Shown here piece by piece: positions 1 to 54,991 of a stretch of DNA of 54,991 nucleotides. Both the position numbers and the translations under genes were made by a program. Numbering within the stretch: the first letter of the stretch is position 1; each line of letters begins with the position of its first letter. The DNA is from Spirochaetales bacterium (GTDB lineage Bacteria > Spirochaetota > Spirochaetia > SZUA-6 > JAFGRV01), in contig JAFGHO010000005.1 of the NCBI GenBank assembly GCA_016930085.1, positions 1 through 54,991 of the forward strand. Direction: 5' to 3'. The notes under the pieces were generated by a model that did not search any database, was not told where the DNA came from, and saw nothing but the letters and a program-made list of their open reading frames with translations.

Positions 1-249
1 CATTTTTCCTGTTCATTCTTTTACCTCCTGCCTTCTTGTCGGCAGAAGCGGGCCGGTGCAGGTGACGGGGTGAAATTGACGGTTACGCTTTTTCTCCTCG
101 TGTTGAATAGTCCCGACAACCGTTTCGTTTTCTGGTTCGCGGTTTCCCTGGGGGGATACGGGGTCCTGTCGTTTGTCTATTATCTGGGTTATCTTTTCAG
201 CCTGAAAAGGAAATATGCCGAGGGACGTCAGCCGGAGACGTCGCTTTGA
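1..249 (+). CDS. C-terminal fragment of an unidentified membrane protein (5' end outside window or uncertain)
   Basis: Frame 1 is open from the window edge to a TGA at 247-249. Its last part encodes two hydrophobic stretches (around LTVTLFLLVLN and FWFAVSLGGYGVLSFVYYLGYLF) and a basic tail (SLKRKYAEGRQ), as in the end of a multi-pass membrane protein. The first 20 codons of this frame look less protein-like, whereas frame 3 reads hydrophobically (FFLFILLPPAFLSAEAG) and stops at 65. So either an upstream gene ends at 65 and a short gene begins at the GTG at 70, or there is a small frameshift. The family is not recognisable. Confidence 0.4.
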   Translation, partial: HFSCSFFYLLPSCRQKRAGAGDGVKLTVTLFLLVLNSPDNRFVFWFAVSLGGYGVLSFVYYLGYLFSLKRKYAEGRQPETSL

Positions 250-256
250 AATGTAT

Positions 257-293
257 AAAAAAGCCCCCCTTCCGTAGACGGAGAGGAGGGCTT
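257..293 (-). terminator. Rho-independent terminator of the xylanase gene
   Basis: The hairpin pairs AAGCCC (261-266) with GGGCTT (288-293), with further pairing of CTTCCG and CGGAGAG around a TAGA loop. On the minus strand it is followed by a run of six T. It lies about 40 bp past the xylanase stop codon. It could also serve the plus-strand frame ending at 249. Confidence 0.75.
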
Positions 294-333
294 CACGTAA
301 TATGTAAAACCTCTTACGGTACACTCGTCATGG

Positions 334-2787
334 TTACTGCGCCTGTCCCCAGAGGAGGGTGCCGTTCCGGTAGAGGGTGATTCTGTCGTACACGGCGAAT
401 GATGTATAGGAGGCGTCGAACGAATAGTCGTTCGTCTGGTCGTAGGCCGTCCAGTCGGCCTTGTTGATTCTGATCTGAATCTGGCCTGTCTGTGTTTTCG
501 CGTCGAGGGTGCCCGCGCCGCTCGAGAATCCGATTTCGACGTAGCCGTCGTGAAAGGTTCCGGTCACGTTGCCGCTTCCGATGACCGCGTAATCGGTAGT
601 GAACTCTTCGGCGGAAGATCCTTCTTTTGTGTAATAATATCTGACCTTGAGATCGCTCAGCGAGAAGCCGTCATTAGTGCCATTAATGATATTGATCTGG
701 GGTTTGATCTGACTCGCGCTGGATGACTTTTCACTGCACATATACTGAATTGCGATTTCACCGTCCACGAAGCCGGGGGGAAGGGTGGGAACGGTTGTCG
801 AACCCGGAACGGCCGTCGGTCCGGCGGTCGGCGCCGGAGTGACGTCGGTACTGACCGTGACGGTGATTCTCGCCGCTCCGTTTCCGGGCGAAAGCGTGAA
901 GGTACCGACCGCACCGCCGGTGATCACCTCGTATTCGCCGTGGAAGCCCCTGAACGAATATTCGCCGCCCGAGATACTCCCGCTCGTTTCCGTCGTCCAC
1001 TCGTCGATCAGGTCGAAATAGCGTCTTCCGGCGGCATTGATCGTCCAGTCCTGGTCCACGATCGCCGCGTCCGCCCCTTTCCAGTGCCTTCCGGCCCAGA
1101 ACCCCCACATCATGATCCCTTCGACGGCCGGGTGGCTGAACGCGACGCGGTAGAAGGTCTCGAAGAGGTCCGCCCTGACCGTGACGTTCGAGTTTTCCAC
1201 ATCGAACTCCGAACACCAGATGGGAATCCCGAATTGGGAGAGTTTATCGATCCTGTCGTAGACGACGTACGGATTGATTTCATCCTCGAAATGGCACTGT
1301 ACGCCGATGCCGTGAACTGGTGCACCCTGGTCCAGCAGATCCCGGATCTGGGCGATATAGAGATCGGTTTCGCCGTAGGTCACGACATTGTAATCGTTGA
1401 CGAAAAGCAGACAATCGGGATCGAGCCGGTGCGTTTCCTCGAACATCCACGGCACGATCGAATCCCCGAGTTTGTCCCTGAAAAAGGAACCGTGGAGCAT
1501 TTCATTGTTTACGTCCCAGTGCAGGAATTTTCCCTTGAAATGGGTGACCACGCTGTTCAGTCTGCTTTCAAGGGCGGACCGGAGCTGCTGTGCGGAAAGG
1601 TTTTTCACCCAGTCCTGGATATAATCCTCGACGGCCCAGAAAATGCAATGGCCCCTGACTTTTATATTATTGGTTTCGCAGAAATCGTACATCTGGTCCG
1701 CGGTACTGTAGGAGACGTTCCCCTGGCTGCTTTCGTTCGAGTACCATTTCGATTCGTTTTCGAAAACCGCCCATTCGAAATTGTTTTTGAAAAAATCGGC
1801 ATAGGTTGCGTTCGAATTGATTTCCGAAGCGATCGCGGTGCCGAAAGCGAATTGGTGGCGGGTTTGCCTGACCTGGATCGTCCCGCTTTGTACCGGGGAG
1901 CCGCCCGCATCGACGATAGAAAGCACGGCGTCCCGTTTCCTGGTTTCCTCGATACGGGTGTTCGCTTCACCCTCCCAGTCGTCCGACTGGAGGATCACTT
2001 CCGCGTCATCGACATAATAGGTTCTCTCTACGGGAACGTCCTCGGGATACATGACGAGTTCCTCGAGGGTGCCCGTTATCGAGAGTGTATAGAAACCCGA
2101 CATTTCGGTCCATTCGGCATTGGTCACGTCTTTTGTAGCGAGAATTTCATATGATTCCCCATCACCGTCGACTTTTTTCACCGTCGCCTTGAAATTGTCC
2201 GTCTGGGCGTTCGCCAGTCTCACCCAGACCGATATCCTGTATGTTCTGCCGTCTTCGCAAATCGGGAGCAGGTCCAGCCCGGGACCGTTCCATTCTTCGT
2301 TCCGTTCGGAGATATAGCCGGAGTAGTTTCCCGTCCGCGCCGCCTGTGTGGTCGCTTCCAGAGAACAGCCTTCGCAGAAGGGGTACCACCCGTCCGTGGT
2401 TCCGTTTTCAAAGCCGGGATTGGGAGCGAGGTTTTCGCTCTGCGGGGGACTTGTCGGCGGAACGGTCGCGGCATCGGTCGCCACCGGTGTTGCGGTCGGC
2501 GGATTTGTGGGACCGGGAGTCCCTTCGCACGGAAACTCGGAAATAAGGCCGACATACAACTGGGCGACAAGAAGCGCGTCCACGATGTTGATCGTACTGT
2601 CGCAATTAACGTCCGCCGCTTCACTGAAAAACGGCGACGGCTCCGAACCGACATAAAACTGCGCCACAAGGAGGGCGTCGACGATATTGATCGTCCCGTC
2701 ATTGTTCGCGTCTCCCAGGTCCTGGGCTGAAAGGACTGTCATTGTGAAACATAAAAAAAGACCGATAAGAAGCGATATTTTTTTCAT
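334..2787 (-). CDS. Secreted modular GH10 endo-1,4-beta-xylanase with dockerin-like repeats, CBM and CBM3
   Basis: 817 aa. Residues 1-21 are a signal peptide. Residues 22-81 hold two dockerin type I-like calcium repeats (GDANNDGTINIVDALLVAQ and ADVNCDSTINIVDALLVAQ). A Pro/Thr linker (88-117) leads to a CBM4/9- or CBM22-like module (118-268). The GH10 barrel spans about 290-600, with acid/base Glu429 in WDVNNE and nucleophile Glu527 in WCSEFDVE. A second Pro/Thr linker (646-671) leads to a CBM3-like cellulose-binding module (676-817). GH10 enzymes cleave internal xylan linkages; the modules suggest action on cellulose-bound xylan outside the cell. The dockerin sits at the N-terminus, and no cohesin or scaffoldin gene is visible in the window. 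The gene is monocistronic, with its own promoter and terminator. Confidence 0.93.
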   Translation of the reverse strand: MKKISLLIGLFLCFTMTVLSAQDLGDANNDGTINIVDALLVAQFYVGSEPSPFFSEAADVNCDSTINIVDALLVAQLYVGLISEFPCEGTPGPTNPPTATPVATDAATVPPTSPPQSENLAPNPGFENGTTDGWYPFCEGCSLEATTQAARTGNYSGYISERNEEWNGPGLDLLPICEDGRTYRISVWVRLANAQTDNFKATVKKVDGDGESYEILATKDVTNAEWTEMSGFYTLSITGTLEELVMYPEDVPVERTYYVDDAEVILQSDDWEGEANTRIEETRKRDAVLSIVDAGGSPVQSGTIQVRQTRHQFAFGTAIASEINSNATYADFFKNNFEWAVFENESKWYSNESSQGNVSYSTADQMYDFCETNNIKVRGHCIFWAVEDYIQDWVKNLSAQQLRSALESRLNSVVTHFKGKFLHWDVNNEMLHGSFFRDKLGDSIVPWMFEETHRLDPDCLLFVNDYNVVTYGETDLYIAQIRDLLDQGAPVHGIGVQCHFEDEINPYVVYDRIDKLSQFGIPIWCSEFDVENSNVTVRADLFETFYRVAFSHPAVEGIMMWGFWAGRHWKGADAAIVDQDWTINAAGRRYFDLIDEWTTETSGSISGGEYSFRGFHGEYEVITGGAVGTFTLSPGNGAARITVTVSTDVTPAPTAGPTAVPGSTTVPTLPPGFVDGEIAIQYMCSEKSSSASQIKPQINIINGTNDGFSLSDLKVRYYYTKEGSSAEEFTTDYAVIGSGNVTGTFHDGYVEIGFSSGAGTLDAKTQTGQIQIRINKADWTAYDQTNDYSFDASYTSFAVYDRITLYRNGTLLWGQAQ

Positions 2788-2905
2788 TGGTTCCTCCGTT
2801 TATTTTTATCTTTATATAATCCTGTTATCTTTTTAACGTTTTTCGTTTTATTTTCTCCGGCATATCGACATCCCCGTCGATTGCGGGAAGTTTTGCCGGT
2901 GTTTC

Positions 2906-2935
2906 AGTATAGCACGGATAAACGGGCGGGGTCAA
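2906..2935 (-). promoter_or_regulatory. Sigma70-type promoter of the xylanase gene
   Basis: On the minus strand, TTGACC (2930-2935) and TATACT (2906-2911) are separated by 18 bp. Transcription would begin about 110 nt before the xylanase ATG, leaving a fairly long untranslated leader. Confidence 0.5.
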
Positions 2936-2998
2936 ATAAATTTTATTGTCATTGAAATTTTGATGTAATCATTGAGAAAGCGAGAGATTGAGTCTTTA

Positions 2999-3910
2999 TC
3001 AGGAATAGATATATTCTTCCACCCAGTTTGCCCTGTTGAGCTTGTTCCTGAAATTGGTGGAATCATCGGCGATGATTTTTTTGATATAGCCGATGTGACG
3101 GTCGATCGCTTCGATATAAAGATTTCGCTTGATATTGAATCGTTTTTCGAAATGGCTCGCCGCGTATGTATACGCATTCATGAGTACCGTTTCGAAGTTT
3201 TTTTTCGTTATCGTATAAAAATCGATCGTTTTTTTGATTATGTCGAACTCCGTGTTGTACCCCTCGATGCCGGCTTCCTTGAACTCGTAGTAGAGAAAAA
3301 GAAGTTTTTCGAGGTAGGTCCGGTCCGACATCTGGCCCAGCAGATCGGCGGTCCCAAGTATCGCTCCGGCTGTTTTTTCTTCTTCGGATGAAAAGGCGAT
3401 CGTATTGAATTCACTCGAAAGCCCGGTACAGCGGATGAGCCGTGTGACCGTGGCGATTTCTTCCTGCGTCAGTTTCAGTTTCCCGTTATGTTTTTCCAGA
3501 AAGGAGATGCTTCGCTGGATGTGTACCTTTGTGTATTTTGCGCCCGTTCCCTCATTATCCCATTCTTCCTGTATATAGCCGACATCATGGTATAACGCCG
3601 ATGTTAAAAGCAGGAGTACCAGGTTAACGGGCAGTTTTTCCTTTTCGATATTATAGCCGTCGATCAGGCGGGCGGTTGCGAGAAATGTTTCGAGGGTGTG
3701 TTTCAGATCGTGATAAAAGGTATTGCATTCCCTGTAACCGGGATATCTTCCACGGAAAAGACGTCTGATGTTTTTGAATGTCGCCGTGATTTTTCCGAAA
3801 AGACCGTGGCGATAATGGGAAAAAAATATTTTTTTAACGGCATGCAATACGTTTTTCGGAAGCGAGGTATCGATAAGCTTTGATAATTGTTCAGTCCCTT
3901 TGATTTCCAT
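2999..3910 (-). CDS. HD-domain metal-dependent phosphohydrolase-like protein
   Basis: 303 aa, cytoplasmic, no signal peptide. Candidate metal ligands follow the HD pattern: YHDLKHT near residue 67, the HD pair in LYHDVG near 108-109, a His near 130 (KVHIQR) and an Asp in GTADLLGQM near 188. The family hydrolyses phosphomonoesters or cyclic nucleotides, and the substrate here cannot be told. The C-terminal part is helical and basic. It stands alone between the xylanase and the GIDE-domain gene, with gaps of over 150 bp on both sides, so it is probably transcribed singly. The chosen ATG has GGAA about nine bases upstream. Confidence 0.75.
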   Translation of the reverse strand: MEIKGTEQLSKLIDTSLPKNVLHAVKKIFFSHYRHGLFGKITATFKNIRRLFRGRYPGYRECNTFYHDLKHTLETFLATARLIDGYNIEKEKLPVNLVLLLLTSALYHDVGYIQEEWDNEGTGAKYTKVHIQRSISFLEKHNGKLKLTQEEIATVTRLIRCTGLSSEFNTIAFSSEEEKTAGAILGTADLLGQMSDRTYLEKLLFLYYEFKEAGIEGYNTEFDIIKKTIDFYTITKKNFETVLMNAYTYAASHFEKRFNIKRNLYIEAIDRHIGYIKKIIADDSTNFRNKLNRANWVEEYIYS

Positions 3911-4074
3911 TACGTTATTCCATTATGCCGGATTCCGGCCCGTTTTGCAAGTAAAATAATACATCCGTTATCCGTCGCGTCTGTTTGTTGCGGAATAAAA
4001 TGGAACGATAAGCGTTTTTTCGGATAGACGCATCGGGTTCATGGGTTGAAGCGATTAACGGCTGCATCGGTCGA

Positions 4075-4896
4075 CTAATTGTTGGGCATAATGCCGAGGA
4101 TTTGAAGTATCAGAACGACAATCCCCCCGATACCGCATACGACACCGCCGATCAGCATGGCCGTCATCGCCCCTTTTAGATTACGGAGAAGCTCTTCTTC
4201 GCTTTTGACGCTGATCAGAAACTTTTTCTTTGTATCCGATGGTTTCTGCAATGCGATATCGCCGCCGGTATCGGCCGCTTCACCGAGTACATAAATGTCT
4301 GTGTCCAGCGGCAGGATCGATTCCTCATATTCATAACCCAATGTCCTTCTTCCGCCGCCCACCGTGATTGATGGAATCGAGACGGAAAAATGACCGATCC
4401 TTACCGTTGTGCCGCCGATTTCACCCGGCTGAAACTGGGAATACACCTTTTCCCGTATCATTTCGGCGCCTTCGGGGTTTATTTTTACTTTACCGGTCGA
4501 ATCCTGAACAAAAAAGGAAACCGAACGCTCGTTCTGGGCTACGGTATCAGAACCCTGACGTGTTTTTTGCTGCCTGCGGCCCTGTTCGTCGGTATCCCAA
4601 TATGTTTCCTCCCATTTCCGCGTGATCCGGTAGACATAGCTGACACATTTTTTCTGCGCCAGTTCCGATGTCAGCGGATTGTCGCAGACGACACGCCCTT
4701 TTACCTCGGCGATTTTATTGAACGAGCCGGGTTCTCCCAGGCCTTCGGCAACATCCTTTGCCTCCTGTGCCAGCTCGGATACCTTATAGGTTTGGGCCGC
4801 TTTCATTTGGTAGATTTTTTCCTTATTGGATCGTGAACCGATATAAAGACCGATGCCTATCGCGATGAGAATAATGGCGATAATATACCAGATCAT
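4075..4896 (-). CDS. Membrane-anchored GIDE (MULAN/BAM-like) domain protein
   Basis: 273 aa with a transmembrane helix at each end (about 2-20 and 243-268). The central region fits the GIDE domain known from mitochondrial E3 ligase MULAN and found in bacteria without RING: AEVKGRVVCDNPLTSELAQKKC near residues 63-84, Y-x-Y-R-I-T-R-K-W-E-E-T, then F-x-V-x-D-S-T-G-K-V, and a late EESILPLDTDIYVLGEA segment. No RING finger follows, so ubiquitin ligase activity is not implied. The bacterial role is unknown; a membrane sensor or scaffold is inference. A strong RBS (AAAGGAG) precedes the ATG. Confidence 0.75.
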   Translation of the reverse strand: MIWYIIAIILIAIGIGLYIGSRSNKEKIYQMKAAQTYKVSELAQEAKDVAEGLGEPGSFNKIAEVKGRVVCDNPLTSELAQKKCVSYVYRITRKWEETYWDTDEQGRRQQKTRQGSDTVAQNERSVSFFVQDSTGKVKINPEGAEMIREKVYSQFQPGEIGGTTVRIGHFSVSIPSITVGGGRRTLGYEYEESILPLDTDIYVLGEAADTGGDIALQKPSDTKKKFLISVKSEEELLRNLKGAMTAMLIGGVVCGIGGIVVLILQILGIMPNN

Positions 4897-4988
4897 GGCT
4901 TTTCTCCTTTCACAATATGATTCAGCATAAATGCTAATTCACGGGGTGCCAATAGTCAAGAAATAAAATGTATAAATGAAAGGGGTTT

Positions 4989-5669
4989 TCAAAAAACACG
5001 GTAGGGGATGATCTCCCTGATATGGAGTCTTATTTTTACGATTGTGGTGTACAAACCGGCGCGGACAAAGGTGTCCGGCGATGAAGCTAAAATTACCTCG
5101 CCGGTTATCTCCCTCGGTTTGTTGGCGAGCCGTTTTCGCAGATGATTTCTGACCGCTTCCTTTACGGCATTGGAAAGGGATGTTCTTTTTTCTTTGTATC
5201 CGCTGAAAAAATCGCTTTCCCCTTTGCCCGAGGCGACGGGAAAAGCGACGCTTTTCCATGATTGAAGCCGCCGGGCCTGATGGGCCTGGAGGGTGTAGGT
5301 GATGGTAAGGAAAAGCCGTTTACCGTGGACTTCCGAATCGACGATTTTGAGATACGGATCCCCCCATTTGATTTCGGCCACAGGCACCAGGTCGAATACC
5401 TCCTGTGCCTGCCGGCTGCGGTCGTAGGGAATATAGGTAAACGAGTACCCGTATATCATTCCCGAGATAATAATCCGCGCCTCTTCCAGGGCCCGGCGGG
5501 AGGCCTCTTCGCGGGAAAGGGGGATTTCCTCGTTTTCCTCTGATATAAAAGGTTCGAGGTCGCACCAGAGATAGATCGTTATCCGTTCGAGACTCGGCTC
5601 CAGACCGGAAATCGGGAAGGCGGAGGTCATCAGGAATATAAACGACAGAAGGAGGTGATTGCGTACCAT
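4989..5669 (-). CDS. Exported protein of unknown function
   Basis: 226 aa. An N-terminal signal peptide (about 1-22, ending in a PISGLE-like stretch) is followed by a soluble region with alternating hydrophobic strands (VFDLVPVAEIKWGDPYLKIVDSEV, LFLTITYTLQAHQARRLQ). No Cys sits at the cleavage site, so it is probably periplasmic rather than a lipoprotein. I do not recognise the family. It is the last gene of a compact minus-strand set with the rhomboid protease (41 bp upstream) and the FAD oxidoreductase. Confidence 0.65.
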   Translation of the reverse strand: MVRNHLLLSFIFLMTSAFPISGLEPSLERITIYLWCDLEPFISEENEEIPLSREEASRRALEEARIIISGMIYGYSFTYIPYDRSRQAQEVFDLVPVAEIKWGDPYLKIVDSEVHGKRLFLTITYTLQAHQARRLQSWKSVAFPVASGKGESDFFSGYKEKRTSLSNAVKEAVRNHLRKRLANKPREITGEVILASSPDTFVRAGLYTTIVKIRLHIREIIPYRVF

Positions 5670-5709
5670 CAGTATGATTATCGGAAGGGGGGGGACTTTC
5701 GCTTACCGT

Positions 5710-6345
5710 TTATCGATATCGGTCCATGAATATTCGAATGGGATTCATCTTGAGGCGTATCCAGAAGTAGAGGTACCCGAAAACGATACCGGCAAGGTGA
5801 GCGAGGTGTGATATGCCGGAGGTCCGGTCGGTAAAATAGAAAAAGACCGATAAGGCGGTGAAAATGAGGACCGCGATCGGCGCCTTGACCGGAATGATGA
5901 AACTCATGAGTATTGTCGCGTCGGGAAAGAGGGTCGCGTAGCCGAGCAGCAGCGCGTACAACGCCCCCGAGGCCCCGACGACATTCAGCCCGAATAAAAA
6001 GGCGACGATACCGGTCGCCGTGCCGGTGACCAGGTAAAGGGCCAGAAATTCGTTGCTGCCGAGCCGCCGTTCGAGTGCGGACCCGAATATGAGAAGGCCG
6101 AACATATTGAAAATGAGGTGGAAGAGGTTGGCGGGGGAATGGACGAACATATAGGTAAAGACCTGCCAGAAGTATCCCCGCGCCATGACACCCGCCTGTG
6201 AAAACAGTCCAAGGACAAAAAACGAAGAAGGGAAAAGCTGATTCAATAGGAATATTCCCACATTGATCCCGATAAGGATAAAAGTGACATTATAAAATGT
6301 ATATCGTACCGGTCTTCGAATAAATTCCATCAATCCCATAGACAC
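5710..6345 (-). CDS. Rhomboid family intramembrane serine protease
   Basis: 211 aa, about six transmembrane helices. The catalytic dyad is visible: Ser126 in GASGALYALLLG and His183 in SHLAHLAG; the HxxxN region (HLIFNMFGLLIFG) is near residue 76. Rhomboids cut single-pass membrane substrates within the bilayer. The listed start is a GTG. In-frame ATGs at 6339 and 6330 are alternatives, and 6330 has GGGA just upstream, so the protein may be five residues shorter. The gene follows the FAD oxidoreductase by 10 bp, suggesting cotranscription. Confidence 0.9.
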   Translation of the reverse strand: MSMGLMEFIRRPVRYTFYNVTFILIGINVGIFLLNQLFPSSFFVLGLFSQAGVMARGYFWQVFTYMFVHSPANLFHLIFNMFGLLIFGSALERRLGSNEFLALYLVTGTATGIVAFLFGLNVVGASGALYALLLGYATLFPDATILMSFIIPVKAPIAVLIFTALSVFFYFTDRTSGISHLAHLAGIVFGYLYFWIRLKMNPIRIFMDRYR

Positions 6346-6355
6346 AATGTATTAA

Positions 6356-7771
6356 TTATTCGGCGACATAGTCAACAGCAAATTCTTTATAATAATGATA
6401 TTTTTTGAAATAACGGTTGACATTGTAACGCCATTGGAAAAACGTGATTTTGTTGTCGGTAAGCGGGTATTTCTGATAGTACTGGAATATGCGGTTCGCA
6501 TCCACGATTGTCTGCGCGATATCGACGCCGATGGAAAACAGGCCGGGATTGGTAAACATTTTGAGGAATACGTCGGCGATATGATGCATATCGTAGTTGA
6601 TCTGGCTTGAAGAATAAAGCTGCATGAAATTTTCATTGTAAAACAATCCCGATCTGAATATTTTTTTGAGTTTCTCGACCCCGAGGTGCTGGAGGAAAAG
6701 CCGTATGATATCGTAGTTTGCCATGATGGCGCCCCGTTTTGTCTGATAATGATGATTGTATGACCAGAGGGACGATGTGGAGACGTCGCCGCGGTTGAGG
6801 GCTTTCGTGATCGTCGAAGCGGCGATATCCGCGGCGTAGAGAGAAGACGACACGCCGCTTCCCGTGATAGGCACGTTCTGGCACGCCGCGTCCCCCACAC
6901 AGAGAAAACCGTCTCCCACCATGCTGTCGATCGAGTGACGGATGCCGATCATCTTGCCGCCGCTTGCAATCCGCTTCCCGATATACGGGTAATCCTTTAG
7001 AAACTCTTCACAGCGCCGCCGGGCGGACACTTTTTGTTCTTCCTGCGGGGTCGCGAAGATGAGAAGCAGGGTATTGTTCTTTCTTAAAAACATCATACGG
7101 TACGCGTTATAGTGGCCCAGACATGTGTAGAAGATTCCCGGTTTGATGCCGGTCGATTCGACAAACTCCTCTACATATTTCTGCGGCATTTCCCTTTCTT
7201 CCTGCCATGCAAAGACCATATCCTTTTTTTCAACAGACCCTTGTATCATAAACGCGGGCGGTACCTGTTTTGAGAGTACTCTGTGAAAACCGGTTGCGTC
7301 CGATGTCACCGGCGCTTTCAGTGAAAAGTAGGATGACCTGAATATCCCTTTTCGGATACCGCATACACCGCAGACCGTTGTATTGTCTGTGAGAATTTCC
7401 TTGACATCGTGGCCTTCAAAAAAGGACACCCCCGCCGCGAGTGCTATATCGAGAAGGTACCGGTTGAGCTCCCTGTGGTTGATATAAAACACCGAATCAC
7501 CGAACGCGTCCATTCGGATATGGTAATCCGGATGTTCAGCGTAAAAACGGTACTGTTCCGGGCTTTCCGTAAGCAGCCTTTTATCAGGTATTTTCAGACA
7601 GATACGGCCGAAAACATGTTTCTCAACCGCGATATCCCAACTAAAACCGATATCGGCGCGTTTTTTTACATCAAGCAGGGCGACGCGATAGCCTGCTTCG
7701 GCAGCTTTTTTTGCGAGTATACAGCCTGCGGTCCCGGCACCGGCGACGATGAGATCGTACTTTCTTTTCAT
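6356..7771 (-). CDS. Geranylgeranyl-reductase-like FAD-dependent oxidoreductase
   Basis: 471 aa from the ATG at 7771, which has CAGGG seven bases upstream; the frame is open further 5' but that part looks non-coding. The N-terminus carries the dinucleotide-binding fold (LIVAGAGTAGCILAKKAAEAG, followed by Asp). A second FAD motif (GDAACQNVPITGSGVSSSLYAA) lies around residue 300. The layout matches the family that includes geranylgeranyl reductases and halogenase-like flavoproteins, which act on lipid or isoprenoid double bonds. The substrate is unknown. The C-terminal third is helical. The next gene downstream is the rhomboid protease, 10 bp away. Confidence 0.8.
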   Translation of the reverse strand: MKRKYDLIVAGAGTAGCILAKKAAEAGYRVALLDVKKRADIGFSWDIAVEKHVFGRICLKIPDKRLLTESPEQYRFYAEHPDYHIRMDAFGDSVFYINHRELNRYLLDIALAAGVSFFEGHDVKEILTDNTTVCGVCGIRKGIFRSSYFSLKAPVTSDATGFHRVLSKQVPPAFMIQGSVEKKDMVFAWQEEREMPQKYVEEFVESTGIKPGIFYTCLGHYNAYRMMFLRKNNTLLLIFATPQEEQKVSARRRCEEFLKDYPYIGKRIASGGKMIGIRHSIDSMVGDGFLCVGDAACQNVPITGSGVSSSLYAADIAASTITKALNRGDVSTSSLWSYNHHYQTKRGAIMANYDIIRLFLQHLGVEKLKKIFRSGLFYNENFMQLYSSSQINYDMHHIADVFLKMFTNPGLFSIGVDIAQTIVDANRIFQYYQKYPLTDNKITFFQWRYNVNRYFKKYHYYKEFAVDYVAE

Positions 7772-7977
7772 ATCCCTGTATATTATCGTAAAAACAGAAA
7801 AATAGCGGTAAAAATAATCTTTTTTTAAAAAAAAGCTCGACTTTTTACCCGGCACAATGTATATTAAAACCAGATTGTTATTGTGGGTGCGACAAGACCT
7901 GCCAATTATTCCTGAAAAAAGGGAAATCGGTGGGTCTTTTTTTTATCGCCACCCGCCTCGTGTCAAGGATCTTTCCG

Positions 7978-8523
7978 TTATTTTTGCAACGTTTTCCGGT
8001 GAATGGTTTCAGCAGCGGTTTTTCCCGCAAGAACTTCGATAAGAACGATTGCAAACTCGGCCGCCGTTCCGGGCCCCCTGCTGGTAATAATATTACCGTC
8101 AACGACGACACGGTCTTCACTGAAATATGAACCACTCAACCTCGTTTCACATCCGGGATAACAGGTGACCTTTTTTCCCTTTATGACACCCGATTTTTCG
8201 AGCACATAGGCGGGTGCCGCGCATATTGCCGCTATGTATTTCCCTTTTTCATTCATTTTCCGTATCAGCTCTATTGCACGGCCGGAAGCCGCAACGTGTT
8301 CGGCTCCCGGAAGACCGCCCGGAATGATGACGGCGTCGAGGTCGTCGGGTAATTCGCCGATTTCATACGGTGTCTGAATCGTGATTCCGTGGGAACCGGT
8401 GACGGTTTTTGATCCGATTCCCGCAAGAAGAACATCGATCCCCGCCCTGTTCAAAAAATCAGCCGGGGTGACGGCCTCGACTTCCTCGAATCCCTCTGCA
8501 AGTAACAATGCCGCTTTTGCCAT
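7978..8523 (-). CDS. DJ-1/PfpI family protein (YajL/ThiJ-like)
   Basis: 181 aa. The start is the ATG at 8523, which has GGAGGG directly upstream; the longer open frame is not supported. The nucleophile-elbow Cys101 is in YIAAICAAPAYVLE, and the acidic partner is in AEGFEEVEAVTP (Glu near 14). GSHGITIQ, IIPGGLPGAEH and TSRGPGTAAEFA are also typical of the bacterial DJ-1 subfamily. Members act in repair of glycated or oxidised biomolecules, or as redox chaperones; the exact activity is unproved. It lies 14 bp after the DUF6765 gene in the same direction, so both are probably cotranscribed. Confidence 0.9.
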   Translation of the reverse strand: MAKAALLLAEGFEEVEAVTPADFLNRAGIDVLLAGIGSKTVTGSHGITIQTPYEIGELPDDLDAVIIPGGLPGAEHVAASGRAIELIRKMNEKGKYIAAICAAPAYVLEKSGVIKGKKVTCYPGCETRLSGSYFSEDRVVVDGNIITSRGPGTAAEFAIVLIEVLAGKTAAETIHRKTLQK

Positions 8524-8537
8524 ATTCCCTCCTTTTT

Positions 8538-9527
8538 TTATATGATTCCTTTGAGCAGTTGCCGTGCCGTTGCCAGGTGTTCCTTTGCCGCCTCGTTCCA
8601 CCGGTAATAATGGCTGTCCTGAAAGCCCGCCTTTGCCGTGAGGGCCGGTTTTCCCGAGGTTTTCGTGCCGTGAAGGAAGGCATCCTTTGCCCAAAGGAGT
8701 TTGTCATACCCGACAAAGCCGTTCGCATCATCCAGGACAACCTCGTCGTCGAATACCGCTTCCCTGTACCATTCGTATTTATCGTACTTTTGTATGTTTT
8801 CATCGATGATGTAGCTGTAAATACGGCTTTCCATGTAGCTCGGAAGGCGGCTTTCGATCCCGCTTACCCATTTCACCTTTTCGATCACCACGTCATGATC
8901 CTCGAAAGAGAGGTGGTTGTATGTCCGCAGGTATTTGTATATCTGTTTCGCCGCTTTGAGAAAACGGTCCGTATTGTCGACAGCCGCAAGGTCGCCCTCG
9001 AGCCGGGCATCGGTCCATCTCCCGGTCAGTCCGTCCGGTTTTCCGAGTACCTGCGCGTGACCGATATGGGGAATGATCGACTGGGGATCGACGAGGTTCC
9101 ACGCTTCATCGGCGCCGCTGAAATTCTGGTGCGCCCATGAATCGGCATAGGTATGCACGGCGATTCCCACACGGTAGAGGTTTCGTGTTTTCAGCCCGGC
9201 GACGAGGAGTTCCTTGACCCGTGATGAGCCGGGAGTCGTGTTGAGATGATTCCGTTTCCCGTCTTTTCGCCGGCAGCCGGGATATTCCGGGTCGCCGGGA
9301 AAGAAGTGAAAAGGGATATAGACGTTTTTCGGATAATAATCGTCCCACCATCCGTAATTCTGTGTGGGAATGGTTTCATAGATCGATCCGTTTACCCTGA
9401 TTCTGCGACCGATGAGATTGTTGTCGGTATATTGTGATGAATAGGCGATTATATGGCTGTCCCCGTCCGAGAAGCCCGCCTCCTTGCTGAGGATGTAAAC
9501 AATATAATAATGAAACTCGAGGTTCAT
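8538..9527 (-). CDS. DUF6765-like protein, possible zinc-dependent hydrolase fold
   Basis: 329 aa, no signal peptide. It begins with MNLEFHYYIVYILSKEAGFS and contains IAYSSQYTDNN, a pattern I associate with DUF6765. A His/Asp-rich motif HTYADSWAHQNFSG (about residues 128-141), with HIGHAQ soon after, resembles metal ligands of phospholipase C / S1-P1 nuclease-like folds. Enzymatic activity is inference. The stop precedes the DJ-1 start by 14 bp, so the pair may form a small stress-related operon. No clear RBS precedes the ATG. Confidence 0.65.
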   Translation of the reverse strand: MNLEFHYYIVYILSKEAGFSDGDSHIIAYSSQYTDNNLIGRRIRVNGSIYETIPTQNYGWWDDYYPKNVYIPFHFFPGDPEYPGCRRKDGKRNHLNTTPGSSRVKELLVAGLKTRNLYRVGIAVHTYADSWAHQNFSGADEAWNLVDPQSIIPHIGHAQVLGKPDGLTGRWTDARLEGDLAAVDNTDRFLKAAKQIYKYLRTYNHLSFEDHDVVIEKVKWVSGIESRLPSYMESRIYSYIIDENIQKYDKYEWYREAVFDDEVVLDDANGFVGYDKLLWAKDAFLHGTKTSGKPALTAKAGFQDSHYYRWNEAAKEHLATARQLLKGII

Positions 9528-9595
9528 GATAAAAATATATTCAGGATTTTCGTTTTAATCAATCAATCGCAAAGACTCTTGTAAAAGAAATCGCG

Positions 9596-10279
9596 ATGAT
9601 ATATTTTTTTCTCATGGAAATAGCGACGATTCCCCCCATCATCGAGGGGCTTATCTTCGATATCGATCTCACCCTCTACGACAACAGGGAATACTACGAG
9701 AGTCAGAAACGGCTGCTCCTCGAAAAACTGGCCCGGATAACCGGACGTTCGTATGAGGAGACCCTCGAGGCGGCGGATGAGTATCAGACGGGATATATGA
9801 AGGCCAATAACGGTAAAAAGCTGAGCATGGGAAACCTCTTTCTTCTGGGATTCGGAATCAGTATCGAAGAAAACTGCAGGTGGAGATCCTCCCTCTTCAA
9901 TCCGGAAGCCTATCTCCGCCTTGACCGGCGGCTTGTTCATACCATGAAAAGGCTTTCCGAACGATTTCAGTGTGCCGCGGTCACGAACAACACGCGGATC
10001 ATCGGTGAACGGACATTGCGGGTACTCGGTATCGATTCCTTTTTCCGGGTCATTATCGGCCTCGACCAGACACTTGTGTCGAAACCATCGATGAAGCCCT
10101 TCTATCGAGCGGCCGAAAAAATAGGGGTGCCGCCCGAACGCTGTATCAGTATCGGCGACAGGTTCGAGGTCGATGTGGAACTGCCGGTCCGTGAAGGAAT
10201 GGGAGGAATTCTCGTGGAATCCATGGAGGATGTCTACCGTCTTCCCGATTTGTTGATGAAGGAGAGTCAAACACGATAA
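9596..10279 (+). CDS. HAD-superfamily hydrolase (phosphoglycolate-phosphatase/pyrimidine 5'-nucleotidase-like)
   Basis: 227 aa. HAD motif I is FDIDLTLYD (nucleophile Asp22, acid/base Asp24), motif II is VTNNTR, motif III is the Lys in SKPSMKPF, and motif IV is IGDRFEVDVE. A helical cap lies between motifs I and II. It probably dephosphorylates a small metabolite; the substrate cannot be assigned. The ATG at 9614 is an alternative start, and neither has a strong RBS. It is the only plus-strand gene in this part and converges with the GGDEF-EAL gene, with 80 bp between the stops. Confidence 0.85.
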   Translation: MIYFFLMEIATIPPIIEGLIFDIDLTLYDNREYYESQKRLLLEKLARITGRSYEETLEAADEYQTGYMKANNGKKLSMGNLFLLGFGISIEENCRWRSSLFNPEAYLRLDRRLVHTMKRLSERFQCAAVTNNTRIIGERTLRVLGIDSFFRVIIGLDQTLVSKPSMKPFYRAAEKIGVPPERCISIGDRFEVDVELPVREGMGGILVESMEDVYRLPDLLMKESQTR

Positions 10280-10359
10280 ACAGGGTGATGGTTACATCGT
10301 AAAACCGGCAAAGCGGATTGATAGGCACCTGCAATGCCCTTATCCGTTCCTGCGGAGTT

Positions 10360-12537
10360 TCATTGTTTGATCGGGGGGGATATGATCTTGAGATTTCCTT
10401 TTACAAGCATCGCCGTTATCTCCTCAGAAGGAACGGCTTTACTGATATATTTGCCCTGAAAAAGAGTGATTCCCCGGGAAACGAGTATTTCAAGCGCTTT
10501 TCCGGTTTCGACCCCTTCGGCGATAACCTCCATGCCGAGTCCCTTCGCGAGCATGAGGATGGTATTGACTATTTTCTGGTTTGCGGTTTTTTCGATTTTG
10601 GTTATAAACGATCTGTCTATTTTTATAATATCGATCGGGAGTGTCGAAAGATAGCTGAGGGAAGAATACCCCGTTCCGAAATCGTCGAGTGCGATCGAGA
10701 TACCCCTGTTGCGGTGCTTGAGTTCCCTGATTGTCGCTATCGTCTTTTCGGGATTTTTCATGAGATGGCTTTCCGTTATCTCCAGCTTGATGCGTCCGGG
10801 ATCGAGTTTCAGATAGTGGATGATGTTGGTGATCGAACGGATAAAGTCGTAGCGTTCGAATTGTTTTACCGAGACATTGATACTGACGTAGAAATCGGGA
10901 TGAAAATTCCTTCTCCATTCACGGGCCTGCCGGCAGGCGGTTTTTATCACCCAGTTCCCGATAAGATCGAAAAGACCGTATTTCTCGGCAAACGGAAGAT
11001 ATTTCGACGGGAGGACGAGTCCTTTATCCGGATGCTTCCATCTGAGTAATGCCTCGACGCCGATGAGGGTTCCCTTTTCGTTGACAATCGGCTGATAATA
11101 CAACGCGAATTCGTTGTGTTCAAGGGCTTTGCGGATTTCCATTTCAAGAATCAGATTTTCAATCGCGGTTTGGTTCATTTCTTCGGTAAAAAAACTGAAG
11201 GAATTACCGGTTTCTTTTGCCTTGTACATCGCCATATCGGCGTTTCGGACGAGGGTGTTGATGTCTGCCCCGTCCTGTGGTATCAATGCGATACCGATGC
11301 TGCATCCGAGGGATACCTCGGATATAAGATCGGAACCTTCCACCGGAAAGCGTTGCTTGATCGAATCGATGATACGCTGACCGATAAAAGCCGCATCGGT
11401 TTTTTTTCTGATTTCGGGAAGGAGGATGACGAACTCGTCTCCCCCGAAGCGGTACAAATCGGTGAATCTGTCCATATCGAGCGCGTCGCTGAAGCGATAA
11501 ATATGGTCGTTCGTCCGCAGGCATTTATTGATCCGCTGAGAACATTCGATCAGGATTTTATCTCCCACCGTATGCCCGAGGGTATCATTGACTTTCTTGA
11601 ATCCGTCGAGGTCGAGAAAAAGCAGGGCCGCGATTTTTCCGGGTTCCCGTTTCATCTCTTGCAGTATTTCCTTCAGGTAGAGATCGAAGAGGTCCCGGTT
11701 TCCCAAAGCGGTGAGTTTGTCGTGGTAGGCGAGATGTTTCAGGTGTTTTTCCGTTTTTTTTCGGCTCGTGATATCCCGCATGATAAAGGTGAGTGTTCTA
11801 TCATCGCCTTTCCCGATCCAGCTTCCGAAAGAGACTTCGAGGGGAAAGAGGTGGTTGTCCTTTCTCCGGCCGATGATTTCAAGGCTTTTTGCCTGGCTTT
11901 CAAACCCTTTTTTCCCGGCGTCGTCATGGGAGGCTTTTTCGAAGATCGATCTGTACTGTTCGAATCCCCCGCCGGGCAGTATTGTCCTGACATGGTTGTC
12001 GAGAAGCTCCTTTTTTTTATAATAAAAAACCTTTTCTGTCGCGATATTGGCGTATTTGATAATAAAATCCTTGTCGATCTGCACAATCGCCTCCGCCGCG
12101 TTTTCGGCCAGTGTGATATAATTGCTTTTACTTACCCGAAGCATTTCCTGAAGGCTTTCGAAAAGGGATAGATCGTCGATGATGATGAGGAGTATTCGTT
12201 TGTTGTTTTCAAGGAAGCAGATAAGCGTGAGTTCGACCGAAAAGAGCCTTCCCTTTTTATGTTTCGCTTTCAGTATCGTGTTTCGCTTCATCGTCCTTTT
12301 TTCTTCTCCGACGCGTTTCATAAGGGAAGCAAAAAGGTTATAACGGAATTCCCGGTGATAATCCCGCGCCAGCAGCCTGAGTATGCTTTGATGAATGAGT
12401 TCTTCTTTCGTGTATCCGAACATGGCAAGACAGGGATTGTTGACGTAAAGCACAGCGCCCTTGTTGTCGATCTGAATCACGGCGCTTTTTAAATGCTCGA
12501 AGAGTGAGGCGCTGTCGATTCTTACGTTGTTGTCCAT
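10360..12537 (-). CDS. PAS-PAS-GGDEF-EAL cyclic-di-GMP turnover protein
   Basis: 725 aa, cytoplasmic. Two PAS sensor domains (about 10-125 and 135-260) precede a GGDEF domain (about 270-445) and an EAL domain (about 460-715). The GGDEF motif (365-369) is intact and is preceded by an inhibitory RxxD site (357-360). EAL key motifs are present: EALLR (495-499), ITES, DDFGTGYSSLSYL, KIDRSFI and AEGVET. Both synthesis and breakdown of c-di-GMP are therefore possible, presumably set by PAS ligands. No helix anchors it to the membrane. A TATTAT box lies within ten bases of the ATG and no RBS is seen, so the mRNA could have almost no leader. Confidence 0.93.
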   Translation of the reverse strand: MDNNVRIDSASLFEHLKSAVIQIDNKGAVLYVNNPCLAMFGYTKEELIHQSILRLLARDYHREFRYNLFASLMKRVGEEKRTMKRNTILKAKHKKGRLFSVELTLICFLENNKRILLIIIDDLSLFESLQEMLRVSKSNYITLAENAAEAIVQIDKDFIIKYANIATEKVFYYKKKELLDNHVRTILPGGGFEQYRSIFEKASHDDAGKKGFESQAKSLEIIGRRKDNHLFPLEVSFGSWIGKGDDRTLTFIMRDITSRKKTEKHLKHLAYHDKLTALGNRDLFDLYLKEILQEMKREPGKIAALLFLDLDGFKKVNDTLGHTVGDKILIECSQRINKCLRTNDHIYRFSDALDMDRFTDLYRFGGDEFVILLPEIRKKTDAAFIGQRIIDSIKQRFPVEGSDLISEVSLGCSIGIALIPQDGADINTLVRNADMAMYKAKETGNSFSFFTEEMNQTAIENLILEMEIRKALEHNEFALYYQPIVNEKGTLIGVEALLRWKHPDKGLVLPSKYLPFAEKYGLFDLIGNWVIKTACRQAREWRRNFHPDFYVSINVSVKQFERYDFIRSITNIIHYLKLDPGRIKLEITESHLMKNPEKTIATIRELKHRNRGISIALDDFGTGYSSLSYLSTLPIDIIKIDRSFITKIEKTANQKIVNTILMLAKGLGMEVIAEGVETGKALEILVSRGITLFQGKYISKAVPSEEITAMLVKGNLKIISPPIKQ

Positions 12538-12661
12538 ACGATAATAGTAGTGTAATCAATTTTGAAACGAAATGGTAGCAGCTTTGGTAAAATTATTGTT
12601 TTCGTATGACCGAGGCCGGAACCGGCAGCAAGGTCCGGCAGGAGGAGACACAAAGCCGGTA

Positions 12662-12874
12662 TTACAAAAATATCCGTCTGCGACGGCGGCTTAGTACTAT
12701 GAAATCGTCTTTTTCATTTTCTGCGATTTTAATAAGATTCAGGCGAAGGAGAATAGTTCGTTTTTCTTCACTTCGCTTCGTCGTTTTTCTGTAGCATTCG
12801 AATCCCAGTCTTTCCCGCAGACGAAGGAACTCGAGCGGCGATATGTCGTTTAGGTGCCGTACGATACGTTTCAT
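12662..12874 (-). CDS. Small basic ORF of unknown function, coupled to an upstream small ORF
   Basis: 70 aa from the ATG at 12874, whose first bases overlap the stop codon of the preceding 54-codon frame (ATGA arrangement). The product is very basic (MKRIVRHLNDISPLEFLRL..., ending in RRRRRIFL). No domain is recognised. The coupling suggests real translation, but the neighbouring frame contains stops and this may be gene debris. Confidence 0.35.
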   Translation of the reverse strand: MKRIVRHLNDISPLEFLRLRERLGFECYRKTTKRSEEKRTILLRLNLIKIAENEKDDFIVLSRRRRRIFL

Positions 12875-13155
12875 TGCGATGCCTTTTTCTTCAATGATAT
12901 CAGTTCGGACCATATATCGTTTTCCGGGCTGACCGCTTTTTTGTGAAGATAATCCCGGTCAACAAGAAGCTGCCGTTTCAGGGGAGATTCCGTGTTTTTT
13001 ATTAGAGAGAGAGTTTTTTTTATGTTCGTCACCATTATATCATAACAGTTATCCGTAGCGATGGCAAGAATGGGGTTTCCAACGGTTTCCTGAAGTTATA
13101 TAACTTTGACACCACTTAATTCGTTAACTATTGACTGGAATCCCTGTTTATCCGT
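12871..13155 (-). pseudogene. Degenerate ORF downstream of the PD-(D/E)XK-like gene
   Basis: From an ATG at 13035 the frame encodes 54 aa (MVTNIKKTLSLIKN...) and stops at 12871. Codons upstream of that ATG still look coding (ETVGNPILAIATDNCYDI) but run back into a TAA at about 13097. Before that comes another coding-like piece (FQSIVNELSGVKVI), then the TAG that ends the nuclease-like gene. All pieces share one reading frame with that gene. This fits a decayed gene or a nonsense-broken C-terminal extension. No RBS precedes 13035. Confidence 0.4.
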
Positions 13156-14019
13156 CTATATCATATGATCGTTATTCACGATCAACTGCGGCCATTTTTT
13201 GAATATAGTTGTGGAAATTTTCTGTTTTGCAAAAGGATTATGAAGGACAACTATATTATGCTTCATTTTATAAGAAAGTAAAAAATATCTGCCGAAAATT
13301 TTTATTGTGTATTCTTTAAGCCAGGATTCTATAACGATAATAGCGCTGATCCTGGTATAACCCGGACTGGAATCCTCTTTTATCGGTTTTGTGAAACGGC
13401 CGTCCAATACTGTTTTTATACCGGTTTCCCCAACGGCGCTGCCAGTGTCATTATATATCTCAAATGTTATCATTTGTTTTCCAAGAAGCGCCTTTATTAA
13501 GGGAAGCCTGCATGTATAGAATGAGTATCCTGAAGGGACAATAACAAGGATATTGGGAGTTTCATCCGTGAATTGCCTATTCGCTTTTTTTATGATTTTA
13601 CCGATAATGGCACTGTGATCGACGGCATTTGCTTTTTCCTGTATTTTGCGATAAGGCGCCTTGACTTCTATTCCAACCTTTCGTTTTTCAATTATCACGT
13701 CCATGTCGAGAACTCTGTTGTTCCTGCCGGCAGGTTTTGGAAATACTTTCAGCTTCAGTTTCTTATCGAAGAACCAGCAGGCAATACATTCGGATAACGC
13801 CGATCTGAAGTTTTCGGATTCCAATTCTCGTAATCTATAAACGATTTCTCCGTTATCGTTCAGAAGGTTGTTGCGTTCGGCAGATTCAAGATACTCCCGC
13901 CACATACGTTTTATTGCCTGATTAGTTTTTATTATTAACTTTTTGTCTGAATCAGATAGTGGGGCATGGCTGCTTTTTAAAATCTCGAGATTTGACTGTA
14001 ATTCATGGGATTTGTTCAT
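13156..14019 (-). CDS. Putative PD-(D/E)XK-fold nuclease-like protein
   Basis: 287 aa, cytoplasmic. Around residues 70-125 is an arrangement typical of restriction-endonuclease-like folds: Glu in ALSECIACWFF, Asp in NRVLDMDVIIEKRKV, and E-V-K in GIEVKAPYRK. The rest (PNILVIVPSGYSFY, RISAIIVIESW) could be the remaining alpha/beta core. No helicase or methylase partner is adjacent, so a free-standing defence or DNA-processing nuclease is only a possibility. Its ATG overlaps the stop of a 22-codon frame that begins at the end of the PIN gene (ATGA), hinting at cotranslation with the toxin-antitoxin pair. The surroundings are AT-rich. Confidence 0.5.
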   Translation of the reverse strand: MNKSHELQSNLEILKSSHAPLSDSDKKLIIKTNQAIKRMWREYLESAERNNLLNDNGEIVYRLRELESENFRSALSECIACWFFDKKLKLKVFPKPAGRNNRVLDMDVIIEKRKVGIEVKAPYRKIQEKANAVDHSAIIGKIIKKANRQFTDETPNILVIVPSGYSFYTCRLPLIKALLGKQMITFEIYNDTGSAVGETGIKTVLDGRFTKPIKEDSSPGYTRISAIIVIESWLKEYTIKIFGRYFLLSYKMKHNIVVLHNPFAKQKISTTIFKKWPQLIVNNDHMI

Positions 14020-14073
14020 TTTTTTTCCAGTTCGTCAATCAGTTCCTTTGGAAAAATCATGTCTAAAACGCTT

Positions 14074-14484
14074 TCATTTTTCAATTTGCAGGAATTCCTT
14101 TGAATTCAGCACAGGCAGTCCGCATTGTTTATAATCTTTTTTATTTCTTGTTATAATAAAATCGATATGATTTTTTTTCGCTGTAATAAATTGCATTGCA
14201 TCTTCAAAATCTTCCGCATCCGTCAATAATGCTTCGTCCACTGTTTCTTCATCTATCGTCAATATGGATAATATTTTTCTTAGTTTTTTAATATTTTTGA
14301 TTGATCTTTTCTTTCCTCCGAATTTTGTCATAATGTAATGAATATTCGCAACGACAAGCGGGGTTGTATACCCTTCGTATCGATGGTTATCGATTTTTGA
14401 CATTAATGTTGCAGTGCTTTGATAATCATTTCTTTTAAGAAGCAGATCCAGAATAATGTCCGAGTCAATGAATAGTCTTGTCAT
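14074..14484 (-). CDS. PIN-domain toxin (VapC-like ribonuclease)
   Basis: 136 aa. The PIN acidic residues are visible: Asp in FIDSDIILDLL at the N-terminus, Glu/Asp in DAEDFEDAMQ, and Asp in IDFIITRNKKDY. The end (LPVLNSKEFLQIE) is typical of the PIN_3 subgroup. Such toxins cleave RNA and are neutralised by the cognate antitoxin. The gene overlaps the upstream antitoxin gene by 20 bp, the usual order for these pairs. Confidence 0.85.
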   Translation of the reverse strand: MTRLFIDSDIILDLLLKRNDYQSTATLMSKIDNHRYEGYTTPLVVANIHYIMTKFGGKKRSIKNIKKLRKILSILTIDEETVDEALLTDAEDFEDAMQFITAKKNHIDFIITRNKKDYKQCGLPVLNSKEFLQIEK

Positions 14485-14731
14485 CGAGATATTTTTCTTT
14501 CAGATATTCATATTTCGCCTTTTTGAAATCAAAATCATCGGGTACGTGAACCGATCCAAGCAATTCCCGAACCGTTGGAGATATATCATCTTCAATTTCT
14601 TTATCGCCGGATGTAATCAATCTGAAATAATTCTCGACCACTTCGGATAACGATTCGTTTTTATTCGAGGCATACTGCTTCGCTTTCTCGATAATTTTGT
14701 CATCAAGCGATAACGTCAGTTTTTTATTCAT
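14465..14731 (-). CDS. DUF6364-type antitoxin
   Basis: 88 aa. The N-terminus (KKLTLSLDDKIIEKAKQYASNKNESLSEVVENYF) is a ribbon-helix-helix-like DNA-binding segment, as in DUF6364 antitoxins paired with PIN toxins. The acidic C-terminal half (SVHVPDDFDFKKAKYEYLKEKY) would wrap the toxin. AAGGGG precedes the ATG. Autorepression is likely: three ACGTAT repeats lie in and around the promoter just upstream. Confidence 0.8.
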   Translation of the reverse strand: MNKKLTLSLDDKIIEKAKQYASNKNESLSEVVENYFRLITSGDKEIEDDISPTVRELLGSVHVPDDFDFKKAKYEYLKEKYLDDKTIH

Positions 14732-14743
14732 TGTAATCCCCTT

Positions 14744-14792
14744 ACGTATAAAATATATAACATTTAATACGTATTGTCAAGAATAGACGTAT
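14744..14792 (-). promoter_or_regulatory. Promoter and possible operator of the DUF6364/PIN pair
   Basis: On the minus strand TTGACA (14775-14780) and TATATT (14752-14757) are 17 bp apart, close to sigma70 consensus. Three direct copies of ACGTAT (plus strand 14744-14749, 14769-14774, 14787-14792) flank the -10 and -35 elements and could bind the ribbon-helix-helix antitoxin. Confidence 0.65.
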
Positions 14793-14811
14793 CATCTGCT
14801 AATAAATATTA

Positions 14812-16101
14812 CTATTCTCCTCCGAGAAGGTTCGAGACGTGTGAAGAAAAGACGTATGGGATAAAAACAAAGGTGATTCCCTCTTTTTCCGTTATCCCCG
14901 AATAATCTTTATTCATGATTACTCCTTTTTTTATTTTTTCTTTTATACAGAAATTGAGAAGTGAAAGCGGAATAAATCCGCAGGTGCCGCTTTTCACTTC
15001 AACGGGGAGTATGGTACGGTTTTTTATAAGGAGAAAATCGATTTCCGTACCGCTTTTTGTTCTGAAAAATTTAATTTCGGTAAAGATATCGATGTTATTT
15101 ACAATCTCATTATAAAAAAAATTTTCAACGAGTATACCCCAGTCATTCCTTAATGCCGGAACATTATTCATGTTTTTTATAAGAAAGTTTCTCAGCCCCG
15201 TGTCTTCAAAATATATCTTCGGATTTCTTACGATTTCATTTTTTCTGTTTTTAAAATATGGCCTGATGATTTCGATTATATATGTTTCTATGGCAATATT
15301 GACGATGTCATTAATTTTTCTGTAATACGTGCCCAATTGATTTGCAATTTTATTGATGTTCATCAGATTCCCCGCGGTGATTCCAAGAAACTCCAGGACA
15401 TTTTTATACCTGACGGTGTCCGAAACACCGCAATGTTCTCTGATATCTTTTCTCAGATAAGAATTGAGAATATCAAAAATCTTTTTGCCTTTTCTTTCTC
15501 TGTCGTTTTCAAGAACAACGGCAGGATATGAGCCGAAAATTATTTTTTCCATACAATGCTTCTCGAACGTGTTGAAAATGAAGGAAGAGATATTCTGTCC
15601 GGGTATATAGGAGTCATATATATCAAGCAGATTGTCCAATTCCTTGAAAATAAGGTATTCCCTGAAAGAAAGAGGAAATACTCTGAAAATCATTTTTCTT
15701 CCCGACATCGACTCTGAAATAGTCTTGTTGATTTCTATACTTGAAGAACCTGTTGCGATTATTTTTATATTCTTGTGATGGTCATGAAGGTTTTTAAGTG
15801 TTTTCCCGGCCCGGTTTACTCTTTGAAACTCATCAAGAAGCAAAACAAATGTATCAGTAACAGGATCAAGTCCTTTCGTTTTAATAAAATCCAGTGTATT
15901 TTCATACGTCGAAAGGATTTCAAGGTTTGTTTCAATGTCAAGATCCAGTGATAAATAATGTATGCCGTTTGTTAAAAAATATTTTTCCATCAGCTGTAGA
16001 ATTGAGGTTTTACCGACCTGTCTGCTTCCCAACAGGATGAGAATCTCGGGGGAAGAAAGTTCCTTGATGATGAATGGTATAATATTTCGTGTATAGAGCA
16101 T
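14812..16101 (-). CDS. DUF4143 family AAA ATPase
   Basis: 429 aa. Walker A is GSRQVGKTS (25-33) and Walker B is FVLLLDEFQRV. GSSSIEINKTISESMSGR is the sensor region and FPLSFREYLIF follows, as in the AAA_14/DUF4143 family. The C-terminal part includes a PD-(D/E)XK-like FFRTKSGTEIDFLLIKN...LPVEVKSG segment, usual for this family. The biological role is unclear; members are often carried as accessory genes. The ATG lies inside a palindrome and just after a -10 element. A second, only distantly similar member is at 47414-48550. Confidence 0.85.
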   Translation of the reverse strand: MLYTRNIIPFIIKELSSPEILILLGSRQVGKTSILQLMEKYFLTNGIHYLSLDLDIETNLEILSTYENTLDFIKTKGLDPVTDTFVLLLDEFQRVNRAGKTLKNLHDHHKNIKIIATGSSSIEINKTISESMSGRKMIFRVFPLSFREYLIFKELDNLLDIYDSYIPGQNISSFIFNTFEKHCMEKIIFGSYPAVVLENDRERKGKKIFDILNSYLRKDIREHCGVSDTVRYKNVLEFLGITAGNLMNINKIANQLGTYYRKINDIVNIAIETYIIEIIRPYFKNRKNEIVRNPKIYFEDTGLRNFLIKNMNNVPALRNDWGILVENFFYNEIVNNIDIFTEIKFFRTKSGTEIDFLLIKNRTILPVEVKSGTCGFIPLSLLNFCIKEKIKKGVIMNKDYSGITEKEGITFVFIPYVFSSHVSNLLGGE

Positions 16102-16135
16102 AAAATAATATGCTCTATTTTTACATTATTGTCAA
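16094..16135 (-). promoter_or_regulatory. Promoter with palindrome over the start codon of the DUF4143 gene
   Basis: A 9-bp-arm palindrome TAGAGCATA/TATGCTCTA (16094-16102 and 16109-16117) contains the ATG. On the minus strand TTGACA (16130-16135) is followed 17 bp later by CATATT (or 19 bp later by TATTAT). This would put the transcript start at about the initiation codon, so a leaderless mRNA is possible. Confidence 0.45.
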
Positions 16136-16200
16136 TACAGTGTTTGTTTTTCAAAATCGACAGTAAATGTTTAATAATCAGTCTCTATCTGTAGTATCAT

Positions 16201-16231
16201 AAAAAAAGCCCGCCTGTTGAAAACGGCGGGC
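16201..16231 (-). terminator. Rho-independent terminator of the 16322-16963 gene
   Basis: GCCCGCC (16208-16214) pairs with GGCGGGC (16225-16231). On the minus strand it ends in seven T. A second small hairpin (TGCAACC...GGTTGCA, about 16233-16253) lies just before it. Confidence 0.75.
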
Positions 16232-16321
16232 GTGCAACCAGTGGGAGGTTGCATTGTAACGGGTGCAGGAAGGCTCATATAAGTACGACGAATATCCGTA
16301 TGATTTTCATACGGTTTTTCA

Positions 16322-16963
16322 TCACGGTTTTTTATAAAATTTCTCTGCGTCCTCCGTATCAATATCATTGGAATCCGCTTCGTGAAAATCCCTGACTCGC
16401 CTTTTCCAGTCGAAAAAACTGAAAAGATCGCATAGTCCGAAATTTTCCTTCTCCCCTATCGATACCCAGAACTTTTGTTTTTCCGTTTGTGTATCGCCGG
16501 TGATACCGAGCACATAATAGGTCCCCGTTTGGGGAAGCCTCACTCTTTGTTCCAGCAGGATCCATGACGCCGTATCGGTAAAGGGTTCGTGAAAATACCT
16601 GGGATGGCCGGTCCCTGTTGTCGGAAAGAAATAACCGGTTTTAATGGGAAGATCGACAGGAAGGTCCTCAAGTGGGGGAAGTCCACGTCCAAGCAGGGCG
16701 ACTGCCGGTCTGAACCCTGAAAGCCGTCCGATTACGGGAACACCTATACTGATATAGACCTCATCATCCTTTTCCCCGCTGAACTTCAACCAGATACGGT
16801 CCCCGTCGGTTTCAACATCGTGGTAAACGACCTGTGAAATCCCGGGATTGCTGATAGTAACGACGTTGTCTTTGTTTTTTGCGTCAAAAAGCGGCTTGTG
16901 CGCGGAAAGCGGGAGGAGAACAAGGAAAAGCAATAGTAATGATAGCATTATATCTTTTTTCAT
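16322..16963 (-). CDS. Exported protein of unknown function
   Basis: 213 aa. A clear signal peptide (MKKDIMLSLLLLFLVLLPLSAHK) is followed by a mainly beta soluble region (VTISNPGISQVVYHDV, IWLKFSGEKDDEVYISIGVPV, WILLEQRVRLPQTGTYYVLGITG). The C-terminus is charged and helical. No family is recognised. GAGGAGGAAGAG gives a strong RBS, and the promoter upstream is close to perfect, so this may be a well-expressed periplasmic protein. Confidence 0.7.
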   Translation of the reverse strand: MKKDIMLSLLLLFLVLLPLSAHKPLFDAKNKDNVVTISNPGISQVVYHDVETDGDRIWLKFSGEKDDEVYISIGVPVIGRLSGFRPAVALLGRGLPPLEDLPVDLPIKTGYFFPTTGTGHPRYFHEPFTDTASWILLEQRVRLPQTGTYYVLGITGDTQTEKQKFWVSIGEKENFGLCDLFSFFDWKRRVRDFHEADSNDIDTEDAEKFYKKP

Positions 16964-16996
16964 CTCTTCCTCCTCAATAAGTTCAATATTACAATA

Positions 16997-17025
16997 ATTA
17001 TAATGATATATTTAGATAATGTCAA
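16997..17025 (-). promoter_or_regulatory. Consensus sigma70 promoter for the 16322-16963 gene
   Basis: On the minus strand TTGACA (17020-17025) and TATAAT (16997-17002), both exact consensus, are separated by 17 bp. Transcription would start about 25 nt before the GAGGAGG RBS/ATG. Confidence 0.75.
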
Positions 17026-17068
17026 TATAAATGAGCATATTACTAATATATTTCGGCAACTGTCCGTT

Positions 17069-17097
17069 TTGCATTCCTGGTGTGATTGGATTATAAT
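17069..17097 (+). promoter_or_regulatory. Sigma70 promoter for the HEAT-repeat gene
   Basis: TTGCAT (17069-17074), a 17 bp spacer and TATAAT (17092-17097). It diverges from the promoter at 16997-17025. The two -35 boxes lie 43 bp apart, leaving room for shared regulation. Confidence 0.6.
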
Positions 17098-17131
17098 AAA
17101 AACGGTATAATCCGGGACAGGAAAAGAAAAC

Positions 17132-18394
17132 ATGTTTGCCCTTAACGTCATTATCGCAGTCGGTATAATTGCCCTTCCTTTTCTCTTCGGGTTTATCTTT
17201 TATGCCTTCTCGTTCAATATAAACGCGTCTCATGCCTTTGAAGAAATCGCAAGAAAAAAGGGAATTACCGTAACCAGACACGGTGTATTTAAAAGGCCGG
17301 CAATCGATGCCGTGATCGGCGGGGCGCGGCTTACCATGCGTACACGGTTTTCCGTATTTAAGGACAGCGTCGTCTTTTGTCTCTCGATGAATAAAAAATT
17401 GCCTTACGGACTCCGTATTGAGAAAAATATCTTGTTTACGGATGGTGATAACAGGGATTCGACACGATGCAAGACAGGCGATTCGATATTTGATGAGGCT
17501 GTGTATTTTTCCGTTCGGCACACCGCCGGTGCCGCCTGTTTTTTCAATGAAAAGCTGAGGATTCTCCTTGTAAAGATCGCCGGCATGGCCGAATGGTTTC
17601 TCACAGAAGACGACAACATACGTGTCGGCATGGCATATGTCAGGCAGCCGGCCCTCGAGAAAATGTTCCGGCTGATCCTTGAATTGCGTCCTCTCCTCGA
17701 AGCGAAACGATCCATAATAGAGGAACTCATCCAGAACGCCTTACATGATTCGTACCGGGGTGTCCGGCAGAAGAACCTCGATTTTCTCATCCTTTACTAT
17801 CCGGATGACCCCAAAACAAAAGAGACCGCGGAAAAGACATTCGGGCTTCCCGGCTGGGAGATAAAGTATGCTGCAGCGCAGTTTCTGGGAAAAGCCGGGT
17901 TTATGAAACTCTACGAGCGTCTTCATGAGGCCCCCGACGATATTAAAATGAAAATAATCAGGAGAATGAATGAAAACAGGTGGATTGTCAAAGTCGGGCC
18001 GCTTCTTTCGTTTCTCAGAATGACCGTTGTCGTACCGATTCAGCTTGAACTTATCGGGATTCTCGGACAAACGGCGTCAACGAGGGCTTGCCGGACCCTG
18101 ATCGATTTGCTCGGCCATGATGATTATGAAATCAGAAAATCGGCGGTAAAGGCTCTCGCGTCCTGCGGCACGATCGACGCGGTGGTCCCCCTCAACGCCG
18201 TAGCCCGGAAACTGATGGAAAATCCCTTTCTTCGCGCTGCGGCGAAGCGTTCGATCGCCTTGATCCGGAAGAAATACGGCGTGAAGGAAGGGTGGCTTTC
18301 CCTTACCGGTTCCCGGACCCTGGACGGTTCCCTCAGTATGACGGATGAAGCGGCGGAAGGAGGTATGTCGTTATCCGATGACGACATAAAATAG
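17132..18394 (+). CDS. Membrane-anchored HEAT-repeat protein
   Basis: 420 aa. One N-terminal transmembrane helix (about 3-28) is followed by a cytoplasmic region. The second half shows HEAT/PBS-lyase-like alpha repeats: LIQNALHDSYRGVRQKNLDFL, YAAAQFLGKAGF, and the clear RTLIDLLGHDDYEIRKSAVKALASCG. HEAT repeats act as protein-interaction scaffolds; the partner is unknown. AGGAAAAG precedes the ATG. A weak hairpin (AATGCAG/CTGCATT at 18400-18425) follows the stop and may help termination. Confidence 0.7.
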   Translation: MFALNVIIAVGIIALPFLFGFIFYAFSFNINASHAFEEIARKKGITVTRHGVFKRPAIDAVIGGARLTMRTRFSVFKDSVVFCLSMNKKLPYGLRIEKNILFTDGDNRDSTRCKTGDSIFDEAVYFSVRHTAGAACFFNEKLRILLVKIAGMAEWFLTEDDNIRVGMAYVRQPALEKMFRLILELRPLLEAKRSIIEELIQNALHDSYRGVRQKNLDFLILYYPDDPKTKETAEKTFGLPGWEIKYAAAQFLGKAGFMKLYERLHEAPDDIKMKIIRRMNENRWIVKVGPLLSFLRMTVVVPIQLELIGILGQTASTRACRTLIDLLGHDDYEIRKSAVKALASCGTIDAVVPLNAVARKLMENPFLRAAAKRSIALIRKKYGVKEGWLSLTGSRTLDGSLSMTDEAAEGGMSLSDDDIK

Positions 18395-18473
18395 TAACAA
18401 TGCAGGGTAACCGCGATCTGCATTAGAGATTGTAAGATTTTTCGCGGATATCATCGACAACTTCCATCCCTCC

Positions 18474-18502
18474 TTGATAAGCGGTGTCAAATTACGTATA
18501 CT
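18474..18502 (+). promoter_or_regulatory. Promoter of the CNB-acetate kinase-PduL gene
   Basis: TTGATA (18474-18479), a 17 bp spacer and TATACT (18497-18502). A start near 18509 leaves a leader of about 70 nt before the ATG at 18579. The position of this promoter argues against using the longer upstream open frame. Confidence 0.55.
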
Positions 18503-18510
18503 TTATTCAT

Positions 18511-18542
18511 CGATCAATCGATCGCCCGATCGCCCGATCACG
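18511..18542 (+). repeat. Short tandem repeat (8-bp unit CGATCGCC) in the leader of the acetate kinase fusion gene
   Basis: Four consecutive 8-bp units read CGATCAAT, CGATCGCC, CGATCGCC, CGATCACG. The inner two are identical and all begin CGATC. They fall in the predicted 5' untranslated region, between promoter and RBS. Confidence 0.7.
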
Positions 18543-18578
18543 GCGGTGTTCTGCAATCATGGAAATAAGGGAGAACAT

Positions 18579-20897
18579 ATGGATATCATGAATTTTTTAT
18601 TGACCAGGGTATCCCTTTTCAGGGGCTTTCCGGAAGACAAGCTGAAAACCCTTGTGGAGGAATCGACGGTGACTACCTTCGAACCGAATGAAGCGGTGAT
18701 CGAGTTCGGGGAGCAGGGCAATTTTCTGGGAGTGCTTTTACAAGGGGAAGCCGACGTGTCGGTTACCGATGACGGCGGAACCCGGCACATAATCGATCTG
18801 CTCAAAGAAGGAGACGTGTTCGGGGAAATGTCGATCATGACCGGGGATAAAACGATCGCCGATGTGATTGGCAAAACACGATGCACGGCGCTTCTTATCC
18901 CGCAGCCCGTGTTTGCAACCACCCTCATCGCTCATCCGCCCGCGATCACCGTTCTGTCAAAAACCATTTCGGAACGGCTCAAGCACTTTGCCTTTGACGA
19001 GAAAGGCCAGGAGATCGCAAAATCGGCATTCAAACGAAGCGAAGATCCATACGGTTTCATGTTGAAAAGCATTAAACCGATGAAGATTCTGGTCATCAAC
19101 TGCGGTTCGTCGTCGCTGAAATACAATCTTTTCGATACGGAGGATGAGGGAAAAACCGCGGAGGGCGGGGTCGAACGGATCGGGGAGGAGGGAACCCTTC
19201 ATGTCTATCATGGTCCCGGCGGGGAGGTCAGAAAGGAACTGCCAAGAGGAAGCCACAGCGAAGCCCTCAAGGCCATGGTGGAAGAGTTGTGTGATGAGAA
19301 AACAGGGGTGATCGGCTCACCGGAGGAGATCGGCGCCGTCGGCCACCGTGTCGTTCACGGCGGGGACAAGTTTATCGGGGCGATGGTGATTACCGATGAG
19401 TTACTCGGAAAAGTCGAGGAGCTTTCCGTTCTCGCCCCCCTTCATAACCCGATCAATCTTCTGGGAATCAGGGAAGCGAAGAAGGTTTTTCCCGGTATCC
19501 CCCACATTGCGGTCTTCGACACTTCCTTTCACCATACCATACCCCCTTACGCTTTTCTTTACGGTATTCCCTATGAATATTACGAAACAAAAAAAATAAG
19601 ACGGTACGGTTTTCACGGCATGTCGCACGCCTATGTGTCGCTGAAGGCGGCAGAGTACCTGAAGCGGCAGTACAACGAACTCGAGATCGTCACCTGTCAT
19701 CTCGGCAATGGCGCCTCTGTCTGCGCGGTCGATCACGGGAGGTCGGTGGATACTTCCATGGGATTTACCCCCACCGAAGGGCTTATCATGGGAACGAGGT
19801 GCGGGAATATCGATCCCGCCATTCTGGTACAGCTTGCAAGGGACGAAGGTATGGGCAGTAAGGAACTCGACCGGCTGATCAATAAGCAAAGTGGTATTCT
19901 CGGTATTTCCGGAATATCCAATGATATGAGGGAGATTCAGAAAGCGGCGGAAGAGGGAAACAACCGGGCGATTTTAGCGATCAAAACCTTCGCGTACCAT
20001 CTGAAAAAATATATCGGCGCCTATATGGCGGCAATGGGCGGCCTCGATGTCCTCGTCTTTACCGGCGGTATCGGGGAAAACAGTGCGGGGGTGAGAAGCC
20101 TTGCCTGTCAGGGACTCGACTGTATGGGTATCAATATCGATGAAAAACTGAACAGGCAGGCCGTTAGACCGGAGGGAGTCTGTGAAATATCAACGCCCTC
20201 TTCCAGTGTGAAAGTACTCGTCATCGCGACAAATGAAGCGCGGATGATCGCGCGGGAATCACTCAAAGTCCTGAAACAGGATCACGTGGAGCGGATTATC
20301 GGCATGCAGGAGAAGATACCCATCCCTATCGAAGTCTCCGCGCACCACCTCCATCTTTCACGGGAACACGTCGAAGCGCTTTTCGGCAAGGGTTACATCT
20401 TGACGAGTATCGCCGGCCTCTCGCAGCCCGGCCAGTTCGCCTGCAGGGAAACGGTCGATCTTATCGGTCCGCGCGGGAAGGTGGAACGCGTGCGGGTCCT
20501 TGGGCCGGAACGGAAGGAGACACAGATAGAAATAGCGATGACCGAACAATACAAACTCGGACTCCAGCCCCCGATACGTGAGTCCGGGGATTTGAGTGGT
20601 TCGCCGGGGGTAACGATCGCCGGACCGCGGTCAACCGTCACGATCGAAAAGGGGGTGATCTGCGCGATGCGCCATATCCATATGTCGACGGAAGAGGCCC
20701 TCCGCCTGGGGCTTCGCGACAGGGATATCGTCCGCGTCCGGGTCGACGGCGAGAGGGAACTCGTCTTCGGCGACGTTATGGTTCGCGTGCATCCCAACTA
20801 CCGGCTGGCCATGCATATCGATACGGATGAAGCGAACGCCGCGGATATTAAAACGGGGATGAAAGGCTATATCGAAGGAATACAAAGCAGGGAATAA
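18579..20897 (+). CDS. Fusion: cyclic-nucleotide-binding domain + acetate kinase + PduL-type phosphotransacylase
   Basis: 772 aa from the ATG at 18579, chosen because AAGGGAG lies just upstream. Residues 12-135 form a cNMP-binding (Crp-like) domain. Its phosphate cassette reads FGEMSIMTGDKTIADV, with Lys where cAMP binders usually have Arg. Residues 168-568 are acetate kinase: INCGSSSLK (Asn174), GHRVVHGG (Arg257), FDTSFHHT (Asp314), RYGFHGMSH, HLGNGAS, MGTRCG (Arg407), FTGGIGENS and TNEAR (Glu553) all intact. Residues 578-768 are PduL: metal-binding SAHHLHLS, LSQPGQFACRETVDLIGP, CAMRHIHMS and MHIDTDEANA. One chain could convert acyl-CoA to acyl phosphate and then to acetate plus ATP, with channelling and nucleotide control. 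It seems monocistronic. Confidence 0.93.
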   Translation: MDIMNFLLTRVSLFRGFPEDKLKTLVEESTVTTFEPNEAVIEFGEQGNFLGVLLQGEADVSVTDDGGTRHIIDLLKEGDVFGEMSIMTGDKTIADVIGKTRCTALLIPQPVFATTLIAHPPAITVLSKTISERLKHFAFDEKGQEIAKSAFKRSEDPYGFMLKSIKPMKILVINCGSSSLKYNLFDTEDEGKTAEGGVERIGEEGTLHVYHGPGGEVRKELPRGSHSEALKAMVEELCDEKTGVIGSPEEIGAVGHRVVHGGDKFIGAMVITDELLGKVEELSVLAPLHNPINLLGIREAKKVFPGIPHIAVFDTSFHHTIPPYAFLYGIPYEYYETKKIRRYGFHGMSHAYVSLKAAEYLKRQYNELEIVTCHLGNGASVCAVDHGRSVDTSMGFTPTEGLIMGTRCGNIDPAILVQLARDEGMGSKELDRLINKQSGILGISGISNDMREIQKAAEEGNNRAILAIKTFAYHLKKYIGAYMAAMGGLDVLVFTGGIGENSAGVRSLACQGLDCMGINIDEKLNRQAVRPEGVCEISTPSSSVKVLVIATNEARMIARESLKVLKQDHVERIIGMQEKIPIPIEVSAHHLHLSREHVEALFGKGYILTSIAGLSQPGQFACRETVDLIGPRGKVERVRVLGPERKETQIEIAMTEQYKLGLQPPIRESGDLSGSPGVTIAGPRSTVTIEKGVICAMRHIHMSTEEALRLGLRDRDIVRVRVDGERELVFGDVMVRVHPNYRLAMHIDTDEANAADIKTGMKGYIEGIQSRE

Positions 20898-20947
20898 CGC
20901 CCGTCGAATGCTTTCATGAATGATCGGGGTCCGGGAAGCCGACAGTT

Positions 20948-21679
20948 TTATGGTGTTCGATACGAGGTATTATCGTAGATAAAGGTATAGACGACCGATC
21001 CGATGCCGCAGAGATTCGCGATACCGGCAAAAGAAAGCGTCACGATCATTATATTTTCATTGAAATTTTCGCCGAACAACATCGCACCGATATTGATCGA
21101 CAAAGCCGCTGAAACAAACGACGCGAATGACAGATACATTCCCAGATCGGGAAGGGGTTTTTCGTTTTCATAAGCGTACATCGACTGGCGAAGATGATAA
21201 TATGAAACGCCGGTAATAAGGCTGCTTACGGCGAATAATTCATGCGACGCCATACAGCCGATACCCGAGTACATCCCCGCTTCCGAATCGCTAAAGACGG
21301 CGACCATGACAATGGAGGCGATATTTGTCGTTAAAAGACCGATATTGATCCAGTTCCAGAACCGTACACCCGCGATTCTCTCGGCGGGCGGCCTTATGGC
21401 CGTTCGCTGTGCCAGCTGTGAAGGAACGGGGGATGCATCGCCGGACGCTTCGGGGTGAAAAAGCATGCTGCCTGAGATCGTCGAAAGCAAAACGGTGTCG
21501 CCGCTCCATGGAAAGCAGCAGACGGGAAATTCGGTATAAAGCGGCGAATCGTCACGCGATATCGGCCATGGATCCGCATTGTCCGACCAACCGGTGAACG
21601 CCACCGCGAGAAGAAAAAAAACAAGACCGCCGAATGAAATATGGTAACGGGTTCGATTGTATCTGTTGCTTCGGTTCAC
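20948..21679 (-). CDS. Multi-pass membrane protein of unknown function
   Basis: 243 aa from a GTG start. An N-terminal hydrophobic segment (about 15-31, possibly a signal anchor) is followed by a roughly 70-residue non-cytoplasmic-looking region. Four hydrophobic helices then fill the C-terminal half (WINIGLLTTNIASIVMVAVF, ELFAVSSLITGVSYY, MYLSFASFVSAALSINIGAML, IVTLSFAGIANLCGIGSVVYTF). No family is recognised. It converges with the acetate kinase fusion gene, with 50 bp between the stops. Confidence 0.55.
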   Translation of the reverse strand: MNRSNRYNRTRYHISFGGLVFFLLAVAFTGWSDNADPWPISRDDSPLYTEFPVCCFPWSGDTVLLSTISGSMLFHPEASGDASPVPSQLAQRTAIRPPAERIAGVRFWNWINIGLLTTNIASIVMVAVFSDSEAGMYSGIGCMASHELFAVSSLITGVSYYHLRQSMYAYENEKPLPDLGMYLSFASFVSAALSINIGAMLFGENFNENIMIVTLSFAGIANLCGIGSVVYTFIYDNTSYRTP

Positions 21680-21753
21680 ACCTATAGTCTAAGACAACCG
21701 GTTTTGTTTTGCAAGATTTCACGAAAAATATTGTCGAGCGGTCCCGGTGATTA

Positions 21754-23190
21754 TCAGATCGATATATCGCCGATTTTTTTTATCGGCACCGCAGGCGGTA
21801 TTTCCGCCGTCGATAATACGGGAAGACGGGGATAGGAGGCATGCGTCAGTTTCCGCACACAGGTTCTCGTTTCCCGCGAGCAGACCAGCACCGGAATAAC
21901 ATCCTCCTCCTTTTTCCCTTGCTTCATTGCCGCATCGAGGCCGGCAAAAAAGTGTTTATACGCACCGGATTCGGCGGGAGAAATCATATCGGTATATTCC
22001 TCCCCGTAATCGAGGAGCTTCCGGTCCCCCTGGGGATTCACGGCAATGACGTGGAGAACCCCGTTTTTATCGAGAAATTGCGAGCAGATGTGAAGCCCGA
22101 GACGTTCCCTTACCTTTTCGACCAGACGTTCGGGTTTTTTCATCTGCGGTCCGTGATCGGCAAGGGTCTCGAGGATGTCGATGATATTCCGGATCGAAAC
22201 GCCTTCGTCGAGAAGGGCGCACAGTACCTGCTTTATTTCCGTTTTACCGAGCAGCCCGGTAATCTCTTCGACAAGGGCCGGGTAGTCGCCGGCGAGACTG
22301 TCCAGGATATTTTTCACTTCCTGTGTCCCTAAAAGCCTCGATGCGTGGTGCCTGATGATCTGAATCAGATGCGTCGTAAGAAGGGTCTGGGTATCCACGA
22401 CCGAATAGCCGCTTCGTTCCGCCTTTTCCCGTACTTCCTCATCTATCCAGATTGCCGGCAGATTGAATGCCGGTTCCGTCGCCGCTTCGCCCCTCACTTT
22501 TTCCCTGACGCGTTTTGTTTCGATGGCAAGGTATTTTGAGATCCGGAGGGTCCCCTTTCCCGCGGCGATCCCCTTGAGGGAGATGCGGTATTCATCGGGT
22601 TCGAGATTCATGTTCGCTCGTATGACAATACGGGGAACGACAAGTCCCAGGGATAAGGCGATTTCCCTGCGGACCCGTGACATCCGCTTGAGAAGTGCGG
22701 TCTGGTCCGTGATCAGGGGTGAAAGACCGAACCCGACTTCGAGCGTGAGGGGATTGAAATAAAGCGGTTCGGAAGGTCCCCGTTCGGAGGGGACGGGATC
22801 TTCGGGATCCGGGGAGAAGGAGGTCGTTCCGTTTTCACGATAGACCAGGGCCTTAAGCCGGAAAACGGAGGAATACTTCCAGTCCTTTTCTTTCAGCGCT
22901 TCACCCGGTTCATACTCGCCGTACAAAGCTTCGGCGAGGCGGGGATAGTGGATGACGGGAGTCCCCCCCGCCCCCGCATCGGCAATCATGGTACCGGCTT
23001 CATCCCCTTTTCCCTTCCGGATGACGCCCGGACCGGGAACGTATGAAAAGGTGAGGCCTCTGAGGAGGGAAAGCGAGGATTTCACTACCTTTTCCGAAAG
23101 GGACAGCGCGACGGCAGTCTTGTTTTCATTGACGATGAGTATATCGGCCGCCTCAGGCGGCTTTTCGTTATTGCTGTCGTTATCCGGCAT
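21754..23190 (-). CDS. Soluble stand-alone FlhA C-terminal-domain protein
   Basis: 478 aa with no transmembrane helix. Residues about 143-478 align by motif with the cytoplasmic domain of flagellar export protein FlhA: NPLTLEVGFGLSPLI, RREIALSLGLVVPRIVIR, EYRISLKGI, EPAFNLPAIWIDEE, GYSVVDTQTLLTTHL, EGVSIRNIIDILETLAD, PVLVCSRETRTCVRKL and LPVLSTAEIPP. The eight-helix membrane domain that forms the export gate is absent. The first 140 residues (DILIVNENKTAVALSLSEKVVK..., plus a linker rich in Pro/Glu) are not from FlhA. In FlhA this domain docks chaperone-substrate complexes; a paralogue could act as a soluble competitor or adaptor. No flagellar gene is adjacent. AAAAGGAAG precedes the ATG. Confidence 0.88.
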   Translation of the reverse strand: MPDNDSNNEKPPEAADILIVNENKTAVALSLSEKVVKSSLSLLRGLTFSYVPGPGVIRKGKGDEAGTMIADAGAGGTPVIHYPRLAEALYGEYEPGEALKEKDWKYSSVFRLKALVYRENGTTSFSPDPEDPVPSERGPSEPLYFNPLTLEVGFGLSPLITDQTALLKRMSRVRREIALSLGLVVPRIVIRANMNLEPDEYRISLKGIAAGKGTLRISKYLAIETKRVREKVRGEAATEPAFNLPAIWIDEEVREKAERSGYSVVDTQTLLTTHLIQIIRHHASRLLGTQEVKNILDSLAGDYPALVEEITGLLGKTEIKQVLCALLDEGVSIRNIIDILETLADHGPQMKKPERLVEKVRERLGLHICSQFLDKNGVLHVIAVNPQGDRKLLDYGEEYTDMISPAESGAYKHFFAGLDAAMKQGKKEEDVIPVLVCSRETRTCVRKLTHASYPRLPVLSTAEIPPAVPIKKIGDISI

Positions 23191-23328
23191 TCGGGCTTCC
23201 TTTTAGAAAAAATGATTTCAAAAATAATAACACAGATTCACCTGAGAATAAAGTAAGATAACGATTGTATTTTCAAGGCGGCAAGCGTCATGGTACCTGC
23301 CCCCGATCCCTCATCATATAAACAGCCG

Positions 23329-23727
23329 TTATTTCTCGAATTCGTAAGGCCAGCGTGTGTATCCGCCCCAGTTCATCATTTTCGTATACCCTTTTTCTTC
23401 GAGTTTTTTTATAACACCCTGGGCCCTTCCTCCGGTTTCGCAGTAAACGATGTAGAACTGCACAATCGGCAGTTCGTCGAGTTTTTCCAGAATAACTCCG
23501 GACGGGTACGATTCCGCCGTCGGAATATGGCCGTTGTCATAGGCTGTCCGGGGACGGACATCGATAATCCGGATCGATTCATCAGGATTCATGGTCAACG
23601 TCCTCAGTGCTTCCGGTTCGAGATATTGTGTCAGCATCTCGGCCTCCGTGCTTGACACATACCCTTCATAACAACCGGTTAACAGCAGGATGAAGAGAAG
23701 CAGAGATGTGATTATCATCGGTTTCAT
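23329..23727 (-). CDS. Rhodanese-like lipoprotein
   Basis: 132 aa. A signal peptide with lipobox LLTGC (lipidated Cys19) is followed by a single rhodanese domain: IRIIDVRPRTAYDNGHIPTA, then the active-site loop VYCETGGRAQ with Cys near residue 94, and a C-terminal GYTKMMNWGGYTRWPYEFEK. Single-domain rhodaneses transfer sulfane sulfur or bind sulfur and phosphate ligands. Here it would sit in the periplasm on a membrane. AGAAAGGAAA is the RBS. The gene stands alone. Confidence 0.88.
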   Translation of the reverse strand: MKPMIITSLLLFILLLTGCYEGYVSSTEAEMLTQYLEPEALRTLTMNPDESIRIIDVRPRTAYDNGHIPTAESYPSGVILEKLDELPIVQFYIVYCETGGRAQGVIKKLEEKGYTKMMNWGGYTRWPYEFEK

Positions 23728-23957
23728 ATAATTTTTCCTTTCTCAATGCTTTTGTGAATATAAGGTAATCATGAAATGATGTATAATCAATACTAAAATA
23801 CTAATAAAATAAATAGATAGAACCAAATAATTATATTAAATAAGTTAGATAAGAGGCGACAGATGTATTGCCTCTCTGTTTTATTATTTGAACGGGAATT
23901 TATTTTTTCCGGTACCGGTTTGAAGCATCGTATTCAATGGGCCGGCTTTATTACCCG
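23728..23957. other. AT-rich intergenic stretch with one hairpin
   Basis: No gene is seen. An AGAGGC/GCCTCT hairpin occurs around 23850-23877, close to short T-rich stretches on the plus strand. It could end minus-strand transcription from the CPBP protease gene, but no proper T run follows on that strand. Confidence 0.3.
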
Positions 23958-24947
23958 CTACAGCCGGTTTTCTTCCTTGGTTTCAATGGTTTTCTCTTTG
24001 TCTTTTTCCTGTTCCCCGAGTACCTGAACAAAGGAATCCGTTATCTCTTTCGAACGGACGAGATATATACCGATCGAAACAAGGATGAAAAGGGGGACGG
24101 ATGCGACAAGAATCGGGAGGCGGTAGAAGCCGTTTTCCGCAACGAGAAATGTAGGAAGGTTTGAAGAATCCACGGACAGGATGATGAGCACGTTGTAGAG
24201 AAAATGGACCGCCATCGAGGTATAGATCGATCCCGAGCAGTAGTAGATAAACCCGAGGAAAAATCCGACGAGAAAGAGTGCCGGCAGGCCGAGCGGATTT
24301 TGATGGAAAAGGGCAAAGACCAGCCCCGAGACGAGACAATGCCACGGAAAACTCAATTTTCTCTGAAGCGTGCGCTGGAAGTATCCCCTGAAAAGGAATT
24401 CTTCACAAATGGCCGGGGTGAGTGACAACCCGGTAAGCGTGACGATGAGTTCCGGGATCGATTCTATTTTGTAAAGGGGCCGTGCTATTTCGGAAAGCCG
24501 TTCGAACACGGGAAAGAGGAAATAGAAAAAGCGCGAGGTCGCGTCGACGATCGGTATGACAAAGAAAACACCCAGAAGCGAAAGCAGGATCGCCGGAAGA
24601 TGGAGGTGGTCCGATTGAATATACGCCCCGATATCCGTGGTATGCCATTTTCTCATGATGAGAAGCGGAACGGTGAGAAAAAGGCCGAACTGAAAAAAGA
24701 AGGTAAGAATGAGAATAAAATATTTATAGCGCCGGTAAAAGGCCGAGTATATATCGATAAAATTAAAATCATCGAATGAAAAAGTGAAACCGCCGAGCGC
24801 AGCGTCGATACCGACATAAAGGTTGGCGATGATAGAGGGGATGAATGAATACAGGCCTCCCGTTATAAAAACGAGGATAAAGGAGGCGAAAAGGGGGCTT
24901 TTCCCGCCCTTTTCCCAGGTGCCGTTTAAACGGATGGTTCTTTCCAT
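23958..24947 (-). CDS. CPBP family intramembrane metalloprotease (CAAX-protease-like)
   Basis: 329 aa, about eight transmembrane helices. ABI/CPBP motifs are intact: EExxxR in CEEFLFRGYFQ (Glu182, Glu183, Arg187), FxxxH in FALFHQNPLG (His215), and HxxxN in VHFLYNV (His248, Asn252). The family includes Rce1-like prenyl-protein proteases and bacterial protein-maturation enzymes; the substrate is unknown. It follows the multi-pass protein at 24963-25985 by 15 bp, so the two are probably cotranscribed. Confidence 0.9.
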   Translation of the reverse strand: MERTIRLNGTWEKGGKSPLFASFILVFITGGLYSFIPSIIANLYVGIDAALGGFTFSFDDFNFIDIYSAFYRRYKYFILILTFFFQFGLFLTVPLLIMRKWHTTDIGAYIQSDHLHLPAILLSLLGVFFVIPIVDATSRFFYFLFPVFERLSEIARPLYKIESIPELIVTLTGLSLTPAICEEFLFRGYFQRTLQRKLSFPWHCLVSGLVFALFHQNPLGLPALFLVGFFLGFIYYCSGSIYTSMAVHFLYNVLIILSVDSSNLPTFLVAENGFYRLPILVASVPLFILVSIGIYLVRSKEITDSFVQVLGEQEKDKEKTIETKEENRL

Positions 24948-24962
24948 TATTTCGCTTCCCGC

Positions 24963-25985
24963 CTACAGATCGCCGTCCGGCGGCGGTTCCGAATATTCCA
25001 CATCCGCAGGAATACTTGAGAGTTTTTCCGTCTTTTCGTTTTTTACCCTGAGATCGATGTAAAAGAGCGCGGAAAAGAGGGGCGATATGAAGATGGTGGC
25101 AACGCCGCTTAAAAAGGAGGCGATAAAGATCGGGACGACCGCGTTTGAAAACATCTCTTTTATAAGGTCATACATCCGCGTCATATCGTAGTTCGCCGCG
25201 TTATCCAGTACCTGTTCGAACAGCGAGGAATAAAAAGGCATCATCACGCTGAAGGTGATGGGGCCGGTCACTATCGAGACGGCGAACGAGAGGGCGAGCG
25301 AAAAGACGAGCAGATAGCCGAACACACGCCACCAGCTCTGGTTGACGAGTTTGAAGCTGTTTTTAAAGCTTTGAACCACCCCGGCATCCGAATATAGGAC
25401 GTCTTCCTGGATGAAATTGAAACTGTAGACGAGCCATATAATAAAACCGATAGCGACAATGATCCCGACGGCAACGATGATACCGGAAAGCACCCCGCTG
25501 ATGAGGGAGAACAATCCCCCGGTCAACCCGATCGCGATCGCGACGGCCAGATACCCGCCCGCGAAGATGGCAACAAGGAGGAGGACCTGAAGCACGAGCT
25601 TTCCCAGTTTTTCTTTCAGGACGACGAGAATGATTTCCTTTATATCCGTCGATTCGTTTTTTGCCGCCCTGAAGGCCGTCAGCACGATCACCGCCCTGGC
25701 AAACAGCAGTAAAAGACCGCCGACTATGGAGGCGATAAGGATGGCGGAGAGGAACGGGCCAATGGCTGAAAAAACGGCATAAGGATTTGCCGATAGATCG
25801 CCCTGCACGATTTTTGAGATAAATTCGAAATACGGCCCCATCCAGAGGATCGTCGAAAAGGAGATGATAAAGTAGGCGGGAACGGCGGTAATGAGGGTGT
25901 TTTTCCATGTATGTTTTAGCATCCTGAAGGTGCCTTCGAACAATTCCGAAAGGGTATATTCCCTGATAAAAGGTTTTTCTGTCAT
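24963..25985 (-). CDS. Multi-pass membrane protein, first gene of a pair with the CPBP protease
   Basis: 340 aa with about six to eight hydrophobic segments, including a Gly-rich stretch (IFAGGYLAVAIAIGLTGGLFSLISGVLSG). The layout (FIREYTLSELFEGTFRMLKHTWKN at the N-terminus, then repeated helix pairs, a cytoplasmic Pro/Glu tail) resembles membrane proteins annotated as glycerophosphoryl-phosphodiesterase membrane-domain-like. No catalytic domain is present. AGAAAGGAAG is the RBS. It is transcribed away from a protein of similar type at 26169-27002. Confidence 0.65.
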   Translation of the reverse strand: MTEKPFIREYTLSELFEGTFRMLKHTWKNTLITAVPAYFIISFSTILWMGPYFEFISKIVQGDLSANPYAVFSAIGPFLSAILIASIVGGLLLLFARAVIVLTAFRAAKNESTDIKEIILVVLKEKLGKLVLQVLLLVAIFAGGYLAVAIAIGLTGGLFSLISGVLSGIIVAVGIIVAIGFIIWLVYSFNFIQEDVLYSDAGVVQSFKNSFKLVNQSWWRVFGYLLVFSLALSFAVSIVTGPITFSVMMPFYSSLFEQVLDNAANYDMTRMYDLIKEMFSNAVVPIFIASFLSGVATIFISPLFSALFYIDLRVKNEKTEKLSSIPADVEYSEPPPDGDL

Positions 25986-26046
25986 CGATACTTCCTTTCT
26001 TTCGCAATAAACGGTACGGGAGTGTCTCCGGGTCCGTTCATGCTAC

Positions 26047-26079
26047 TATATAGACTAGTGAAAAAGCATATTCTGTCAA
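26047..26079 (-). promoter_or_regulatory. Candidate promoter for the membrane-protein/CPBP operon
   Basis: On the minus strand TTGACA (26074-26079) is followed by TCTATA (26049-26054) after 19 bp, or TATATA (26047-26052) after 21 bp. The -35 box is perfect and the spacing is longer than ideal. Confidence 0.35.
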
Positions 26080-26118
26080 GATAGTATGAGAGTTGTCGTA
26101 AAAAAAAGAAAAAAAGAT

Positions 26119-26147
26119 TTGCATTATACTGATTCAGATTTTATATT
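26119..26147 (+). promoter_or_regulatory. Candidate promoter for the 26169-27002 membrane protein
   Basis: TTGCAT (26119-26124), a 17 bp spacer and TATATT (26142-26147). The leader would be only about 15 nt and would include the AAAGGAG RBS. Confidence 0.45.
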
Positions 26148-26168
26148 TTGTAAAGAAAGGAGTGTTGT

Positions 26169-27002
26169 ATGGATTATTTTAAAAAGAGCATTGATTTTCT
26201 CGCCAAAAATTTTCTTATTGTTATTCCCCTTTATATTTCTTTTGCGATCCCGCAGCTTATCATGGGCAATGCCGTGAATGTGCTGGTCGGACAGTTGACC
26301 GGCATGTTCCAGTCGCTGAGTTCGGGCGGAATGGGAGATACACAACAGATGTTGTCGTATGTCATGGATGTTCTCCTGAAAAACGCATCCATTATTGCGG
26401 CAGCCTCTTCACTCGGTATGCTTCTCGCTATTCTCGCCGGACCCATCACCATGGGCTTTATCAAAAAAGGACTCAATGGAGAAGAGGTCGGATTGCAGCA
26501 TACGCTTGACGTGTTGAAGGATAACTTTGTACAGTATCTTCTCTGGATAGTCGGAGGAATTATCCTCGGCGTGATCGTGGGTGTCGGTTTGGGTATTATC
26601 TTTGGCATACTCGGCCTTATTGCATCGGCCGCCGGTACCGTCGGTCTCATCCTTATGGTTCTTGTCCTTCTTGCGGTCATTGTTCTTGCGGTGTTTTTCG
26701 GGATTCGTCTTCTTCTCTGGCTTCCCGCGATGATCATCGACAAAGCGGGGATTATCGAGGGTCTGAAAAAGGGCTTTGCCGCGAGCAAGGGATCGTTCGG
26801 GAGTCTTCTTGGTATATCGATACTCGTCGCACTGATCTCTGGTTTCCTCACCTGGCTGTTGTCGTTCCTCAACTCGATTCCGGTTGTGGGATCGCTCGTC
26901 CTAGCCGTTGTCACCACACTAACGAGTTTCATTCTCTCGGCCTTTTACATGATCGTCTACAAGGAAAAAACCTCGGGTGCCGCGGCCCCGCAGGGAGGTT
27001 GA
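26169..27002 (+). CDS. Glycine-rich multi-pass membrane protein
   Basis: 277 aa. Six or more hydrophobic segments include a glycine-zipper-like run (GGIILGVIVGVGLGIIFGILG) and a final Pro/Ala/Gly-rich tail (SGAAAPQGG). The soluble insert IKKGLNGEEVGLQHTLDVLKDNF resembles the intracellular loop of the divergent neighbour, where helix pairs are also separated by Lys/Glu-rich loops, so the two may be distant relatives. No enzymatic motif is seen. AAAGGAG lies upstream of the ATG and a strong terminator follows. Confidence 0.65.
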   Translation: MDYFKKSIDFLAKNFLIVIPLYISFAIPQLIMGNAVNVLVGQLTGMFQSLSSGGMGDTQQMLSYVMDVLLKNASIIAAASSLGMLLAILAGPITMGFIKKGLNGEEVGLQHTLDVLKDNFVQYLLWIVGGIILGVIVGVGLGIIFGILGLIASAAGTVGLILMVLVLLAVIVLAVFFGIRLLLWLPAMIIDKAGIIEGLKKGFAASKGSFGSLLGISILVALISGFLTWLLSFLNSIPVVGSLVLAVVTTLTSFILSAFYMIVYKEKTSGAAAPQGG

Positions 27003-27030
27003 TGCCGGTATCGACCGCGTTCGAAACCTT

Positions 27031-27078
27031 AAGGCTGCCCTTCCGGCGGGTTTTCCGGCCGGGGGCGGCCTTTTTTTT
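27031..27078 (+). terminator. Rho-independent terminator
   Basis: AAGGCTGCCC (27031-27040) pairs with GGGCGGCCTT (27063-27072), with inner CCGGC/GCCGG pairing and eight T (27071-27078). It ends transcription from the 26169-27002 gene. Confidence 0.85.
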
Positions 27079-27125
27079 CTTCCGGCGGTATCGTCTCGCG
27101 GCGGTTTATTTATACTCCTCTGTTT

Positions 27126-27195
27126 TGAGTTTGTCAGTTTCTTACACGTGGCTGTTCCATCTAATTCCTTATAATAAAAGAAACTGACAAACTCA
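27126..27195. repeat. 18-bp inverted repeat upstream of rsgA
   Basis: TGAGTTTGTCAGTTTCTT (27126-27143) is perfectly complementary to the segment at 27178-27195, with a 34-nt spacer. Each arm carries the core TTGTCAGT/ACTGACAA, which recurs in the palindrome that follows. It could form a strong hairpin in RNA or DNA, and no T run follows. Confidence 0.8.
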
Positions 27196-27207
27196 TTACA
27201 ATCGGAA

Positions 27208-27236
27208 ATACTGACAATTTAATTAATTGTCAGTAT
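27208..27236. repeat. 12-bp-arm palindrome with ACTGACAA core
   Basis: ATACTGACAATT (27208-27219) and AATTGTCAGTAT (27225-27236) flank a 5-nt spacer. It lies immediately upstream of the -35 box at 27239, a typical operator position. With the preceding inverted repeat, four copies of the same 8-bp core occur within 110 bp. Confidence 0.8.
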
Positions 27237-27238
27237 AC

Positions 27239-27268
27239 TTGAACAATCACCTCATTTCATGGTATACT
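27239..27268 (+). promoter_or_regulatory. Candidate promoter for the leader ORF and rsgA
   Basis: TTGAAC (27239-27244), an 18 bp spacer and TATACT (27263-27268). Transcription would begin near 27275, shortly before a strong RBS and 17-codon frame at 27299. Confidence 0.5.
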
Positions 27269-27298
27269 TTCATATATCAATAATGTAAGGAGGTATTA

Positions 27299-27352
27299 AT
27301 GGTTCTTGTTATTGCATATTCCCGTTTCGCTTACAGGGTATATGCAGGGTAG
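27299..27352 (+). CDS. Putative 17-aa leader peptide upstream of rsgA
   Basis: ATG at 27299 follows an almost perfect Shine-Dalgarno (AAGGAGGT, spaced five bases). The frame encodes MVLVIAYSRFAYRVYAG and stops at 27352, about 100 nt before rsgA. It has several aromatic and Arg codons. Whether it is translated, or acts by attenuation, cannot be told; no clear alternative hairpin was found between it and rsgA. Confidence 0.35.
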   Translation: MVLVIAYSRFAYRVYAG

Positions 27353-27449
27353 TTGTTAATAGAAAATAAACCTCATCCGTCCCTTCCGTATCGCATAATC
27401 CTCTAGGCGAAAATAACAGAAACATCATGCATCGTTTGGAGGAAAACTC

Positions 27450-28529
27450 ATGTCATTACATCAATTAGGCTGGAACGCCTTTTTTAAAACGTCATTCGAC
27501 CGGATCGAAGAAAAAGATAAAAAGATCGAGCCCGCCCGTGTCCTCTGCGGTTACCGTGAACAGTATCGTACGGGGTTTGATGGGGGGGAATGCCTCGCGT
27601 CGATCAGCGGAAAATTCCGGTATCAGGCGGCACAGACCGGGGATTTCCCTGTCGCCGGGGACTGGGTTGCCGTGACCGTGGAAGAGACGGGGGCGCAGGC
27701 GGTGATTCACCGCCTGCTGCCGCGAAAGACCTGTTTCTCCCGGAAAGCGGCGGGAACCGGCATCGACGAACAGGTCCTCTCCGCCAATGTGGATACCGGC
27801 TTTATCGTTACCGATTTCGGCTACGACTTCAACGTCCGCCGGATCGAACGGTACCTCACCCTCGTGTATGAAAGCGGTGCCCGGCCGGTCATCGTTCTCA
27901 ACAAGGCCGATATGTGCGGCGAGCGGAGCCCGTTTCTCGCCGCCGTCGAATCGGTCGCTTTCGGGGTCCCGGTCGTCGTTCTCAGCACGGTGTCGGGGGC
28001 CGGATTCGACTCACTTTCAGGCTTCCTCTCCGAGGGGAAAACGGCCGCGTTTCTCGGCTCCTCCGGGGTGGGGAAGTCCTCGATCATCAACCGCCTTGCG
28101 GGATGCGACCTGATGGCCACGGGAAACACCAGATCAATGGGAAAAGGCCGGCATACGACATCGAGGAGGGAGCTTTTCGTACTGGATGCAATCGGGATCG
28201 TCATCGATAATCCCGGGATGCGGGAGATCCAATTATGGGCGGACGAGGATTCGGCGGACGATACCTTTCCGGATATCGCACGTCTTGCCGCCGGATGCCG
28301 GTTTCGGGATTGCACGCATTCGCACGAACCCGGCTGCGCCGTCCTCGCCGCGGTACGGAACGGTACCATCGACGAAAAACGGTATAAAAGCTTCATGAAG
28401 CAGAAACAGGAACTCAGGCGGATTTCGAAATATGCCGGACTGTCGAAACAGGAAGCGCACAAGAAGAGGAAAGCAAATGATAAAAAGCTGGCAAAACTCA
28501 TACGGCATATGAAAAAAAAGGACGAATAA
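27450..28529 (+). CDS. rsgA: Ribosome small-subunit-dependent GTPase A (RsgA/YjeQ)
   Basis: 359 aa. An OB-fold N-terminal part (SISGKFRYQA...GDFPVAGDWVAV) is followed by a circularly permuted GTPase: NKAD (G4) first, then GSSGVGKSSIINRL (G1), RHTTSRRELF (G2) and DNPGMRE (G3). A zinc-binding C-terminal region follows (CRFRDCTHSHEPGC). RsgA assists late 30S maturation and releases factors on GTP hydrolysis. The tail is Lys-rich. TTTGGAGGAAAA is a strong RBS. The upstream region holds the unusual inverted repeats and leader ORF, and a clean terminator follows. Confidence 0.95.
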   Translation: MSLHQLGWNAFFKTSFDRIEEKDKKIEPARVLCGYREQYRTGFDGGECLASISGKFRYQAAQTGDFPVAGDWVAVTVEETGAQAVIHRLLPRKTCFSRKAAGTGIDEQVLSANVDTGFIVTDFGYDFNVRRIERYLTLVYESGARPVIVLNKADMCGERSPFLAAVESVAFGVPVVVLSTVSGAGFDSLSGFLSEGKTAAFLGSSGVGKSSIINRLAGCDLMATGNTRSMGKGRHTTSRRELFVLDAIGIVIDNPGMREIQLWADEDSADDTFPDIARLAAGCRFRDCTHSHEPGCAVLAAVRNGTIDEKRYKSFMKQKQELRRISKYAGLSKQEAHKKRKANDKKLAKLIRHMKKKDE

Positions 28530-28535
28530 AAACCG

Positions 28536-28566
28536 GTCCGCCGGCAGGCCGGCGGACTTTTTTTTC
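28536..28566 (+). terminator. Rho-independent terminator of rsgA
   Basis: GTCCGCCGGC (28536-28545) pairs with GCCGGCGGAC (28548-28557), followed by nine T. It is a very stable GC stem. Confidence 0.92.
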
Positions 28567-28824
28567 CGGCTGTGCGGACGGCCGGATATGAGGAATATTG
28601 AAAATACCCGTTTATCGATGTGATGGCGTGAAATATCCAAAGCCGCCGTCTTTTTTCCTGTTCCGTATCGAATCGGCCGGTCATTTTCCGCCCGAAAAAC
28701 AAAGTTTTAAAAAAAATTCTTTAATACGTGCATCCTTTGTATTATACTTGTGAATGAGAAAGGCCGGATGGAAAGGGAACAACGAGTATGTGTGTAAAGA
28801 ACAATATAATGGAAACACCGTCCG

Positions 28825-31080
28825 ATGGTTGCCGTGATGAGTGATAAAGTCATCGATCTTCTCGTTATCGACGGCAACGCAGAAGACAGGGCTTATATAA
28901 AAGATATCCTGTCAACGTATTCGGAGAAAGAATATACGGTAAACGAGGCCAAAAGCATCAATGAAGGAAAGGCCGTTCTTAAAGGCAATCCTTGTCATGT
29001 CATCCTCCTCGATCTTTTTCTTTCAGGCACCGCGGAGTTCGGCGGTCTTGAGGAAATTCTGAAGCATTTTCCGAGTATTCCGGTGATCGTTTTTACGGCT
29101 ATCGGGAACGAGGAATTGGGGACGGAAGCTCTTATCATGGGCGCACAGGATTATCTTGTCAAGGGTGCGATCGATACCGGGGGGCTGGTAAATGCCGTTA
29201 CCGACGCCATCGGCCTGTTTCAGGCGAAAATCGCTTTCAGCGATCTCAGCCGTTATTGTGAAGCGGTGCTGTTCTCCCTCGGCTGTATCCTCGATTACAG
29301 CCATAATGCCGAAATCTCCCCTTTTTCCCACGCTTTCTTTTCGGCGATGAAGCAACGGGTGAAAGAACTCAAGTTCGGTACCGATTTTTCCTTTTTTCTC
29401 ATGAACAGAAAAGAAAACAACCTGACGCTTACAGCGTTCAATGACAAAAACTGGGACAAGCGTGAGGAGTCTTTTTCCGTTTCCGAAAAAGGCAGCGTAT
29501 TGTTCAAGGCGATTCGTACGAAAAAAGTGATAACGGAAGAGGGGGCTTCACACGCCGTATTCGGTAAAGAAATGTCGAATGTAAAAACGCCCGCCCGGCT
29601 CATTTGTGTTCCGCTCATTGTCGGGAGTAAGGCCGTCGGTGTGATTAATCTTCACGGGTATACCGGTCTCAGCGTGTCGGCACAATTGTATATCAGACTG
29701 AACATGCTGTTGTATTATCTGAAACAGCATATCCTGGATGATTTGAACAGGAAAAAACTGGAGGAACCGGTGCTTTCGGACGGCCTCACGGGACTCTACA
29801 ACAGGCGGTACCTTCTTTGGGAACTCGAGCGGGAAATCAGTCGCGCAAAACGATACCGCGGCTCGCTTTCCGTTCTCCTCATCGACATCGACAATCTGAA
29901 AGGGATTAATACCGATTACGGCTATAAAACAGGCGATCGCGTCCTGCGGCATATCTCTTTGCGGCTCAAAGGATCGGTACGAAATACCGATCTGATGGGG
30001 CGCTACGGTGGTGATGAGTTTTTGGCGATATTGACGGAAACAAAAAGCTTCGGCGCGAACGTTCTGAAAAAGCGAATACAGAAAGGAATTTTTCAGCACA
30101 AGATCGATACCGGCGGTGAAGAACCGTTGACCGTTGACACGAAAATCAGCGCGGTGGAATATGATTTGAAAACGGAAACGGCGCGGGAGTTTATCGATCA
30201 TGCGGGAAAGCTTCTTGTTCAGGAAAAAAAACGGGAAAACGAACATACAGAAGAGGTTGTCGAAGAAAAAATCGTTCCCGTACCGCCGAAAAAGGATGTC
30301 GTTCATATCTATTTTATCGAACCGCTTCAACTCATTTCAGTCGTCATCGATACCCTGGTGCGAATCGGTTTCGAATCGTATCAGGTTGATGAAAAGGACA
30401 AGCTGAGTCTGCTCAAGATACTGAACAAGGATGTGAGGAATGTTATTTTTATCTGTATTTCGAGTCAGAGTGAACTGGAAGGCTGGTTCGAGTATATCGA
30501 CAAGGTCGAACGCCTGCGCGGCTATACGATTCAGATCGGGGTTTTCATTTACAGTAAATTTGACCCCACCGACGCGATGAAATTTCTCGAAAAAAACATC
30601 GCCGTCATCAAATTTTCGGATATTCAGCAGGATACCCTCTCCGTGTTGAAAAAAATCCTCTTTTATTTTGAAGCACGGGGAAAACGCGGCTACGTACGCG
30701 TCGAGGCGATCGAGGATTCCATTGCCTTGTTTACCATAGAGAGCGAACGGGATACGATAAAAGCTAAAATTCTCAATATCTCCGAGCAGGCATTCGCCTG
30801 CCAGTTCAGAAAAAGCGATATCCATCACATTATGCAGGGCAGATATTTCCCGAAAGTACTGCTTAGGCTCAAGGGGATCATGGTATCGATCGCGGCAAAG
30901 GCCGTTACCTCGAAAAAGGACAATCCGCAGCTATGGGTGATGCATATATGCAGCGCGATTTACGTGAACAACAAAGTATCCTATACCACTGAACTCAGCA
31001 AGGAAACAAAAGATAAAATTCACCGCTATATCAGGCTTTGTCTCAAAGAAAACATCAAGACAAAGCTCATCAATGTATAG
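28825..31080 (+). CDS. REC-GAF-GGDEF-pseudoREC-PilZ cyclic-di-GMP protein
   Basis: 751 aa. A receiver domain (about 10-130; phosphoacceptor Asp63 in LLDLFLSG) and a GAF-like region (about 150-300) lead to a GGDEF domain (about 315-465; GGDEF at 395-399, inhibitory site RNTD at 386-389). Residues 490-600 look like a second receiver fold but lack the Asp/Lys set. The C-terminus (about 618-730) is PilZ-like: RxxxR at 621-625 and NISEQA at 651-656, with Ala where Gly is usual. So the protein may both make and bind c-di-GMP under phosphorelay control. The start is uncertain; the ATG at 28837 is possible. A 18-codon out-of-frame ORF with a better RBS begins at 28789. Confidence 0.85.
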   Translation: MVAVMSDKVIDLLVIDGNAEDRAYIKDILSTYSEKEYTVNEAKSINEGKAVLKGNPCHVILLDLFLSGTAEFGGLEEILKHFPSIPVIVFTAIGNEELGTEALIMGAQDYLVKGAIDTGGLVNAVTDAIGLFQAKIAFSDLSRYCEAVLFSLGCILDYSHNAEISPFSHAFFSAMKQRVKELKFGTDFSFFLMNRKENNLTLTAFNDKNWDKREESFSVSEKGSVLFKAIRTKKVITEEGASHAVFGKEMSNVKTPARLICVPLIVGSKAVGVINLHGYTGLSVSAQLYIRLNMLLYYLKQHILDDLNRKKLEEPVLSDGLTGLYNRRYLLWELEREISRAKRYRGSLSVLLIDIDNLKGINTDYGYKTGDRVLRHISLRLKGSVRNTDLMGRYGGDEFLAILTETKSFGANVLKKRIQKGIFQHKIDTGGEEPLTVDTKISAVEYDLKTETAREFIDHAGKLLVQEKKRENEHTEEVVEEKIVPVPPKKDVVHIYFIEPLQLISVVIDTLVRIGFESYQVDEKDKLSLLKILNKDVRNVIFICISSQSELEGWFEYIDKVERLRGYTIQIGVFIYSKFDPTDAMKFLEKNIAVIKFSDIQQDTLSVLKKILFYFEARGKRGYVRVEAIEDSIALFTIESERDTIKAKILNISEQAFACQFRKSDIHHIMQGRYFPKVLLRLKGIMVSIAAKAVTSKKDNPQLWVMHICSAIYVNNKVSYTTELSKETKDKIHRYIRLCLKENIKTKLINV

Positions 31081-31122
31081 AAATAAATCATGTCGTATCG
31101 GACGTTCATTATCGTACGATTA

Positions 31123-32007
31123 CTATCGTATGATACCGATCGCCGAGGGCGGCCATATCCTGAAAACCGCTTTTCCGATAAGGTTACCGACCGGCACCGG
31201 TCCGTAGGCCCTCGCGTCATGGGAGTTATCCCTGTTGTCTCCCATGGGAAAAAACCGTGTCTCGGGAATATACCATCCGAGTGTGTATTTTCTCCATGAT
31301 TCGACGAATTCCCAGTCATACGGTTGCCGCGCGTACGGCTCGTACCGGGGCGGAAGACCGGAAACAGGTTTTTCCGATTGCGATGGGGTCACGGCTATAT
31401 GGAAAATCGGGTAATCGAGTGAAAGCCGCCGTTTCAACGCTTCTTCCGTAATCCAGCTTTTTTCACCTTTGGGAAGCAGCTGAATATCTCGGTTTCGCAC
31501 CCTGATCCTCTCTCCCGGAATACCGATCACCCTTTTCAGCAGAAGCCGCTGTTTGGGATGGCCGCCTTTATCGGTATCGATATCCACGAGAGTAAGGGTC
31601 AGGCGGAAAATGATGCGGTGAAGGAATTTTTTCACCGGATGCATGGGGGCCAGGTTTTTGTCGGGATTTTCCAGTACCACTACTTCTCCCCTGCGTGGGT
31701 TTCGGAATATGTCACGTTTCCATGATGGGGGCAAAAGTTCGGGACCAAAAACGAACTTGTCGACGACGGCCCTCGTTCCGATTTCTATGGTCGGTTTCAT
31801 GGAACCGGTGGGAATCACATAGAGTTCGAAAATAAAGTATTGAATGACGGTGACGATAAGGAGGGCAAGAAGAATCGCTTCTATCCAGTCACGGACGGGA
31901 TGTTTCCTTTTAAGCCGTTCCTTTTTTATCAGTTTTTTTCTTTTTCGCCGTGTCAGGAAGCCCTCCGTCCATTCACGAAGGTACCGTCCTGCTTTCTCTT
32001 TCTTCAC
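31123..32007 (-). CDS. lepB: Signal peptidase I
   Basis: 294 aa from a GTG start with AAGGGG upstream. One transmembrane helix (about 42-62) follows an unusually basic N-terminal 38 residues (RRKRKKLIKKERLKRKH). Catalytic Ser69 is in VIPTGSMKPT and Lys158 is in RLLLKRVIGIPGE. Box E is GDNRDNSHDARAYG. It removes signal peptides from exported proteins at the inner membrane. It converges with the REC-GGDEF-PilZ gene, with 42 bp between the stops. An imperfect hairpin (TATCGTACGAT...) spans the two 3' ends. Confidence 0.95.
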   Translation of the reverse strand: MKKEKAGRYLREWTEGFLTRRKRKKLIKKERLKRKHPVRDWIEAILLALLIVTVIQYFIFELYVIPTGSMKPTIEIGTRAVVDKFVFGPELLPPSWKRDIFRNPRRGEVVVLENPDKNLAPMHPVKKFLHRIIFRLTLTLVDIDTDKGGHPKQRLLLKRVIGIPGERIRVRNRDIQLLPKGEKSWITEEALKRRLSLDYPIFHIAVTPSQSEKPVSGLPPRYEPYARQPYDWEFVESWRKYTLGWYIPETRFFPMGDNRDNSHDARAYGPVPVGNLIGKAVFRIWPPSAIGIIR

Positions 32008-32311
32008 GAAGACCCCTTATTTGCATATTGAAAAAGCGGGAAAATCCGTCAGTAAAAATCCGACTCCATAAGGAGGCGGTTTGCTTATAATAGTCAATAA
32101 TAAATAAATACATAGACATATGTAAAGCGCATGAATGCCGTTTCTCTATAGCTTTTTCGAAGATATAGCCGCGTTCAGGATACGCCGCCTGTTCTTGGTA
32201 TACGGTGATATAAATATCCTCTCCCGCGTGTTGAGGATTTTTTTCGATTGGCGTATAGTATTCACATCACAGGGGAGGAATGCCTGTTTTACAAGGGCGA
32301 AACCTTTTATT
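32008..32311. other. Intergenic region between lepB and the C39-like lipoprotein gene
   Basis: 304 bp between divergent genes. The plus strand is open in frame with the lipoprotein from 32135, but that part encodes no signal-like or conserved-looking sequence and the lipobox fixes the true start at 32312. An AT-rich segment (32085-32130) could hold promoters; no consensus pair is convincing. Confidence 0.5.
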
Positions 32312-33190
32312 ATGAAAAAACCGATATGTCATACGCTCGTTATTCTTGTTGCGCTTTTGTCTGTTGTTGCGGGTTGCGTGGGGCATCAGCATGAAGCGGC
32401 CGTCACTGCCGTGCCCCCTGTCCGGGACGTCCGGCCGGAAGCGACGACGGTTTCCGTTGAGGTGACGGGCAGAGAAGATATCGCGGCTGAAAGCGCGCCG
32501 GATATCGCGGCGGACAGAGAAACTGCGGGGTCCGGAGCCGGCGGGGGTCCGCTTTTGACAAAAGAAGCGGTTGCGGTATGGGTCGACGCACATGTGACTG
32601 AATATTTTCAGCAGGCCACCTTGAGTTGTGAACCCGCGATGATCAGACTGATATGCGGGATCTGGGGAATACACGATCTCGGTGAAGAGGAGGTCACCGC
32701 CCTTATGCCGAAACACCCGGACGATCCCGAACGCGGTTTTGTCATGGAGGATATCTCGGGGAGCGTGTATCATCCGGACGGGACGCCGAACTGGGCGAAT
32801 TACGGCGCCCACGCCCCGGTCGTGCTGGACACCCTCAGCCGGATACTTTCGGAAAAGGGACTCGAGGATATGTATCGGGTCGAAGAGGTCGCTCTCACGG
32901 ACAGCGAACTTCGCGCTTTTATCGCGGAAGAAGAGGATTGTCTTGGTGCCGTTATCTGGGTCGCGGCCTTTATCGACGGGGAAAAACCGCCGGCGAACGA
33001 TCGGGGGCAGGTTCTCGGCGAACATGTCCAGTTTGTCTCCCCGCAGACCGACAGCCGCGGGCGTTTACTGGTCTACGATGTGTGGCCGTGGGAAAACCAG
33101 CCGTTTCATCTGTTCACCCCCTTCAACCGCGACATGTTCGATTACCGGACTATCGTGATTATGAAAAAAGAAAAAGAAAGCGGCCGGTAA
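32312..33190 (+). CDS. Lipoprotein with C39-like (papain-fold) peptidase region
   Basis: 292 aa from the ATG at 32312, chosen because MKKPICHTLVILVALLSVVAGC is a lipoprotein signal (lipidated Cys near residue 22). A low-complexity linker follows. Then comes a region with QQATLSCEPAMIRLICGIWG and, later, LGEHVQFVSPQ and YDVWPWENQPFHLF. This matches the Gln...Cys, His, Asp/Asn arrangement of C39-like peptidases. Whether it is proteolytic is unproved. An AAGGG lies about 15 bases upstream. The next gene encodes a CapA-like protein on the same strand. Confidence 0.7.
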   Translation: MKKPICHTLVILVALLSVVAGCVGHQHEAAVTAVPPVRDVRPEATTVSVEVTGREDIAAESAPDIAADRETAGSGAGGGPLLTKEAVAVWVDAHVTEYFQQATLSCEPAMIRLICGIWGIHDLGEEEVTALMPKHPDDPERGFVMEDISGSVYHPDGTPNWANYGAHAPVVLDTLSRILSEKGLEDMYRVEEVALTDSELRAFIAEEEDCLGAVIWVAAFIDGEKPPANDRGQVLGEHVQFVSPQTDSRGRLLVYDVWPWENQPFHLFTPFNRDMFDYRTIVIMKKEKESGR

Positions 33191-33251
33191 AAATTTATCC
33201 GCTATACTCGATTTTTTTTGTAAACTGTAGTATGATTGTAAAAAAGTAAGG

Positions 33252-34391
33252 ATGAGACCCCCGGCAATGCAAGGATCTGATAAAAGAAAGCTACTCATTG
33301 TTTTATTGTTCGTTATACGTACCGTTTATCTGTCTGCGGCCCCTGATGAAACACTCACCATATCCTTTATCGGCGATACCATGGCCCATGATGTCAATTT
33401 CGTCATTAAAAATTACGCTGTCGTCTATGAAAATATAAAAGATATTCTTCATTCGGACGACCTCACTTTTTCCAACCTCGAAGCCCCCGTCGATGAAAAA
33501 AGGCCTTACCGGACATATCCCGCATTCAACATTCACCGGGAATACGTTCAGGCGGTGATCGAAGGCGGTATCGAGGTCTTCTCACTCGCGAACAACCATA
33601 CACTCGATCAGGGTGTGGAAGGATTGTACCAGACCCTCGGTTCGCTTTTACTGCTGCGTGATTCGAACAATATGGAAGTATACTTTTCCGGAATACGGGG
33701 GAACACGAAAAAGCCGTTTGAGTCCGTGGAAATACGAAAAAAGGGGTGGCGAATCGGTTTTATCGCGGTGACCCAGTTTCTCAATACCGCCCGTTCATCC
33801 CCGTATGTCCATATGGTCAACTATTACGTCAAAAGCCAGGCGGATGCCTTTCTTGCGTTTATTCGAAAGGAATCGGTGAAGTACGATCTTTTTATCGTAT
33901 CCTTTCACGCGGGGATCGAGTACAAACTCCTGCCGGATAAGGTAAAGGCCGATTATTTCAGGCAATGTATCGACGCCGGGGCTCATATCGTGTTCGGTCA
34001 TCATCCCCATGTGCTGCAGCCGTATGAAATCGTGGGGACGGGAAACCGGAAACGGCTCATTATGTATTCGATGGGTAATTTCATTTCCGGTCAACGGTGG
34101 TGCAGGAAGCCATTTGAACCGGAACACTACCGCTCATATACGGGAGATTCCCTCATTCTCACTGTCGATGTCACCTTCGGCCGGGACGGAGCGTCCGTCG
34201 AAACCGTCACCCCCGTTCTCATCACAAATCATATCAATGAAAACCGGGAGGTGGTGGTTGAGACATTTGAGAACATTATCCGTAAAAAGCTTGTACCGGA
34301 ATGGTCGGATTATTATAATAAACGGTATACGATAATGAAAAAACTTGTTGCTACATACGGATCGTTGCGATATGAATCGTCGGGGAAGTAA
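33252..34391 (+). CDS. CapA family (metallophosphatase-like) exported protein
   Basis: 379 aa with a signal peptide or anchor (about 12-30). CapA motifs are clear: SFIGDTMAHD, TFSNLEAPV, SLANNHTLDQG, RIGFIAVTQ, VSFHAGIEYKL, FGHHPHVLQPYEI and YSMGNFISGQ. CapA proteins are calcineurin-like and take part in poly-gamma-glutamate or other capsule/exopolymer handling; no PgsB/C partners lie nearby, so the substrate is open. The ATG follows TAAGG with almost no spacing. ATG at 33267 is an alternative. It lies 61 bp after the C39-like lipoprotein gene. Confidence 0.85.
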   Translation: MRPPAMQGSDKRKLLIVLLFVIRTVYLSAAPDETLTISFIGDTMAHDVNFVIKNYAVVYENIKDILHSDDLTFSNLEAPVDEKRPYRTYPAFNIHREYVQAVIEGGIEVFSLANNHTLDQGVEGLYQTLGSLLLLRDSNNMEVYFSGIRGNTKKPFESVEIRKKGWRIGFIAVTQFLNTARSSPYVHMVNYYVKSQADAFLAFIRKESVKYDLFIVSFHAGIEYKLLPDKVKADYFRQCIDAGAHIVFGHHPHVLQPYEIVGTGNRKRLIMYSMGNFISGQRWCRKPFEPEHYRSYTGDSLILTVDVTFGRDGASVETVTPVLITNHINENREVVVETFENIIRKKLVPEWSDYYNKRYTIMKKLVATYGSLRYESSGK

Positions 34392-34496
34392 AAACGGTTT
34401 CGATTGCCGTGCGATATTATGAAAAGACCTGTTACGTGACGGGAATTGAAACGTAGTAAAAGAGAGATAATTTCAGAGTATCGGAGGAAGAAAGGT

Positions 34497-36308
34497 ATGA
34501 GACGGTTAAAAGGATTCCCATATATGTTTCTTTGCATTGCGGTCTGCTCGTTTATCATGACCTCCTGCATGACACGATTGGCCGGCAGGGATTACGAAAA
34601 AAGAGATAAAGAGGAGGCGGACGGGTCGGCGTTGTCGGATTCCATGTCGAAAACACGCGAGGATACGTACGGCGGGGACGATCTTTTTTTCGAAAGTCCG
34701 GACGAAGAGGGAATGATCGTCGCCGAGCGTGACGAATCGTCCGGTAAACTGAAGGATTCCGGAAAAGGGTCGACACCGTCAAGTTCGGGCCTCAGGGCTG
34801 GATTCGCGGATGACAACAAGCAATTCAACTATTTTATCTCGTTTCTCGATGAACACAAATATGTCGAACACTTTGTCATGAATGTTTCAGAACGGGTGAT
34901 CCTCCGGGTGAGTGATACCGCAGGAAAATCGATTCCGAACGCCAGGGTCGATATACAGGGAAAAGGCAATCTTCTCTGTTCCGGAAAAACATATGCAGAC
35001 GGCACTTTTCTCTTTTTCCCGTCCGAATACGGGGACGTTTCCTCATTCGATGCGAGTATTACTTTTCTGCAGCAGACAAAGACCGTGCGCATCGAACGCG
35101 ACGGAAAACGGACCGTCGATGTCGTTTTTTCATCGCCGCGGCCTGAAATGAAAAATATCGAACTGGACATTCTATTTATCCTGGATACCACGGGAAGTAT
35201 GGGAGAGGAAATACAACGGTTGAAAACGACAATCGAAATCATCAACATGAACCTTGTCGCCCTGTCATCGAAACCCCGCGTGAGGTTCGGGATGGTCTTG
35301 TACAAGGACAGGGGGGATGAAGAGTATATCACGAGAAATATTCCCTTTACCTCGGATATCGAGGTTTTTCGCGGGGAATTGCTAAAGGTCTCGGCGTATG
35401 GGGGCAATGATATCCGTGAAGATCTCCAGGCGGCGCTCGACGATGCCATTCACAAGATGGAATGGAACGAGGGAGGCATCAGGCTGGGATTTATCGTCAC
35501 CGACGCGCCGCCGCACCTCGACTACGGCCAGCAGTATACCTATGTCGATGCAGCACGCGATGCGAAGGCCGATGGCATCAAGATATTCAGCGTGGGAACG
35601 GGCGGACTGTCGATCGACGGGGAATATATCCTCAGGCAGATTTCGCAATACACCTATGCAAAATATATCTTCCTTACCTATGGTGAGGAGGGGGAAAGCG
35701 AAGGCGGAGCGCCGGGAAGCGTGAGTCATCATACCGGGGCAAATTATCAGACGGACAAGCTTGAGACGATCATCATCAGGTTCGCGAAAGAAGAGTTGAG
35801 TTATCTCACGGATCAGCCCCTCGAGGAAGGGGAGGAATATTTCGAAGCGGTTAAGATAAAGGACGAAGAGAAGGAAGAAACACTGAAGAAACTTTTCGAC
35901 ATGGCGATTTCCCAGCTTATCGATTATGCGAGTATAAATATCAAGCAGGGAACCACGGCCGCGGTGATTCCCGTCATTCCGGTCGAGGGAAAAGACGCCC
36001 TTAACGCCGAATATTTTACGGACCAGCTGATTGTCTCTCTTGCCGCGAATGACGTCTTCAAGCAGGTCGAACGAAAGGAAATTCAGAGTATCCTCGATGA
36101 AATGGAACTACAGCTTTCGGGGCTTGTGAACGACGAAAGTGCGGTGCGTGTCGGGGCGCTGCTCGGCGCGGAAATGCTCATTACCGGAAAGATGTACCGG
36201 AAAGACAAGACCATCGAAATCTTTTTCAAACTTCTCCGCGTCGAAACCGCGGAAGTCTTGAGCGTGACAAAAACGAAGATAGATGCTAAACTGGGACTAA
36301 AGGAATAG
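34497..36308 (+). CDS. VWA-domain lipoprotein with C-terminal CsgG-like domain
   Basis: 603 aa from the ATG at 34497 (GGAGGAAG upstream). The signal peptide ends at a lipobox (IMTSC, Cys24). A disordered Asp/Ser/Lys-rich spacer (30-100) leads to a carboxypeptidase-regulatory-like beta domain (about 125-215). A VWA domain (about 222-395) follows, with the MIDAS motif DTTGSMGEE at 230-238 and FIVTDAPPH. The C-terminal region (about 465-600: INIKQGTTAAVIPV, EYFTDQLIVSLAANDVFKQVERKEI, GALLGAEMLITGKMY) resembles CsgG/TolB-N-like domains that bind periplasmic components. Surface or periplasmic complex assembly is inferred. The GH3 gene starts 8 bp after the stop. Confidence 0.8.
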   Translation: MRRLKGFPYMFLCIAVCSFIMTSCMTRLAGRDYEKRDKEEADGSALSDSMSKTREDTYGGDDLFFESPDEEGMIVAERDESSGKLKDSGKGSTPSSSGLRAGFADDNKQFNYFISFLDEHKYVEHFVMNVSERVILRVSDTAGKSIPNARVDIQGKGNLLCSGKTYADGTFLFFPSEYGDVSSFDASITFLQQTKTVRIERDGKRTVDVVFSSPRPEMKNIELDILFILDTTGSMGEEIQRLKTTIEIINMNLVALSSKPRVRFGMVLYKDRGDEEYITRNIPFTSDIEVFRGELLKVSAYGGNDIREDLQAALDDAIHKMEWNEGGIRLGFIVTDAPPHLDYGQQYTYVDAARDAKADGIKIFSVGTGGLSIDGEYILRQISQYTYAKYIFLTYGEEGESEGGAPGSVSHHTGANYQTDKLETIIIRFAKEELSYLTDQPLEEGEEYFEAVKIKDEEKEETLKKLFDMAISQLIDYASINIKQGTTAAVIPVIPVEGKDALNAEYFTDQLIVSLAANDVFKQVERKEIQSILDEMELQLSGLVNDESAVRVGALLGAEMLITGKMYRKDKTIEIFFKLLRVETAEVLSVTKTKIDAKLGLKE

Positions 36309-36315
36309 GACACAA

Positions 36316-38487
36316 GTGGAAGCGGCATACAAGAATACTTCTCTTTCCATCGAAAGGAGGGTATCCGATCTTCTTTCGATGATGACCCTCCGGGAAAAAG
36401 CGGGGCAGCTTTGTCAGGTCGACGGCCGTATCGGGCCGGAAAAAGAAATCACCGAACGATATGTCGGGTCAATCCTCCATATACTGGGCGACAGGGCGGA
36501 TGAACTCCAGGCACTTGCCCTGAAGACGCGGCTCGGCATACCCCTTCTCTTCGGGATCGACGCGATACACGGCCATGGTTTTTGGCCCGGCGCAACGGTG
36601 TTCCCCACACAACTCGGTCTTTCGTGTTCGTGGAATCCCGAAATGATCCGGCAGGTTGCCCGGATAACCGCAACCGAAGTGGTCCTCACCGGGATTCACT
36701 GGACGTTTTCTCCGGTAATGGAAGTGGTCCGCGATCTTCGATGGGGACGGGTCGATGAAACGTTCGGGGAAGACCCGTATCTTGTCTCGGAATGCGGAAA
36801 GGCCATGGTGGAAGGGTACCAGGGGGAGGGCATCGAAGCGCCCGATACGATTCTTGCCTGTGCGAAACATTTCGCGGGATATTCCGATACTCAGGGCGGG
36901 CGTGATGCCTCCGAAGCGGATCTGACAAAACGGAAACTCTTGAGTCTTTTTCTTCCCTGTTTCGAGAAGGCGGTGAAGGCGGGATGTGAAACCGTGATGA
37001 TTGCCTATCAGGTGATCGACGGTATTCCGTGCAGTGCGAACGCATGGCTGATCAGGGAGATGCTGAAAGAAAGATGGGGTTTTGAGGGCTTTACGGTAAC
37101 GGACTGGGATAATATTGGTCATATGCATAATCTCCAGAAGGCGGCCCCGTCATTGGAGGCTGCGGCCCTGCGGAGTCTTTCTGCGGGCGTTGATATGGCC
37201 ATGGCGACCCCCTCGTTTCCCGACCTGGTCGTCAGCCTTGTCGAAAAGAATAAGCTGCCGGTTGAGGTCATCGAAGCGGCGTGCAGGAAAATTCTCACCG
37301 TCAAGTTCAGACTCGGACTCTTTGATAACAGGAAACTCTTCTCGGATAAAACCCGGGCGAAGCACGAAATCTGTTGTGAAAAACACAGGATGGTTGCCCG
37401 TGAAAGCGCGTATCAGTCTGTCGTGCTGTTGAAAAACTCGGACGGCCTTCTTCCTTTTTCGAACCGGATCAAACGTATCGGTGTGATCGGACCCAATGCC
37501 GACGATCCGTACGCACAGCTCGGCGACTGGTCCTCACATCCCATGGTGATCGGCGAGGAGACTAAAAAGCAGCCGAGAGAAAACATCGTGACGGTTTTGG
37601 ACGGTATCCGTGCCCGGGCGGGGGCGGAGATCGATGTGGAGTACCTCAAAGGATGCGACGTGCTTGGCGAAGAGGAAGCGTCTCCCGATGAGATACGGGA
37701 GTTTGCCGCGAGGATGGACGTCGTCGTTGCCGTCGTCGGCGACACCCTCCCCCAGATCGGCGAGCGGAGGGACCGCGCCGATCTCGATCTTTCAGGCGAC
37801 CAGGAACTCCTTCTCCGGACCGTCGATGAAAAAGGCGTTCCCCTCGTCGTCGTTCTCGTCAACAGCAAGCCATTGAGTATTGCGTGGGCGGCCGGGCACG
37901 CGGACGCGATTCTCGAAGCATGGAATCCGGGTATGGAAGGGGGGGCCGCGGTGGCGGGTATCCTTTTCGGCGACAGGAATCCTCAGGCGAAACTTTCTAT
38001 TTCCTTTCCCTATCACGTGGGACAACAGCCGGTTTACTACAACCAGCTTCCCGGCTGGCACGCGGACAAATACGTCGACATGCCCCCGGACCCGCTTTTC
38101 GCGTTCGGGTTCGGTCTCAGCTACACCACTTTTACCTATAAAAATATGAGTCTTTCATCTGAAAAACTGGGGGCGGGTGAAGAGCTTGTGGTGAGTGTCG
38201 ACGTCGCCAACACCGGAAGCCGTGAAGGGGTCGAGATCGCCCAGCTGTACGTGAACGATCTCTATTCGACCGTCAGCACACCGGTGAAACAACTCAAGGG
38301 GTGGCGGCGGGTGACCCTCCTGCCGGGAGAAACAAAACGGATCGATTTCCGGCTTCCCTATGAAGAACTCTGGCTGATCGACGAACACCTCGAAAAAAAA
38401 GTCGAAGCGGGACGTTTCGAGGTGATGGTCGGCGGTTCGTCACGGGAGGGCGACCTCCTCAATGCGGAGTTCGAGGTGGTTGAATAA
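36316..38487 (+). CDS. Glycoside hydrolase family 3 beta-glucosidase/xylosidase
   Basis: 723 aa from a GTG start with AGGA nearby; no signal peptide, so probably cytoplasmic. The GH3 N-terminal barrel carries GEDPYLVSE, the KH(F) pair (Lys184, His185) and nucleophile Asp263 in TVTDWDNIGHM. The alpha/beta sandwich (about 390-590) includes VVGDTLPQIGERRDRADLDLSGDQELL, and a fibronectin-III-like tail (about 645-715) ends the protein. The enzyme trims beta-linked sugars from the non-reducing end; glucose versus xylose preference is not decidable. It could process oligosaccharides released by the GH10 xylanase at 334-2787. The 8-bp gap to the VWA gene suggests cotranscription. Confidence 0.92.
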   Translation: MEAAYKNTSLSIERRVSDLLSMMTLREKAGQLCQVDGRIGPEKEITERYVGSILHILGDRADELQALALKTRLGIPLLFGIDAIHGHGFWPGATVFPTQLGLSCSWNPEMIRQVARITATEVVLTGIHWTFSPVMEVVRDLRWGRVDETFGEDPYLVSECGKAMVEGYQGEGIEAPDTILACAKHFAGYSDTQGGRDASEADLTKRKLLSLFLPCFEKAVKAGCETVMIAYQVIDGIPCSANAWLIREMLKERWGFEGFTVTDWDNIGHMHNLQKAAPSLEAAALRSLSAGVDMAMATPSFPDLVVSLVEKNKLPVEVIEAACRKILTVKFRLGLFDNRKLFSDKTRAKHEICCEKHRMVARESAYQSVVLLKNSDGLLPFSNRIKRIGVIGPNADDPYAQLGDWSSHPMVIGEETKKQPRENIVTVLDGIRARAGAEIDVEYLKGCDVLGEEEASPDEIREFAARMDVVVAVVGDTLPQIGERRDRADLDLSGDQELLLRTVDEKGVPLVVVLVNSKPLSIAWAAGHADAILEAWNPGMEGGAAVAGILFGDRNPQAKLSISFPYHVGQQPVYYNQLPGWHADKYVDMPPDPLFAFGFGLSYTTFTYKNMSLSSEKLGAGEELVVSVDVANTGSREGVEIAQLYVNDLYSTVSTPVKQLKGWRRVTLLPGETKRIDFRLPYEELWLIDEHLEKKVEAGRFEVMVGGSSREGDLLNAEFEVVE

Positions 38488-38503
38488 GCGACAACATTTC
38501 CTT

Positions 38504-38970
38504 TTATTGCAGCGGTATCGCTTTATTATTCCTGAAGAATATAATTTCGGAGATCCCGCTGTCGTTGTCCTTTTTCGATTCGCAGACATCCATTATCGTA
38601 AACGACATTTCCTTGAACATCAAAGGTGTATCGAGTTTGACTCGCTTCATTTCAAACGCATCGTTAAAAACAACAACGATTTTTTTACCGTTTGCCGCGA
38701 TTTCCATTTTTTTTATACGATTGTTTGTCTTCCACCATTTCGGGTCGAAATATCCCGGCGCGATCATAATCTCGTCGGCCGTTATCGCTTCCGACAGGAC
38801 GATGTGTATATATTCCCCGATGCCGGGGCCGTCCACGTTTTCGAGCCAGCCTGTTGTAATGTCATTGTCAAAGGCTTTTAATGGTTGATACATGTCCCGG
38901 TAATCGATATAGTTTGAAGCCGCGCATGCGAGAGTATTGTCAATAACAATAATATAACGGCCTTACGCAT
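38504..38970 (-). pseudogene. Lipoprotein with discoidin-like (NADase-type glycan-binding) domain, frameshifted in the signal peptide
   Basis: The ATG at 38970 overlaps the end of the hemerythrin gene (ATGCGTAA) and opens a signal peptide MRKAVILLLLTILS. That frame then stops. The adjacent frame continues as ACAASNYIDYRDMYQPLKAFDNDITTGW, a beta-sandwich domain (GPGIGEYIHIVLSEAI, ISEIIFFRN) like the NADase-type glycan-binding domain. Removing one TC from the CTCTC at minus-strand 38934-38931 restores a perfect lipobox (TILAC). So the gene is either broken, phase-variable or affected by a sequence error. The uninterrupted part from the ATG at 38893 encodes 129 aa. The stop converges with that of the GH3 gene, 16 bp away. 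Confidence 0.7.
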
Positions 38971-39505
38971 AATTTTCCGCCAATGACCGGTAAAGATGCT
39001 GATATTTCTCATGGATCATTTTCCGGTCGAATACCCAAAAATCCTCGAGCATTGCCTCCAGTTCCTTTCCGGTAAAATATGTTTCCGTTTTTGGAAAGAA
39101 TATTTTGTCTTCTTTTTCGATATGACGCGGATAAAAATTAATTAAAAAAGTGATTTTTTCGATAATCGTATCGATGCTCGATGTCTCACCCCGCATGTAG
39201 CTCCCGTTCGCGTCGACCAGGTCCCCGACAACCGTTCTTGCCCGAATATGTTCGTCGATCAATTCCCGCATCATTCGGTTATCATCGTCATTCATGTGCT
39301 TGTTCTCAAGCGCCTTGAAGAGTATGTCTTCCTCTTTTCCATGGTGGGTCCGGTCGGCGTAGGTTCTGATAAAATCGACCATTGTCGCGATAAAAACCGG
39401 ATCGACCTTTTTTTCTTTTTTAATGATGTCCAGTTCCCTGCCGGCAAGGACAAGCATTTTTTCGATAAGCCGGTGTTCGATCATGAGAGGTCCTCTTGGT
39501 TTCAT
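38963..39505 (-). CDS. Hemerythrin (HHE cation-binding) domain protein
   Basis: 180 aa, four-helix bundle. Likely iron ligands are IEHRLIEKML (His11), THHGKEEDILF (His/Glu near 54-58), DEHIRARTVV (His near 84) and HIEKEDKIFF (His/Glu near 132-136). Such proteins bind O2 or NO, or regulate in response to them. CAAGGAGGATG is a strong RBS. The last codons overlap the start of the frameshifted lipoprotein gene, so the two were designed to be co-translated. Confidence 0.9.
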   Translation of the reverse strand: MKPRGPLMIEHRLIEKMLVLAGRELDIIKKEKKVDPVFIATMVDFIRTYADRTHHGKEEDILFKALENKHMNDDDNRMMRELIDEHIRARTVVGDLVDANGSYMRGETSSIDTIIEKITFLINFYPRHIEKEDKIFFPKTETYFTGKELEAMLEDFWVFDRKMIHEKYQHLYRSLAENYA

Positions 39506-39523
39506 GGCATCCTCCTTGTTTTT

Positions 39524-40000
39524 TTATTGTTGGCTGGCCGCAGCCCGTTCCTTTTTCACTTGTTGATAACTCGTTGTTTTTGAGTCTCCTGATAATTCAA
39601 AATACTCCCCGTTTTTCCAAAAACAAGGTTTGACCGATCCAAAGCCGTAGGTATTGCCTGAAATAAAGACGTCACCGCCGCTGATATAAAGGCTTGTCGT
39701 TTCACTACCCTTTGGTAACGTAATATATTCATCGTTTTTCCGGTAACAGGGTTTCATTGATCCGAACCCGTATACTATATCGGTAATATATGTATCATTA
39801 TCGATAAAAAAAGAATCTGTTGTACAGCTTCCTTATTTCAATCTGACACATTCGCCGTTATTCCAGTAATATGGCTTGAGTGAACCGAATCCTGTAATAG
39901 CAGCGGGTATAATCCAGGTACTATCTTTAAAAACATTCTTTCCTATCCAGTCGTTTTTATTTTCCACACAAACCGACGATATTATTACTAAAATACGATT
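39524..40000 (-). pseudogene. Degenerate beta-propeller-like repeat protein
   Basis: One reading frame runs from about 40000 to a TAA at 39524-39526 but is interrupted by an in-frame TAA at 39833-39835. It encodes repeats of the form GFGSxKPCYxKNxEYxxL, each followed by TTS-xx-I-xGxDVFISGNTYGFGS; three copies are visible. This is the pattern of secreted repeat proteins with KPxYWKNG blades. A short hydrophobic start (ILVIISSVCVE) has no start codon in frame, and it overlaps the 3' end of the RCC1 gene. It appears to be a truncated remnant. Confidence 0.6.
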
Positions 40001-41877
40001 TCGGTAAACCCGAAGCGGTCGGTCGTGTCTCCGGTTCCCAGTTCCCCTTCCCTGTTCAAACCGGTCACCCATACCGTTCCGTCTGCTTTTACGACAATTG
40101 TATGCGCCCGCGAGGCGATGGTGTTCACCTCGTCCATTATTTTTACAAACCGATCGGTGCTTTTCCCGAGGCCCGTTTTCTTTCCCTCCGTCAATGCATC
40201 GCCGGTCGCCCACAAGCTGCCGTCGTTTTTGACGGCAAAGCTGCAATCGGTACCGCAGCCGACTGCAGCGACATCGGACAACACACGGATAAAGGTATTT
40301 GAGTCGTTTTTATCGCCGGTCCCCAATTGGCCTTCGGCGTTGCTTCCGGCCACCCAGAGGGAACCGTCGTTTCTGATCGCCATGCTGTGCCAGAACCCGC
40401 ATGCGACCTTCGAGACGTCATCAAATACCGGATAGAATTTGGCGGTATCGTAATTGTCGCCGATGCCGAGCTGGCCGAATTTATTGCTGCCCGTGCCACA
40501 GAGAATTCCGTCATTTTTTATCGCAAAGCTGAATGAGGCGTTCCTGTTCGCGTCATTCGTCGATACCCCCCCTCCCGCCGCCGCCGCGACGTCACTCAAT
40601 GCCTTGAGAAAAACGTTGTAGGTCACACCATTTCCGAGACCCAGCTGGCCCTGGTCGTTCCTGCCCGCGGTCCAGAGGGTATCGTCTTTTTTGACTGCCA
40701 GGCTATGGGAGTAGCCGCACCCGATGGCCTCGACATTCTCCAATACCCTGACAAAGGTCTTCCTCTCCTTGAAGTCCCTTGTTCCAAGCTGTCCGTCCCC
40801 GTTCCATCCGGTTGCCCAGAGGGTACCGTCCCTTTTCAGGGCGAGACTGTGGAATCCTCCGCAGGCAATATCGATGACGTTATCGAGAACCCGGACGAAT
40901 CTATTTGTCCCCGTGCTTTCTCCTCTCCCGGTTCCCCGCCCGGCCTGGCCTCCCGAAGCCCAAAGCGTACCGTCGCTTTTTAGCGCCATGCTGTGCCATT
41001 CACCGCAGGCGGCTTTTATCACGAACGGAATCGTGACTTTAACCTTTTTCAGCGCTGCGAGGGGTGTAAGTAATGTGCTTTTGTCTTCCGGTGTCTTCTG
41101 CGGCCGCGGCAGCAAGGAGACCGCATCGGATGCTTTTTCCCCGACAATCGCGATCACGGCGGAAAAATCGCTTTCTGCTGCATCCGGTTTCCCAATAATC
41201 GCTTCCAGCGCTCTTTTCCCTTCGCCGAATGCCCGCGCCGCGGCGTGCGTATCGTCCGCCGTGACGGAGAGTGTTTGCGCTTCCCCGATCGTTATCGCGT
41301 TTGTTATGACGGCTTCTTCCACTCTCCGTTTTAGACCGGTCGTATCGTGCGGTCCTTCGGTGAGCTTCCCGATTTCGAGTGCTTCCGGGAGAAGGAGCAC
41401 GCTGCCGGTATCGACGGAAACGGTAGTCTCGCCGGTTACGGAGACCTCCACCCGGAACCCGGCACTGCGGGCAGTGACGCCTGCTGCATCGGTTTTGACC
41501 CTGAAGGCTTCGGTGCCGGAAAGATTTTCCACGTTGCAGAGGACGGCGCCTCTTTTCAGGACAAGGCCGATATCGGTATAACCCGGCTTTACCCCGATTG
41601 TCTCGAGGAGGAGGGTCGTCTTTTCCTCCATCCGGATGACCGCGTTCTCGCCGAATTGTATCTCGCAATACGAATATTCATCGGTTTCGATAATGCTTTT
41701 TTCCTCGAGTTTGTCGCCAAGAAGAGCATGCTCCGAGTCTACCTTCACGATCGCTTCGATAACCGTGATAAAACCCTGTTTTGGGGTCGTCACGATCCCC
41801 TTTCCGGGTTTCCAACACGAAACACACAGTATCACGAGTATCGAAAGCACCGCGATCGGTTGTTTCCTGAAAACCAT
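39988..41877 (-). CDS. Lipoprotein with FecR-like domain and seven RCC1 repeats
   Basis: 629 aa. The signal peptide ends at lipobox LCVSC (Cys21). Residues about 35-170 are FecR-like beta helix sequence (ALLGDKLEEKSIIETDEYSYCEIQFGENAVIRM...GSVLLLP). A helical linker (about 175-285) follows. Then seven RCC1-type repeats (about 288-629) each carry a version of CGxxHSxALKxDGTLWATG and xxGQLGxGD, enough for a closed seven-bladed propeller. RCC1 folds bind proteins or nucleotides; here the protein would be membrane-tethered outside the cytoplasm. GAAGGGGAG precedes the ATG. Confidence 0.88.
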   Translation of the reverse strand: MVFRKQPIAVLSILVILCVSCWKPGKGIVTTPKQGFITVIEAIVKVDSEHALLGDKLEEKSIIETDEYSYCEIQFGENAVIRMEEKTTLLLETIGVKPGYTDIGLVLKRGAVLCNVENLSGTEAFRVKTDAAGVTARSAGFRVEVSVTGETTVSVDTGSVLLLPEALEIGKLTEGPHDTTGLKRRVEEAVITNAITIGEAQTLSVTADDTHAAARAFGEGKRALEAIIGKPDAAESDFSAVIAIVGEKASDAVSLLPRPQKTPEDKSTLLTPLAALKKVKVTIPFVIKAACGEWHSMALKSDGTLWASGGQAGRGTGRGESTGTNRFVRVLDNVIDIACGGFHSLALKRDGTLWATGWNGDGQLGTRDFKERKTFVRVLENVEAIGCGYSHSLAVKKDDTLWTAGRNDQGQLGLGNGVTYNVFLKALSDVAAAAGGGVSTNDANRNASFSFAIKNDGILCGTGSNKFGQLGIGDNYDTAKFYPVFDDVSKVACGFWHSMAIRNDGSLWVAGSNAEGQLGTGDKNDSNTFIRVLSDVAAVGCGTDCSFAVKNDGSLWATGDALTEGKKTGLGKSTDRFVKIMDEVNTIASRAHTIVVKADGTVWVTGLNREGELGTGDTTDRFGFTEIVF

Positions 41878-42090
41878 ATATGTCTCCCCTTCGTTTTCAT
41901 TGTCTGCAGCGGACGCACGGGCGCCGCTTGCGGCCGGCTGATTCGTGAAGCGGGAAAAGCCGCAATGCAGGCTTATTATAAAAAATAAAAAGGTTTTGTC
42001 AAAGTATCACCCGGTAGTTGCGTGAGAAGATGTCATGGGGTTGATCGGCAGGATATACAGCGACAATCATCAATGTGCGTATAAGCTGCC

Positions 42091-42990
42091 TTACAGGGGC
42101 GTTCCCTGCCGTCGTTTCCTGCTTTGTTCATACATGTCGGAGAGGGTGACGTCGGGGTGGCGGTATTTTATACCCGGTGCCCTCCCCCAGTGATGAATCG
42201 CCTCCTGAGGGCACCATTCATCGCAGGCATAACACATTTCGCAATGATGAAGCCAGACCGGCCGTTCGTCGATCAGCCGGATGTTTCGAACAGGGCATAC
42301 CCTGACACAGGTGCCGCAGCCATTACATTTTTCATCGGCATATATACTTTTATCCGAGGAGTAAATCAGTCTGCGAAAATCGGACGGACCGGCCCCGGGC
42401 TCTTTTGCGTATCTTTTCAGGGCCGAAAGACACGGTTTTCGCAGTAACCGGTACATGGGTGTCATAAACAGGTTCCATAGCGATTGAAAAAAACCGAACC
42501 CGGTCTTTTTCCCCGTGACGATACGCCGGCAGATGTCAATGATTTTCTCTCTGCTTTTTTCAAGGATCACTTCCTGATTTTTTTCGATGGGAACCGGAAT
42601 GTGGCCGTAATCGAGGTTGTTCATCGGAAACCGGACGGAAAATTTGCCCCCCAGTCTTCCTCCCGCGGATGTGATGATTTTGGCCAGCCGTTTCAGGGTG
42701 GGAAGCGCGTTGACATGCTCGTAGCCCCCGCAGGTACAGACGGCGAATATGTGTTTTGTCCCGATATCCGCAAGCTTTACGACAAAGGATTCCACGATCA
42801 GCGGGATGCCGTGGAGGTGGGCCAGATACGCCGGGAAGACGATCCCGATTGTCGATGCCGCTGTGTGTATGGAGGGTTCGTCGATGACCGAGGCGATCGA
42901 AATCAAATTTCCGTTCGTCCGTTCAGCGATTTCCCTGGCAACGGCCAGTGAGTTGCCCGTTCCGGTAAAATAATAGATGTCGGTGTCCAT
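42091..42990 (-). CDS. EFR1-family flavodoxin/ferredoxin fusion
   Basis: 299 aa. The N-terminal flavodoxin-like fold begins IYYFTGTGNSLAVAREIAE (FMN phosphate loop) and includes GIVFPAYLAHLHGIP and CTCGGYEH. The C-terminus holds two 4Fe-4S motifs: CNGCGTCVRVCP and CEMCYACDEWCP. This is the EFR1 architecture of electron-transfer proteins in anaerobes; the partner is unknown. GAGAAAGGCGG precedes the ATG. It follows the methyltransferase gene by 32 bp, in an apparent operon with the PD40 lipoprotein gene. Confidence 0.9.
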   Translation of the reverse strand: MDTDIYYFTGTGNSLAVAREIAERTNGNLISIASVIDEPSIHTAASTIGIVFPAYLAHLHGIPLIVESFVVKLADIGTKHIFAVCTCGGYEHVNALPTLKRLAKIITSAGGRLGGKFSVRFPMNNLDYGHIPVPIEKNQEVILEKSREKIIDICRRIVTGKKTGFGFFQSLWNLFMTPMYRLLRKPCLSALKRYAKEPGAGPSDFRRLIYSSDKSIYADEKCNGCGTCVRVCPVRNIRLIDERPVWLHHCEMCYACDEWCPQEAIHHWGRAPGIKYRHPDVTLSDMYEQSRKRRQGTPL

Positions 42991-43022
42991 TTTACCGCCT
43001 TTCTCCGGTCGATAGACCGGCT

Positions 43023-43796
43023 TTAGCCGTTCATGCTTCCGAGATACACCCGTGTGATGTAAAGGAGTTCGATAATGCCGTTTTTCTGTGTCTTTTCGAA
43101 CAATGTATCGAGTTTCGCCATGTATATTACGTACTCATCCGTCCCGACTGCGGGGGTGTAGGAGGAGGAAAAAAACCTTCCCTTCAATCCCCGGAGATCC
43201 AGTTGCTGCGAATTGGGAAATCCGGCCGTTATCAGGCTGCCGCCGCCCAAAAAACGGCGAATAACGGCTTCATCCGTCGACGTGTGCATCGAGGCAGGGT
43301 ATTCCGGAAGCTGTTCGAGTATCGCGTTATAGCCCTCGACACATGCGGTTCCTTCTGTCTGCCTGTCGTTCCAGACGAAAAGCACCCACTTTTTACCCCG
43401 AAGTATCCGTTCGAACTCCCGTTTCGTTTTTTTATGATCGAACCAGTGAAAGGCCTGGAATGAGGCGGCAAGGTCGATGATGTCGTCCGGTAAGGTCGTG
43501 GATTCAGCGCTTCCGTCGATCGAATGAAAAAGTGGATCGGCGCCCAGACGTCTTTCCGCTTCATGTCTCATTTTATCGTTCGGCTCGACGGCATAAACCG
43601 GCAGCGCGAATACCTCGAGAAGGATTGCCGTCGATATTCCGGTCCCCGAACCGATATCGGCGATTGCGCCGCTTGCTTCGATGCGACATATGTCGGCTAT
43701 GAAGCGAACCGCTTCCGCCGGATAAGAGGGGCGGTATTTCGAATAATCACTTGCCCTGTCGGTAAAACGCTGTTTCGGGTCGTTCATTGCAATCAT
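43023..43796 (-). CDS. Class I SAM-dependent methyltransferase
   Basis: 257 aa. The SAM-binding motif AIADIGSGTGIS (about 45-56) is followed by YAVEPNDKMRHEAERR (acidic ribose-binding Glu), DGSAEST and DLAASFQAFHWFD, matching the methyltransferase type-11 family, including plant/yeast-like trans-aconitate and DUF-type members. The N-terminus RFTDRASDYSKYRPSYP is typical. The acceptor is unknown. ATG at 43787 has better spacing from GGCGG than the first ATG at 43796. The gene starts 13 bp after the PD40 lipoprotein stop. Confidence 0.9.
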   Translation of the reverse strand: MIAMNDPKQRFTDRASDYSKYRPSYPAEAVRFIADICRIEASGAIADIGSGTGISTAILLEVFALPVYAVEPNDKMRHEAERRLGADPLFHSIDGSAESTTLPDDIIDLAASFQAFHWFDHKKTKREFERILRGKKWVLFVWNDRQTEGTACVEGYNAILEQLPEYPASMHTSTDEAVIRRFLGGGSLITAGFPNSQQLDLRGLKGRFFSSSYTPAVGTDEYVIYMAKLDTLFEKTQKNGIIELLYITRVYLGSMNG

Positions 43797-43809
43797 CCGC
43801 CGGTTTCAT

Positions 43810-44841
43810 CTATTCGAATGCATCCGCGGGAAGAATGCAGAGGTAAAGATCGAAGCCCCCGGCTCCTCCGTCCCTGTTCGAGGAGAAGATGAGGACGTCG
43901 TTATCGTCGGTCCGGTCGTTATAATACGCCCTGAACAAAGACGGCCGGTATTCGTCGGAAGAAGTATTGATCCCGGGATAAATTTCATCCATATTCACAG
44001 GTGCCGTCCACACTCCGTCACGATATATACTGTAATAGATATCGAAAGAACCGGCCGTGTCGGAAACAAACACCATTATATCGCCGGCGATAAAAGGACA
44101 ACGTTCGTTCGATTCGGTGTTGAGTCCCGGCGGCACGGAAAGGGCGTCTGCGTTAACGGCATCGTTCAGAAACTCTTCGATAGGTTTCGCTTCCGGATTG
44201 GCGTAGGCGAAAATATCGTCATTGCCCGGGCGGTTCGATGAAAAATACAGGGTGCCGGTCGATTTATGATAGGTAGGGTAATAATCGTCGTAATCGGAGT
44301 TGCCGCAAAACGATGAAAGCTCATCACCTTGCTGGTTGATGAAATAGATGTCGAAGTCGCCGCCGTCCGGGCGGTTCGATGCGAGGAGGTAGAGGATTTC
44401 GGGGTCGGTCAGGACCTCATCCGTTTGGTAATTAATGTGAAAGAGTTCACTATACGTGTCGAGGATATAAGGACCGTATTCGGTATATTCCGAGTTGTAG
44501 ATGCCGTCCAGGTATGGGCCGATCCGTGAGTTGATAATGTATGCTTCAGATAAGGTGACGGTTTCTTCTCCTCCGTCATAACTTCCCGGATAGTCGATTT
44601 CGAACCTGATCGAGGCTTCCCAGATATCGAAATCGCTTCCCGACAGACCGTAATTCGTTGAATAGATGATATGCTGCGCGTAATAAAAATGGGGAGGGGG
44701 GGCGGCATTGTAATCATCGGCTTCCGTGTTGATCCCGGAAAGATTGTACAATCCTGGATTGATATGCAGGTAACGGTCGTCTTTAAGTGGACAAGAGAGA
44801 AGAATAAATGAAAAAACGGGTAGTACGATAATTTTTTTCAT
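43810..44841 (-). CDS. PD40/TolB-like beta-propeller lipoprotein
   Basis: 343 aa. The signal peptide has lipobox ILLSC (Cys17). The mature part has PD40 propeller blades with repeated LYFSSNRPGNDDIFAY, YLLASNRPDGGDFDIYF, MVFVSDTAGSFDIYYS and LIFSSNRDGGAGGFDLYL motifs, as in TolB and OmpA-linked surface proteins. It probably sits in the periplasm or on the outer membrane. A GGGGAG RBS precedes the ATG. It is probably the first gene of an operon with the methyltransferase and the EFR1 ferredoxin. Confidence 0.87.
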   Translation of the reverse strand: MKKIIVLPVFSFILLSCPLKDDRYLHINPGLYNLSGINTEADDYNAAPPPHFYYAQHIIYSTNYGLSGSDFDIWEASIRFEIDYPGSYDGGEETVTLSEAYIINSRIGPYLDGIYNSEYTEYGPYILDTYSELFHINYQTDEVLTDPEILYLLASNRPDGGDFDIYFINQQGDELSSFCGNSDYDDYYPTYHKSTGTLYFSSNRPGNDDIFAYANPEAKPIEEFLNDAVNADALSVPPGLNTESNERCPFIAGDIMVFVSDTAGSFDIYYSIYRDGVWTAPVNMDEIYPGINTSSDEYRPSLFRAYYNDRTDDNDVLIFSSNRDGGAGGFDLYLCILPADAFE

Positions 44842-44908
44842 GATGGCTCCCCATGATTTGTTTCAGGTACAAATGGATAAAAAAACTATAGTACCAAATA
44901 TTAACACG

Positions 44909-45705
44909 TTATTCTACATAGCGGATGCAATGTTTGCTTGTGATACTATTGTTTTTATCTCTGAAAATAAGCTCAATGGGATTGTTATCATTATTATATG
45001 TGATTTCAACTTTTCCATAATAATTGCCGTAATTATAAAAAATTTCATCTGTCAACAAATTATTATCATTATATATCAGTATATGCTTCATAAATATATC
45101 TTTCCAATTTTGTTCCAGTTCATCGATCGTAATGAGGCGGCCGTCATCATCGAGATAATAAATATCGTAGATCATCAACGTTTCCTCTTCGTCTATAAAG
45201 AAAAATACGTTTACTTCAAATATTGTTTTATTATTTTTATATGCAAAGGTCGCTCGTGTCGTCGGCTTTTCACTGTTTTTCTCAAAAGTGATTATCTCAA
45301 CAATATCCTTTTTATCATATAAATAATACTTATATTCATATTGCTCGTCATTTTTATAAAATGTTACATATCGAAGGGATCCTTTTTCATCATATGTGAA
45401 TTGGCTTTTTTCAACATCATCGTTTTTCAGTTCGAGAATTGTATTGAGTGTGCCGTTTCCGTTGAAGTAATTGATTTTCTTTCTTTCAAGGACGAACCCG
45501 TTTTGGTCTTTTTTAAGTATGTCTATGTGTTGTTCTTTCGGCGTTTTATTGATACAGGTAATATCCCATCCGTGCAAAACAGGAAGAATAAAATGTCCTG
45601 GTTTTTTTTTTCGTACTTCGTTGAAATGCAGGATATAAAAGTTAGTAATAAAAATATAAACAAGTGAAATATGACTGGTTTATAGAAAAACCGTATTTTT
45701 TTCAT
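44909..45705 (-). pseudogene. AT-rich lipoprotein gene broken by a one-base slip in a ten-A tract
   Basis: ATG at 45705 (GGAGAAAG upstream) opens a lipoprotein signal (FHLFIFLLLTFISC). After KYEKK the frame is wrong. A one-base shift at the minus-strand A10 tract (plus strand 45602-45611) gives KPGHFILPVLHGWDITCINKTPKEQH and then about 215 uninterrupted residues. That part is rich in Asn, Lys, Asp and Tyr and in beta strands (YEYKYYLYDKKDIVEI, KVEITYNNDNNPIELIF), resembling RHS/YD-type or toast-rack repeats. An eleventh A would restore the gene. Candidates are slippage-based phase variation, transcriptional slippage or sequence error. The low GC differs from its neighbours. Confidence 0.7.
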
Positions 45706-45927
45706 TCTTTCTCCATACGGAAAACGTCTTTATGCAGAGAGATTTTCACTCTGGATATCTTATCGTAGAATTGAAAATAGGTAAAGTAGATATATTATCC
45801 TGGTGCATAAAATCAGCTATATTTATTAATGATTACCGGACGATTTGTCTGTATATCGTTAATTATACGTACTTGTTTCTTCGCTTTTTTTTCTTTATCA
45901 TAAGTAAATCAACGGAGGTTAAAAAAC
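45706..45927. other. Divergent intergenic region between the broken lipoprotein gene and patatin
   Basis: 222 bp, AT-rich. No gene is seen. It should contain the promoters of both flanking genes, but I could not pick a convincing -35/-10 pair. GGAGG precedes the patatin start. Confidence 0.5.
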
Positions 45928-47259
45928 ATGCATCAATCGGGTTATGCACTGGTATTAAGCGGCGGCGGGGCGAAGGGTATTTATCATATCGGGGTCTGGA
46001 AGGCATTGCGTGAAATCGGCGTCACCATCGACGCGGTGATCGGTAATTCCGTCGGGGCACTCATCGCCGGCTTTATAGCACAGGGTGATTTCAATAATGC
46101 GGAAAAGGCACTCGATGACATCGATATCCGGCGGTTCATCGAAATTCCGGAAGAGTTCGTCAAAGACGGAAGGATCGTCATCGACAGGAAATCCATGAAA
46201 AAACTGGACAGGGTGAGGGAATCCGTTATCAAAAACAAGGGTATCGATACGACCCCGCTCAAAGTCTTTCTCAACAAATACCTCGACGAAGGGAAAATAA
46301 GGAAAAGGGGTCTTGATCTGGGCATCATTACCTTCAACCTCGATGATTTCAGGCCAGTGGAGGTGTTTCTCGATCAGATGGAGGAGGGAAGTCTTTTTGA
46401 TTACCTCCTTGCAAGCGCCACTTTTCCCGGCTTCAAGACGACGAAAATCAGGAAAAAGCACTTTATCGACGGTGGCGTGTACAACAACATACCGTATTCA
46501 ATGGCAAAGGAGCGGGGATACCGTAAGATCATCGTGGTCGATATTTCCGGTATCGGGTTTGTCAAAAAACCGGATATCACCGGAACACAAACAGTCTCTA
46601 TCAGGAACTCGATTCAGCTCGGAGGGGTCTTCGATTTCAGCAGGGATTTTTTTCAACGTTTCAAGCTTCTGGGGTACCTCGATACGATGAAGACCTTTGA
46701 AAAGATCGGGGGGATCAGGTACTTCTACCGTGACAATCCCGGATTATGCCGGACGCTTGCTTCCCGGCTTGAATCGGAAAATGCCGTTAATGGTTTTTTC
46801 AATGATGACAAATGGAGCGGAGACGGCGGCCCGGACACGAATGAGGCCCGGATACGTGAAGTCCTTCCGAAAGAGTACCGGCATTACCGGCAGATCGTTC
46901 ATTCCCTTGCCGAATGTGCGGCTTTGAGTCTGAATCTGGACAGAATAAAGGAACGGTCATTCGGGGAGTTTGTCGATGAGATACGGCGGGGATATCGGGA
47001 TGTCGAAACCGAGATAAGCGATCTCAGAAAACGCTTTGATAAGAAAGATATACGCGAGCTGGTCGAAGAAATAATCGATGTTGCCAAACATACCGATATC
47101 GATACCTTTTCCTCCGCTTCCGTCTATAAATACGACAGAATTCTTGAATCGATCCTCCGTCCGCGCGGCGGCAAGGTCCCCTTTTCATCGTTATCGGGCT
47201 TTTTTCCGTTTTTAAAAGGGGCGAGAATATTTTTTCGTCTGGTTGACGGAGAGAAGTAG
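45928..47259 (+). CDS. Patatin-like phospholipase
   Basis: 443 aa, no signal peptide. The oxyanion hole SGGGAKG (11-17), nucleophile Ser41 in GNSVG and the catalytic Asp181 in DGGVYNNIP form an intact Ser-Asp dyad. The family hydrolyses acyl esters of phospholipids. The long C-terminal region (from about 250) is helical, with a hydrophobic final segment (GFFPFLKGARIFFRLV) that may touch membrane. CGGAGG lies seven bases before the ATG. It stands alone. Confidence 0.92.
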   Translation: MHQSGYALVLSGGGAKGIYHIGVWKALREIGVTIDAVIGNSVGALIAGFIAQGDFNNAEKALDDIDIRRFIEIPEEFVKDGRIVIDRKSMKKLDRVRESVIKNKGIDTTPLKVFLNKYLDEGKIRKRGLDLGIITFNLDDFRPVEVFLDQMEEGSLFDYLLASATFPGFKTTKIRKKHFIDGGVYNNIPYSMAKERGYRKIIVVDISGIGFVKKPDITGTQTVSIRNSIQLGGVFDFSRDFFQRFKLLGYLDTMKTFEKIGGIRYFYRDNPGLCRTLASRLESENAVNGFFNDDKWSGDGGPDTNEARIREVLPKEYRHYRQIVHSLAECAALSLNLDRIKERSFGEFVDEIRRGYRDVETEISDLRKRFDKKDIRELVEEIIDVAKHTDIDTFSSASVYKYDRILESILRPRGGKVPFSSLSGFFPFLKGARIFFRLVDGEK

Positions 47260-47337
47260 CCCGTCTTTGTAACTCCTAATGTGCTAAAAACAACAGTATA
47301 TGAGAAAAACCATGCCATGGGTTCTGTGTATATACTA

Positions 47338-47366
47338 TTGACATATATTTAATTTATGGATAATCT
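47338..47366 (+). promoter_or_regulatory. Sigma70 promoter of the second DUF4143 ATPase gene
   Basis: TTGACA (47338-47343), a 17 bp spacer and TAATCT (47361-47366). The predicted start lies just before an inverted repeat. Confidence 0.6.
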
Positions 47367-47370
47367 TGAC

Positions 47371-47405
47371 CTTGAAATTTCGGTGACTACTGCCGAGATT
47401 TCAAG
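47371..47405. repeat. 13-bp inverted repeat between promoter and DUF4143 gene
   Basis: CTTGAAATTTCGG (47371-47383) is complementary, with one mismatch, to CCGAGATTTCAAG (47393-47405). The second arm runs into the RBS AAGG of the gene at 47414, so the hairpin could hide it, or the site could be an operator. Confidence 0.65.
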
Positions 47406-47413
47406 GAAAGATA

Positions 47414-48550
47414 ATGATTTCAAGAAAAACCGATCTCCTGGAAGTTAAAAAAAGAATATCCGCTTATAAAATAACAGCGATTTTGGGCCCAAGACAATCG
47501 GGAAAAACAACACTTGCACGGGAGTTCGAAGCAGCCGATTATTTTGATCTTGAAAATCCCGGAGACCTCGCCCGATTGGATAATCCGCAGCTTGCATTGG
47601 AACATCTTGAAGGACTGATTGTCATTGATGAAATTCAGCGAAAACCGGATCTTTTTCCTTTACTGCGATATCTGGTCGATAAAAATCCCGGACAGCGATA
47701 CCTGATCCTTGGAAGCGCTTCCCGGTCATTGATCAGGCAGAGTTCCGAATCCCTCGCGGGCCGTATTTCCTATTATTATTTGTTCGGTTTGAGGACAGGC
47801 GATATATCAGAAGAAAAGATACGGCAACTCTGGCTTCGAGGCGGTTTACCCCCCTCATATCTCGCCGAATCGGACGCCTCAAGTTACCAATGGAGGGAAG
47901 ATTATATTACAACCTTTCTCGAACGGGATATTCCCGCCCTGGGAATACGAATACCTGCCTACACGATCAGGCGTTTTTGGCAGATGCTTTCTTTTTATCA
48001 TGGAAATATAATCAATTTGAGTGAAATCGGCCGTTCTTTCGGCATAGCCGATACGACCGTCCGCCATTATCTTGATATTCTGCAGGGAACATTTATGATA
48101 CGGCTGCTATATCCCTGCTATACTAATACGAAGAAAAGATTGGTAAAACGCCCGAAGTTATATTTTCGGGATAGCGGTATCTTTCACTCCCTGATGACAA
48201 TTGAGTCATATAAGTCTTTACAAAGCAACCCCCGGTTGGGTGCGTCATGGGAAGGCTTTGCTTTTGATGCTGTATGGAGAAGCATCAATAAACCCGATGA
48301 CCGGGCATATTTTTGGGCGACCCACAGCGGCGCGGAACTGGACCTTTTTTGGCAGCATGACGGACACAATTGGGGATGCGAATTCAAGTACGCCGATGCA
48401 CCAAAACTGACCAGATCAATGTCAGCGGCCCTCGATGATGTGAACTTTGAAAGACTTTGGGTGATTTACCCCGGGAATAAAGCTTATCGGCTGCATGAAA
48501 AAATAATCGTTCTTCCCCTCTCTGAAATTTCCGCACCCTGGAAATATTGA
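47414..48550 (+). CDS. DUF4143 family AAA ATPase
   Basis: 378 aa. Walker A is GPRQSGKTT (25-33), Walker B is LIVIDEIQR and the sensor region is LILGSASRSL. The DUF4143 winged/nuclease-like C-terminus includes WATHSGAELDLFWQHDGHNWGCEFKYADAP, where the PD-(D/E)XK-like E-L-D...E-F-K set is visible. The function of this family is unsettled; it is often an accessory gene. Only distantly similar to the member at 14812-16101. It has its own promoter with an inverted repeat. Confidence 0.87.
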   Translation: MISRKTDLLEVKKRISAYKITAILGPRQSGKTTLAREFEAADYFDLENPGDLARLDNPQLALEHLEGLIVIDEIQRKPDLFPLLRYLVDKNPGQRYLILGSASRSLIRQSSESLAGRISYYYLFGLRTGDISEEKIRQLWLRGGLPPSYLAESDASSYQWREDYITTFLERDIPALGIRIPAYTIRRFWQMLSFYHGNIINLSEIGRSFGIADTTVRHYLDILQGTFMIRLLYPCYTNTKKRLVKRPKLYFRDSGIFHSLMTIESYKSLQSNPRLGASWEGFAFDAVWRSINKPDDRAYFWATHSGAELDLFWQHDGHNWGCEFKYADAPKLTRSMSAALDDVNFERLWVIYPGNKAYRLHEKIIVLPLSEISAPWKY

Positions 48551-48593
48551 ATCATGGACCGGTCTCACCGGATAAACTACATTTTTTCTCCCG

Positions 48594-50813
48594 ATGATTA
48601 ATGTTATTTTATGGATTTTTTATTATCCGTTTATTATAATTAAATTAAAATCGATGGTGACCCGCATGAAACCGGATAAAGAAAAAGAGAAATCCCCGAA
48701 CCGTATATTCGGAATGAGTACCGATGCGCAGGATCAATTTGAAATGTCATTTGACTGGCTTTTTAGCGTATTCAGCTTATTTATAATTCTCGGGACTTTT
48801 ATTGCAACACTCAGAATCATTGAACACGGATTTTCATTTAATTACATCATCCAATGGGTTTCGGTGTCGGTCATATTGTTTTCCATGATCGTAAAAAGAA
48901 AAATGACCTTTAAAACCAGGCTTTTTATACTTTGGGCTGCGGGGATTCTATTCGCGTCTTCGGGTCTGTATGCCTTTGGCCTTTTGGGGCAGGGGATACC
49001 GGTAATGCTTTTTTCAATCGCTATAGCAGCCGTCGGCGGGGGTAAAAAACATGCCGTCATCTCGATTATTCTTTGTACGATACTCATCATTGGTGCCGCA
49101 CTCGGCTTCATGACGGGAATACTGCCGCTTCAGGTCAATCCGGGAGCCTATACCCTTTCGGTCTCCGGCTGGATCACTGCCGTGATTACTTTCATTATAC
49201 TCGGCGCCGCCATTTCGAGTTTTCTCATAAGGTTCAATACGGCGTGGTTTACTGCGGTCAGGACCTTTCGTGATTCGGAGAAACACTACCGCGATATCTT
49301 CAATGCGACAAATGAAGCGGTTTTTATCCACGATGCCGACACCGGAAAAATACTGGATGTCAACCGGACCATGTTGTCCATGTATGGATACGTGTATGAG
49401 GAAATCCCGGGATTGTCGATCGGGGATCTTAGTTCGGGAGAAGGTGAGTATACCCGGGAACACGCGGTTCAAAAAATAAAAGACACGATCGGTCGGGGTT
49501 CCGTCGTGTTTGAATGGCAAAGCAGGAAAAAAGACAATACAAACTTCTGGACCGAAGTATCGCTCAAGCGTTCACAAATCAGCGGCAAAAGGCGGGTGAT
49601 TGCGACGATCCGGGATATCACCGAACGGAAAAGGAGTGAAGGTGAAAAAGAAAAGCTTGAAATGCAGCTCAGGCAGGCCCAGAAAATGGAAGTGATCGGC
49701 CGGCTTGCCGGGGGAGTGGCGCATGATTTCAACAATCTGCTGCAGGTGATACGCACATATTCGGAACTTCTCATGGTGTCTCTGGAACACGGACAACAGG
49801 AGTACGGTTTTGTTGAAGAAATTGCCGGGGCGGCGGAGCGGGCCACACACCTCGTGAGTCAGCTGCTTGCCTTCAGCCGCAGGCAGATATTGCAGCCGGC
49901 AAACCATAATCTGAACAGGCTGACAAACGATCTTCTCAAGATGTTGAAGCGTCTGCTCGGCGAACATATCATGATAGAGGTCAAAGCGGATGAAGATCTT
50001 GAGGATGTGTATGCCGATCAGCAGATGATGGAACAGATTATCATTAATTTATGCGTCAATGCCAGGGACGCGATGCCGGACGGGGGAATTATCGCTATAG
50101 AAACGGCCAATGTCGAACTGACCGCCTCTGATATCAAACCCGATGAAACGATCAAACCGGGGAATTACATCCTTCTGGCGATTACCGATAACGGCGCCGG
50201 TATGGATACGGAAACCCTGCATCATATTTTCGAACCTTTTTTTACGACAAAGGATCAAACGAAGGGAACCGGTTTGGGTCTCTCGACCGTTTACGGTATC
50301 GTCAGGCAGCATAACGGACTGATTCGCGTATCGAGCGAACCGGAAAAAGGAACGACATTCAGGATTTACCTGCCGGTGAGTGAAATAAAAGAAACAATGG
50401 CGGATGACCAAAAGGAAGATAAGGCTACCGGTGGACACGAGACCATTCTTTTAGCCGAAGACGAGGATGAGGTGAGAACATTGATCCGGTATGTTCTTGA
50501 AGGAGCCGGATATCGTGTGATTACGGCACAAAACGGTGAAGAAATGCTCGAAATTTTCATGAAAAACCGGAATGAAATCGATCTTATGCTGATGGATGTG
50601 GTTATGCCTAAAATAGGCGGCTACATGGTCTACGACAGGCTGAAACATATACATGCGGGCATTCCCGCCGTCTTCTTGAGCGGTTACAGTGAAAACGGGA
50701 TTCAAATGCCGATCACCCCGGAAGAGGGATTGTCATTAATTCAAAAGCCGTTCAAAACTGAAACCCTTCTTCGCGTCATCAGAAAGGTGCTCGATAAAAA
50801 AGGACGCGTATAA
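48594..50813 (+). CDS. Membrane hybrid histidine kinase (PAS-HisKA-HATPase-REC)
   Basis: Up to 739 aa. Six or so transmembrane helices (about 53-215) precede a PAS domain (about 226-345), a HisKA domain with His377 in GGVAHDFNNLLQ, and an HATPase domain with N box NLCVNARDA and GTGLGLSTVYG. A C-terminal receiver has Asp668 in LMLMDVVMP and Lys in QKPF. This is the soluble-to-membrane hybrid type that often relays to other regulators. The start is uncertain: ATG at 48654 or 48666 (GGTGA upstream of the latter) may be used. Its stop lies one base from that of the convergent kinase. Confidence 0.9.
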   Translation: MINVILWIFYYPFIIIKLKSMVTRMKPDKEKEKSPNRIFGMSTDAQDQFEMSFDWLFSVFSLFIILGTFIATLRIIEHGFSFNYIIQWVSVSVILFSMIVKRKMTFKTRLFILWAAGILFASSGLYAFGLLGQGIPVMLFSIAIAAVGGGKKHAVISIILCTILIIGAALGFMTGILPLQVNPGAYTLSVSGWITAVITFIILGAAISSFLIRFNTAWFTAVRTFRDSEKHYRDIFNATNEAVFIHDADTGKILDVNRTMLSMYGYVYEEIPGLSIGDLSSGEGEYTREHAVQKIKDTIGRGSVVFEWQSRKKDNTNFWTEVSLKRSQISGKRRVIATIRDITERKRSEGEKEKLEMQLRQAQKMEVIGRLAGGVAHDFNNLLQVIRTYSELLMVSLEHGQQEYGFVEEIAGAAERATHLVSQLLAFSRRQILQPANHNLNRLTNDLLKMLKRLLGEHIMIEVKADEDLEDVYADQQMMEQIIINLCVNARDAMPDGGIIAIETANVELTASDIKPDETIKPGNYILLAITDNGAGMDTETLHHIFEPFFTTKDQTKGTGLGLSTVYGIVRQHNGLIRVSSEPEKGTTFRIYLPVSEIKETMADDQKEDKATGGHETILLAEDEDEVRTLIRYVLEGAGYRVITAQNGEEMLEIFMKNRNEIDLMLMDVVMPKIGGYMVYDRLKHIHAGIPAVFLSGYSENGIQMPITPEEGLSLIQKPFKTETLLRVIRKVLDKKGRV

Positions 50814-50814
50814 A

Positions 50815-51705
50815 TCAGATGGGAAAGCTTATCGCAAAGCGAACGCCATTTTTTATGTTGATTTCCATTGTCCCGTCGAGTTGTCGAACGAGGGCGTGAA
50901 TGATTCTGAACCCCATTGATTGTGAAATATCGTTTTCGCACCCGACACCGCTGTCCCACATTTCGGCAATGAGAGATGTTCCGTCTTGTCGTTTCATCCT
51001 GACATGAATGGTGCCCCCGTTCCCGTGGGGGAAGGCGTGCTTAAAGCTGTTGGAGAGTATTTCCGTCACGATGATACTCAGCGGGATGGCCGCATCAAGG
51101 CCGAGTTGAACATCGTCCGTGTCCTGAACAATATCGATGTTAGCGTTCGGCTCGTACGTCGAAACGACATTGCTTATCAGTCTCGAGATAAAGGATTTCA
51201 GTCCGATTTTTGAATGGTTCTTTTCTCCGTAGAGTTGTTCGTGAACAAGCGCCATGGCCCGTATCTTTTCCTCGATATCCCTGCAGATCTCTTTGTCCCG
51301 CTTGTCAAAAAAGCTTTTCGATTTGAGTTTCATGAGACTGACGACGACCTGCAGGTTGTTTTTTACCCGGTGGTGAATTTCATTGATGAGGGTTTCCTTT
51401 TCCTTTAGCGCGCTTTCGAGTTTTTCCGTCCGTTTTTCGATTATCTCTTCCATGGAAGCGTTCAATTTCCGCAACTCGTCTTCGACCTGCTTCTGCTTGA
51501 CGATACTGTGCAGGTACACGAATACCTGTGGCGGCGCGATCAGTGCAGGAACAATCGTTGAAATAAGAAACCCGATCAGAATGAATTCGCCGAATGCGAT
51601 GTAGAGGGAAACAACCGTGATGAGTCCGGAAACGACCACGGTGACAATCGATATGGCGGCAACGACGGCTTTAATGCCGTACCGCCGGATAATCGAATAA
51701 ATCAT
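50815..51705 (-). CDS. Membrane sensor histidine kinase, HisKA_2 type
   Basis: 296 aa. Two transmembrane helices (about 12-35 and 41-65) are followed by a coiled-coil linker (about 70-105). HisKA_2 begins at LINEIHHRVKNNLQVVVSLM (His111), and the HATPase domain has EILSNSFKHAF, WDSGVG and SMGFRIIHALVRQL. No extracellular sensing domain is visible, so the signal may be sensed in the membrane or by a partner. The partner response regulator is not adjacent. The 3' end meets that of the hybrid kinase with a one-base gap. Confidence 0.88.
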   Translation of the reverse strand: MIYSIIRRYGIKAVVAAISIVTVVVSGLITVVSLYIAFGEFILIGFLISTIVPALIAPPQVFVYLHSIVKQKQVEDELRKLNASMEEIIEKRTEKLESALKEKETLINEIHHRVKNNLQVVVSLMKLKSKSFFDKRDKEICRDIEEKIRAMALVHEQLYGEKNHSKIGLKSFISRLISNVVSTYEPNANIDIVQDTDDVQLGLDAAIPLSIIVTEILSNSFKHAFPHGNGGTIHVRMKRQDGTSLIAEMWDSGVGCENDISQSMGFRIIHALVRQLDGTMEINIKNGVRFAISFPI

Positions 51706-51813
51706 ATACGATACTATATATGTTTTTACGGATGTCGATCAAGCGCCGGGTTGGATCCGGGAACCGGTGCGCCTTGACCACGATTGGCCAACGATAAAGA
51801 CAGACGATGGTCT

Positions 51814-52206
51814 TTATACAATCACCTTAACATCATACTTTTTGAAATTAAAATCTGCGGTGACAACAGCGGCGGATTCCCTTATCGCGGTGGCGATGAT
51901 CATTCGATCCGCCGGATCCTTGTGATGGAGAGGAAGTCTGTTTGCGGCACAAAGAATCGAGACATCGAGTGGGAAAAGCACAAGTGAATGTTTTTCGATA
52001 ACGGAAGAAAACCATTGTTCGGCATTCAACGGAAGGATAAGCATTTCTTTTTCGTGTTTCAGACTGATTTCCCACGCGGAAATTGCCGACACATACACAA
52101 TCGATGCATGATCGATCTGGTTTCTTGCGGTTTCACTCAGCTTATCGCTTCCGTTTGCCAGCCAGAGAAGGGCGCATGTATCGAGGACAATTGTTTTTTC
52201 AAACAT
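51814..52206 (-). CDS. VapC-type PIN-domain toxin
   Basis: 130 aa. PIN residues: Asp in IVLDTCALLWL, Glu in SAWEISLKHE, Asp/Asp in KDPADRMIIATAI, and Asp in AVVTADFNFKKY. Length and LPLHHKDPADRMI match the VapC/YjbU-like group cleaving RNA. It overlaps the upstream antitoxin gene by 8 bp. A GC-rich imperfect stem (about 51738-51780) lies after its stop, though without a T run. Confidence 0.9.
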   Translation of the reverse strand: MFEKTIVLDTCALLWLANGSDKLSETARNQIDHASIVYVSAISAWEISLKHEKEMLILPLNAEQWFSSVIEKHSLVLFPLDVSILCAANRLPLHHKDPADRMIIATAIRESAAVVTADFNFKKYDVKVIV

Positions 52207-52423
52207 CTCCCCATTCTTCCTCGGTCGGTTCTGTGGGATCGTATTTTATCTCGATATTGCATAATTCGGAATGGACGGCGGTACGCTTGCCGTGAGGTAC
52301 GGGATTTATTTCAGCGACGGCAATGCCGTGTCGCATGATGATTACCTTTTCGCCGTTCTGTTCGATAGCCCGAATAATGGCTGAAAAATGAGTTTTCGCA
52401 TCATGTATATTGACGGAAATCAT
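52199..52423 (-). CDS. Phd/YefM-family antitoxin
   Basis: 74 aa from the ATG at 52423. MISVNIHDAKTHFSAIIRAIEQNGEKVIIMRHGIAVAEI is the Phd DNA-binding fold, and the acidic tail (YDPTEPTEEEWGDV) is the toxin-binding part. A TTG at 52438 would give five more residues but leaves no room for a RBS after the predicted transcript start. The antitoxin gene precedes and overlaps vapC, as usual. Confidence 0.85.
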   Translation of the reverse strand: MISVNIHDAKTHFSAIIRAIEQNGEKVIIMRHGIAVAEINPVPHGKRTAVHSELCNIEIKYDPTEPTEEEWGDV

Positions 52424-52450
52424 CGACTTTAAAAACAACCTTTCGGACTA

Positions 52451-52479
52451 AATATAACCAATAAAGTTGATTTTGTCAA
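52451..52479 (-). promoter_or_regulatory. Sigma70 promoter of the Phd/VapC pair
   Basis: On the minus strand TTGACA (52474-52479) and TATATT (52451-52456) are separated by 17 bp. The -35 box overlaps the stop codon of the helicase gene. Confidence 0.7.
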
Positions 52480-54134
52480 GCTTTTTGATTTTTTTGCTTT
52501 TTAATCGAAAGCATCGAAATAATATGGGAAGCCTGTCCCTTCGTGAGGTTTTCCGGAATTTCTATTCCTTTTTCACTAATAATCGAAAGCTGCTTCTTCG
52601 TGGCAGGGTGTGTTCGCCATTTTCCCCTCAGATCGACAAGCCGGAGAATGTCCGGCCGATGTTCGGTCACATGGTGTTCGGCATACGCGATCGCCTGCCT
52701 GACGGTGTCGGTCGCTGTCATAATCGTATCCTTTCCCCGCGAACGCAGAATGACTTCCCATTTTCCGAGGATGGTCGCCGCGATGGTAATGGATTGTCCT
52801 TTTGTCAGGTTGAGTCCGTAGCTGTTTTTTCCGATAGTCGTCCAGCTGAAGCGTGCGCAGCTTCCGAGTTCGGGGGGAAGGCTGAGTTCGTACAGATCGA
52901 TTTTTCTGCAACGGTAGCGCAGATCGTCCAATGAAAGGGCGAGGTCGGTCCTTACCCAGGGGCGGTTATCCGCCACCCACTGCAAGGCCTTCTCCACCTC
53001 GTCCGTTGTTTTTCCCGCGAGATCGAACCCGTCGGAAAACCCGAATAAAACGGGAAGCGTAACCAGTTCGTGCTCCCTGGTGACATCGACGATGTCGATC
53101 ACCGTCGCCTTATCCTTTTCCTGATGAAGCCGCGTCGCCCGCCCGATCATCTGGGTATAGAGGAGTGACGACCGGGTCGGCCGCGCGAGAATGATCCCTT
53201 CGACGGACGCTTCGTCATAACCTTCCGTCAACACCATGCAGTTCGTCAGTACGGTTACCCTGCCCCCGCTGAAATCACGGAGAACCTTTTTCCGTTCAGC
53301 CCGGTCCATTTCACCGGTAACCGGTCTTACACTGATTCCCGCCTTCGAAAAAGCATCCGCCAGACTGTGCGTATGGGCGACATCGACGCAAAAACAGAGT
53401 GTTTTCCTGCCGGTGAGGTATTTCTTATAAATATCCACCACCAGATCGTTTCGTTCCCCGACATTGACGGCCCGGGAAAGATGGGAGGCGATATAATCGC
53501 CCATCCTTTTTTTGACCTGCCGCAAATCAATATCCGTTTCCACCCGGTAGCCGGTCAAAGGTGCGAGATACCCCCCGGCGATCATTTCCGGCAGGCTGCG
53601 TGAGAAGGTGATTTCATCAAAGACCTTGTCCAGTCCGGCCCCGTCGCCGCGTTTCGGCGTTGCCGTAAAACCGACAAGCAGTTTTTTCGTCTCCTTTTCC
53701 ATGAGGCCGAGCCGTTCGAAAATTCTCCGGTAGGTCGAAGCGACGGCATGGTGAGCCTCATCGACAACGATGAGATAAAACTCGTCCGGATCGAACCGTC
53801 CGAGTCGTCCCGAGCCCTTTCTCCCCAGGGTCGGGACGCTCGCGACGACGACATCGCAGCCGGGATCCGCCGTACGCCCGGCCTGTTCTACTTCCACCGC
53901 GAGTTCGGGATTCGCCCGCGCTATTTTCTCCTTCGCCTGGTCGAGGAGTTCTTCACGGTGGGCCAGGACGAGCATCTTCTTTTTCATCCTGAAAAAATCC
54001 GGGAAAGAAGCGAAAACAACCGTCTTACCGGTTCCTGTCGGAAGGCACACCAGCTGTTTTCGAACACCCTGTTTGTAGCGTGCGAGGATCGTGTCGAGAC
54101 ATTCCTTTTGATAGTCCCGGAGCGTTACGGACAT
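52476..54134 (-). CDS. SF2 DEAD/DEAH-box helicase (RadD/XPB-like)
   Basis: 552 aa. Helicase motifs: Q-like LRDYQKECLDTI, motif I PTGTGKT (about 30-36), Ia LVLAHREELLDQA, II VDEAHHA, III FTATPKRGD, IV LCFCVDVAHTHSLA, V LTEGYDEASVEGIILARPT and VI QMIGRATRLH. Residues after about 420 form an unassigned C-terminal domain ending in a Lys-rich tail. The family unwinds DNA or RNA in repair or restriction; the specific role is not clear. It starts 5 bp after the stop of the outer-membrane protein gene, so the two are probably cotranscribed. Confidence 0.88.
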   Translation of the reverse strand: MSVTLRDYQKECLDTILARYKQGVRKQLVCLPTGTGKTVVFASFPDFFRMKKKMLVLAHREELLDQAKEKIARANPELAVEVEQAGRTADPGCDVVVASVPTLGRKGSGRLGRFDPDEFYLIVVDEAHHAVASTYRRIFERLGLMEKETKKLLVGFTATPKRGDGAGLDKVFDEITFSRSLPEMIAGGYLAPLTGYRVETDIDLRQVKKRMGDYIASHLSRAVNVGERNDLVVDIYKKYLTGRKTLCFCVDVAHTHSLADAFSKAGISVRPVTGEMDRAERKKVLRDFSGGRVTVLTNCMVLTEGYDEASVEGIILARPTRSSLLYTQMIGRATRLHQEKDKATVIDIVDVTREHELVTLPVLFGFSDGFDLAGKTTDEVEKALQWVADNRPWVRTDLALSLDDLRYRCRKIDLYELSLPPELGSCARFSWTTIGKNSYGLNLTKGQSITIAATILGKWEVILRSRGKDTIMTATDTVRQAIAYAEHHVTEHRPDILRLVDLRGKWRTHPATKKQLSIISEKGIEIPENLTKGQASHIISMLSIKKQKNQKA

Positions 54135-54139
54135 GCCGC

Positions 54140-54991
54140 CTAAAATCCGACCCTGGTTTCGAGAAAAATACTGTGTTTAATACAGTTGTCATGCTCGATA
54201 AGTTCCCGGTTCCATACATATTCAAAGGTATAGCCGGCGCCGGCTGTTAGCGTCCCCCATGAAAGCGGGAAGGTAGCCGAAAGATCGGTTGCAGCCTGAA
54301 AGACGTACTCGATCACATCCTGGGTGAGAAATCGCGACGGACCGTAGAAGGTCACCGTTCCGTCCTCGAGATATCCGTCGTCATAGATCGTTCCCGTTCC
54401 CTGGGGAAGCCCTTCGGAGGCGTTTCCGTGCCGGATCAGCCTCGTCGAGAACGAACAGTCGAGCCATGGAAGGGGCGTCAGGGAAAGTGAGAGGTTGATC
54501 CGGTCCGAATTGGGTTCGAGGATACTCCCCACATGGGTCCCGAGGTGGGTATAGCTGAGAAAGGGGACGGAGGATCTGGCTGAGTGCGTAAAGGCGTAGG
54601 GGGTGATCATCAGATAATCGAGACCGATCCGTTTCAGGATCGTGCCGGGAGGCGTCCATGAGAGGCCGGCCCGGAGGGCGAACTTGTTCTGGGCGGAATC
54701 GAGATTGAAGAAGGGGGTCCCCTGTTTGCTGCTGCTCGAAAAGGCGTCCCAGTCGTCGACATACATGATGAAATTCGAGGCGAGTGAAAAGGGGAGGCGG
54801 AAGCGTCCGTACAGGCCGACGAATGAAGAATCGTAATTGCCGGTCAGCTGCTGGCTGAAAAAGAGGTTCTGGACGGGAATGAGATACGCGAAATTGAAGC
54901 GTTTACCGCCGATCACGGACTGGATAAAGCCGACCGACATCCAGCTCAAGGGCGTTATTTCGAAGGAATGGACGAGGAGGTACTTGAACTC
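54140..54991 (-). CDS. Outer-membrane beta-barrel protein (Wzi-like), 5' end outside window
   Basis: At least 283 aa, continuing past the window edge: codons upstream of the first internal Met stay in frame (EFKYLLVHSFEITPLSW). Alternating aromatic/polar strands, ending in Phe (ETRVGF), indicate an outer-membrane barrel. SFEITPLSWMSVGFIQSVIGG, YLIPVQNLFFSQQL and FIMYVDDWDAF resemble the pattern of Wzi-like capsule-assembly or related porins. The Wzi assignment is tentative. GC content is like the core genes. Confidence 0.65.
   Translation of the reverse strand, partial: EFKYLLVHSFEITPLSWMSVGFIQSVIGGKRFNFAYLIPVQNLFFSQQLTGNYDSSFVGLYGRFRLPFSLASNFIMYVDDWDAFSSSSKQGTPFFNLDSAQNKFALRAGLSWTPPGTILKRIGLDYLMITPYAFTHSARSSVPFLSYTHLGTHVGSILEPNSDRINLSLSLTPLPWLDCSFSTRLIRHGNASEGLPQGTGTIYDDGYLEDGTVTFYGPSRFLTQDVIEYVFQAATDLSATFPLSWGTLTAGAGYTFEYVWNRELIEHDNCIKHSIFLETRVGF

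Follow-up and report, generated by a model that had tools for sequence, protein, structure and literature searches.

The question raised by this locus is whether one spirochaete gene encodes both enzymes of acetate formation together with a ligand-binding type of domain, and what the three parts might do in a single polypeptide. The window, i.e. the whole stretch of DNA that was analysed, comprises 54,991 nucleotides and derives from a 5.36 Mb spirochaete genome that is 96% complete. An uninterrupted open reading frame for 772 amino acids runs on the plus strand from an ATG at 18579 to the stop at 20897, and its translation contains no internal stops. The ATG is preceded by AGGGAGAA, a good ribosome-binding sequence, and agrees with the starts of relatives; the frame of L056 opens one codon before the matching methionine. 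A longer frame initiated at a TTG and reaching to 18474 also exists. Promoter-like matches in the region were no commoner than chance (4 found, 3.2 expected). The features of the locus are the following.

18474..18502, plus strand: promoter-like site TTGATA-17-TATACT, 10 of 12 consensus matches, weak and of a chance-level class
18579..20897, plus strand: CNB-AckA-PduL fusion gene, single ORF of 772 aa, identified by domain profiles and orthologues
18597..18983, plus strand: CNB (cNMP-binding fold) domain, residues 7-135, PF00027 57.7 bits, structural Z of 18-20 against the CNBs of PKG, PKA, SthK and Mt-Pat
18822..18866, plus strand: phosphate-binding-cassette segment GEMSIMTGDKTIADV, residues 82-96, with Glu83 kept, Thr92 for the canonical Arg and the conserved acidic Asp95
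18984..19079, plus strand: helical linker, residues 136-167, poorly conserved between the domains, with a helix at 141-153 in the model
19080..20276, plus strand: acetate kinase (AckA) domain, residues 168-566, TIGR00016 487 bits, 12/12 catalytic residues, TM 0.95 to 6ioy, 2iir and 1g99
20277..20318, plus strand: short AckA-PduL linker, continuing the C-terminal AckA helix 553-575
20319..20870, plus strand: PduL phosphotransacylase domain, residues 581-764, PF06130 254 bits, rmsd 1.1 Å to 5cuo over 188 residues

The initial annotation had read this frame as one polypeptide with a CNB, an acetate kinase and a PduL, and a missed stop or frameshift between the parts would have spoken against it. 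Such an interruption was looked for and none was found. Frameshifts or in-frame stops do occur in the MAG contigs of three relatives (L088, L093, L096), as might be expected if the 772-residue frame were an assembly chimaera or had been created by a sequencing error that joined neighbouring genes. Since dozens of full-length single-frame orthologues with 42-71% identity are found independently in unrelated assemblies, we rejected a frameshift, chimaera or other artefact and leave it practically no chance. The single open frame, the Pfam matches and the orthologues confirm the one-polypeptide reading.

All three domains exceed their Pfam cut-offs. The profile cNMP_binding (PF00027) matched residues 33-114 of the CNB fold with 57.7 bits (cut-off 27.5). 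Acetate_kinase (PF00871) scored 489.7 bits across 392/392 positions, with TIGR00016 of NCBIfam giving 487 bits on the same part (cut-off 293), and PTAC (PduL, PF06130) scored 254.4 bits across 175 of 176 positions, both of its halves being present. In an AlphaFold2 model of the whole protein (mean pLDDT 86.5), the AckA part superposed on the solved acetate kinases with a TM of 0.95, the PduL part on 5cuo with a TM of 0.95 and an rmsd of 1.1 Å, and the CNB fold reached a Z of up to 19.9, to 5bv6.

The catalytic set of AckA, which we take to be N7, S10, S12, K14, R91, H123, D148, H180, H208, N211, R241 and E384 in M. thermophila numbering, is present at all 12 positions. Fold and catalytic residues are thus shared with the free-standing acetate kinases 1g99 and 2iir, from which the fused AckA differs in being joined at both ends and in being degenerate in nine relatives. 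The PduL residues were mapped to rPduL (His48, His50, Glu109, His157, His159, His204, Arg103 and Ser127) with an offset of 542. The Zn ligands H590, H592, E651, H699, H701 and H746 and the phosphate residues R645 and S669 are all present (8/8), and they are invariant in all 69-70 sequences covering these positions. The claim that all key residues are present was borne out, and at the level of residues and modelled fold, and only at that level, both enzyme domains appear catalytically competent.

No AckA or PduL other than the fusion was found in its genome. The genome also encodes a true Pta (377 bits with TIGR00651) as well as a Ptb-like protein, whereas a search for a butyrate kinase gave no match. 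The microcompartment (BMC)-associated PduL of Rhodopseudomonas palustris (5cuo) shares the fold, 46% identity and all Zn and phosphate residues with the fused domain. In contrast to it, the fused form is covalently joined to AckA, lacks an encapsulation peptide, as PduL directly follows the AckA helix 553-575, and occurs in a genome where no BMC shell protein (PF00936) was found. The gene stands alone, with a HEAT-repeat protein 188 bp upstream as the nearest gene on the same strand and a convergent gene downstream, and across 41 related loci no operon-like recurring neighbour, BMC or other, was observed. A BMC role was rejected because of the missing shell protein and the lack of a conserved neighbourhood.

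Multidomain fusions of AckA and PduL, together with the idea of channelling, were published in 2016 (Erbilgin et al., PMC4784909). The present protein belongs to this family, since it has a PF06130 PduL joined to an acetate kinase in one polypeptide without an encapsulation peptide. A CNB is not mentioned there, whereas here one stands in front of AckA; in some members, AckA is dead. The initial annotation would have lost its point if the same fusion were common and already characterised. This is so in part: the AckA-PduL portion is known and the CNB-bearing form recurs across phyla, but no description of the latter was found in the open-access papers searched. Within these papers, three features appear to be undescribed: a fusion that carries a CNB, the Arg-less cassette conserved in that CNB, and the loss of the AckA active site, more than once, inside the fusion.

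Because the frame is single, both active sites are intact, the genome holds no other AckA or PduL and no BMC genes, and the architecture is conserved across phyla, we favour, with a probability of roughly 60%, a cytosolic, non-microcompartment bifunctional enzyme that converts acetyl-CoA to acetate and ATP. The PduL domain would use acetyl-CoA, possibly also other acyl-CoA, and phosphate to form acyl phosphate, from which the AckA domain would generate the acid and ATP with ADP. With the tether, PduL and AckA would be present in equal numbers (1:1), and the acyl phosphate may have a shorter way to travel. The N-terminal CNB-fold domain would be a regulatory or assembly module, probably one without canonical cAMP binding. 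The direction of flux, the channelling and the regulation are what we infer for the fusion protein. The ATP-yielding reaction that ends acetate fermentation would then sit in the same polypeptide as a sensor-like domain, and this in bacteria from six phyla or more.

Two findings speak against this bifunctional, regulated enzyme. With a bona fide Pta in the genome, PduL is not the sole route for its step, and conservation is lower in the CNB than in either enzyme domain (0.54, compared to 0.63 for AckA and 0.78 for PduL in a 28-protein set), which is compatible with a merely structural role. Channelling of the acyl phosphate is plausible. However, strict channelling is not required, since the genome has this Pta, and it cannot be essential, since the free Pta must share the AckA of the fusion and AckA is dead in nine relatives. 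We also considered an enzyme that runs mainly in reverse and serves anabolism or syntrophy by activating acetate with ATP to acetyl-CoA. The Pta/PduL-Ack route is also able to run backwards (PMC4784909), and AckA-PduL fusions without a CNB occur in Smithella and other syntrophs. Since the fused AckA is the sole AckA in most carriers that have it intact (31 of 40 genomes), and the neighbourhood contains nothing suggesting acetate uptake, we regard a mainly reverse enzyme as unlikely.

The ligand question depends on the phosphate-binding cassette. It had been proposed that Lys replaces the usual Arg in the motif GDKTIADV, and that the ligand may hence not be cAMP. In our alignments Lys91 corresponds to the Pro preceding the Arg of PKA and PKG, and the Arg position itself is occupied by Thr92; the spacing of 9 from E83 to T92 matches that from E200 to R209 in PKA RI-alpha. 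The Lys-for-Arg reading was therefore rejected as off by one register, whereas the doubt about cAMP gained stronger support through the other residue. Among 52 CNBs of the family, position 83 is always Glu and position 82 is Gly in 51, so that the fold and the Gly-Glu of the cassette mark the domain as a CNB. Position 92 is Thr in 35 and otherwise Ala, Ser, Asn, Val, Gly or Met, and Arg or Lys was seen there in none of the 52. The cassette FGE-x-SLMTG is near-invariant. Residue 93 is hydrophobic in 35/52 (here Ile93), residue 95 is acidic in 44/52 (here Asp95), and position 85 is Ser in 35, Ala in 15, and Val and Glu in one each (here Ser85). Thr92 thus stands where the canonical cAMP- or cGMP-responsive domains have their cassette Arg (R209 of PKA RI-alpha, R82 of CRP). 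With Glu83 invariant and no Arg or Lys at position 92 in the 52 CNBs, canonical cAMP binding by the fusion protein is unlikely, judged from the aligned residues. A CNB family that keeps the Glu and lacks the Arg is a candidate for a new bacterial CNB ligand class.

The trypanosomatid PKA has Thr in place of the cassette Arg and Val in place of the Ala, changes that go along with the loss of cAMP binding, but its nucleoside binding is determined mainly by Glu311 (PMC10959531). T318 and V319 of this cAMP-independent, nucleoside-binding regulatory subunit (6flo, 6hyi, 6h4g) correspond to T92 and I93, and the Glu of the GE pair is kept in both. However, the decisive Glu311, at the A202 position, is Ser85 in the fusion protein and Ser or Ala in 50/52 family CNBs. 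6h4g and 6hyi were among the top CNB hits of Foldseek, but a second aligner put the CNBs of PKG and PKA first, and the fold comparison alone does not favour the trypanosomatid PKA over these. A trypanosome-like nucleoside pocket was therefore rejected and is left as a hint.

The mycobacterial protein acetyltransferase Pat (Rv0998) is regulated by cAMP. Its CNB fold (4avb, 4avc) likewise precedes an enzyme of acetyl metabolism, though a different one, and the fusion protein differs in the Thr at the Arg position. By analogy, a cyclic nucleotide bound to the CNB might switch acetate formation. The genome encodes at least 11 class III cyclase domains, the modelled CNB superposes on cAMP-bound Mt-Pat with a Z of 18, and Glu83 is retained. 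Yet the phosphate Arg has given way to Thr92 and its small neighbour to Ile93, with Arg or Lys absent from position 92 in all 52 CNBs, and most CNB paralogues encoded in this genome have a basic residue followed by Ser/Thr-Ala at this position (PRSA, KRTA, ARSA, PRTA). Conventional gating by cAMP or cGMP is therefore, in our estimate, very unlikely. The absent Arg, together with the low conservation of the CNB and the free Pta, would also fit a CNB that binds no ligand and serves structure or oligomerisation, a role that the fold often has among members that do not bind cNMP; the fusion would then simply fix the stoichiometry. But the invariant Glu83, the near-invariant cassette and the acidic residue 95 indicate a pocket that is apparently maintained rather than a drifting scaffold. 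We consider such a ligand-free module possible, though somewhat improbable, and retain the bifunctional enzyme with a regulatory or assembly CNB.

The search for CNB-AckA-PduL architectures and their phylum range that the initial annotation had proposed was carried out, and it showed a sporadic occurrence in at least six phyla. Full-length orthologues were found in Spirochaetota, Planctomycetota, Fibrobacterota, Myxococcota, Thermodesulfobacteriota, Kiritimatiellota and related groups. For the counts, the fusion protein was used as the query with E <= 1e-140. In the phylum of the source organism, 6 of 296 evenly sampled genomes gave a match, namely the source genome and five without the CNB. 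The phylum of the planctomycete carrier had 13/294 (9 with the CNB), and that of the Desulfobacteraceae-titled carrier 9/297 (7 with the CNB, one of these frameshifted before PduL). Matches in the phylum of the Kiritimatiellae carrier (5/338) included three with the CNB and two with adjacent separate ackA and pduL frames; in the phylum of the Chitinivibrionales carrier (15/168) there were eleven with three parts, one CNB-AckA without PduL and three with AckA only. When close relatives were searched, 6 of 41 genomes had the triple fusion, all from the same family or order as the source organism. These sporadic counts in several phyla are consistent with horizontal spread and loss. In a quick AckA+PduL tree, the triple architecture was clustered and the CNB label needed only two changes (one or two gains or losses), with which a single origin of the CNB in the fusion would be compatible.

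Several variants of the architecture were observed. In L097 and L098, ackA and pduL are adjacent separate frames in the order of the fusion, a possible pre-fusion or split state. A CNB-AckA without PduL in Fibrobacterota (L110 / L127:1094-2797) is sister to free AckAs, and PduL appears to have been lost from it. A free-standing PduL (L130:3734-4345), 62% identical to the fused domain, was found in a genome of the same order as the source organism. CNB-AckA-PduL, AckA-PduL, CNB-AckA and CNB-dead AckA-PduL form a natural series for probing the roles of the tether and the sensor.

The dead AckAs occur in 9 of 49 triple fusions, where 4-9 of the 12 catalytic residues are replaced. Three of the carriers (L010, L056 and L057) belong to the order of the source organism, L056 also to its family; the other six form a clade in Planctomycetota/Lentisphaerota (L022, L023, L024, L025, L028 and L042). 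All eight PduL metal and phosphate residues are intact in the nine proteins. In a model of L022, the AckA fold is kept with high confidence (most blocks above 85), and the confidence is low in residues 387-396, which correspond to the MGTR active-site loop and the stretch leading up to it, and in an insertion at 521-543. On a careful tree that left AckA out and used the columns of CNB and PduL, four changes were needed to explain the loss of the AckA active site, at least two of them forced by well-supported branches, pointing to two to four independent losses.

Each of the nine genomes with a degenerate fused AckA has a separate AckA with 12/12 catalytic residues, compared to a second AckA in 9 of the 40 genomes with an intact fused AckA (Fisher p = 2.4e-5, with related rows). 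The independent contrasts number two on well-supported branches and four on all, so few that a sign test cannot reach 0.05. We infer from these sequences that AckA would decay once another AckA takes over, while PduL and the CNB stay. The CNB persists in the nine proteins with a dead AckA and in L110, where PduL is missing, and is therefore not the dispensable baggage of one catalytic partner. One could extend this to a family of ligand-gated acyl-phosphate enzymes, where a CNB tuned to something other than a cyclic nucleotide controls PduL via the AckA body, and where AckA, given a second free AckA, repeatedly became a catalytically dead pseudo-kinase and was retained for allostery or as a scaffold; we put this forward tentatively and think it rather unlikely. 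Among second AckAs, those near a separate PduL in L123, L124 and L125 have the active-site variants R91K, D148E and N211G.

Two other genes of the window were noted. On the minus strand, 21754-23190 encodes a soluble protein of 478 amino acids with an FlhB/SctU C-terminal-like stretch at residues 51-112 (E 2e-5) and an FlhA cytosolic domain at 142-476 (E 2e-91). Both membrane halves are absent, and it looks like a soluble FlhBc-FlhAc fusion. Just before residues 51-112 it has NENKTAVAL, where FlhB has NPTHYAVAL. The minus-strand gene at 334-2787 encodes a GH10 xylanase with CBM4_9, CBM3 and a type I dockerin, a cellulosome-type attachment in a spirochaete.
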